In this document: piece by piece, positions 1 to 35,649 of the stretch
Layout of the letters: each line of letters starts with the position of its first letter
How positions within the stretch are numbered: position 1 is the stretch's first letter
NCBI GenBank assembly: GCA_937922815.1
Contig: CALAJP010000095.1
Span: forward strand, 1 to 35,649
Origin: an uncultured Saprospiraceae bacterium
GTDB taxonomy: Bacteria; Bacteroidota; Bacteroidia; Chitinophagales; Saprospiraceae
DNA length: 35,649 nucleotides
Direction: 5' to 3'
Position numbers and translations under genes: made by a program
The notes under the pieces: model-generated
What the model was told of the DNA's origin: nothing
What the model saw: the letters and a program-made list of their open reading frames with translations, nothing else
The model's database searches: none

Positions 1-59
1 TAAAACGATTTTTTCCAAAATGGTTTGAAAACAAGATTGCAAATGTTGAAGTGAAGTAG
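1..59 (+). CDS. 3' end of a short-chain dehydrogenase/reductase gene (partial)
   Basis: Only the last 19 codons are inside the window, in frame from base 3 to the TAG at 57-59, reading LKRFFPKWFENKIANVEVK. A basic 'YLKRFFP' tail is typical of the C-terminus of classical SDR-family NAD(P)-dependent oxidoreductases; the identification is helped by the second copy of this tail at 875-1035, which extends further upstream into the SDR 'NGMSP' region. The body of the gene lies before the window, so its completeness and substrate cannot be judged. Confidence 0.6.
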   Translation, partial: KRFFPKWFENKIANVEVK

Positions 60-94
60 CTTGCACGATTTTTTTATCATAAAGAACTTTTATT

Positions 95-856
95 ATGCGA
101 AATAATTTACTTCCTTTCTTAGTTTCAATAATATTTTTTACAATATTTTCTTGCCAAAAAGACCAAAGTGGTAATATAAATAGTCGATTAGATATTGGAC
201 GAATTGACATTGGTTTTGAAAAAGAAGCAGCAGCATTTATATTCAATGAACCCGTTTCTAATACTAAAAATTTAAAGGAATTATTGAGTAAGATACAATT
301 TGGAACTGTTTACGAAAGAAGAATAGGGGAGAGTGATATGCAGTTTTTTCTAAATGCTGTAGGGATGAATGAAAAGTATATAGGACATGGAGTTTTTGGA
401 TTAAATAGATTTAACAACAACATAGTTGGTTTTTTTAAATTAGAAGAACTTTCTCAAATTTCAATTGTTTTTGGGTGTGTATTGAAAAGGCAAAAGGGTA
501 ATAAGTACAAACTTCTATTTATTGATGCTTGGGATCAAGAAGGAAGGGATGTTAGAGTTGAAAGTGTTTTTGTTGATGAAGGTGAGTTATTTGTTATGTA
601 TCACAGAGATATGGGTTTTAATGGTTTAGATGTCGTAGTTAGAGTTTACTATAATGAAGAGGATGATTTGTTTTTGAGAAAAAAATCCACTGTTTTTATA
701 GACGAACATTGTAATTTCTGGTGGAACGAAGAAGAAGACGATTTTGTATATCCTGCTGGAGGTGAAAGTACTGAAAATGCAACTTTTATTGAATGCGAAC
801 TAACTTCTAAGGAGAATATTCTTAAAAAGTACTATCTAGAAAAAGCCAAGGAATAA
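95..856 (+). CDS. Hypothetical lipoprotein lying between two copies of an SDR gene tail
   Basis: Encodes 253 aa from an ATG 36 nt after the SDR stop. Residues 1-20 form a lipoprotein signal peptide with lipobox IFSC (Cys20), so the product is expected to be exported and lipid-anchored. The mature part is rich in aromatic and acidic residues and has no motif I recognise. It ends just before the second SDR tail begins, so it sits exactly inside the repeat pair and may have arrived with the rearrangement. The function is unknown; the coding call is strong because of the signal peptide and the length of the frame. Confidence 0.75.
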   Translation: MRNNLLPFLVSIIFFTIFSCQKDQSGNINSRLDIGRIDIGFEKEAAAFIFNEPVSNTKNLKELLSKIQFGTVYERRIGESDMQFFLNAVGMNEKYIGHGVFGLNRFNNNIVGFFKLEELSQISIVFGCVLKRQKGNKYKLLFIDAWDQEGRDVRVESVFVDEGELFVMYHRDMGFNGLDVVVRVYYNEEDDLFLRKKSTVFIDEHCNFWWNEEEDDFVYPAGGESTENATFIECELTSKENILKKYYLEKAKE

Positions 857-874
857 AACGGTTATGGTACCAAA

Positions 875-1035
875 ACGGAATGTCACCCAGTGAATTTACA
901 TCTAAGGCAGTAAAAGCGATTCGAAAACAAAAATCAGAAGTGTATATCGGTCAATCCGAAGTATGGGCTATTTACTTAAAACGATTTTTTCCAAAATGGT
1001 TTGAAAAGAAGATTGCAAATGTTGAAGTGAAGTAA
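875..1035 (+). pseudogene. Truncated duplicate of the SDR gene 3' end
   Basis: A stop-free frame ends at TAA 1033-1035 and reads NGMSPSEFTSKAVKAIRK followed by SEVYIG and YLKRFFPKWF. This is the typical C-terminal segment of SDR oxidoreductases, with the catalytic and NAD-binding parts absent. Bases 977-1034 match bases 1-58 at all but one position (C32 versus G1008), with TAG versus TAA stops. There is no start codon with an SDR N-terminus upstream; the homology begins about 20 nt after the lipoprotein stop. It is best read as a 5'-truncated remnant. The left boundary is approximate. Confidence 0.7.
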
Positions 1036-1382
1036 TTGTTATTTTGATACCATATTTTAAAACATAAATACCTTAGAGAACTAATTTGGTAATTGTTTTG
1101 TTATTGAAACGTAATTATAGACAAGTGCTGAAACCGTTGTGTTGACAAATTAAATGATTCCTCATTGTTTATTGAAAGTATCATTAGTCTGAATTTGTAA
1201 TCAAAAAACGTTTAGCTTTGTATTTGCTGATATACAACTATATAACTTTTCGACCTAACAGTTTAGGTTTGATTTTTCAAAACCATTTTCCGAATTACAT
1301 CTCAAGAACAAAATGAAATTCTTTTTAGGACACTTATTGGTGTGTAAAAAAGTGTGTTAGATTAAATAAAAAATTGCTTTCA
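1036..1382. other. Intergenic region before the PAP2 lipoprotein gene
   Basis: About 350 bp without a supported gene. It contains a TAGCTTTG box at 1213-1220, which matches the Bacteroidota -7 element TAnnTTTG, and an inverted repeat ACCTAA-cagt-TTAGGT at 1253-1268 followed by a T-rich run. The inverted repeat could be a weak terminator or attenuator, or an operator; nothing else is evident. Confidence 0.4.
1213..1220 (+). promoter_or_regulatory. Possible Bacteroidota -7 box (TAGCTTTG)
   Basis: Exact match to TAnnTTTG, about 160 nt upstream of the PAP2 gene. A TTTG at 1194-1197 lies upstream but only 15 nt away, which is short for the -33 element, so this is a weak call. Confidence 0.25.
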
Positions 1383-2753
1383 ATGACAACCCGAACCAAC
1401 TTTAGACTGATTGTCTGTCTTTTTACATTAATTTATGTAACCTCATGTTCTCCCGACACTATTATCGTGGATAATTCCGAAGAAGAAGTTAATATTCCAA
1501 CAGAAGATGATATCATTCAAGAGTGGAATACATTATGGATTGAGCTTGACCGCTATGCAGATGGTATGAGACCTAATGCATGTGCAAGGTCACTAGCTTA
1601 TATTCATTTGGCTGCTTACGAAACGGCTGTTGCGGATATGGTAGAGTACAATTCGGTGGAAAGTAAATTTGATGGATTAGATATTAGAGAAGAAAATAGA
1701 CCGAATGATATAGATATGAGGTCTTCGCTGAATGCGGCTTATGCAGGTTCTATTAAACACTTTGTTTATAACCTTCCTGATGGAATGAAATCGAGAATTG
1801 ATAGCTTATACGAAAATACAATATCAAAACTTAATTTAGAGTTGAGTCCAGATGTTGTAGGTGTATCTGAAGATTGGGCGAATCATGTAGTGCAGTCTGT
1901 TATTAATTTTAGTCAATCCGACACCGAAGCAGAACAACAAATACTAGACCCTCAACCGAATTCGTATGTTCCGCCGATAGGACAAGGGTATTGGACGTTT
2001 AATGCGGAACCAGAAAGAGCATTGTTTCCTTACTGGGAGTCGGTAAGAACATTTGTTATTTCGTCAGAAGAAACATCAAGTGTAGCTCCTAATATGGAAT
2101 ATAGCGAAGATGAAAATAGTGATTGGTACAAAGAAATGTACGAAGTCTATGAGGCGAATAACAAAGCAAGAGAAGAGCAAAATGAAAGCCTAAGAATAGC
2201 CGAATTTTGGTCTGATGATGCTACGGGTTTAATGGTGAGCCCTCCAGGTCGTCAAATTTCTATTGCTATACAGTTGATTGAAAACCAAGAATTGAGTTAT
2301 GAAAATTCATTAGCGATGCTTCTTAAACTAGGTTTTTCGCTTAATGATGCAGCGGTTTCTACTTGGGCTGATAAATACAAATACATGGTAATGCGTCCAA
2401 GTGAATATATTCGCGAGCATATTGATGTAGATTATCAAACAAATTTATTCAAGTTTGTTTTTTGGCCTAACCCTTCTTTTCCTGGCTACCCTTCAGGACA
2501 TTCTACTTTTGCATCGGCAGCAGCAGGTGTATTTATAGATACTTTTGGAGATATTTCTTTTATTGATAATACGCATAAAGGAAGAGTTGAATTTGAAGGA
2601 AACCCTAGGTTTTATAATAAATTATCTGATATGGCAGTTGAAAATGCCTATTCAAGAATTCCTTTAGGAGTTCATATTAGAATAGACTGTACAGAAGGAC
2701 TTCGTTTAGGATACGAAATTTCTGATGCGGTAAATCAGTTCAGTTTGAAATAA
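1383..2753 (+). CDS. PAP2-superfamily / vanadium-dependent haloperoxidase-like lipoprotein
   Basis: I choose ATG 1383 (456 aa) over TTG 1374 because it directly precedes the signal sequence; lipobox VTSC follows the hydrophobic stretch. The C-terminal third carries the phosphate/vanadate-binding signature of the PAP2/haloperoxidase superfamily: RPSEY (arginine ligand), then PSFPGYPSGHS with His373, then PLGVHIRID with His431, the equivalent of the vanadate-linked histidine. The length and layout match Bacteroidota vanadium-dependent haloperoxidase-like proteins, which may be phosphatases or true haloperoxidases; sequence alone does not decide. Predicted to be anchored in the envelope. It is monocistronic with a strong terminator. 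Confidence 0.82.
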   Translation: MTTRTNFRLIVCLFTLIYVTSCSPDTIIVDNSEEEVNIPTEDDIIQEWNTLWIELDRYADGMRPNACARSLAYIHLAAYETAVADMVEYNSVESKFDGLDIREENRPNDIDMRSSLNAAYAGSIKHFVYNLPDGMKSRIDSLYENTISKLNLELSPDVVGVSEDWANHVVQSVINFSQSDTEAEQQILDPQPNSYVPPIGQGYWTFNAEPERALFPYWESVRTFVISSEETSSVAPNMEYSEDENSDWYKEMYEVYEANNKAREEQNESLRIAEFWSDDATGLMVSPPGRQISIAIQLIENQELSYENSLAMLLKLGFSLNDAAVSTWADKYKYMVMRPSEYIREHIDVDYQTNLFKFVFWPNPSFPGYPSGHSTFASAAAGVFIDTFGDISFIDNTHKGRVEFEGNPRFYNKLSDMAVENAYSRIPLGVHIRIDCTEGLRLGYEISDAVNQFSLK

Positions 2754-2773
2754 ACAAATCTGTTTTATAAAGA

Positions 2774-2808
2774 AAGGCTATTTGAGTGTTATCAAATAGC
2801 CTTTTTTT
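2774..2808 (+). terminator. Rho-independent terminator after the PAP2 lipoprotein gene
   Basis: A perfect 12-bp stem (2774-2785 with 2792-2803), a 6-nt loop and a run of seven T, starting 20 nt after the stop codon. Confidence 0.88.
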
Positions 2809-2877
2809 GATTTAAAAAACGGGCACTCTATTTTATAATGATTCAGGTTAGTGTATGTTTCTTTTAGGGTATTATTT

Positions 2878-3642
2878 CTACTCTATTTTTATATTAAAAT
2901 GACTGTTTAGTATCTCCTTCATTTTAGTTTTTCCTTTTATTTCTATTTCCTTAACTGCTGTGCCTATTCTTACTTTGTAAATAGTATTTAGTATCGAGTA
3001 TCTTCCATTTTGAGTTGGCAATGTGCATATCATATTTTTGACAAAATAGGAATCTTTTGATGTTTGTTTCCAATTATTTTGAGCTTCAAACTCATCGATT
3101 GTTCTTGGAATATTACTAAACTGATATTTTAGAATAAATTCGGATTTCCCTTTGAGCGATTCTTTCAGCACAAACCCATTTGAACCAAAATTTTCAATCT
3201 TATATGTTTTAAACTTATCCTCTTGTGGATAATCCACTTTTAGTAGAATAGGCTCAATAAATAGATCTCCATAGCCAACATCTACCAACCAATATTCTTG
3301 TAGTTTTACGACAATCGCCATATGATCGAATTCGGGACCAAATTCTTGATTGTTGAATATTCTTGCGGATATTAAATAGCTTTCAAACCCAATTTCGCTA
3401 AGCATTGCCTGAAACAAAAGATTTAATTCGTAGCAATATCCACCTCTATTTTGTTTTACAACTTTATGAAAAATGCTATCCAACTTCAACTCAATCCTAC
3501 GTCCTAATTGCACATCAATGGCTTCGAAAGGAATCGACATTACGTGATACCTATGAAGTTCTTTTAAACAGTCTTCGTTTACTACAACTTCATTTTGGTA
3601 ACCGATACGTTGGCAATATTCATTAATATTCAATGCTTTCAA
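2878..3642 (-). CDS. Arylamine N-acetyltransferase
   Basis: 254 aa. The catalytic triad is visible: Cys70 in RGGYCYELN, His107 in FDHMAI and Asp121 in VDVGYG, at nearly the canonical NAT positions. These enzymes move an acetyl group from acetyl-CoA to arylamines or hydrazines through the cysteine. The start is TTG at 3642: an in-frame stop lies two codons upstream and the family N-terminus (EYCQRIGY) follows closely, leaving no room for an ATG. Length is slightly below the usual 260-280 aa because the C-terminal domain is short. It stands alone, convergent with the PAP2 gene. Confidence 0.9.
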   Translation of the reverse strand: MKALNINEYCQRIGYQNEVVVNEDCLKELHRYHVMSIPFEAIDVQLGRRIELKLDSIFHKVVKQNRGGYCYELNLLFQAMLSEIGFESYLISARIFNNQEFGPEFDHMAIVVKLQEYWLVDVGYGDLFIEPILLKVDYPQEDKFKTYKIENFGSNGFVLKESLKGKSEFILKYQFSNIPRTIDEFEAQNNWKQTSKDSYFVKNMICTLPTQNGRYSILNTIYKVRIGTAVKEIEIKGKTKMKEILNSHFNIKIE

Positions 3643-3890
3643 TTTTTAGTCAAAGGATGATTTTCATAAACTACTTTGAATTTATCGAGCCTTATTTCAC
3701 TGAAAAATGCAATATGTATTTATTCACATTTTCTCCAAGCTACCTATTGAAAGAGAGCCATATTATAATCTCTTAAACTATTAACATCAAAATAGATAAA
3801 TTTACTTTTTTTTGATAAAACCCTGATTTTTTTAATTGCCAACAACTTGTTCATATCTCTCCAAATCACTCACTTTCAATAGAATTTTCT

Positions 3891-5171
3891 TCAAAAATAC
3901 TGACCAAAACCCAGTACTAGACCATGTTGTTTTTTGTTGTGTAAATCAAAACCATAATCTAATCTTAAAACTGCACCAAATATTTTAGTATAGAGAATCC
4001 TAACGCCTAGACCTACAAAATGTCGGAACTCGTCAGCTTTTAATAATTCATTGACTCTGCCGCCTGGCGACCGCCAGTTACCCATATCTGAAAAAGCAAC
4101 CAACTGTCCCCGCCACATCTTTTTTTCAAAAAACTCTTGTCGAATTTCAGCATTAAATATTATTTGTGCCGTACCACGTTCGATGCGGTTGCCACTTCCT
4201 CTGATATTAACTCTACTGTCAACAACAAAAGGAGCAAAAGGAGTATTCACATTGGTGGATATTCCTCCAATAAACCGAAGAGCTATATTAGTTTTGGGAC
4301 GAGGGCGAAAGTACTTTTTATATTGTACTATAAAGTTATGAAACCAAGAATTGTCATAGGTATTATATACTTGTTGAGCATTGAGCGATAAGACATTTCC
4401 CGTGATATAAATTTCATCATACTTTCGATTGTCTTCTTGAAAAAAAGACTTGATAAGCCATTTATCTTGTTCAAAAGAAATAGGACCTAAATCTACAAAG
4501 CCTCCCTCTCGGTTGGCAACTTGTTGATAGCTTTCGCTAAAATAAGTAGCACCTAACTCTATTTTTCTTTTTCGAGTCCAATTATAAATAGACGAAAGTG
4601 TGTAACCATTGTTGTTATAAAAATAGGGCACAGATTGAGAGCCAAAATATAGCGGTTCCTCGGATGCAAAACGGTACATTCCTCCACTTGCTCCCCATTT
4701 AGAATGTCCAAACTGGTTTTGTTTATAAAATAATTCACCTCCACTTCTTCCATCAATATTTTGATAGTATGCCAAAATTTGACTTCCATCTCCACGGAAA
4801 TTATTATCAATAAAACCAACTTGAACCCAAATATTATCTTCTACACCACCAAAATTTACAATAGGCAGTGCAGTTTTTCTTTCTGTAACATGGTAAGTAA
4901 CATCCACGTATTGACCTACAGTATCAATTTGGTAATACGCATTGGCAACGCCAACGGTATTTTTGATCCGTTGAAGGTCGGTTTTGAGAATAGAATCAAT
5001 AAAAAAATCTCCTTTTTTTGATTCTATAGATTTGAAGAGCAAGCGATTTTTGCTATTTTTTATGCCTTCAAATTCAATTTTTGAGATAAAAAATGAATCT
5101 TTAATTTGAGAAAAAGAAATTTTTTTACCTGCTATTAGAACCAAAAGGCATAAAAAATACCGTATTAACAT
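3891..5171 (-). CDS. BamA/TamA-like outer-membrane protein with a single POTRA domain
   Basis: 426 aa with an N-terminal signal peptide (ending near FSQ). Residues about 27-98 look like one POTRA repeat (ISKIEFEGIKNSKNRLLFKS and the following helix/strand pattern). The rest is an Omp85-type barrel with alternating aromatic strands, a late RGSGNRIERG segment resembling the conserved L6 RG region, and a C-terminal Phe (GFGQYF). Omp85 proteins insert or move proteins across the outer membrane; with one POTRA it resembles short Bacteroidota 'surface antigen' members whose cargo is unknown. It lies 13 nt downstream of the DUF547-barrel gene on the same strand, so they are probably cotranscribed. 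Confidence 0.75.
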   Translation of the reverse strand: MLIRYFLCLLVLIAGKKISFSQIKDSFFISKIEFEGIKNSKNRLLFKSIESKKGDFFIDSILKTDLQRIKNTVGVANAYYQIDTVGQYVDVTYHVTERKTALPIVNFGGVEDNIWVQVGFIDNNFRGDGSQILAYYQNIDGRSGGELFYKQNQFGHSKWGASGGMYRFASEEPLYFGSQSVPYFYNNNGYTLSSIYNWTRKRKIELGATYFSESYQQVANREGGFVDLGPISFEQDKWLIKSFFQEDNRKYDEIYITGNVLSLNAQQVYNTYDNSWFHNFIVQYKKYFRPRPKTNIALRFIGGISTNVNTPFAPFVVDSRVNIRGSGNRIERGTAQIIFNAEIRQEFFEKKMWRGQLVAFSDMGNWRSPGGRVNELLKADEFRHFVGLGVRILYTKIFGAVLRLDYGFDLHNKKQHGLVLGFGQYF

Positions 5172-5184
5172 AAGAAATGATGAT

Positions 5185-6723
5185 TTAGAAATTAAAACGC
5201 AAACCTAAGTTAATTGTTTGTGCTGTTCCTCCTGAATCTACTAAAAACTTAGTTCTAAAGTATGAATATAGCAATTCTAATTCGACATTAGGCGTAAACT
5301 GGTATTTAGAACCTAAACCAAATTGATAGAAATAACTAAATTCTTCTTGCCAAATAGGAGCATAATTGGATAGGAAATAAGCGGTGTATTGTGTCGTGGG
5401 AGTATAGGCAAGAATCGCTGTCAATGGGGTCGAAACTTGGTTCGCCCTTCCTTCTGCTTCTTTTCCAATATCTTCTATTAATAAATCGATTTCTGTGAAT
5501 AAAGAAAATTGAGAACCGATAGGAAAATCGTTAAAAAACTGTGTATTCCATGTTGCACCATCCCAATCTATGAACGGTTTATCTTGAGCATCTGTTAGTT
5601 CGTCACCCACCGCAAAAACAAATGAACTTTGAATCGAAAAGTTTTCCCAAGCTGGAACAGGTGCATATCTGATTTGAGGTCCAAAAGCAGTAATTCCTGA
5701 CCGAGAGCTGAATGGGTTTCCTTCGTCTCTTCCAAAAACAGAAAATGGAGAAGATGAGGCTTCGTTATTTCTAATTTTTCTAAACCGAGTATTGATACCA
5801 ATATTGAATCGGTTTGTAAGTCCATATAATGCACTCAAAGTAGTCGTGAAAAATGAATTTCTATCAACAAATTCGTCACCGCTTTTTGTTTTTTGAGAAT
5901 ATAAATTATTGAAAACTTTTAATTCAACAGACCCTTTAGGAATTGTACTAGATACAATATATCTACTGGCATTGGTTGGTCCAGTCGCATTTGACGAAGC
6001 TCCACGAGTATCGCTAGTGCCATTTAGTGACCAATCATAAGAATAGTAGCCAAATGAACCATTATTGGGAATAGCGGATTTTCTAAAGTCATTGATATAG
6101 GTGATTATATCGGTATTGTTTTTACCAAAATCTTTAGTGTACCAATTGAATATTTGAGATAATTTTACTTTACCATCTTTTACCCTAATAAATTTGTCAT
6201 CATTGAGTGCTAAACGAGTTTGTTTATCAATTTGACTTTCCAAACGCTCAGGCATGTAAGCAAAATTGGTAATGGGAGGACAACCTAAAGCTCCACAAAC
6301 CAAAACAAAATGTAGGCGAGCATCATTAAATTCCTCCAAAAGGTACTGCTTTTCAAATTGGTTTAGCGTCAATTTTTCGCCTCCTATCGTAAATTTATTT
6401 CTATCAAAAAAACCTCCTACTTCTTGAACCGAACTAAGCGGAAAATTTTCAATTACTTGATTGATTACTAATAAATTATAGGCGTTTATGCGATAGGCTT
6501 TTTTTACGTTATCTTTCTCATTAGAAACATCTTTTTCATTGATGAATTGAATAAGTTCTTTAAACGCACTGTTATTTTTCAATGAAGAATAATCAACCTT
6601 CCCGTTTGTGACGGATTTAGACAACAAAGAATTGGTCTTTTGAAAGAATGAATCAAAATCACTTTGAGCCGAAAGATTAATAAAAGGAAGAAAGGCTATG
6701 AAAATAAATAATATTCTTTTCAT
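5185..6723 (-). CDS. DUF547 domain fused to an outer-membrane beta-barrel domain
   Basis: 512 aa. Residues 1-20 are a signal peptide ending LSAQ. Residues about 25-215 are a DUF547 domain: RINAYNLLVI near 78-87 and HFVLVCGALGCPPI at 138-151 match the family's conserved blocks, including the invariant cysteine-containing segment. After a Ser/Gly/Thr-rich linker (about 230-252), residues 255-512 form a second part with amphipathic strands, glycine-rich turns and a terminal Phe (GLRFNF), like a transporter-type outer-membrane barrel. DUF547 is structurally uncharacterised in function; proposed links to papain/transglutaminase-like folds are not demonstrated here. First gene of the operon with the POTRA-barrel protein. 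Confidence 0.75.
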   Translation of the reverse strand: MKRILFIFIAFLPFINLSAQSDFDSFFQKTNSLLSKSVTNGKVDYSSLKNNSAFKELIQFINEKDVSNEKDNVKKAYRINAYNLLVINQVIENFPLSSVQEVGGFFDRNKFTIGGEKLTLNQFEKQYLLEEFNDARLHFVLVCGALGCPPITNFAYMPERLESQIDKQTRLALNDDKFIRVKDGKVKLSQIFNWYTKDFGKNNTDIITYINDFRKSAIPNNGSFGYYSYDWSLNGTSDTRGASSNATGPTNASRYIVSSTIPKGSVELKVFNNLYSQKTKSGDEFVDRNSFFTTTLSALYGLTNRFNIGINTRFRKIRNNEASSSPFSVFGRDEGNPFSSRSGITAFGPQIRYAPVPAWENFSIQSSFVFAVGDELTDAQDKPFIDWDGATWNTQFFNDFPIGSQFSLFTEIDLLIEDIGKEAEGRANQVSTPLTAILAYTPTTQYTAYFLSNYAPIWQEEFSYFYQFGLGSKYQFTPNVELELLYSYFRTKFLVDSGGTAQTINLGLRFNF

Positions 6724-7049
6724 GGTTATAGTCTTTTGAGATTGTTAATTGGATAATTCAGATACAAAAGTAAAGACTAAAACACTATATCACTTATCAA
6801 TTCTTCCCTTTTAAGGTACAAAAGTTCTTATTCTCTAATATATTCAATAAATGCTGTTCTTTTTTAGGATTTTTATATCTTTTATTTTGGGTTCTGAACC
6901 AGAAATTAATCAAGATGTAGGGCAAGTAGATAGCTTGAAAAGTATTACTTTATAATCACTAAACGACAGGGATTCCAAAAAACAAGAAAGAACTGTATGA
7001 ACTTAAAAACCGAATAATTCATTTTGATATATTATAAATTTGTACACGA
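6724..7049. other. Intergenic region between two reverse-strand units
   Basis: About 325 bp. Apart from the promoter box at 6765-6772, it contains only a 34-codon forward frame (6851-6955) that resembles nothing I know. No terminator was found for the gene ending at 7050. Confidence 0.3.
6765..6772 (-). promoter_or_regulatory. Possible -7 promoter box for the DUF547-barrel operon
   Basis: TACTTTTG on the reverse strand is an exact TAnnTTTG match, leaving a leader of about 35 nt before the ATG at 6723. No clear TTTG is seen at the expected -33 position. Confidence 0.4.
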
Positions 7050-7823
7050 TTACCAAATATATTTGCCATAAGGCTGTTCGACAGCACCAAAACTTTTGAA
7101 AAACGCTTTTACCCCAGAAAGTTCAGACCCTTCAAAATCAAAAGTAATATCCGAATTGGAGTAGCGTTCGAAAACGAAATTTAGAATAGTGTGCATGGCA
7201 TATGTTTTTCGCCCTTGTTGATTGGAACTACCGAATAGAAATATTATTCTTGACGGAGTTCGTAAGAAAAAAACAGATGCTACCATATTTTCTTGTTCAA
7301 AGGCGGATAATATAAACCCTTGGTTTAGTTCTATGGCTTGTTGAAACAGAGCTAATGCAACAGAACGGGGAGGAGGGGTGAATTTTTTAGACAAATTTTT
7401 ATGATAGAATTCATAGAGTTTTTTTATGTCTTTGCTCTCTTTTATATTGACGTAATGTTTACGTATGTTTTTACGAACAGAAGAGGAATATTTTTTGCGA
7501 ATGGCTTCAAAAGACTGATTAAGGTTCAAGATTAAGTTTAATCTTTTTTTATAGGGAACATCTATATAGTTAGTTTGCAAATACCCTTTCGGAAAGTATT
7601 GTTTAATGATTTTAACCCAAGTACTGGTGTATGCTTTTTTTACAACATCGGCATTTCCGAACCAACCCAACTGTTGACAAAAAGCAGGCTGATAAATTTG
7701 TCTAAATAAGATATATTTTCGATTCCAAGGCAAAGGAAACACCGCTTTATAATCATCATAAACTAATACATCCCATTTACCTTTGCTCACAATCTCTAAA
7801 TACCAATACTGAGCATAGGGCAA
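7050..7823 (-). CDS. FemAB/GNAT-like acyltransferase, start uncertain
   Basis: 257 aa from TTG 7823. The protein has a split GNAT layout: an N-terminal lobe with PLPWNRK and IYQPAFCQQLGWFG, a basic SVRKNIRKH segment, then the C-terminal acyltransferase lobe with FLFGSSNQQGRK, FDFEGS and KAFFKSFGA. These resemble Bacteroidota FemAB-like proteins of unknown substrate. The conserved sequence continues upstream of TTG 7823: codons back to about 7931 stay open and read KAKYEQCLQQDCTGLPYA, as homologues would, but contain no ATG, GTG or TTG. Either an ATT near 7898 is used, giving about 282 aa, or there is a frameshift after the out-of-frame ATG at 7935. Divergent from the PlsC-like gene. Confidence 0.7.
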   Translation of the reverse strand: MPYAQYWYLEIVSKGKWDVLVYDDYKAVFPLPWNRKYILFRQIYQPAFCQQLGWFGNADVVKKAYTSTWVKIIKQYFPKGYLQTNYIDVPYKKRLNLILNLNQSFEAIRKKYSSSVRKNIRKHYVNIKESKDIKKLYEFYHKNLSKKFTPPPRSVALALFQQAIELNQGFILSAFEQENMVASVFFLRTPSRIIFLFGSSNQQGRKTYAMHTILNFVFERYSNSDITFDFEGSELSGVKAFFKSFGAVEQPYGKYIW

Positions 7824-7978
7824 ACCTGTGCAATCTTGTTGAAGGCATTGTTCGTATTTTGCCTTATTAATTTCGTTATTTTTGACGTATTCGAGAATAA
7901 GAGATGACTTTAGTGAGAAAAAGTAATGTTTTCATACTTACAATTGAGTACAATTTCATAAAAAATGGAACTAAATAA

Positions 7979-7986
7979 TAACTTTG
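7979..7986 (+). promoter_or_regulatory. Possible -7 promoter box for the PlsC-like gene
   Basis: TAACTTTG is an exact TAnnTTTG match 35 nt before the TTG start. No convincing -33 TTTG was found. Confidence 0.35.
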
Positions 7987-8021
7987 TGCTTCTTTTTTAT
8001 TGAATCAATTCCATATTCATT

Positions 8022-9164
8022 TTGAAAATAAACAATCTATCAAGTCCCGAATTGGATAAATATGTTCAAGAAAACAAACAAAAGTTGACAGAACATTTTA
8101 GCTATGATTTCGCAAAAGCATTGGCAGAACATGTCATTCAGCGATTAGATAATAGTTATTTTCGTAGTCAATTGGTTGGTTTTGATGACTATATTTCAAG
8201 AGGGGACAGACCCAATATTTATTTTAGTAATCATTCGGGAATGGCTTTTCCTTGGGATGCGATATTACTAATTAGCAAAACATTTCGATTTTATAACGAA
8301 GAAATGTCCAAAGGATTAAGGGCATTAATCGATAAACAGTTGAGTTTTATGCGAATCACCAATCCGTTTATGATTGAACGGTTTTGGCAAAAAGCGGGTG
8401 GAATTACAGCCACTTTTAAGAACTTTGAATTGATGATGACCTTGAACCAAGGAAATGTTTTGTTATATCCCGAAGGAGTACCAGGAATAGCGAAAGGGTT
8501 TAATAAAAAATACCAACTTCAAAAGTTTTCTACTTCATTTATCAAAATGGCGGTTAAGTATAGGGTTCCATTAATTCCTGTTTCGACAGTCAACGCTGAA
8601 TACGTAAACCCATTTATGTATGCCTCTAAAAGAATGAATAAACTGGCAAAAAAAATCGGTTTGCCATTTATTCCTGTGGGCTGGGCATTACCTGTTTTGA
8701 TTTTGCAACCATGGTTGTTTTATTATTCTTTGCCTACCAAAATGACTTTTGTGCGTGGCGAACCTTTGTTGCCAGAAAACCTAACGAATAAGAAATTTGA
8801 TGAAATAACCGAGAAAGAGTTCGAAGACATTCGAGATAGAGTTCAAGGAGAGCTACAAGTTAAATTATTGAGTGATGTCGATAAGTACGGCAGAAAACCT
8901 ATTCATTGGAAAGCTTATTTTAAAAAATTATTCAAAAATGAAGATGGTATTGCAACTTCGTTGCCTTTTTTGTGGCCTTACCTTTTTGCGGACTTTGAAG
9001 AACAATGGTTAGAATTCTCAAAAACGGGAAAAAAGATTCATATTGGGAAAGGATTTCGTTGGTTTTTGAAAGTTTTTTGCAAAAAACCAAGTATTTTATT
9101 TTACTATATCCCTGTAATAGGTTGGTTACCAATAATTTGGAAAGGAAAGAAAAGATATTACTAA
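8022..9164 (+). CDS. Lysophospholipid acyltransferase-like protein (PlsC/LPLAT superfamily)
   Basis: 380 aa. The PlsC fold is marked by NHSGMAFPWD (His71 and Asp79, with three more residues between them than the usual H-x4-D), by LYPEGVPG (Glu150-Gly151) and by the following region PLIPVSTVNAEY. It should transfer an acyl chain to a lysophospholipid or related acceptor at the inner membrane; the acceptor is not predictable. Unlike the classical 230-250 aa enzyme it has a long C-terminal extension with aromatic, possibly membrane-associated segments. TTG 8022 is the start: an in-frame TGA at 8001 and no ATG between them. Divergent from the FemAB-like gene. Confidence 0.78.
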   Translation: MKINNLSSPELDKYVQENKQKLTEHFSYDFAKALAEHVIQRLDNSYFRSQLVGFDDYISRGDRPNIYFSNHSGMAFPWDAILLISKTFRFYNEEMSKGLRALIDKQLSFMRITNPFMIERFWQKAGGITATFKNFELMMTLNQGNVLLYPEGVPGIAKGFNKKYQLQKFSTSFIKMAVKYRVPLIPVSTVNAEYVNPFMYASKRMNKLAKKIGLPFIPVGWALPVLILQPWLFYYSLPTKMTFVRGEPLLPENLTNKKFDEITEKEFEDIRDRVQGELQVKLLSDVDKYGRKPIHWKAYFKKLFKNEDGIATSLPFLWPYLFADFEEQWLEFSKTGKKIHIGKGFRWFLKVFCKKPSILFYYIPVIGWLPIIWKGKKRYY

Positions 9165-9242
9165 ATATTCATATTTCAGTGGCATACGTATTGAATCTGT
9201 TATTGTAGATTATAACTTTTAAAACCTACATAACTCTATAAT

Positions 9243-9467
9243 ATGAAATACTTAATTATTCTTTCTTTTGCAGCAATTCTTTTCTTTAGCTTCAAATCTA
9301 TTTCAGATTCTAACATCTTAGTTGTTTTCTATAATGAATATGATATGGAAGTAAATATTGAAGAAGCGAGTTATGCTATCAAAGTCTATCAGAATGATGG
9401 AATGTGGGTAAAAGAGAAAGTAGTTATGAATGAACAAAACAGAAAAATTGACTATTTTTATGATTAA
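9243..9467 (+). CDS. Small exported protein of unknown function
   Basis: 74 aa from an ATG, with a clear hydrophobic signal-like segment at residues 3-17 (YLIILSFAAILFFSF) followed by a short polar region. I recognise no family. Lies between the PlsC-like gene (78 nt) and the DinB-like gene (72 nt), same strand. Confidence 0.5.
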   Translation: MKYLIILSFAAILFFSFKSISDSNILVVFYNEYDMEVNIEEASYAIKVYQNDGMWVKEKVVMNEQNRKIDYFYD

Positions 9468-9539
9468 ATTTTAATCACATACAACTGTTGTAGTTAATAT
9501 TTCGTTATTTTGAATTATTGACTTCACTAAATTTAGTTT

Positions 9540-10031
9540 ATGCTAAAGCGTAGCTTACAGAATCTTAACGTATCAAGACAATTAATTTTAGAAATACCAA
9601 TTAATAAGTATAAAGAACCTTGCCCCGGGCTTTCTGGCTCATCAATTGGGGAACATACTCGTCATTGGATTGAATTTTATTTGTGCCTTTTATCTTCTTT
9701 AGAAAATGGAATTGTCAATTATGATAAAAGAGAAAGGGATTTAAAAATAGAAATATCTCCAAGTTTTGCTGCCCAAAAAATAGATTTCATTATAGATAAG
9801 TTATCTGAAAATTTAATCGATAAAGATTTAATACTCAAAGACAATATAACAACAGGTCTGAGCCTAAAGACGACTCTGTTTCGAGAACTTTATTATTGTT
9901 TAGAACATAGTGTTCATCATCAAGCATTTGTAAAAATTGGATTGAGAGAATTAGGTTTGTTGCATTTGTCGTCACCTAACTATGGGGTAGCTGATTCTAC
10001 TCTTGCCGCCCACAAAATAAAAATGAGTTAA
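9540..10031 (+). CDS. DinB-like four-helix protein
   Basis: 163 aa. Histidines placed as in DinB/YfiT-type metal-binding bundles: His39 and His42 in IGEHTRHWIEF, and the EHSVHHQAF cluster near residues 124-132. These proteins commonly bind a divalent metal and include thiol transferases; the substrate here is unknown. It starts the tight series DinB-like / TANGO2 / DUF6695 with only 5 nt to the next gene, so they are probably one transcript. Confidence 0.75.
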   Translation: MLKRSLQNLNVSRQLILEIPINKYKEPCPGLSGSSIGEHTRHWIEFYLCLLSSLENGIVNYDKRERDLKIEISPSFAAQKIDFIIDKLSENLIDKDLILKDNITTGLSLKTTLFRELYYCLEHSVHHQAFVKIGLRELGLLHLSSPNYGVADSTLAAHKIKMS

Positions 10032-10036
10032 TTAAT

Positions 10037-10741
10037 ATGTGTACGGTAACTTACAGCCCTTCCTCGCAAGGAGGAATATTGACCTCTAACAGAGATGAAC
10101 AAGGAGGTAGAAATACATTAGCCCCTCAGAAATATACTCCCGAAAACCTGATTTACCCGAAAGATATTCAGTCGAATGGATCGTGGATTGTTTTAAGCAA
10201 AACCAGATGGGTTTGTTTGTTAAACGGTGGCTTTCAAAACCACACGCCTAAACCTAATTATAATGTGAGTAGAGGCGTGATTGTTATGAAAAGTATTAAA
10301 AGTGGAAACCTACGCGAATTTTGTCAATCTATTGACCTCACAGAAACACAACCGTTTACTTTATTGATGAATGATTTTAAAGGAGATGATTTTTTAGAAA
10401 TGGTTTGGGATGGAGAAAAGAAACATTTGCGTTACTTAGATCAGAAAGACTCTTATATTTGGTCGTCTTCGACGCTTTATAACGATGAAATGAAAGCCGA
10501 AAGGAAAAAATGGTTTCGAGATTTTTTTGATACTAAAAAGAAAAATGCAAGCCATTTACTAGAATTTCACCAAACCCATTTTACGGAAAACAGCGAATAT
10601 GATTTATTAATGAAACGTCCAAATGGTATTCAGACGGTTAGTATTTCTCAAATTGTAACTTCGGCACAAAACTCAAATTTTTATTATTTAGACCGACAAG
10701 AAAATTCAGAAACTAAAATTGCTTTTTTTGATGAAAAATAA
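10037..10741 (+). CDS. TANGO2/NRDE family protein
   Basis: 234 aa. The N-terminus has the family signature: Met-Cys2, then a short strand and SNRDE with Asn18-Arg19-Asp20-Glu21. Cys2 could act as an N-terminal nucleophile, as in the NTN-hydrolase-like fold proposed for the family. The eukaryotic relative TANGO2 affects Golgi organisation and haem/lipid handling, but the bacterial role is not established. Its 3' end overlaps the next gene by 11 nt (ATGAAAAATAA), evidence for translational coupling. Confidence 0.85.
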   Translation: MCTVTYSPSSQGGILTSNRDEQGGRNTLAPQKYTPENLIYPKDIQSNGSWIVLSKTRWVCLLNGGFQNHTPKPNYNVSRGVIVMKSIKSGNLREFCQSIDLTETQPFTLLMNDFKGDDFLEMVWDGEKKHLRYLDQKDSYIWSSSTLYNDEMKAERKKWFRDFFDTKKKNASHLLEFHQTHFTENSEYDLLMKRPNGIQTVSISQIVTSAQNSNFYYLDRQENSETKIAFFDEK

Positions 10742-11690
10742 TTCAAAAGATGGGTTTATCATTGCTTTGTCTTGGCCTGATACCTATTGCAAGCAGGCAG
10801 GGGCTTGGTATGATGAACCAATGAATATTTTAGGCTTTAGTTATTTCAATTATTATAAAGTTGGTCATGCGGCATTGGTTTTAGTAGATGCAGAGGGCGT
10901 TTGCAAATATTTTGATTTCGGGAGATACCATGCTCCTAAAGGATATGGACGGGTAAGAAGTGAGAAAACGGATTTTGATTTAAAGATGAATCAAAAAGCC
11001 ATGATTCAAGAAGATAAAATTTTAAATATAGACGCTTTACTTGACGAATTATATCAGCGAAAAGCTTGTCATGGAGATGGTAAATTAGTTGCCAGTTATA
11101 CGAGAATTAAGTACCAAAAATCGTTGGATTATGTATTAAAAATGCAGGAAAATAGCCCATTACCCTATGGTGTTTTTGTTCGTGGGGGCAGTAACTGTGC
11201 TCGTTTTGTTCGAAAGGCAGTATTAAAAGGTACGAATAATGTTTGGGTCTGGTCCAAAATTTTCATTCCATATTCTATTAGCCCTTCTCCTTTGGGCGTT
11301 GTTCGTGGTTTACCTCATCAAATGACTGTTGGAAATTCATTAAGTTCATGGAAACCTAATTGTAAACCAAAACACTTAGAATCTACACTCCCTAAACCTA
11401 TTTTGCCGTCTCACCTTCCAATTAATGCGGTATGGCACGCAGGAGAAGGAGCAGGGTCTTGGTTTTGTTTTGAGCAGTTAGCTTCAAGAAAATATTTAAT
11501 GCAGCGTTATAGTCCCAATGGCAAATTAGAATGTTCCGCTGAGATGCTTGAAGATAAAGGTATATTCGAAATTGATAAAGAATTTACCATTGAGTATTTG
11601 TCGCACTGCAATAGTATTATCTTAAAACAAAAAGGAGAACTTACCCCAATGAAAGCCACCAAAAATATTAGTGTTTCAGTTCCTATTTAA
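10731..11690 (+). CDS. DUF6695-type protein
   Basis: 319 aa from ATG 10731, preferred over TTG 10719 because it gives the expected MKNNSKDGFIIALSWPDTYC beginning. Conserved blocks: ALSWPDTYCKQAGAWYD, YKVGHAALVLVD (His46), FDFGRYHAPKGYGRVRS, and SNCARFVRKA (Cys156). The His/Cys arrangement hints at a papain-like or LRAT/NlpC-like fold, which is inference only. It overlaps the TANGO2 gene and belongs to that operon. The match to DUF6695 rests on my memory of the motif pattern. Confidence 0.65.
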   Translation: MKNNSKDGFIIALSWPDTYCKQAGAWYDEPMNILGFSYFNYYKVGHAALVLVDAEGVCKYFDFGRYHAPKGYGRVRSEKTDFDLKMNQKAMIQEDKILNIDALLDELYQRKACHGDGKLVASYTRIKYQKSLDYVLKMQENSPLPYGVFVRGGSNCARFVRKAVLKGTNNVWVWSKIFIPYSISPSPLGVVRGLPHQMTVGNSLSSWKPNCKPKHLESTLPKPILPSHLPINAVWHAGEGAGSWFCFEQLASRKYLMQRYSPNGKLECSAEMLEDKGIFEIDKEFTIEYLSHCNSIILKQKGELTPMKATKNISVSVPI

Positions 11691-11728
11691 GTATTTTTTT
11701 GAAAAAAAATAAAAAATGGGACGGACAA

Positions 11729-11763
11729 TGCAGCGTTTTCAACGTTCAAGGAATCTAAGAGGT
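11729..11763 (+). promoter_or_regulatory. Probable ECF-sigma promoter, autoregulatory site
   Basis: TGCAGCGTTTT at 11729-11739, a 14-nt spacer, then TCTAAGA at 11754-11760 followed by GGT, 41 nt upstream of the sigma gene. The same two blocks with the same spacing lie before the lipoprotein gene at 13751. This is the layout of a -35/-10 pair for an ECF sigma, here probably the sigma encoded next. Confidence 0.75.
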
Positions 11764-11801
11764 GTTAAGTATTCTCTTAGAATATTCTTGAAAGACTTGA
11801 T

Positions 11802-12341
11802 ATGTCAGAAAATGAGTTAATTAAAGGCTGTGTAAATAATGATAGGAGTTGTCAAAAACTCTTATTTCAACGTTATTCTGGACGATTGTTAATTTTAGCA
11901 AAAATGTATGCTCGTACACGAACAGAAGCGGAAGATTTCGTACAAGTTACTTTTATTAAAGCATTTGGAAACCTTAAATCTTTTCAATTTAAATCTACTT
12001 TAGAAACGTGGTTGAAAAGAATTTTAATTAATGTGGCATTGAAAGAGTTAAAGAAAAAAAGATCCAAAAATGAGTTAATCGGAATTGATTTGAAAGAACC
12101 GATACCTTTCGAAAACGACTTCATAGAAAGACTTAGTTTTAATGAAATAATCGAATATATCAGCCAATTACCCGATGGTTTTAGAGCTGTTTTTAACTTA
12201 TTTGTTTTTGAAGGCTATTCGCACAAAGAAATAGCGAAGGCACTAAACATAACAGAAAGCACTTCCAGATCTCAATTGACAAGAGGTAGAAAACTCTTGC
12301 AGCAAAAAATTACAGAAGCCAATAAAATCACTTATCCATGA
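11802..12341 (+). CDS. ECF-family RNA polymerase sigma factor
   Basis: 179 aa. Region 2 is at about residues 12-78 (LFQRYSGRLLILAKMYARTR then EAEDFVQVTFIKAF), with the -10 contact segment. Region 4 is at about 120-172 (LPDGFRAVFNLFVFEGYSHK and the recognition helix ITESTSRSQLTRGRKLL). No region 3 or extra C-terminal domain. Its stop overlaps the next gene's start in ATGA, so a cognate membrane protein is translationally coupled. The preceding promoter element suggests it transcribes its own operon. Confidence 0.92.
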   Translation: MSENELIKGCVNNDRSCQKLLFQRYSGRLLILAKMYARTRTEAEDFVQVTFIKAFGNLKSFQFKSTLETWLKRILINVALKELKKKRSKNELIGIDLKEPIPFENDFIERLSFNEIIEYISQLPDGFRAVFNLFVFEGYSHKEIAKALNITESTSRSQLTRGRKLLQQKITEANKITYP

Positions 12342-13648
12342 AAGATTTTGACAAAATATTACGACAGAAATATGACGAGGCATCTATACCCCCGCCAATG
12401 GACTTGTGGGACGGGATTGAAGTGGAGTTGAATAAACAAACAAGTAAAAAGGGCGGGTATTGGAAATGGAGTTTGTTGTTGGGTGTAGGCTTATCGGCTA
12501 TGTTTTTATTTAGTTATTTTCATAAAAATAAGGGAGGGGAATTAATTACGGAAAGATTAGAAAAAAAGGAGATTCCAAAAAATCAAAAATTAATACCTCA
12601 AAGTCAAAACATGATGGAAGGGGCTGTTGCGGTTGATGTAACAAGCAGTGCATTAAAAGTTAGCCAAGAAACTAACAAGCCTTTATCCTTTGATACTAAT
12701 GTTTTTAAAACAAAAAGAGGTTTTTATAAACAAGTTGCTTTACCACAACCAACGGACGACAATAAAAAATTTGTATTAGAAAATGTTGAGAAAAAAGAAG
12801 AAAAAGCAATAATTATAAAAGAAGAAACTACGGCAAAATCTTCTATTGAAGAACCTTTTGTTAGCTACAATAAAAACCTTTTGTCAATAGGCAATAATTC
12901 TTTTTATTTAGAAACCAATTTGCCCAAATTTAATAAAGTAAAAGATTGCTATTCGTTTGATAAGAATCCGCTTTCAAAAAGCTTTTTTGTAGAAGCGGAT
13001 GCAGGGTATTTATCCATAATGAGAAAAATCGAAGAAAATAGCACTGAAAACAGTACTTTTTTGGCAGAGAAAGAAAATTCGGAGACGGTTCTTCCCAGTT
13101 TTCAAGGTTCGGTTTTGTTAGGAGCTAAATTTCAGAATCAATGGATTTTAAAATTAGGTGTTGATTATAAAAAATGGAGAACTAAATTTAATTATGCCCA
13201 AGGAGATTATGTTAGAACAGTAATAACCACCGTAAACGGAAATACGCAAACTGAAACACAAACAGGTACATTAAATGTTCAACATTTCAATAAAATTTAC
13301 AGAATAGATATTCCGATATATTTAGGATATGAAAAAGACTTTAATAATATATTCGTCAACGCGGCTATTGGAGTGTCTTTTAATGTGTATGGCAAGAGTG
13401 CAGGAAAAGTGATTAATTCGGATTTGGATATCGTAAATTTAGAAGAGGCGAATTTTTATAGACAATCTACTTTTGAACAATCACTATTAGGACAAGTGCA
13501 AGTAGGGTACAGGCTTACTGAAAAATTATCGGCTTATCTCAAGGCGGATTATCAACATGGAATTTCTGATTGGACAACAGACGAATACCCAGTGATTGAG
13601 CATTGGTCAGGCGTAAGCTCGAAATTAGGAATTCGATATAGTTTTTAA
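12338..13648 (+). CDS. Membrane-anchored protein with outer-membrane-barrel-like domain, probable anti-sigma
   Basis: 436 aa. Residues 1-40 are a short acidic/basic cytoplasmic-like region (FDKILRQKYDEASIPPPMDL), 43-61 a single transmembrane helix, about 62-210 a polar Lys/Glu-rich linker, and 215-436 a beta-rich domain with repeated aromatic strands and a terminal Phe, like the outer-membrane barrel or PorT-type domain. Position and N-terminal layout match Bacteroidota proteins that follow ECF sigma genes and act as anti-sigma factors. No FecR domain or zinc-binding ZAS motif is visible. A barrel attached to an inner-membrane anchor is hard to picture as an integral barrel, so the C-terminal part may be periplasmic. 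Confidence 0.7.
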   Translation: MKDFDKILRQKYDEASIPPPMDLWDGIEVELNKQTSKKGGYWKWSLLLGVGLSAMFLFSYFHKNKGGELITERLEKKEIPKNQKLIPQSQNMMEGAVAVDVTSSALKVSQETNKPLSFDTNVFKTKRGFYKQVALPQPTDDNKKFVLENVEKKEEKAIIIKEETTAKSSIEEPFVSYNKNLLSIGNNSFYLETNLPKFNKVKDCYSFDKNPLSKSFFVEADAGYLSIMRKIEENSTENSTFLAEKENSETVLPSFQGSVLLGAKFQNQWILKLGVDYKKWRTKFNYAQGDYVRTVITTVNGNTQTETQTGTLNVQHFNKIYRIDIPIYLGYEKDFNNIFVNAAIGVSFNVYGKSAGKVINSDLDIVNLEEANFYRQSTFEQSLLGQVQVGYRLTEKLSAYLKADYQHGISDWTTDEYPVIEHWSGVSSKLGIRYSF

Positions 13649-13667
13649 AAAATAAATGTTTTATGCT

Positions 13668-13702
13668 TGCAGCGTTTTTGACACTAAAAGGGTCTAAGAA
13701 GT
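13668..13702 (+). promoter_or_regulatory. Probable ECF-sigma promoter of the downstream lipoprotein gene
   Basis: TGCAGCGTTTT at 13668-13678, a 14-nt spacer, then TCTAAGA at 13693-13699 followed by AGT, 51 nt before the ATG. Both blocks are identical to those at 11729-11760 and the spacer length is the same, although the spacer sequences differ. Confidence 0.75.
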
Positions 13703-13750
13703 ATAAGGAAATTCGAATGCCCTTCTTATTTTAAAAACAAATAAATAACC

Positions 13751-14776
13751 ATGAAAAAAATAATTTCTTATTTAACTATACTTTTAGTTTTATTATTACC
13801 ATTTGCTTGTGTTGAAGATAATTTCGAAGAATTTATTGCTGATGAAACTGAAGAATTGCCATCAACCTTGGAAGACTTTGAAAAGGTTTTAGCCGCTTTA
13901 CAAGATTCCGTTTTTAATGATGTTTCTGGCGTGTGTAATGTCCAAAATAATGAGGGTGGAACATTTAGGACAAAATATGGCTCAATAATAACAATATCAG
14001 AAGATGCTTTTGATATAAACGGATGTAATAGTTGCAGTAATGATTTTGAAATAGAAGTAACTTATATCGAATTGCATACTATCGAAGAGTTAATTCGATT
14101 TTACAAGCCTACAGTTTCTAATGGTTTCCCTTTAGTTTCGGGAGGTGTTATAAAGTTTGAAGCTAAGGTTGGAGACGAAATAGTCTATTTAAGAGATGGC
14201 GTTTCTATCAATGTAAAATTTCCGATTAACGATGATACCCAGTTCCAAAACAGTATGGAATTGTTTGAAGGAGAATTGATAGCCAACCCTTCTACGGTCG
14301 AAGATTCTATATATAATTGGGAACCAATTCCTCAAGAAAATCCTGAATTTGGTGATGTAGCTATTACCGAATTAGATTCTTTGAGTGATATTTTGTTTTA
14401 TGATTTTAATGTAGATAGTTATGAATGGATTAATTGTGATGCTTTTTATAATTTTCCTGACAATCAACTAACAGATATTAAACTGGTTTTACCAGAAGCG
14501 TTTTCATATACCAACACTATTGTTTATCTATATTTTACTGAAGAGAATACCGTCATGCAATTATATTATGATAATGATTCTTTCACTGCTAAAAATATTC
14601 CAATTGGATATAAAGCTAAAATTGTGGGTATTTCTACGACTAAAGATGATAATGACAATCCTGTTTATTGGTTAAGTAAAATTGATGAATTTTCTATAGA
14701 AAGTGGACTTAGTTTAACTACCGACCCCGAGGAAGTAACAGAAGAAGAGGTGGAAAACTTTATCAAATCGATATAG
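13751..14776 (+). CDS. Lipoprotein of unknown function, likely target of the neighbouring ECF sigma
   Basis: 341 aa. The signal peptide ends in lipobox PFAC (Cys20). The mature protein is strongly acidic with many Asp/Glu clusters, includes two cysteine pairs (CNVQ region and CNSC near residues 95-100), and ends in a DPEEVTEEEVENF stretch. I recognise no family. It has its own copy of the ECF promoter element and a strong terminator, so it forms a separate unit within the sigma locus. Surface or periplasmic location is expected. Confidence 0.75.
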   Translation: MKKIISYLTILLVLLLPFACVEDNFEEFIADETEELPSTLEDFEKVLAALQDSVFNDVSGVCNVQNNEGGTFRTKYGSIITISEDAFDINGCNSCSNDFEIEVTYIELHTIEELIRFYKPTVSNGFPLVSGGVIKFEAKVGDEIVYLRDGVSINVKFPINDDTQFQNSMELFEGELIANPSTVEDSIYNWEPIPQENPEFGDVAITELDSLSDILFYDFNVDSYEWINCDAFYNFPDNQLTDIKLVLPEAFSYTNTIVYLYFTEENTVMQLYYDNDSFTAKNIPIGYKAKIVGISTTKDDNDNPVYWLSKIDEFSIESGLSLTTDPEEVTEEEVENFIKSI

Positions 14777-14797
14777 AATACACCAACCTCCGATATT

Positions 14798-14832
14798 AAA
14801 AGGAAGTAGTTTTTTAGCTACTTCCTTTTGTA
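14798..14832 (+). terminator. Rho-independent terminator after the lipoprotein gene
   Basis: A perfect 12-bp stem (14798-14809 with 14818-14829) with an 8-nt loop, 22 nt after the stop codon. The A/T-rich ends of the stem give it U tracts on both strands. Confidence 0.85.
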
Positions 14833-14996
14833 TTTAAATGAAGCAATGTATCTTTAATATTTGATGCATAAATTGGATATACTGTCAGGAAACCTTTTTT
14901 AGATATACAGAGGCTAAACCTAGAAAGGCAATCTTTAAAAATGAATAGAATTATTGTAATTTGTGTGTGGGTAAGTTAGCTACAATAGCCCAAACT

Positions 14997-15033
14997 AAAA
15001 AAAGCTAAGCCGTCTTTTGATACAACTTAGCTT
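14997..15033 (-). terminator. Rho-independent terminator of the gldB-oxygenase unit
   Basis: On the reverse strand AAGCTAAG (15033-15026) pairs with CTTAGCTT (15009-15002) and is followed by a T run (A tract 14997-15003 on the forward strand). The 16-nt loop is long. It lies about 25 nt after the oxygenase stop. Confidence 0.65.
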
Positions 15034-15058
15034 AAACGAGTAAAACTCGAAACTTTTA

Positions 15059-15997
15059 TTATGCTTTTATCAATCCAATTTCGACCAATCGTTGGTGTAA
15101 AAAGTCACCTGCTTTGATAGGTTCGTAAGCTATGGGATGATTTTCGTCAATACAATTTTCCAAACAATTCAAAGGCATGTCGCTATTGGGGTGTAAGAAA
15201 AAAGGAATACTCAATCGAGGTTTATGCCATTCTTCGCGAGGCGGATTAACGACACGATGAGTTGTAGAACGGAGTTTATTATTAGTCAATCTTTCCAACA
15301 TATCTCCTACATTGATTACTATTTCGTCGTTTTCAGTAACCACATCTAACCAGTTTTCATTTTTGTCCAAGACTTGCAAACCACCTGCAGAGGCACCCAC
15401 CAAAAGCGTAATTAGGTTTATATCTTCATGAGATTCGGCACGAATTGCGTTTTTAGGTTCAGTCGTGATAGGAGGGTAGTGGATACTTCTCAAAATACTG
15501 TTACCATCCTGTACGAAATTGGCAAAGTAGTCTTCCTCTAAACCCAAATAAGTGGCAATCGCTTGAAGTAATTGAAAGCCCACATTTTCAAAATTTTTAT
15601 ATAAATCGACCCCTAATTGCGTGAAGTTAGATTCTTCTACCACTACATTGGGGATGTAGTCATCTCTGTGTTTTTGGTTTTCTTGACCCAATTGAAAAAA
15701 TTCTTTTAAATCGGGAACGTCAGATTGTTTAGCATGTTCAACACCAAAAGCGGTATAGCCTCTTTGACCAGCAACTCCTTCAAGATGATATTTTTCTTTT
15801 ACACTTTTGGGTTGATTAAAAAACTGGTGTGAAGCGTCATAAAAATCAGCAATTACATCTTTAGGGATACCGTGACCTACGACACCTACAAAACCAATAG
15901 TTTCAAAAGCTTGTCCTATCTTTTGTATAAAACTATTTTTGGTATCTGGATTTTTAAAATCATTCAAATTTACCAATGGAATCGCTCTTTCTTGCAT
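15059..15997 (-). CDS. 2-oxoglutarate/Fe(II) oxygenase, isopenicillin N synthase family
   Basis: 312 aa from ATG 15997. A longer frame opens at 16048, but its extra N-terminal residues (YYIVYYC region) look non-coding and would overlap gldB. The iron facial triad is visible: His190-x-Asp192 in ESHEDINL and His247 in STTHRVVNPP. Arg261 and Ser263 in RLSIPFF are the 2-oxoglutarate carboxylate clamp. The N-terminal DIOX_N region (IPLVNLNDF ... GFVGVVGHGIP) is intact. Soluble and cytoplasmic; substrate unknown. It follows gldB by 43 nt, so the two are probably cotranscribed. Confidence 0.87.
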   Translation of the reverse strand: MQERAIPLVNLNDFKNPDTKNSFIQKIGQAFETIGFVGVVGHGIPKDVIADFYDASHQFFNQPKSVKEKYHLEGVAGQRGYTAFGVEHAKQSDVPDLKEFFQLGQENQKHRDDYIPNVVVEESNFTQLGVDLYKNFENVGFQLLQAIATYLGLEEDYFANFVQDGNSILRSIHYPPITTEPKNAIRAESHEDINLITLLVGASAGGLQVLDKNENWLDVVTENDEIVINVGDMLERLTNNKLRSTTHRVVNPPREEWHKPRLSIPFFLHPNSDMPLNCLENCIDENHPIAYEPIKAGDFLHQRLVEIGLIKA

Positions 15998-16040
15998 ATC
16001 CTTATTTTTAAGTTGACAATAGTAAACAATATAATATTTT

Positions 16041-17081
16041 TTAATCAATTTTTGGCTTAAATCTGGAATCAGTCAATATTTTCTGAGCATCCGATATGCT
16101 TAATAACTGTTTGATAGTATTGCCCGTTCTGTCCATGTAGGCTTCCACTATTTTAAATCCCATAAAATTGCCGGTTCGTCCTGGTGCTTCCGCAGGCATT
16201 TTGGAAGAATTGGGAGATGGGTTTATCAATTTATTAAAATCATGGAGACGGGTAGAATACATTAAGTCTTCACTGAAAAAATGTGCCCATATCTGGCTTT
16301 GATTCTTTTCGCACCAATCTAATTGCTCTGCTGTATATTCATGGATAATTGTATCACTAACAGTTGGTAAAAGTTGCTTTAAAACATACAGTTTTTTACC
16401 ATTATGAATAATATGGTCGATAAAACGAGAACCTTTAGTAACCCCTATTTTATCATCTACTAATACTTCAATGGTCTTTTTTACCAAGTGGTCTTTGTTG
16501 AACGTACGAGTTAGATATTGTGAAAAACTAGGGTTGCCAGGGTTCAAGTCTAAATAAGGGTAATCTTCACCTAAATAAAAGTCCAACCCAATTCCAATTC
16601 CATCTTTATCGGTGTCTTGAAAAATAAAATTACCATAAGCATATTCCGAAATTAGAGTATAAAAACGAGGTATTTCTTCGTTCGGAAAATAATATTTATA
16701 AAACTGAAGTGCTTGGGTCAGTTCTGATTGAATTTTACTTTTGGATTGATTAGACAATTTAGATTTTTGATACAAATTATTTATGGTGCTATCTCCAATC
16801 ATCATTTTGAAACTGGCTATGGCTTCAGGGCTATTTAGGGGCGTGGGTAATTTCAATATTTGATTGCAATATAAAGGAGTAAAAGAAGGGTATTCTTTTA
16901 ATAATTCTTCTACTTTAGGTTCAATTTCGTTGGTATCAATAGTGAAAAGTTTATCGGCATAGTCAATCCATTCCAATTCGATATTAATATGACTTACATC
17001 GGGAGTACTATCTGATTGGCAGCTAAACATACTTAGCGTAAGGATTAATAATAAACCCCAAATTAAATTAATTCTGTTCAT
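16041..17081 (-). CDS. gldB: Gliding motility lipoprotein GldB
   Basis: 346 aa with lipobox MFSC at Cys21 after a hydrophobic signal. Family features: an N-terminal block IDYADKLFTID ... LLKEYPSFTPLYC, a central VDDKIGVTKGSRFIDHIIHN section, and a C-terminal block with GRTGNFMGFKIVEAYMDRTG and a final SDAQKILTDSRFKPK. GldB is an envelope lipoprotein needed for gliding and type IX secretion in Flavobacterium. In flavobacteria gldC usually follows gldB; here a 2OG oxygenase takes that place and no gldC is in the window. Divergent from nadC. Confidence 0.85.
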   Translation of the reverse strand: MNRINLIWGLLLILTLSMFSCQSDSTPDVSHINIELEWIDYADKLFTIDTNEIEPKVEELLKEYPSFTPLYCNQILKLPTPLNSPEAIASFKMMIGDSTINNLYQKSKLSNQSKSKIQSELTQALQFYKYYFPNEEIPRFYTLISEYAYGNFIFQDTDKDGIGIGLDFYLGEDYPYLDLNPGNPSFSQYLTRTFNKDHLVKKTIEVLVDDKIGVTKGSRFIDHIIHNGKKLYVLKQLLPTVSDTIIHEYTAEQLDWCEKNQSQIWAHFFSEDLMYSTRLHDFNKLINPSPNSSKMPAEAPGRTGNFMGFKIVEAYMDRTGNTIKQLLSISDAQKILTDSRFKPKID

Positions 17082-17255
17082 AAATGATTGTTCTAATTTT
17101 TATTTGAAAGTATAACTTCTAAATATTTAGTTATTGTATGTCAAAAATAATAATATGTTCCTTTTAATTATAAATTTATTGATTAGCGTAGCCCATTTTA
17201 TAATGAGGTTGAATAATTTATAGGAGCGTTAATTTCATATTATAAATAAAGGTTA

Positions 17256-17263
17256 TACATTTG
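17256..17263 (+). promoter_or_regulatory. Possible -7 promoter box for nadC
   Basis: TACATTTG is an exact TAnnTTTG match 33 nt before the nadC ATG. The -33 region is poor. Confidence 0.4.
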
Positions 17264-17296
17264 GCGAATTAAAATATTGAAATAAAAACAATTGCA

Positions 17297-18157
17297 ATGA
17301 TTCTTGACGAGAAAATATTAGACGAGTTCATTATTGAGGCTCTCAACGAAGATGTAGGCGAAGGGGATCATACCTCTTTGGCGTGTATTCCTGCGGATAG
17401 TGTTAGTTATGCCAAACTTTTGATTAAAGATGAAGGCGTTTTGGCAGGAATCAAAATAGCAAAAGCAGTATTTAATCTTGTTGCCTCGGACTACGAATTT
17501 AAACAATTGCTGAATGATGGTGACAAAGTTCGTTATGGGCAAGTTGCTTTTTATGTAAAATGTAATACGCATGCATTATTAAAAGCAGAACGAGTATGCC
17601 TTAATTTAATGCAACGAATGTCAGGTATTGCCACGCTTGCTCACGAATTTGTAGAGGAAGTGAATGGAAAAGTTACCATATTAGACACTCGAAAGACAAC
17701 TCCTCAACTTCGTTTTTTAGAAAAATGGGCGGTTTCTATTGGTGGAGCGAGTAATTACAGAAGTGGGTTATACGATAGAATTATGATTAAAGACAATCAT
17801 GTAGAAGCTGCAGGTGGGGTTGGTCAAGCGATAAAAGAAACGATGAAGTATTTCGAAAGAAATAATTTTACCTTACCTATAACGGTAGAAGTACGTTCGA
17901 TAGAAGAATTGAATGAAGTATTAAAAACAGGGAATGTAGATAGAATTATGTTAGATAATTTCAATATTCCATTAATGAAAGAAGCCGTAGCATTGATAGC
18001 TAATCAATTCGAAATTGAGGCTTCTGGAGGTATAACATTAGAAACAGTGGGGGCTGTTGCTAAAACTGGTGTGGATTACGTTTCCGTGGGTGCTTTGACT
18101 CATTCTTACCAAAGTTTGGATATGAGTCTTAAAATAATAGATAAGGAGAGTTTTTAA
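17297..18157 (+). CDS. nadC: Nicotinate-nucleotide pyrophosphorylase (quinolinate phosphoribosyltransferase)
   Basis: 286 aa, the usual length. Conserved motifs: EDVGEGDHTS at the N-terminus, RVCLNLMQRMSGIAT, DTRKTTPQLRFLEKWAVSIG with the quinolinate-binding Arg and Lys residues, GLYDRIMIKDNHV, IMLDNF, EASGGI and VDYVSVGALTHS at the end of the barrel. It converts quinolinate and PRPP to nicotinate mononucleotide, CO2 and PPi in de novo NAD synthesis. It stands alone, divergent from gldB; nadA and nadB are not in the window. Confidence 0.96.
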   Translation: MILDEKILDEFIIEALNEDVGEGDHTSLACIPADSVSYAKLLIKDEGVLAGIKIAKAVFNLVASDYEFKQLLNDGDKVRYGQVAFYVKCNTHALLKAERVCLNLMQRMSGIATLAHEFVEEVNGKVTILDTRKTTPQLRFLEKWAVSIGGASNYRSGLYDRIMIKDNHVEAAGGVGQAIKETMKYFERNNFTLPITVEVRSIEELNEVLKTGNVDRIMLDNFNIPLMKEAVALIANQFEIEASGGITLETVGAVAKTGVDYVSVGALTHSYQSLDMSLKIIDKESF

Positions 18158-18278
18158 GTATCATCATAATCAGGATTAAACTGAATGATAATGCTAATTG
18201 AATCCTTATATCTTTAAAAAATGGTATTGTGTTTTTAGTATCGTGGACTATTGCTTTGGTTGTTTCGTCATTATTCAT
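18129..18278 (-). CDS. Possible small membrane protein, antisense to the nadC 3' end
   Basis: A 49-codon ATG frame on the reverse strand. Residues 1-22 are polar (MNNDETTKAIVHDTKNT), then a hydrophobic stretch at about 28-41 (IQLALSFSLILIMMIL) could span the membrane. It overlaps the last 29 nt of nadC. There is no recognised family and no clear promoter, so it may be chance. Confidence 0.2.
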   Translation of the reverse strand: MNNDETTKAIVHDTKNTIPFFKDIRIQLALSFSLILIMMILKNSPYLLF

Positions 18279-18466
18279 TTTAATGGGTATTGATTGTAGT
18301 TAAAGTTTATGTAACCATATTGTTATGTTGTTTTTCTAACAATTTGACCACTCGAAGAGTTCCATTCAAGAGCAATAAAAGGAAAACTTTTTATTGAATT
18401 TAATGTTCTTCATACTTTGATGTATGCACTAATGATGCCATATAGAAAAATTATAATACGTTATTT
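18158..18466. other. Intergenic region between nadC and the carotenoid genes
   Basis: About 310 bp. It contains the small reverse-strand frame described at 18129-18278 and a possible promoter: TTG at 18394-18396, a 16-nt spacer, then TACTTTG at 18413-18419, about 47 nt before crtD. The box lacks one base of the TAnnTTTG consensus. No strong terminator for nadC was seen. Confidence 0.35.
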
Positions 18467-19924
18467 ATGCCAAATACTACTGTTGTTGGAGCTGGTTTGG
18501 GCGGATTAGCTACTGCTATTCGGTTACAAAATCGTGGGCATCAAGTAACTGTGTTTGAACAAGCCGATGGGGTAGGAGGTAAGATGGGGCAATTTGAACA
18601 AAATGGTTTTCGGTTTGACACAGGTCCTTCACTTTTTACGATGCCGCAATACGTAGATGAATTGTTAGCTTTTGCAGAAGACCCAGTGCTTTTTGATAAA
18701 ATAAAATTGGATACGGTTTGTCATTATTTCTGGAATGATGGTACTACACTTTCAGCCAGTAGCAATACTGATAAATTTGATGAAAATGCTCACCTAGCTT
18801 TAGGTATTCCGAGAGGGACTATTCTAAAAGTATTAAAAGACTGTAAAATAAAATATGATTTGAGCGGTAGTATTTTCCTTGAAAACTCTTTACACAAATG
18901 GAAAACATGGTTTAATGTAGATGTATTAAAAGCTTTAATGCAATTGCCAAGGTTGGATATTTTCTCCACCATGAATTCTGCCAATCAACAATTATGTTCT
19001 AACCCTAAATTACTCCAATTCTTGGGGCGTTTTGCAACTTATAACGGTTCGGACCCCTATCAAGCACCTGGGATATTGAATATGATTCCCCATTTCGAAC
19101 ATAATGTAGGTACTTTTTATCCTACAAAAGGAATCTTTTCAATCGCAGAATCTTTGTATTTGACGGCGAAAAAACTGGGCGTTCAATTTAACTTTCAACA
19201 TAGCGTAGATTCTATTTTGGTAGAAGGAAAAGAGGCTAAAGGAGTCGTAGTGTCAGGAAAAAAAATCGCATCCGATTATGTGGTTTGTAATATGGATGTG
19301 AATCTTGCCTACCCTCGATTATTAAAAAACCAAAAACAACCCAAACGAATTCTTAATCAAGAAAAATCTACTTCTGCTATAATCTTTTATTGGGGCATTG
19401 CTAAAAGTTTCGATGAATTAGATTTACATAATATTCTATTTAGTAATAACTATCCTTTAGAATTTAAATGCCTCAGTTTAGGCAAAATCACTGACGACCC
19501 CACACTTTATATTAATATTACTTCCAAAATAACGAAAACAGATGCACCCCAAGGAATGGAAAATTGGTTCGTGATGATTAATGCTCCTGCCGATAATAAC
19601 CAAAATTGGGATGAAATAGTTACTAAATTAAGAAAAAATGTAATCAATAAAATCAATAAAAATCTTAATACCAAAATTGAAGAAAACATCGTTTGCGAAA
19701 GAATATTAACTCCACCCGATATAGAAAAGACTACTTTTTCCCATAAAGGAGCTTTGTACGGAACCAGTTCTAATTCGCCTCTTTCTGCGTTTATGAGGCA
19801 TCCGAATTTTAGTCAAAATATAAAAAAACTATTTTTTTGTGGAGGGAGTGTTCATCCTGGGGGCGGTATTCCGTTGGCATTGCTTTCTGCCAAAATTGTT
19901 GATAAAATTATCTCGGATGGCTAA
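18467..19924 (+). CDS. crtD: CrtI/CrtD-type carotenoid desaturase, probable 1'-hydroxy-carotenoid 3',4'-desaturase
   Basis: 485 aa. The N-terminus has the FAD dinucleotide-binding motif (GAGLGG at 8-13, then a Glu at the end of strand 2 in VTVFEQADGVGGK), and the C-terminus the phytoene-desaturase signature region FFCGGSVHPGGGIPLALLSAK. The FDTGPSLFTMP segment is typical of the CrtI/CrtD family. CrtD rather than CrtI is suggested by its neighbours CruF and CrtZ, since in Bacteroidota CruF hydrates the psi end and CrtD then desaturates C-3',4'. Overlaps cruF by 8 nt. The exact step is inferred from context. Confidence 0.8.
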   Translation: MPNTTVVGAGLGGLATAIRLQNRGHQVTVFEQADGVGGKMGQFEQNGFRFDTGPSLFTMPQYVDELLAFAEDPVLFDKIKLDTVCHYFWNDGTTLSASSNTDKFDENAHLALGIPRGTILKVLKDCKIKYDLSGSIFLENSLHKWKTWFNVDVLKALMQLPRLDIFSTMNSANQQLCSNPKLLQFLGRFATYNGSDPYQAPGILNMIPHFEHNVGTFYPTKGIFSIAESLYLTAKKLGVQFNFQHSVDSILVEGKEAKGVVVSGKKIASDYVVCNMDVNLAYPRLLKNQKQPKRILNQEKSTSAIIFYWGIAKSFDELDLHNILFSNNYPLEFKCLSLGKITDDPTLYINITSKITKTDAPQGMENWFVMINAPADNNQNWDEIVTKLRKNVINKINKNLNTKIEENIVCERILTPPDIEKTTFSHKGALYGTSSNSPLSAFMRHPNFSQNIKKLFFCGGSVHPGGGIPLALLSAKIVDKIISDG

Positions 19925-20570
19925 GTATAAACTATTTTTTGATAAATTTTCATCTTTAGCATATTATGCAGCCATTGTGTTGATAGTATTGTATTTGGTA
20001 GGAATTGTTGGTTTTCTATCTCCTTTCCAATCTTTTTTTATAGCCTTAACGCCACTACAACTATTGATAAGTTTATTTGCTTTGTTCATGTTTCATCGTG
20101 GGCAATGGACTTTTTTTATCATTGCGTTTAGTATAGGTTTTTTAGCGGAGTTGATTGGTGTAAACACGGGTTATATTTTTGGAGAATATATTTATGGAAA
20201 TGTTTTGGGTTGGAAGTTATTTGGAACACCATTACTTATCGGAGTTAACTGGATTTTGGTTGCGTATGGTGCTTGTGCTATTATTGATGTTTTTGAGATT
20301 AAGAATATTCCCGTTGTTTTAAAAGCATTTTTAGCCAGTTTATTAATGCTTTTTTTGGATTGGTGGATAGAACCCGTTGCGATAAAAACGGGGATGTGGA
20401 ATTGGGTTGGCGGAGATATTCCATTAGAAAACTACATAGGTTGGTTGATGATTGGTTATATAATCGCCATTAGCTATTTTATGTTTTCTCCCAAACAAAA
20501 AAATTATATTGCGATGCTTGTATTCGTATTGCAACTCCTGTTTTTTAGTGTATTGAATCTATTTATATAA
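19917..20570 (+). CDS. cruF: CruF-type carotenoid 1',2'-hydratase (DUF422 family)
   Basis: 217 aa from ATG 19917, preferred to a frame start at 19839 because it gives MAKYKLFFDK just at the crtD stop (8-nt overlap) and avoids a non-hydrophobic prefix. Six or seven hydrophobic helices make it an integral membrane protein. Family marks include GVNTGYIFGEYIYGN (about residues 78-92), GVNWILVAYGA and the LDWWIEPVA motif near residue 147. Members hydrate the psi end of gamma-carotene-type or acyclic carotenoids. Together with CrtD and CrtZ it points to saproxanthin/myxol/flexixanthin-like pigments. Confidence 0.85.
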   Translation: MAKYKLFFDKFSSLAYYAAIVLIVLYLVGIVGFLSPFQSFFIALTPLQLLISLFALFMFHRGQWTFFIIAFSIGFLAELIGVNTGYIFGEYIYGNVLGWKLFGTPLLIGVNWILVAYGACAIIDVFEIKNIPVVLKAFLASLLMLFLDWWIEPVAIKTGMWNWVGGDIPLENYIGWLMIGYIIAISYFMFSPKQKNYIAMLVFVLQLLFFSVLNLFI

Positions 20571-20645
20571 TCAGATCATATTTTAACTAAATTATCTCCA
20601 ACATTCTTCGCATTCTACTGTTAGTGCTTTATAATTTATACGAAT

Positions 20646-21092
20646 ATGTTGGCTTTTTTAACTATTGTTTGCACGGTATTAGTAATGGAATTTGTGGCAT
20701 GGTTTGCCCATAAATATGTTATGCACGGATGGCTATGGTCTTGGCATTCAGATCACCATTTACCTAAGTTTGAGAAGGTAGGTTTTTTTGAAAAAAATGA
20801 TTTATTTTTTCTTGTGTTTGCCATCCCTAGTATGTTCTGTTATATATTCGGCTCGGTTTATCCTGACTTTTGGTTTTTATTTTATGTCGGGATAGGAATT
20901 TCGATTTATGGAGCAATTTATTTTCTGATTCACGATGTTTATATCCATCAACGATTTAAGTGGTTCAAACAATTGGATAATAAATACTCGAAGGCGATTT
21001 TGAGAGCTCATGGTGCCCATCACAAAAAACATACTAAAGAAGATTGTGAATCTTTTGGTTTATTAGTCGTCGGGTTGAAGTTTTTTAGATAA
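20646..21092 (+). CDS. crtZ: Beta-carotene hydroxylase, fatty-acid-hydroxylase superfamily
   Basis: 148 aa with four hydrophobic segments and the complete diiron histidine set: HKYVMH (22-27), HSDHH (34-38), HDVYIH and HGAHHKKH. It adds 3-hydroxyl groups to beta-ionone rings in the membrane. It follows cruF by 75 nt in the same direction and is probably cotranscribed. It ends 3 nt before the convergent DUF4249 gene. Confidence 0.93.
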   Translation: MLAFLTIVCTVLVMEFVAWFAHKYVMHGWLWSWHSDHHLPKFEKVGFFEKNDLFFLVFAIPSMFCYIFGSVYPDFWFLFYVGIGISIYGAIYFLIHDVYIHQRFKWFKQLDNKYSKAILRAHGAHHKKHTKEDCESFGLLVVGLKFFR

Positions 21093-21095
21093 AAT

Positions 21096-22028
21096 CTATT
21101 TAATTCTCTGCTTTACGCCATTGAATAGTGTGAAAATACCAAAACCTCCTTCAATATTAGAATGAATGGGATTGGGTTCAGCAAACGGGTTACCTTCGTT
21201 TTGATATCGTCTTTGTAAAGAGGTTTCGTACCGAAAATAGTCTTCTGTAAGATTAAAAACTTCAAGTTCTACATGTATGAGCGTTTCCTCAACATTATTA
21301 TATTCGTCGCGAGAATAGTCGGGCGAAACTATAAGGTTAACCGTTTGTATATCACCATTGAAATGTTCATCAGATAGTAATAACGGAAAGCGATATCCTT
21401 GTTCAAAAAGAGGGCTCAATGTTTCGTAAAATACTTCACTAGAGTATGAATTTGTGGTGTTATTATTTCCTAAGAAATATGTTATTTTAAAACCATAATA
21501 ATTCGTTTCATTTGCCTTGTCTCGAATGTCAAAACGTATTAAATCATAGTTTTCTTTCCCAAAAACGATAGGCACTTCTTTTTCTTTAAACGAGGCATTT
21601 TGTATCTCTGGTTTAGGAGGCATTTTTTGAGTGGCTTGAATAGATGGATATTCAGGGTGAGAGACTTTTAAGGTATATTCTTCAAAGGGAGTTAACGGAA
21701 AATGATAATTGTTGTTAGATAAAGGTATGTAATATAAATTAGACTGAATTTTATCTAAACCCAAAGAAGATCCATTGCTATTGAACAGATGAACCTCCAT
21801 GTTGTCAAGATATTTAGATTCTTCCGATTCAATAATTCCAATACTTCCAGCTACATTGATATGAAATGTTGGAAACATTCCATTTATTGGCGTATCTAAA
21901 TGAGCTGTAATACCTAATACGGGCTCATGTTCGGGAAGTTCTATATCTTGAATGGTAACAAAATGGTCTTCACTACAGGCAAAGAAAATTGAAATGATTA
22001 ATGCAAAGGAGTAGTACGAAGTTTTCAT
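21096..22028 (-). CDS. DUF4249 lipoprotein, second of a paralogous pair
   Basis: 310 aa from ATG 22028 (MKTSYYSFALIISIFFAC). A longer open frame runs back to 22433 but its first part is a different protein, the transposase fragment described separately. Lipobox FFAC precedes EDHFVTIQDIELPEHEPVL, nearly parallel to the same region of the other DUF4249 protein (EDQFSSIKEIDLPPHEPVL), and both end in GNPFAEP...IHSN...G.G.F. DUF4249 proteins usually accompany TonB receptors and may be surface ligand-binding lipoproteins. Confidence 0.8.
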   Translation of the reverse strand: MKTSYYSFALIISIFFACSEDHFVTIQDIELPEHEPVLGITAHLDTPINGMFPTFHINVAGSIGIIESEESKYLDNMEVHLFNSNGSSLGLDKIQSNLYYIPLSNNNYHFPLTPFEEYTLKVSHPEYPSIQATQKMPPKPEIQNASFKEKEVPIVFGKENYDLIRFDIRDKANETNYYGFKITYFLGNNNTTNSYSSEVFYETLSPLFEQGYRFPLLLSDEHFNGDIQTVNLIVSPDYSRDEYNNVEETLIHVELEVFNLTEDYFRYETSLQRRYQNEGNPFAEPNPIHSNIEGGFGIFTLFNGVKQRIK

Positions 22029-22121
22029 ATTTGGTGTTTTAAAGAGTCTAAAACGACAATTTATTAATGTTTTGTATGCCTTAACAGAAAAGATATTGTA
22101 GATACAGAGCTTAATGAAGCA

Positions 22122-22433
22122 GGAGATATTAATGGCTTTTTTGATGTTTTGGTATTCGTAGCCTGATTTCATATAGTCGGTACTTGCCTTGCTAGTGGCA
22201 AAAAGCATCCGATGAAAATAATCCACTTCTCGATTATATTGCAACTCGATGATAATAACTTGTCCTTTGGAATCTTCCACCAAAATATCGACAATATTAA
22301 ACTTTTCGTTATCGTCATTTTTAGAAGAATGCGGGGCAAGAATAGATCGAATAAGGACATCTTCTTTCAATAATTCGGAAAGAAAACCCTCCAAAATATC
22401 AAAATTGGCTTTTTGACGAAGCAATTTCTTCAT
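22122..22433 (-). pseudogene. Truncated PD-(D/E)XK nuclease family transposase (Rpn-type) fragment
   Basis: About 104 codons from ATG 22433. The product matches the N-terminal part of short Bacteroidota/Firmicutes Rpn/PD-(D/E)XK transposase-like proteins: KANFDILEGFLSELL, then the nuclease core FNIVDILVEDSKGQVIIIELQ with Asp and Glu-x-Gln, then RMLFATSKASTDYMKSG and QNIKKAINIS. The family normally continues with INIVYF and more than 100 further residues; here it passes into unrelated sequence and, without a stop, into the DUF4249 gene. Tellingly, the open reading frame makes a false fusion likely in automatic annotation. Confidence 0.7.
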
Positions 22434-22441
22434 TGCTCAAT

Positions 22442-22449
22442 CAAAACTA
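22442..22449 (-). promoter_or_regulatory. Possible -7 promoter box upstream of the transposase remnant
   Basis: TAGTTTTG on the reverse strand, an exact TAnnTTTG match 9 nt before the ATG at 22433. If used, the transcript would be nearly leaderless and would reach the second DUF4249 gene through the remnant. Confidence 0.25.
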
Positions 22450-22547
22450 ATCAATGCCCTTGTGTTATGAGGGCATAGGGTAAAGATAAGGGTTTTGTAG
22501 AGAAGAGAGAATTTAATAGTCGCTCTCAATATAAAATACAAGGGATA

Positions 22548-22596
22548 TAATGAAAAACGAAAAGCCTATGATAATAAGCAGTACTTCATAGGCTTT
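22548..22596 (-). terminator. Terminator after the first DUF4249 gene
   Basis: Perfect 11-bp inverted repeat (22561-22571 and 22586-22596), loop of 14 nt, followed on the reverse strand by TTTTCGTTTTTC. It begins about 20 nt after the stop at 22618, so it separates the TonB-DUF4249 pair from the second DUF4249 gene. Confidence 0.7.
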
Positions 22597-22617
22597 CTGT
22601 TTTCAAACAATAATTAT

Positions 22618-23604
22618 TTAAAGTTCAATTTTTTTGTAGGTTGTATTACCCAAAGAAAAAGTCCCCAATCCATTTTCTACATTCGAATGAATAATGACAG
22701 GCTCTGCAAATGGATTGCCTATGGCTAAAAAATATCTTTCTTTAGATGTTTCAAATAAATAGGCATCTTTGCTTAGGTTGTGTGTATAAATATGGATAGC
22801 GGATAATTTTCGACCTGAAGTTTCAGAAAGTGGGCTTAATGCTAATCGAACCTTGTAACTATCACCATTAAACCCAACATCAGGGATTATCATATCAAAC
22901 CTATCTCCAAATTCGAAAAGAGGGTCATTAGATTCAAAATATCTCATTTCGTAATAAGTAGTATCGTATGCCTCTCCAAAATAGACACTATCTTTTTCTG
23001 CATCATAGTAAAAGCTGTCTAGTTTATAAAATTCATAGTAGATATCAAATGAATAATAATTTTCTTCATCAACAGGGTCAATAATCTCTATTTCTAGTAA
23101 ATCATTCAATTGGCTTTCAAACCCAATAGGAATCTTTTCTTTTTCGAAACTAATCTCGCCAATTTCAGGAGTATTGGGTAATGTTTGGCTAACCTCAATG
23201 CTCGTAAAACCAGGAGCGGATACTCTTAAAGTATATTCACCAGGGTCTAATGCGGTAATAGTGCTATCGAAATAAAATGACTCTGAAAAATTGAACTCAA
23301 AATTTGAATTTGTTAACGAAGAAATTAAGTTGTTTTCATGGTATAATTCAACGGTTGCATCTTTTATATAATCAGAGGGTTCTTGTTCTAAGGCTCCTAC
23401 GCTATTAGACACAAAAACTTTTTGTGCAAAGTGGTTATAACTATTTATAGGTAAAGAGATGGGTTTGGATTCGAAATGAGACACAACGGCTAAAACAGGC
23501 TCGTGAGGAGGAAGGTCAATCTCTTTTATTGAACTAAATTGGTCTTCGCAAGAGATAAAAAACAATAAGAGTGGAACGAAATAATATTTATTAAAATTTA
23601 TCAT
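22618..23604 (-). CDS. DUF4249 lipoprotein, first of a paralogous pair
   Basis: 328 aa. Lipobox FISC at Cys19, then EDQFSSIKEIDLPPHEPVLA, a beta-rich middle part and a C-terminus with GNPFAEPVIIHSNVENGLG. It starts 3 nt after the TonB-receptor stop, so the two are cotranscribed; such receptor/lipoprotein pairs act in uptake through the outer membrane. The transported ligand cannot be predicted. Confidence 0.85.
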   Translation of the reverse strand: MINFNKYYFVPLLLFFISCEDQFSSIKEIDLPPHEPVLAVVSHFESKPISLPINSYNHFAQKVFVSNSVGALEQEPSDYIKDATVELYHENNLISSLTNSNFEFNFSESFYFDSTITALDPGEYTLRVSAPGFTSIEVSQTLPNTPEIGEISFEKEKIPIGFESQLNDLLEIEIIDPVDEENYYSFDIYYEFYKLDSFYYDAEKDSVYFGEAYDTTYYEMRYFESNDPLFEFGDRFDMIIPDVGFNGDSYKVRLALSPLSETSGRKLSAIHIYTHNLSKDAYLFETSKERYFLAIGNPFAEPVIIHSNVENGLGTFSLGNTTYKKIEL

Positions 23605-23607
23605 AAT

Positions 23608-25935
23608 TTAAAATTTAAAGGCATAAGAAACAGAAGGAATTAAAGGTAGGATACTAATCTCGCGAAGTTGTCGAGTGGCTTCACCTTCGGAATTAGTACC
23701 ATTTTCTAGTGTCGCATAATATGGGTTCTTGTTCCAATATGAATTATAGACGCCAATAATCCATTTTCTTTCGTACCGTTTTTTCTTTTTTGAAAATTCG
23801 ATACTCAAATCTAAACGGTGATAATCAGACATTCGAAATGCATTTTTATCTCCTAAGACCTCTAATTCTTCAAAATTATCACTTCTATACCTTGCTACGG
23901 GTAGGGAAATAGCGTTTCCTGTACCATAAACCCACGCTCCTGATAAAGAAATTTTTTCATTTATTTTATGAGAAACCACGACTGACAGGTCGTGCCTTCT
24001 GTCGTATCTGAAAGGATATTTTTCACCTGAATTAATATCAGGAAATTGCCGAGTATTCCATGCCAATGTATATCCAATCCAGCCTGTAGTATTTCCTTTT
24101 TTCTTCTGCAAGAAAAGTTCTAATCCATAAGCTTCACCAGTTCCTTGTGTAATTTTGGTTTGCCAATCGGCTCCAAAACCATTGATGAATGTAGTTCCCT
24201 CTTTATATGAAACGACATTATCCATTTTTTTGTAGAATACTTCAGCAGAAACTTCATAAGTCTTTTTAAACGTTTTTGCGAGACCTAATGCTGCTTGCCA
24301 AGAAGTCTGAGGCTTAATGAGTTCCGTACTTGGAACCCACAAATCGGTAGGCAAACTTAATGCTTCGCTCGTCAATAAATTAATATATTGAGTCATCGTT
24401 GAGAATGCTCCTTTTAGGGCTACATTATTTTGAAATAAATATCGCATTCCTAAACGTGGCTGAACAGAAGTATAAAACTTATCTCCAATACTAAAGCCAG
24501 AAGCGTGAACCCCTAAATTTGCTTTAAAATTGCCAAACTTCATGTCATCCTCTAAGTAAATACTATATTCTTCGGATGTAAGCTCTTGCGCACCAATGGT
24601 TTGGTTGAAATCATCACCTTCGGTGTCTAGTCTTAACTGTAATGCACCTGGACGATAACGGTGTCGAGTGGCATTTGCCCCAAATTTGATATAATGATTG
24701 GGCGTAGGAATGTAATCAAAATCAAATTTTGCTGCCCAATCTTCAATTCCAGAAACGTATTTTGCTGAAAATTTTTCAAAATTATCATCAGATTCATCGC
24801 CATAACCTACTAAAAAATCAATTTCATAATCGCTATACGTTAGGGTAGTATTTAAAAAGAGCTTATTGTTGATTTCATAATTCCATCTCAAAGCACTTAT
24901 TACATTACCCCAATTGATAGCGACATCGTTAGTGGTTTGCCCGTCTTTTATGGAATTTGAAAATACGTCCGCACCCGAATATATACTAAAAAAAAGTCGA
25001 TGCTTATCATTAATTTTATGTTGTAATTTTCCATTTATATCATAAAAATATAGTTTTGTTTTTAAATCAATACCGTCTTTTTTAGCCACATTTCTAACAA
25101 TCGGCCCAAAAACTAAATCGGCATAGGTTCTACGTGCCGAAACAATAAACGAAGTTTTGTCTTTTTTGATAGGTCCTTCAAAGGCGATTTTTGAAGAGAT
25201 TAATCCTATTGAACCTTCTCCATGAAACTCTTTTGTATTACCTTCTTTTAGGTTTATCTCTAAAACAGAAGATAATCGACCGCCGTATCTAGCAGGGAAA
25301 CCACCTTTGGTAAGGGTAACATTTTTAATAGCATCGGCATTAAATACCGAAAAAATTCCTAATAAATGACTAACGTTATAGACAGGTACTCCGTCCATTA
25401 GAATTAAGTTTTGGTCAGGGCTTCCTCCTCGTACATAAAGTCCATTTTGTCCTTCTCCACCCGATTGAACACCAGGCAAAAGTTGCAGTGTTTTTAGCAC
25501 ATCTACTTCGCCTAATAAAGCAGGGAGTTTTTTGATTTGTTCTACAGGAATGTCTACTTGACTCATTTGTACCGCCTTTTCGATAGCTTCGGCACGGTTA
25601 CTCACCACTTCTATTTCGTCTAATGTACTCTCGTCAGTCAATTTGATATTTAGATTTATATTTTTATCTAAAAAAATAGACTTTGTCTGTGATTGATACC
25701 CGATATAAGAAAAAGTAAGTGTTACGGAATCTTTGGGTAGGGTGATACTATAGAAACCATAATTATTCGTACTATTTCCATTTAAAGAAATGAGATCTAT
25801 CACGTTTGCTCCTAATAGCTTTTCGCCAGAGCTAGCGTCTTCGATATAGCCACTAATGGTGAATTTTTCTTGAGCATTGCTACCATTTACCAAAAGTATT
25901 CCTATTAATAAGGAAAGGTAAAATTTTAAGTACAT
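23608..25935 (-). CDS. TonB-dependent receptor with N-terminal carboxypeptidase-like domain
   Basis: 775 aa. Signal peptide to about residue 21, then a CarboxypepD_reg-like domain (24-105: FTISGYIEDASSGEKLLGAN ... SFSYIGYQSQ type), plug domain (LPALLGEVDVLKTLQLLPGV, LYVRGGSPDQNLILMDGVPV, FPARYGGRLSSVLEI) and a 22-strand-type barrel ending in SYAFKF. It is an outer-membrane active-transport receptor using TonB energy. It lacks the SusC-type length (about 1000 aa) and its partner is DUF4249 rather than SusD, so polysaccharide import is not implied. Confidence 0.92.
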   Translation of the reverse strand: MYLKFYLSLLIGILLVNGSNAQEKFTISGYIEDASSGEKLLGANVIDLISLNGNSTNNYGFYSITLPKDSVTLTFSYIGYQSQTKSIFLDKNINLNIKLTDESTLDEIEVVSNRAEAIEKAVQMSQVDIPVEQIKKLPALLGEVDVLKTLQLLPGVQSGGEGQNGLYVRGGSPDQNLILMDGVPVYNVSHLLGIFSVFNADAIKNVTLTKGGFPARYGGRLSSVLEINLKEGNTKEFHGEGSIGLISSKIAFEGPIKKDKTSFIVSARRTYADLVFGPIVRNVAKKDGIDLKTKLYFYDINGKLQHKINDKHRLFFSIYSGADVFSNSIKDGQTTNDVAINWGNVISALRWNYEINNKLFLNTTLTYSDYEIDFLVGYGDESDDNFEKFSAKYVSGIEDWAAKFDFDYIPTPNHYIKFGANATRHRYRPGALQLRLDTEGDDFNQTIGAQELTSEEYSIYLEDDMKFGNFKANLGVHASGFSIGDKFYTSVQPRLGMRYLFQNNVALKGAFSTMTQYINLLTSEALSLPTDLWVPSTELIKPQTSWQAALGLAKTFKKTYEVSAEVFYKKMDNVVSYKEGTTFINGFGADWQTKITQGTGEAYGLELFLQKKKGNTTGWIGYTLAWNTRQFPDINSGEKYPFRYDRRHDLSVVVSHKINEKISLSGAWVYGTGNAISLPVARYRSDNFEELEVLGDKNAFRMSDYHRLDLSIEFSKKKKRYERKWIIGVYNSYWNKNPYYATLENGTNSEGEATRQLREISILPLIPSVSYAFKF

Positions 25936-26216
25936 AGTTTTGATTGTATTTGAATATTTGGTTAAAGATATTTTCGCTTTTATTAGACGTTATTACGAAT
26001 TGGATTGTATGTGATAAAAAATAGAAATTTTTATTTTAATCAAGAAAAGCGAGGTAAAAAGAACATTTTTAATCCATCTATATTCATTTGTAATAATGTC
26101 TATTATATGAGAATAAAATAATGTGTCAAAGTATTTCAATATTATTATACTTTAACAACACTCATCTTATATTTAAAGGCTACCATTTTTGTAGAAAGGT
26201 TGGATATTGTTATTGT
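25936..26216. other. Intergenic region between the TonB receptor and the lactonase
   Basis: About 280 bp, very AT-rich. No gene, no clear promoter match to TAnnTTTG, and only a weak partial stem (GTAG/CTAC near 26179-26200) after the lactonase stop. Confidence 0.3.
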
Positions 26217-27314
26217 TTATTCAAATAATATACAAACTGGGGTAGGGGCTTCGGTTTGATTAATGTAATTCAGGGTACCCGTTAACGAATCTCTTTGAAA
26301 AGAGACTAAATTATTGGTTGATTGATTAGCAACAATAATGAAATTATTATCAGGAGAAAGTGTAAAATTACGTGGCACTTCACCTCGAGTTGATTCATAA
26401 CCTATTGCTTCTAATATACCATTGTCTTTAATTTTAAAAATAGCTATGGAATTATGCCCTCGGTTAGAAACATACAAGAACTTTCCATCATTAGAAATTT
26501 TTATATCGGCACAAGTATTTGGTTGTGTAAAATCGCTTGGCAGAGTAGATATACTAAATGAGCTACTGTAGCTATTTTTATCGTTTTTATTTACTAACGA
26601 AACGCTGCAATCTAATTCATTAACAACATAAATCCACGGATGAATAGGGTGGAAAGCAAGGTGTCTAGGACCTGCTCCTGTTTTCATGCTTAAAGTAGAA
26701 TCGGTAGCTAATACAAGTTCATTTTTGGTGGTGTCTAGCGAAGAAAACCACAATTGATTAGTCCCTAAATCTACGGAAATAACTTCATTTTCAGTAGGAC
26801 TAAAACAAGCACTGTGGGCATGTGGTGCTTCTTGACGTTCGGTAGTTCCCGAACCATAATGTTGTTGAACATCTAAGAGTTTAGAAAGCATTCCTTTTGG
26901 ACTGATTTTTAATAACCCAACATTCCCTCCCGTATAATTGGCGGTTAACACATAGCCATCTTTGTTTATTGAAACATAACAAGGGTGTGCTCCTCCTGAG
27001 GAACTTCTGTTGATGAATACCAAACTATCTTTTTTTATAGAAAAAGATTCGACACTACCTTCTAATTCTTCATTAACGGCAAGTAGTGTTTTTTTATCAT
27101 TGGAAATGGTTAAAAACGAAGGGTTTTTAGAGGCTGCTACTAAACCTATTTTTTGAAAATGCCCCTGCTCATTGATTGTATATTTATAAATTCCTTTACT
27201 ATCGGCATTTGTATAGGTTCCGACATAAAAAGAATGACTCTTTTTTATAGTTTTTTCTACACTTGTACAAGACCAAAAAGAAAGAAAACAGAAAAAAGGA
27301 ATTAAAAATTTCAT
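26217..27314 (-). CDS. Lactonase-family beta-propeller lipoprotein (6-phosphogluconolactonase-like)
   Basis: 365 aa with a lipoprotein signal (lipobox FWSC, Cys16). Seven-bladed propeller repeats of the lactonase family (PF10282-type) are visible: FYVGTYTNADSKGIYKY, NPSFLTISNDKK, GGAHPCYVSINKDG, NYTGGNVGLLKIS, APHAHSACFSPTENEV, GPRHLAFHPIHPWIYVVNEL and FLYVSNRGHNSIAIF. Cytoplasmic relatives hydrolyse 6-phosphogluconolactone, but this is an exported lipid-anchored protein, so its substrate may be another lactone. Downstream of the serine hydrolase on the same strand, with its own promoter-like box. Confidence 0.85.
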   Translation of the reverse strand: MKFLIPFFCFLSFWSCTSVEKTIKKSHSFYVGTYTNADSKGIYKYTINEQGHFQKIGLVAASKNPSFLTISNDKKTLLAVNEELEGSVESFSIKKDSLVFINRSSSGGAHPCYVSINKDGYVLTANYTGGNVGLLKISPKGMLSKLLDVQQHYGSGTTERQEAPHAHSACFSPTENEVISVDLGTNQLWFSSLDTTKNELVLATDSTLSMKTGAGPRHLAFHPIHPWIYVVNELDCSVSLVNKNDKNSYSSSFSISTLPSDFTQPNTCADIKISNDGKFLYVSNRGHNSIAIFKIKDNGILEAIGYESTRGEVPRNFTLSPDNNFIIVANQSTNNLVSFQRDSLTGTLNYINQTEAPTPVCILFE

Positions 27315-27338
27315 GTCGAATTATTTTGAAAGTTACTA

Positions 27339-27346
27339 CAAAATTA
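27339..27346 (-). promoter_or_regulatory. Possible -7 promoter box for the lactonase gene
   Basis: TAATTTTG on the reverse strand, exact TAnnTTTG, 24 nt before the ATG at 27314. Confidence 0.4.
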
Positions 27347-27399
27347 ATCGAATATACATTTTAAAAATGAATAATAGGATATTTTGGGGCTACATTCAG

Positions 27400-29532
27400 T
27401 TATCGTTTCTTTCCTGCGATCATCTTTTTTAGGTCATTGATAATTTTAGAAGAATATTTCTCTCCATTATCGTCAATATTGGATAAAAGAATGAAGGTAT
27501 AATTGTCTCCCAAAAAATTTACTAATTCAACACGAAGACCATATGTCCCAGCACTATAGCCGACTAATTTTTGATTGTAGCGATGGTCTATATCAATGCC
27601 TAGACCTAATTGAGTAAAATAGCCCCATACTCTAGGTGTTATCAAGTCTTCCCAAGTTTTGGTTTTTAGTAATGTCCCATTTGTCATTGCTGACGAAAAT
27701 TTTAATAGATCCTCTGCCGTTGTATAATATACATCGGCTGGTGTAGTTTTAGTGAGATAATAATCATTTTTTTTGAGCTTGGTTTCGTCCGTTAAATAAC
27801 TAGTATAACCATCAGCAAAATATCTATTTAATTCTTCAATATTTAAATCTTCTGTTTGGTTCATTCCTGCAACACCAAATACATCTTCTTGCATGAATTC
27901 ATAATAACTTTTGTGAGCTACAGCTTCTATAATTAGCCCCAATAATATGTATCCACCACCAGAATAAATATATTTATTACCAGGCTCAAATTCTAATGGT
28001 TTGTCAATAATGAGTGAAACATAATCATCTAATGATTGGTATTTATTATTGGCTTTTTCCAGAATATCTGTACTTAGAACTTTGGCAACCCCCGAAGTGT
28101 GAGAAAGTAATTGATGAATATAAACAGATTCTCGAATTTTTTCATTTGGGTAGTCTGGTAGATATTGACCGACGGTATTGTAAATATTTAACTTACCCTC
28201 GTCATGTAGTTTCAAAATGCCAACGGCTGTAAATAGTTTCGCTACACTTCCTACATTGAATTGAGTTAGCTTTGTGATAGGGGCATGGTGTTGTAGATTG
28301 GCGTAACCTCGCTTTAGGGACGAAACGATAGTATCGTTGTGAGCGACTAAAATAGATCCATTAAATTTGTCAATCTTGGAAATATAGGTTTGAATTTTGA
28401 GATTTGTTTCTTTATGATTACGGAACTTTTTAAACTTTTTGACTACCTTTTCAAGGATTTCTGCTCTCAATTTTCCATAGTCTTTATTCTGTACAGAAAT
28501 GGAAACCGATGCATTAAACGCGGGAAAATACTGAACGGTAGTTCCCCAAAAACCTCCATGACCAAAGGCATTATATCCACTGTACTGATTTTGAGAAAGC
28601 CCAAGGTAGTAAGGTTTATCCGCCATCTTGTGTATTTTCGAGTGGGAATAAATCAATTCATGAATGTGGGAATCTTCGATAATCTCGTAATTGAATAGTG
28701 CATTGCTAAAAACCGCCATATCCTTTGTGGTAGATGCTATTCCACCGCCACCATACAAGTCGAAAGAAACATCTATATCGTAGGAGTCCCAGTTTTTACG
28801 ACTCCAATATTGATGGCTTAGAGATTCTGTGTTTTTGGGTTGGTTTTCTAAAGTAGGAAACCAAGTATTTTTTATGTTGAGATTATCCCATTTGAGCATT
28901 TTTCTCATAGTCTCATAAAATGGTTTTTGGACGACTTGCTCCATTATTTCAGTGCATAAAAGATAATTTGCATCTGCATAGCGGAATATTTCACCAGGTT
29001 TGCCCAAAGGTTTTCCCTTTTTGACAGCTAAAGCCAGTTGCTCGTTTCTTGTCCAACGATGTGTAGGGTTTTTGTCAATATATGAAATATAGTCAGCGTT
29101 AGCATAATCTTCAATTCCGCTGGTGTGCGATAACAGATGTTTAATTGTAATGGCTTCTAAATTGTATCCATCATTTTGGAAAATTTGACGAGTTTTGGGC
29201 GTCAAATAATTAATAATGGCATCTTCTATGTTTAGTATTCCTTCTTCTTGAAGCCTAAGCATGGTTGTAGAAACATAAGGCTTAATAGAACTTGCAATCA
29301 AAAAAGGCTGATTTGCTTTTAATGCGGTTTGTGTTTCTTTATTAGAATACCCAACAGCATAAGATTCGGAAATGTCGTAATCAGGAGCTTCAACATGCAA
29401 CATAATGCCTACAGATTCAGGGGCGGTAGCGTATATGGAATCAATAATGGATTGAAAAGAAGTACCTAATTTTTGACTTATTAATATAAAATTAGATAAT
29501 AAAAGGATAAAAACAAAAGTATATTTTTTCAT
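27400..29532 (-). CDS. Tandem double beta-lactamase/serine-hydrolase-domain protein
   Basis: 710 aa from ATG 29532, chosen over 29562 because MKKYTFVFILLLSNFILIS is a signal peptide. Two class-C-type domains follow each other. Domain 1, about 25-360: Ser81-x-x-Lys84 (SSIKPY), Tyr185 in YADANY, and HGGFWG with His325. Domain 2, about 380-705: Ser429-x-x-Lys432 (GSVAKLF), Tyr523 in YSGGGY, and GYSAGTYG where domain 1 has HGG. Domain 2 thus keeps the SxxK lysine and serine but has Gly instead of Asn in the YxN motif and no His in motif 3. Likely periplasmic esterase/peptidase-like; the substrate is unknown. Confidence 0.85.
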   Translation of the reverse strand: MKKYTFVFILLLSNFILISQKLGTSFQSIIDSIYATAPESVGIMLHVEAPDYDISESYAVGYSNKETQTALKANQPFLIASSIKPYVSTTMLRLQEEGILNIEDAIINYLTPKTRQIFQNDGYNLEAITIKHLLSHTSGIEDYANADYISYIDKNPTHRWTRNEQLALAVKKGKPLGKPGEIFRYADANYLLCTEIMEQVVQKPFYETMRKMLKWDNLNIKNTWFPTLENQPKNTESLSHQYWSRKNWDSYDIDVSFDLYGGGGIASTTKDMAVFSNALFNYEIIEDSHIHELIYSHSKIHKMADKPYYLGLSQNQYSGYNAFGHGGFWGTTVQYFPAFNASVSISVQNKDYGKLRAEILEKVVKKFKKFRNHKETNLKIQTYISKIDKFNGSILVAHNDTIVSSLKRGYANLQHHAPITKLTQFNVGSVAKLFTAVGILKLHDEGKLNIYNTVGQYLPDYPNEKIRESVYIHQLLSHTSGVAKVLSTDILEKANNKYQSLDDYVSLIIDKPLEFEPGNKYIYSGGGYILLGLIIEAVAHKSYYEFMQEDVFGVAGMNQTEDLNIEELNRYFADGYTSYLTDETKLKKNDYYLTKTTPADVYYTTAEDLLKFSSAMTNGTLLKTKTWEDLITPRVWGYFTQLGLGIDIDHRYNQKLVGYSAGTYGLRVELVNFLGDNYTFILLSNIDDNGEKYSSKIINDLKKMIAGKKR

Positions 29533-29673
29533 TGATTTATTGATCTTTCTGATTCTAAGCACAAAGTATTATTAATTTTTAGCTTTAAAAAATATAATAT
29601 ATAATATTATTGTATGTTAGTATTTCGATACATTATACTACTGTTTATTTAAAAAACTATAAATAATAGCGAA

Positions 29674-30084
29674 ATGAAAACACATTCGACAAACTATTTT
29701 GACACGTTTATTGAAGTGGCGGAAGACACAAAAGTTAATAGAGGAACAAAACCACCTTCTAAGAATAAGAAGACTATTGCAGAAATGCAATATGAAATCA
29801 TTGTAAAGAACCCTTACAAATACACTTCAGACGATATTTTTTTTGAAGTGTTTGCAAATAGAAAAGATTTGATTGAATCAGAATACGAAGAAGCACGCAA
29901 GCAATTTTTTTCAAAGGGACAACCCTGTTTCCGAGCCTCTCCGTTGACCAAAACTTATGGGTTCGGTGTTCATAATGACAATAATGGTAGAGTGGCAATT
30001 TTTGGGGTGGAAACAGAAGAATATCAAAGATTTTTAAAAAATGGTGAAATTAAAAAAGTAAAAGCAATGAAGTCAAGAAGATGA
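29674..30084 (+). CDS. DUF6157-like small protein
   Basis: 136 aa, no signal peptide. The sequence pattern TNYFDTFIEVAEDTKVNRGT, ENPYKYTSDD-like KNPYKYTSDDIFFEVFA, KGQPCFRASPLTKTYGFGVH and EEYQRFL near the end matches a widespread uncharacterised family I remember as DUF6157, found in many bacteria as orphan stand-alone genes. Function unknown. Convergent with the decarboxylase gene. Confidence 0.7.
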   Translation: MKTHSTNYFDTFIEVAEDTKVNRGTKPPSKNKKTIAEMQYEIIVKNPYKYTSDDIFFEVFANRKDLIESEYEEARKQFFSKGQPCFRASPLTKTYGFGVHNDNNGRVAIFGVETEEYQRFLKNGEIKKVKAMKSRR

Positions 30085-30170
30085 AAACTAAAAATTAGAA
30101 TCGAAGACTAATGGTTTACCAGAAGCTAATCAATAAAAATATACTTTTTTGAATGATGTCAATTTAATAA

Positions 30171-31565
30171 TCAATACCCCAACAATTTCAACATCGCATC
30201 AGCCTTTTGTTCTTCATGGTGCAGTTTATCAACTAAATTTCCTGCTTCATCTCTTGAAATCACAATATGTTTTGGAGAAGGGATTAAACAGTGTTTTATT
30301 CCTCCGTAGCCACTTAAAGCATCTTGATAGGCACCCGTATGGAAAAAACCAATATAAAGCGGCTCATTTTTATCCCCAATTGATGGTAAGTAAACCGAAT
30401 TTTCATGAATTTCAGAATTGTAATAATCAGAATTATCACAAGTCAATCCTCCTAAATTAACTTTTGTATAATCGTTATACCATTTATTAATCGGTAAAAG
30501 TATAAATCGTTCTGCGATGCCCCAAGCATCAGGAATAGTAGTCATCAAAGAATTATCAAGCATATACCAAAGCTCTCTGTCATTCTGTTTCTTTTCAGCC
30601 AACACAGAGTAAATAATAGCTCCACTTTCGCCAACCGTGTATTTTCCAAACTCCGTATAAATATCGGGTTCTGCTACCCCTTCTTCATCGCAAGCTTCTT
30701 TAATCATATTTACTATTTGACCTATCATATATTTATAATCATAATCAAAACCTAAAGAGTTACGAATGGGCAAACCTCCTCCAATATTAAGTCCCGTCAA
30801 GGTAGGGCAAACCTTTTTTAACTGAGCATAAAGCTTTACCGCCTTTTTAAATTCTCCCCAATAATAAAGGGTATCTTTAATTCCTGTATCAACGAAAAAG
30901 TGCAACATTTTTAAGGTTACATTTTCCATTTTTTCGATTTTTTGGGTATAAAAATCGAGAACATCTTTATTTCTAATTCCTAACCGAGAAGTATAAAATT
31001 CAAAATTGGGTTCTTCTTCCGTAGCAACACGAATTCCAATATTAAAACTTCCATCAATCGCTTCATTCAGGTGGTCTAACTCAGCAATATTATCGCAAAT
31101 AGGCAAACTATTAAAACCTTCTTTCATCAAATTGGCGATACCTTGAATATAATTCTTGGGTTTAAAGCCATTATGAATCAGTAGTTTACTTTTGTCAAGT
31201 TTACCTTGTTGGTGTAGGTTAAGAATAATATTAGTATCAAAAGCAGATGAAGTTTCTAAATTAACCCCAAATTTCAAGGCTTCTTCAATGATAAAATTGA
31301 AATAATTACTTTTTGTACAGTAGCAATAATGATATTTTCCTGCATAATTCGTTGAACGAATAGCTCTAGCGAATAGATTTTTAGCCTTTTTTATCTGAAT
31401 ACCAATACGAGGAACATAACTAATACGTAATGGAGTACCGTATTTTTGAATCAGGTGTTTTATAGGAACTTGGTTAAAATATAACCAACCTTGTTCATTC
31501 AAGTCAAAACCTTCTTGTGGAAAATCAAAGGTTTGGTTTATTAAATCAAAATACTGACTATTCAA
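30171..31565 (-). CDS. speA: Arginine decarboxylase, short Bacteroidota type (alanine-racemase-fold)
   Basis: 464 aa. Fold-III PLP decarboxylase marks: CYCTKSNYF with Lys85 as the Schiff-base lysine, LNIGGGLPIRNSLGFDYDY (glycine-rich phosphate loop), TEFGKYTVGESGAIIYSV, CDNSDYYN and HTGAYQDALSGYGG (near-C-terminal Tyr). The MNSQYFDLINQTFDFP start matches Bacteroidota arginine decarboxylases, which make agmatine for polyamines from arginine and are much shorter than E. coli SpeA. It starts with TTG 31565. The choice of arginine over diaminopimelate or carboxynorspermidine rests on family pattern only. Confidence 0.78.
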   Translation of the reverse strand: MNSQYFDLINQTFDFPQEGFDLNEQGWLYFNQVPIKHLIQKYGTPLRISYVPRIGIQIKKAKNLFARAIRSTNYAGKYHYCYCTKSNYFNFIIEEALKFGVNLETSSAFDTNIILNLHQQGKLDKSKLLIHNGFKPKNYIQGIANLMKEGFNSLPICDNIAELDHLNEAIDGSFNIGIRVATEEEPNFEFYTSRLGIRNKDVLDFYTQKIEKMENVTLKMLHFFVDTGIKDTLYYWGEFKKAVKLYAQLKKVCPTLTGLNIGGGLPIRNSLGFDYDYKYMIGQIVNMIKEACDEEGVAEPDIYTEFGKYTVGESGAIIYSVLAEKKQNDRELWYMLDNSLMTTIPDAWGIAERFILLPINKWYNDYTKVNLGGLTCDNSDYYNSEIHENSVYLPSIGDKNEPLYIGFFHTGAYQDALSGYGGIKHCLIPSPKHIVISRDEAGNLVDKLHHEEQKADAMLKLLGY

Positions 31566-31597
31566 TTCAATTATTTTAAAAATGATACATTAGATAA

Positions 31598-31611
31598 ACC
31601 TACGCTTAGGT
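31598..31611. repeat. Short inverted repeat in the decarboxylase/hydrolase divergent region
   Basis: ACCTA-cgct-TAGGT. A related palindrome, ACCTAA-cagt-TTAGGT, lies at 1253-1268. With two cases only, an operator role is speculative. The rest of 31566-31801 holds no gene on strong evidence. Confidence 0.2.
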
Positions 31612-31801
31612 AGCGGATTAATTTTTTAGGAAAATCAATCCTGTTTGTGCATACAAAAATAATAAAGTTGCATTAAATTTTGATTTAAAAGCAAATTGAA
31701 GAAATGGTTTTTGAAACATTATTTAAATTAGAATTTGTAGTGCGAAGTAATTCAGCTATTTTTATACCAAATATTTTATTAACTATATACATTTTTTCTT
31801 T

Positions 31802-32713
31802 ATGCAATCCACTTATATGCTTGACCCCATTATTGGCAAACCGATGCCCGTAAAAGATTATGATGTATATAAAAACCAGCCTTGGTTTATAAAACTTATA
31901 AGAAGTATTATTCCTATCTTTTATAAACTGCTTCCTCAATTAACTATTTTAGCAGTCTTTAAAATGGCATCTATTCCGTTTCGCAGGGCGAAACATAAGA
32001 ATGCAAAAAGTGTGGCGAGCCAACTACGAAAAAATGGAGAATGGAATATTGAAAATAAAAAAATAAAATATTATAAATGGGGCAAATCCGATAAGTCTAT
32101 TTTGATGGTTCATGGTTGGGAGTCGAGAGGTACAGCCATGCGAAACTTAGTACCTCCATTATTGGAGGCTGGCTATCAAGTGGTTGCTATTGATCTGCCC
32201 GCACATGGCGATTCTTCAGCTAAGGGAACGAATATTTTAGAAGCGGGGAAGGTCGTTGCCGAAGTTTTTAACAAAGTGAACAATTTGGAAGCGATTATTT
32301 GCCATTCTTTTGGTTGTGCCGTTACAACACTAGCTTGTTCCTTAACCAAGATTCGCATCCCGAAAGTGGTTTATTGTGGTATTCCTGTGAGTACGTATAA
32401 AATAATAGATACTGCTCGAAATTTTGCCAATTTACCGCCTCAGAGTATCCATCGTTTTGATGATTATATTCAAAAAAACTACAACTATAGTTTAGAAGAT
32501 TTAAACTTGAGCAAATTATTTAGGAAAACCAATATTCAAGAAGCATTTATCGTTCATGATGTGAAAGATATGATAGTTCCTTTCGAAGATGCCTCGGCAA
32601 TGGCAGGGGAACATAACAATATTCATTTACAAATAACAGAAAATCTTGGGCATTTCAGAATGTTAAAAAATACTGAAGTCGTTCAACGAATTGCATCTTT
32701 TATTCACCAATAA
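31802..32713 (+). CDS. Alpha/beta hydrolase
   Basis: 303 aa. The oxyanion strand is SILMVHGWESRG (99-110), the nucleophile elbow CHSFGC has Ser169 (with Cys replacing the usual Gly at the first position), Asp256 lies in VKDMIVP and His284 in NLGHFRM. The first 70 residues include a hydrophobic stretch (about 28-55) that may be membrane-associated. The substrate is unknown. It is divergent from speA and followed 49 nt later by the thioredoxin-like gene. Confidence 0.85.
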   Translation: MQSTYMLDPIIGKPMPVKDYDVYKNQPWFIKLIRSIIPIFYKLLPQLTILAVFKMASIPFRRAKHKNAKSVASQLRKNGEWNIENKKIKYYKWGKSDKSILMVHGWESRGTAMRNLVPPLLEAGYQVVAIDLPAHGDSSAKGTNILEAGKVVAEVFNKVNNLEAIICHSFGCAVTTLACSLTKIRIPKVVYCGIPVSTYKIIDTARNFANLPPQSIHRFDDYIQKNYNYSLEDLNLSKLFRKTNIQEAFIVHDVKDMIVPFEDASAMAGEHNNIHLQITENLGHFRMLKNTEVVQRIASFIHQ

Positions 32714-32762
32714 GAGTACACTTTACTGTATTTTATCCATTAACTTAATTTAAAAATATTGC

Positions 32763-34157
32763 ATGACACGCATATTCATACTTTTCTTTTTTTGCTTTTC
32801 AATAACATCATTTGCAGAACAGGTTATTGTATCGGGCAAAATCCAAAATCCGCAATCGACAAATATTGAATTTGAAGTTTTAATGAATGAACTCAGCGGT
32901 GAAAAAGCTACTCATCGTGCCGAAATTACGCCCAGCGGAGCATTTAGAGTTACTTTTGATGTACCGTTTCACCAATTTATGACCATAAGGAATGGAGGTT
33001 TAGAAACGAAATATTTTATTTCAGAATACGAATCTGTGTTGAATTTGTCTTTCGACGCTAATGATAAATCAACTTTAGGGGCTAACTATAATTGCTGGAA
33101 TGAGTTTAATTATCAATTTCCAGTTTTTGAGGGGGCAAGACGGACTTTTGAAGTAGGTGGATTACAGGTTTTGTTACCTGAACAGATTGTTCAAGATGCT
33201 CATACTTATGATGAAAGAACTTTTTTTGCCAGACTAGACGAATATAAATCGGCTCATAAACATTTTGTAGACAACTATGCTGGTATTAGTGCTTCTTTTG
33301 GAATGTATTTGAACAATGAAATAGATTGGATGTACGAAATTTCAAAATTGAGCTATTTTATTGCCAATAAAGAATCTATAAATAGGCATCAATTGGCGGA
33401 TAAATGGACGCAATATAGTTTGTTGCGAAGCATTAACTTGAACCGTTCTACTTATGTCGGTTTCCCCAATTTCCAAAACCTACTATTAGCTTTTATTCAT
33501 TACCTACATATCGAAAACCCAGTAGGGGAGGATGCAGGCTTGAGTTTTTACCGTTTTGCTGACCGCAATTTTAACGAAAAAAACAAATACTTTTTACAAG
33601 CCAAAATAATGTTAGACGTTCACAAAAATACCAGTGCTCCTGAATTGGCACAACGAAAAATGAAAGAATATCGTCGTTCAAACGCACCCAAACGATATAT
33701 TACGTATTTAGAAAGTTATTTTGGCAAAGATACCGAACTTATTGGTCGTCCTATCGTACCACAGTTAAGCTTTATTAATAAAGATGGAAATGTTGATTTC
33801 CTATCTAATTATCACAACAAAGTTGTTTTAATAAGCCTTTGGGCTTCGTGGTGCAAACCTTGTATTAAAGGTTTTCAAATGAGTAAAGAATCTCGCCAAC
33901 GATTAGAAGCACATGGAATAGTTTTATTAAATATTAACATTGATAAAACACCAGAAATCTGGAAAAATGCGTTAGAAAAACATCGTCCGCAAGGAACAAA
34001 CGTGTTTCACAATGATTTAAGGAATTTTAAAGTATTAACAGGATTTTCCAATTTGCCTTTTTATGTATTAAAAGATAAATTAGGATATCAACAATACTTG
34101 GCTTATGATTTATTGATACAAAATGAAGCGGATATTATATCACTGACCAAAAACTAA
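32763..34157 (+). CDS. TlpA-like thioredoxin-domain protein with long N-terminal domain
   Basis: 464 aa. A signal peptide ends near SFAEQ (residues 1-18), so it is periplasmic. Residues 20-320 are a beta- and then helix-rich region resembling the DUF4369/DUF5106-type N-terminal part of Bacteroidota thiol-disulfide proteins. Residues about 335-460 are a TlpA/AhpC-type thioredoxin fold with Trp-Ala-Ser-Trp-Cys364-Lys-Pro-Cys367. The CxxC pair is intact, so redox activity is likely. The DUF1569-like gene follows 3 nt downstream. Confidence 0.83.
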   Translation: MTRIFILFFFCFSITSFAEQVIVSGKIQNPQSTNIEFEVLMNELSGEKATHRAEITPSGAFRVTFDVPFHQFMTIRNGGLETKYFISEYESVLNLSFDANDKSTLGANYNCWNEFNYQFPVFEGARRTFEVGGLQVLLPEQIVQDAHTYDERTFFARLDEYKSAHKHFVDNYAGISASFGMYLNNEIDWMYEISKLSYFIANKESINRHQLADKWTQYSLLRSINLNRSTYVGFPNFQNLLLAFIHYLHIENPVGEDAGLSFYRFADRNFNEKNKYFLQAKIMLDVHKNTSAPELAQRKMKEYRRSNAPKRYITYLESYFGKDTELIGRPIVPQLSFINKDGNVDFLSNYHNKVVLISLWASWCKPCIKGFQMSKESRQRLEAHGIVLLNINIDKTPEIWKNALEKHRPQGTNVFHNDLRNFKVLTGFSNLPFYVLKDKLGYQQYLAYDLLIQNEADIISLTKN

Positions 34158-34160
34158 CAA

Positions 34161-34649
34161 ATGGATCTTAAAGCAAAAGCAGATTGGCTCAAAAACGACC
34201 TTATTTCTTATGTTCAACGCTTAAAACCAACCAATAAACCGCATTTCGGAATCATGTCTTCTCAACACATGGTCGAACATCTAGGAATGTTATTGGTTAT
34301 TTCGACTAAAAAAAACGATTTAGGAAATAGAATCTCTGCTGAACAAAAGGTTGCTTCTAAAAGTAAAATATTAGCCCCTTATTTTGTATTTCCCAAACAC
34401 CATCCTATGGTGGATATTCCACAAGGTAAGCTGTTACCTTTAAAATTTAACTCATTAGAAGAATCTATCGAAGCCTTGAAGAAAGCAGTCGTAAATTTCT
34501 TTATTACCTATAGTGTTACACCAGAACTGAAAATAAATCACCCCTTGTTAGGCGAACTAAATTATAGCGAATGGTTACAGTTTCATACCTTGCACTGCGA
34601 ACATCACTTGAAACAGTTTGGTATGATGGGGCAAAGAAGTCTTTCTTAA
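34161..34649 (+). CDS. DUF1569/DinB-superfamily-like protein
   Basis: 162 aa. Histidines in MSSQHMVEHLGMLL and in FHTLHCEHHLKQFG near the C-terminus suggest a metal-binding DinB-like four-helix bundle of the DUF1569 group. No signal peptide. It starts 3 nt after the thioredoxin-like gene and is probably cotranscribed. The role is unknown; some relatives in this group are annotated as oxepin-CoA-linked, which I would not transfer here. Confidence 0.6.
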   Translation: MDLKAKADWLKNDLISYVQRLKPTNKPHFGIMSSQHMVEHLGMLLVISTKKNDLGNRISAEQKVASKSKILAPYFVFPKHHPMVDIPQGKLLPLKFNSLEESIEALKKAVVNFFITYSVTPELKINHPLLGELNYSEWLQFHTLHCEHHLKQFGMMGQRSLS

Positions 34650-34683
34650 TCGTGAAAAATTTATCGAGTCATTATTTATGGAA

Positions 34684-35268
34684 TCACATCAACTCAAAAT
34701 GATGTTTGTTCGCAATAATGTCATTAATAATACCTGCTATAAATTGGGGTTTGTAAGTACGCCAAGGAATGGAATTATAAACGGAGCCAAACTGAATATA
34801 ATGGTCTATTTGATTGTCAAGCATTTCTTCTTCGACGTGTTGGAGAGTACCTAATATGACAATCCAACCTTCGTACTCACGAACCTCTTCTGCCCATTCT
34901 TCATAATAAGAATTGTCATCGCAGTGGAAACTCAGCACATTTTCGCAAACCAGTACAAACTTATTGATATGCTTGTCAATCATCCCATCAATAATATTAC
35001 GTTTCAGGAGCATAATGTCATTAGCCAAACAGTCATTCCATTCTCCTATTAATTCAATAATCGCAACGCCCTTTTCATAATCGACAAACAAGACTTTGAT
35101 ATATAAATTGGGAGAACCCATTTCGTCCCATTGAGGGTGTACGTAGTAATTATAAACAGTATTCGAATATTGAAATTCACTACTTACTGAACCATGAAAT
35201 ATTGATTCTTTATCTTCTGAGGCTATATATTGGTCTCGCCAACCATAAAAAGGTTCTATGTCATGCAT
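34684..35268 (-). CDS. Conserved hypothetical protein
   Basis: 194 aa from ATG 35268, no signal peptide or transmembrane segment. Sequence is very aromatic and acidic (IEPFYGWRDQYI, VYNYYVHPQWDEMGSPNLYI, VAIIELIGEWNDCLANDIM, SYYEEWAEEVREYEGW, IPWRTYKPQF). I have an impression of close relatives as uncharacterised proteins across Cytophagia/Saprospiria, without a named domain. Convergent with the DUF1569-like gene. Confidence 0.6.
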   Translation of the reverse strand: MHDIEPFYGWRDQYIASEDKESIFHGSVSSEFQYSNTVYNYYVHPQWDEMGSPNLYIKVLFVDYEKGVAIIELIGEWNDCLANDIMLLKRNIIDGMIDKHINKFVLVCENVLSFHCDDNSYYEEWAEEVREYEGWIVILGTLQHVEEEMLDNQIDHYIQFGSVYNSIPWRTYKPQFIAGIINDIIANKHHFELM

Positions 35269-35601
35269 CGTTTTGTACTACTTGATGAACAAACAAAATA
35301 TAAATTTTATAGATGAGTAGCAAATAGAAGTTAGGTCGTATTTCTAAATTTTGTATTGTCTAAGTAAAAAATAGGAAATTGTAAAAGCGGGGGCTTTTGC
35401 TAATCATCACAAAACTAAAGTTAGTATGTGGTTTCCATTATCGTAGGCGAAGTTTTTCTAATCAAATTCACAACAAACAGGAACATGCTTTTGAAATAAA
35501 TGATGGTAAATACTACGGTCTGTTTTAGTTATTTGGTTTTTATGAAATTTCGTACCTTGCGACAACAAAATAATTACAACAATCATCATAAAAATAATTG
35601 A
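35269..35601. other. Intergenic region before the last partial gene
   Basis: About 330 bp without a gene. A possible forward promoter lies at 35532-35560: TTTG (35532-35535), 17 nt, then TACCTTGC, close to TTTG-N-TAnnTTTG. It would give a leader of about 40 nt for the gene starting at 35602. Confidence 0.4.
35532..35560 (+). promoter_or_regulatory. Possible promoter of the gene at the window end
   Basis: TTTG at 35532-35535 and TACCTTGC at 35553-35560, spacer 17 nt; the -7 box differs from TAnnTTTG at the last two positions. Both elements are present with a plausible distance. Confidence 0.4.
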
Positions 35602-35649
35602 ATGTTCTTAGAACCACATTTTAAGGGGCAACGCAAAGGGTGGATTGAA
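35602..35649 (+). CDS. Start of an unidentified gene (partial, cut by the window end)
   Basis: An ATG followed by 15 further open codons (MFLEPHFKGQRKGWIE) continues to the last base. The basic, charged start and absence of a signal peptide suggest a cytoplasmic protein; the fragment is too short for a family assignment. A promoter-like sequence lies just upstream. Confidence 0.45.
   Translation, partial: MFLEPHFKGQRKGWIE

Follow-up and report, generated by a model that had tools for sequence, protein, structure and literature searches.

A Probable Self-Regulated Das-Dma-Type Envelope Stress Module in an Uncultured Saprospiraceae Bacterium and a Correlation between −35 Bases and Sigma Factor Region 4.2

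A three-gene locus in a 35,649-nucleotide stretch of DNA from an uncultured Saprospiraceae bacterium (the entire stretch is hereafter referred to as the window) is best interpreted as a self-regulated envelope stress module of the Das-Dma type (ECF21-like), with a probability of about 0.8. All three genes are on the forward strand and encode a putative Das-type ECF sigma factor of 179 aa (positions 11802 to 12341; Pfam domains PF08281 and PF04542, sigma-70 regions 2 and 4), a predicted dual membrane-spanning anti-sigma factor of 436 aa (12338 to 13648), whose gene overlaps the sigma gene by ATGA, and a lipoprotein of 341 aa with the lipobox cysteine C20 (13751 to 14776). Computed support for this assignment comes from two promoter-like elements that recur wherever the syntenic gene trio has been compared in many related loci, from a correlation between sigma residues and −35 bases, and from the fold predicted for the anti-sigma factor. 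In the proposed circuit, the barrel or tether of the anti-sigma factor would sense a disturbance of the outer membrane, and the sigma factor would thereby be freed. RNA polymerase with the freed sigma factor would then read promoter P1, yielding more sigma and anti-sigma factor (amplification plus its own brake), and promoter P2, yielding the lipoprotein, which would be the dedicated local output, with the outer membrane or the cell surface as its probable destination. Sequestration, release, and autoregulation can be inferred by analogy with described systems; the outer membrane signal and the role of the lipoprotein can only be inferred. The sequence-only reading had already seen an outer-envelope sensing circuit here, and comparative evidence supports that view, although circuits of this kind (Das-Dma/ECF21 and EcfO-Reo) are already known.

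The two promoter-like elements have the form TGCAGCGTTTT-N14-TCTAAGA and are both located on the forward strand. P1 (11729 to 11760), with the −35 element TGCAGC(G) at 11729 to 11735, the −10 region AATCTAA at 11752 to 11758, and a spacer of 14 bases when measured from the 9-mer TGCAGCGTT, is taken to drive the sigma and anti-sigma genes. The same element at P2 (13668 to 13699), with the −35 bases at 13668 to 13674 and the −10 region GGTCTAA at 13691 to 13697, is taken to drive the lipoprotein gene. As claimed in the sequence-only reading, the two copies are identical at 18 of 18 defined bases, while their 14-base spacers, CAACGTTCAAGGAA and TGACACTAAAAGGG, are alike at 5 of 14 positions and their flanks also differ, so that they do not represent a recent duplication; the same reading's view of a conserved site is likewise borne out by the recurrence of the element in other genomes. 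With up to three mismatches allowed, the window contains only these two copies, compared to 0.04 expected from shuffles, none of which had two. The genome-wide scan proposed in that reading returned exactly two exact matches in 3,880,039 bases, one before the sigma gene and one before the lipoprotein gene, and no match to a reversed control pattern. The looser pattern GCAGCG-N17-19-TCTAA recovered the same two sites only (versus one control match), and up to three mismatches added nine sites (versus three control sites), all of them inside open frames of at least 102 codons. At the stringency tested, the putative “regulon” in this genome comprises two promoters. The differing spacers and flanks, the expectation of 0.04, and the recurrence in other genomes leave a negligible probability that the second element arose by chance or recent duplication, for which no supporting observation emerged; these origins, as well as a further genomic copy of the element, were rejected on the basis of the window and genome scans. 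An operator-like inverted repeat over the −10 regions (TCTAAGAG/CTCTTAGA at P1, p = 0.04; TAAGAAG/CTTCTTA at P2, p = 0.06) was considered and rejected, as it is not general: sigma promoters (n = 25) gave a mean of 2.6 and lipoprotein promoters (n = 19) a mean of 2.9, close to the values of 2.3 and 2.9 in shuffled sequences.

The family consensus, GGCARCG..-N14-TATCTA, is found with the same spacing before most of the related sigma genes examined. The element also stands ahead of the third gene, which encodes a lipoprotein, in many loci of Saprospiraceae and Chitinophagales. A bipartite −35/−10 pattern at a fixed distance before the sigma factor's own gene, as is typical of ECF-type promoters (NNC[AC][AG]C-N19-TC[TA]), was sought upstream of 183 distinct sigma genes of relatives (three identical sigma proteins were removed first); it was detected in 136 and was absent from the other 47, versus 5 matches in reversed sequences and 10.9 in shuffles; the reverse complements of sigma upstream regions match in 13 of 106 cases, above the shuffled value of 6.2. 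A promoter model fitted to the sigma upstream regions of 25 other loci, though seeded with the window motif, assigns P1 a score of 16.2 and lets 20 of 24 lipoprotein upstream regions (the window's included) outscore 99% of single-base shuffles; the spacer is 14 in 17 of these 20. The lipoprotein of L114, which lies 3.5 kb away, was omitted from the promoter counts, as was L136, which has no lipoprotein. In loci outside the fitting set, scored against dinucleotide shuffles, p ≤ 0.01 was obtained for 13 of 23 sigma upstream regions (9 of 10 where the locus has the lipoprotein and only 4 of 13 where it does not) and for 5 of 10 lipoprotein upstream regions. The two promoters of the same locus are alike at 11.1 of 16 positions versus 10.4 of 16 in shuffled pairs (p = 0.003; L173, being the locus of L099, was left out of this comparison). 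Of 43 trio loci, 12 showed no good P2; in L108, L117, and L118, where the lipoprotein gene follows after only 51, 15, and 0 bases, respectively, transcription continuing from P1 could suffice. Across 150 family genomes, the strict window motif TGCARCGTTTT...TCTAA is not enriched beyond the window (4 sites versus 4 control sites); the family consensus is enriched in family genomes (27 sites versus 9), with 4 sites before sigma genes, 4 before lipoprotein genes, 12 within open reading frames, and 7 in other intergenic regions. Presence of the element before the relatives' sigma genes and before many lipoprotein genes of the trios favors the earlier suggestion of a self-regulated sigma factor with a lipoprotein output.

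The −35 bases of these promoters correlate with residues of the sigma factor's own region 4.2. In the window protein, which shares 37 to 47% identity with its counterparts in 19 relatives, the relevant stretch is ESTSRSQL (residues 152 to 159, encoded at 12255 to 12278 on the forward strand), in which S153, R156, and S157 covary with −35 bases. Where region 4.2 has Lys, the fifth −35 base is A without exception (49 of 49 sigma factors); it is G for 48 of 57 sigma factors of the S..RS type, a grouping that was picked after the data had been seen, and A for 74 of the 79 that are not of the S..RS type. The seventh base is a purine in 81 of 87 cases with Arg versus 1 of 49 with Lys. The added set by itself shows the same (A in 27 of 27 Lys cases, G in 13 of 16 S..RS cases, and A in 12 of 14 other Arg cases). 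The independent changes are few (S..RS has 4 supported pairs and R/K has 1); the base never goes the opposite way in typical pairings, and a sign test is unable to reach significance. This correlation also bears on the quite improbable alternative that a different regulator, or another of the cell's sigma factors, binds the element. The genome contains 18 other places matching the window sigma factor, one of which, L014, has the nearly identical region 4.2 stretch ESTSRSNL. None of these 18 sigma genes scored above 9.5 with the promoter model; 3 of them match the relaxed pattern, and two of the three, L015 and L017, encode Lys-type sigma factors with CAAC sites, in line with the prediction from the residue-base correlation. 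The −35/−10 form and spacing of the element, found before most relatives of the window sigma factor examined, and the tracking of −35 bases by region 4.2 residues within its family both argue for recognition by the window sigma factor. A more ambitious and tentative proposal, with the odds somewhat against it, is that Das/ECF21 sigma factors across Bacteroidota have a readable −35 code (S..RS for CAGC plus a purine, Lys for CAAC plus a pyrimidine), so that the regulon of each Dma system and the insulation of paralogues within a cell could be predicted from sequence, and that in Saprospiraceae and Chitinophagales this code delimits a closed circuit with two promoters and one output, namely, a new surface lipoprotein of ZU5/GAIN-like type that acts on or reports the state of the outer membrane via the co-inherited barrel.

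The anti-sigma gene is predicted to encode, in order, a two-helix N terminus (12338 to 12457), an inner membrane helix (12458 to 12526), a tether (12527 to 12973), and an OmpA-like barrel (12974 to 13645). In the AlphaFold2 model, helices span residues 4 to 13 and 23 to 35 at the N-terminal tip, followed by the transmembrane helix 41 to 63, a disordered stretch (66 to 212), and the barrel (215 to 435; pLDDT mostly >90), which Foldseek matches to OmpA with a TM-score of 0.68. This predicted arrangement, with all four parts in a single chain, is the Dma plan. The sigma gene lies upstream of the anti-sigma gene in 27 of 29 family loci, and the plan also occurs in Bacteroidales, e.g., in L208, L215, and L222. 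The 80 sigma relatives kept among the matches listed carry Bacteroidota names or no phylum name; a Dma-type gene adjoins 76 of 80 class-wide sigma genes (among the matches listed) and 77 of 80 named ones. According to another explanation, which is highly improbable, the protein is no anti-sigma factor spanning both membranes: its hydrophobic helix would be removed as a signal peptide, and the barrel would be an ordinary porin-like protein encoded after the sigma gene by coincidence. The hydrophobic segment of the window protein is indeed weaker (1.41) than that of most relatives (≥1.6 in 24 of 26), and barrels of the PF13568 family, to which 16 of 26 aligned anti-sigma family members have a match with E ≤ 0.1, are common. 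However, some 40 residues carrying a shared motif stand before the helix, the disordered tether, ∼150 residues long here, has at least 111 residues in both aligned sets (26 and 45 sequences), and the published Dma/Reo proteins have the same plan. The evidence supports assignment of the barrel protein as a putative dual membrane-spanning anti-sigma factor of the Dma/Reo architecture; the sequence-only reading had proposed that the membrane-anchored barrel protein, whose gene overlaps the sigma gene, would be the anti-sigma factor.

Among the known systems, CnrY is not known to have a tether or a barrel. The short cytoplasmic tip of the window protein, with its two predicted helices, may be comparable to that of the class II pair CnrH-CnrY, in which two helices wrap the sigma factor, as described in PMC7406223. 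The class I domains of the RseA and ChrR type, about 100 residues long and often with an H-x3-C-x2-C motif, are likewise found in membrane-bound anti-sigma factors adjoining ECF sigma genes, but the window tip has only ∼40 residues before the transmembrane helix, with no His or Cys and hence no such motif; according to PMC7406223, no more than 6% of the ECF sigma factors in Bacteroidetes are accompanied by class I domains. The window pair is likened to Bacteroides Das/Dma and ECF21 by organization rather than by direct sequence comparison. In PMC13088901, Das-Dma of Bacteroides thetaiotaomicron is described as an ECF21 sigma factor adjoining a dual membrane-spanning anti-sigma factor with an N-terminal binding region, transmembrane helix, disordered tether, and C-terminal barrel, and is linked to vesicle formation; Dma2 belongs to a three-gene operon whose genes are among those most raised upon its loss. 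Deletion of dma2 is reported to raise das2 expression. In contrast, the window appears to have two transcription units with the same promoter element, and its third gene encodes a lipoprotein without a Pfam match and, hence, without a match to DUF4943 (BT_1557). EcfO-Reo of Phocaeicola vulgatus and Bacteroides fragilis, as covered in PMC9308784 and PMC13114119, also has an anti-sigma factor reaching from the cytoplasm to the outer membrane, is induced by antibacterial toxins (the P. vulgatus sigma gene rises 33-fold under an envelope-active toxin), and has a regulon that includes NigD surface lipoproteins, one of which, M0N98_03762, is numbered next to ecfO. The window lipoprotein belongs to a different family, and no NigD_N match reached the cutoff in 61 family genomes.

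The lipoprotein matches no Pfam or NCBIfam family, and a sequence search of the PDB gave no relative (best E value, 0.34). Structural comparison of the model produced a Foldseek E value of 6e-4 with a low TM-score and VIA matches of residues 52 to 234 to GAIN and ankyrin ZU5 domains (Z-scores, 7.1 to 7.4) and of residues 240 to 329 to DUF4876 (Z-score, 5.9). These middling matches suggest ZU5/GAIN-like and CNA-B-like beta domains and provide a lead rather than a function. NigD-like structures are absent from the VIA match list, which does not prove a difference; none of 22 aligned lipoproteins matches NigD, and NigD_N (PF12667) exceeded the cutoff in none of the 61 family genomes (one weak subcutoff match, in G016) in a search that was positive for the control, Bacteroides ihuae. 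As far as searched, an undescribed lipoprotein family occupies the place where NigD is a reported output in Bacteroidales. An unlikely, though not far-fetched, alternative to an output role is that the lipoprotein belongs to the sensor itself, binding the anti-sigma barrel or tether at the outer membrane and gating sigma release, with its own promoter providing feedback. Such a role would fit two counts: in 14 of 29 loci picked for the anti-sigma gene regardless of the lipoprotein, a same-family lipoprotein gene follows directly, and the complete trio is present in 25 loci, the window counted. Against it, many Das-Dma-like pairs lack the lipoprotein, with a homologue in just 1 of the 80 class-wide sigma loci (among the matches listed), and 15 fetched regions encode lipoprotein relatives with no anti-sigma gene nearby, 13 of them with promoter scores below 12 (L129 and L131 reach 14.1 and 14.3).

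As far as searched, the promoter signature, the correlation between region 4.2 and the −35 bases, and the lipoprotein family are new: the signature was not found in the parts of PMC7406223, PMC9308784, PMC13088901, PMC12596196, and PMC13114119 that were searched, and the word “motif” is absent from the main text of PMC13088901 and PMC13114119. The control of some of the ECF sigma factors without class I domains has recently been explained by Dma proteins. The signature, together with the residue-base correlation, would allow listing of Dma regulons in genomes of uncultivable organisms and tests for crosstalk among several Dma-like pairs of one cell, and the conserved lipoprotein in the place of NigD offers a concrete handle on the role of outer membrane sensors outside the gut. 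An addition to the earlier picture of the locus is a terminator-like hairpin after the lipoprotein gene (14798 to 14829, forward strand), which has no T-run past its arm and is absent from a separate listing, with a 14-pair stem and a folding energy of −19.9 kcal/mol (z = −6.5).

The candidate circuit lies on the forward strand of the window, where the promoter element P1 (11729-11760) precedes an ECF sigma gene with regions 2 and 4 (11802-12341), the gene for a barrel protein, its predicted anti-sigma (12338-13648), starts inside the sigma gene through an ATGA overlap, the matching element P2 (13668-13699) separates the anti-sigma gene from a lipoprotein gene (13751-14776), and a terminator-like hairpin (14798-14829; -19.9 kcal/mol, z -6.5) closes the unit. 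The sequence-only reading had reported both elements, unlike spacers and flanks, and the gene overlap; a window scan and direct comparison bear out all three, and a genome-wide motif scan of assembly GCA_937922815.1 returned only the two exact sites, with no third exact copy. Its view of the locus as an envelope-sensing circuit likewise proved essentially right, judging by the recurrence of the promoter, the tracking of -35 bases with sigma region 4.2, and the Dma-like domain order of the barrel protein. Inverted repeats overlap both -10 regions (11754-11782, 8 pairs; 13694-13730, 7 pairs) and, when checked in relatives, were not general there. The 5' neighbors (10037-11690), a TANGO2-family gene and one for a TseH-like/DUF6695 protein, show no sign of circuit membership; on the 3' side, the opposite strand (15059-17081) carries two overlapping genes, one for a 2OG-Fe(II) oxygenase and gldB, which encodes a gliding lipoprotein.

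Among 150 same-family genomes, the window genome counted, relatives of the barrel protein are found in 110 and those of the lipoprotein in 55. The window plus 40 retrieved regions, selected mostly by lipoprotein match, yielded 25 loci with sigma, anti-sigma, and lipoprotein genes together (including L114, where the lipoprotein is 3.5 kb off), one locus without the lipoprotein (L136), and 15 retrieved regions with a lipoprotein relative and no anti-sigma. When loci were picked by anti-sigma similarity alone, a sigma gene lay upstream in 27 of 29 and a lipoprotein gene downstream in 14 of 29. In several relatives (L098, L099, L106, L111, L116, and L136; not in the window), the gene 5' of sigma ends, as judged by eye, in a calcium-loop-like tail of the type D-x-D-G-D-G...D-D-A.

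A two-block promoter model, seeded with the window motif and fitted on sequences upstream of the sigma gene at 25 further loci, has the consensus GGCAGCGaa-N14-tATCTtt. Against shuffles preserving single-base content only, lipoprotein upstreams scored above the 99% level at 20 of 24 loci, window counted (17 of these 20 with a spacer of 14), and above the 95% level at 21. A test on loci outside the fitting set, with dinucleotide-preserving shuffles, gave p<=0.01 for 13/23 sigma and 5/10 lipoprotein upstreams; sigma upstreams reached this level in 9/10 cases with a lipoprotein neighbor versus only 4/13 without. At a score of >=11, 43 trio loci carry a sigma promoter in 41 cases, a lipoprotein promoter in 31, and both in 29, and in these 29 (including L053 and L177, which have identical sites and may come from near-identical genomes) the paired promoters agree at 11.1 of 16 positions versus 10.4 with shuffled partners (p=0.003, uncorrected for kinship). 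Three of the loci lacking a good P2, L108, L117, and L118, have gaps of just 51, 15, and 0 bases between the anti-sigma and lipoprotein genes, so read-through from P1 could serve the lipoprotein there. The strict consensus occurs at 27 sites in the 150 genomes, versus 9 for the reversed pattern: 4 directly 5' of sigma genes, 4 5' of the lipoprotein, 7 at other intergenic positions, and 12 within ORFs. Of the eight sigma or lipoprotein hits, five come from loci not in the trio set; one of these, L153, is the same locus as the already examined L054. Among the seven other intergenic sites, one precedes a different lipoprotein-like gene and two precede genes for proteins with signal-like starts (L139 [G096:C295], L149, and L159); envelope regulons may therefore be broader in some of the relatives. 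Two lipoprotein relatives with no anti-sigma nearby, L129 and L131, have good promoter sites (scores 14.1 and 14.3) and thus may be distant regulon members.

Beyond the family, the best 80 of 570 relatives in a sigma-alignment scan of named genomes, with record names including Saprospiraceae, Chitinophagales, Cytophagales, and Bacteroidales, have an adjoining anti-sigma-like gene in 77 cases (76 by a slightly stricter rule) and a downstream lipoprotein in 10. For 80 further sigma loci across the class, the best-scoring among the matches listed, the respective counts are 76 and 1. The relaxed pattern NNC[AC][AG]C-N19-TC[TA] lies upstream of 136 of 183 distinct sigma genes, versus 5 for the reversed sequences and 10.9 for shuffles (57/78 in the class-wide set alone); for the first 106 genes, it gave 80 matches on the correct strand, 13 in the reverse complements, and 6.2 in shuffles. 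This promoter signature appears to be newly noticed, being absent from the literature searched, which included parts of the Dma and Reo papers.

The -35 bases track region 4.2, where the window sigma carries ESTSRSQL (residues 152-159). When the fifth residue of this stretch is Lys, base 5 of the -35 is A in 49/49 cases; when the second, fifth, and sixth are Ser, Arg, and Ser, it is G in 48/57, versus A in 74/79 of all other sigma factors, and base 7 is a purine in 81/87 cases with Arg versus 1/49 with Lys. The correlation was first noticed in 80 sigma genes, and the sixth-place Ser was a post hoc addition after data inspection; the added set alone gave A in 27/27 Lys, G in 13/16 Ser-Arg-Ser, and A in 12/14 other Arg cases. 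Relatedness weakens the correlation: on a tree built without the region 4.2 columns in question, the supported independent contrasts number four for Ser-Arg-Ser and one for Arg/Lys, on average none opposite, which is too few for a test. This tracking argues that the window sigma, not another regulator, probably reads the P1/P2 element.

The AlphaFold2 model of the anti-sigma (45 sequences; mean pLDDT 74.5) comprises short helices (residues 4-13 and 23-35), a membrane helix (41-63), a disordered stretch (66-212), and a barrel (215-435; pLDDT mostly above 90) resembling OmpA (9fzc; TM-score 0.68 by target). The tether has a median of 168 and a minimum of 137 residues in 26 aligned members (171 and 111 in 45), which would fit a tether that has to span the periplasm. 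The available portions of the respective papers describe the same domain order for the Dma proteins, dual membrane-spanning anti-sigmas of Das (ECF21) sigma factors (PMC13088901), and the same plan for the P. vulgatus anti-sigma (PMC9308784, PMC13114119). By this analogy, the window circuit is a predicted Saprospiraceae variant of the Das-Dma/EcfO-Reo kind, and a hold-release-autoregulation scheme is most likely: the two-helix tip would hold sigma at rest, outer-membrane disturbance would free it, and the freed sigma would read P1 and P2, with P1 feedback giving more sigma and more brake and the lipoprotein as the putative local output. In the portions seen of the work on published relatives, the sigma gene goes up upon anti-sigma loss or envelope attack (PMC13088901, PMC9308784), with a log2FC of 4.54 for das2 in a dma2 mutant (PMC13088901) and a 33-fold rise in P. 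vulgatus under the toxin BcpT (PMC9308784). Surface lipoproteins are among the outputs reported in the part of PMC13114119 available, where one NigD under EcfO appeared in broth only after reo deletion or under stress.

In the window's family, NigD seems not to be used: PF12667 exceeded the cutoff in 0 of 61 genomes, with one weak match (G016). The candidate output instead belongs to an apparently undescribed family that matched none in Pfam or NCBIfam, stray single hits aside, and has C20, W190, D209, N255, and P284 invariant in 22 aligned sequences. Its structure model (mean pLDDT 82.6) points to two domains, one ZU5/GAIN-like and the other CNA-B-like, although the Z values may reflect common topology only. 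Surface-export signals of Bacteroidota lipoproteins have acidic residues after the lipidated cysteine; most relatives carry acidic residues there.

The window sigma has matches at 19 places in its own genome, itself counted. The promoter model gives each of the 18 other sigma genes a score of 9.5 or less, and the relaxed pattern precedes three, two of which (L015 and L017) encode Lys-type sigma factors with CAAC sites; the circuit therefore looks largely private. In one paralogue, L014 (G000:C253), the sigma carries ESTSRSNL in region 4.2 and the site is partial (AGCAGC, score 9.5); paralogues might therefore cross-talk. The paralogue sigma genes at L014, L018, and L019, as well as L013, L015, and L016, are followed by genes for tip-plus-transmembrane-helix proteins like the window anti-sigma, three of which are 393-449 aa long. 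In some anti-sigma genes (L226, L014, and L015), the region 5' of the membrane helix encodes what appear to be two tandem copies of an N-terminal D-x-x-F-x-x-K-L...P-x-x-x-W-x-x-I motif.
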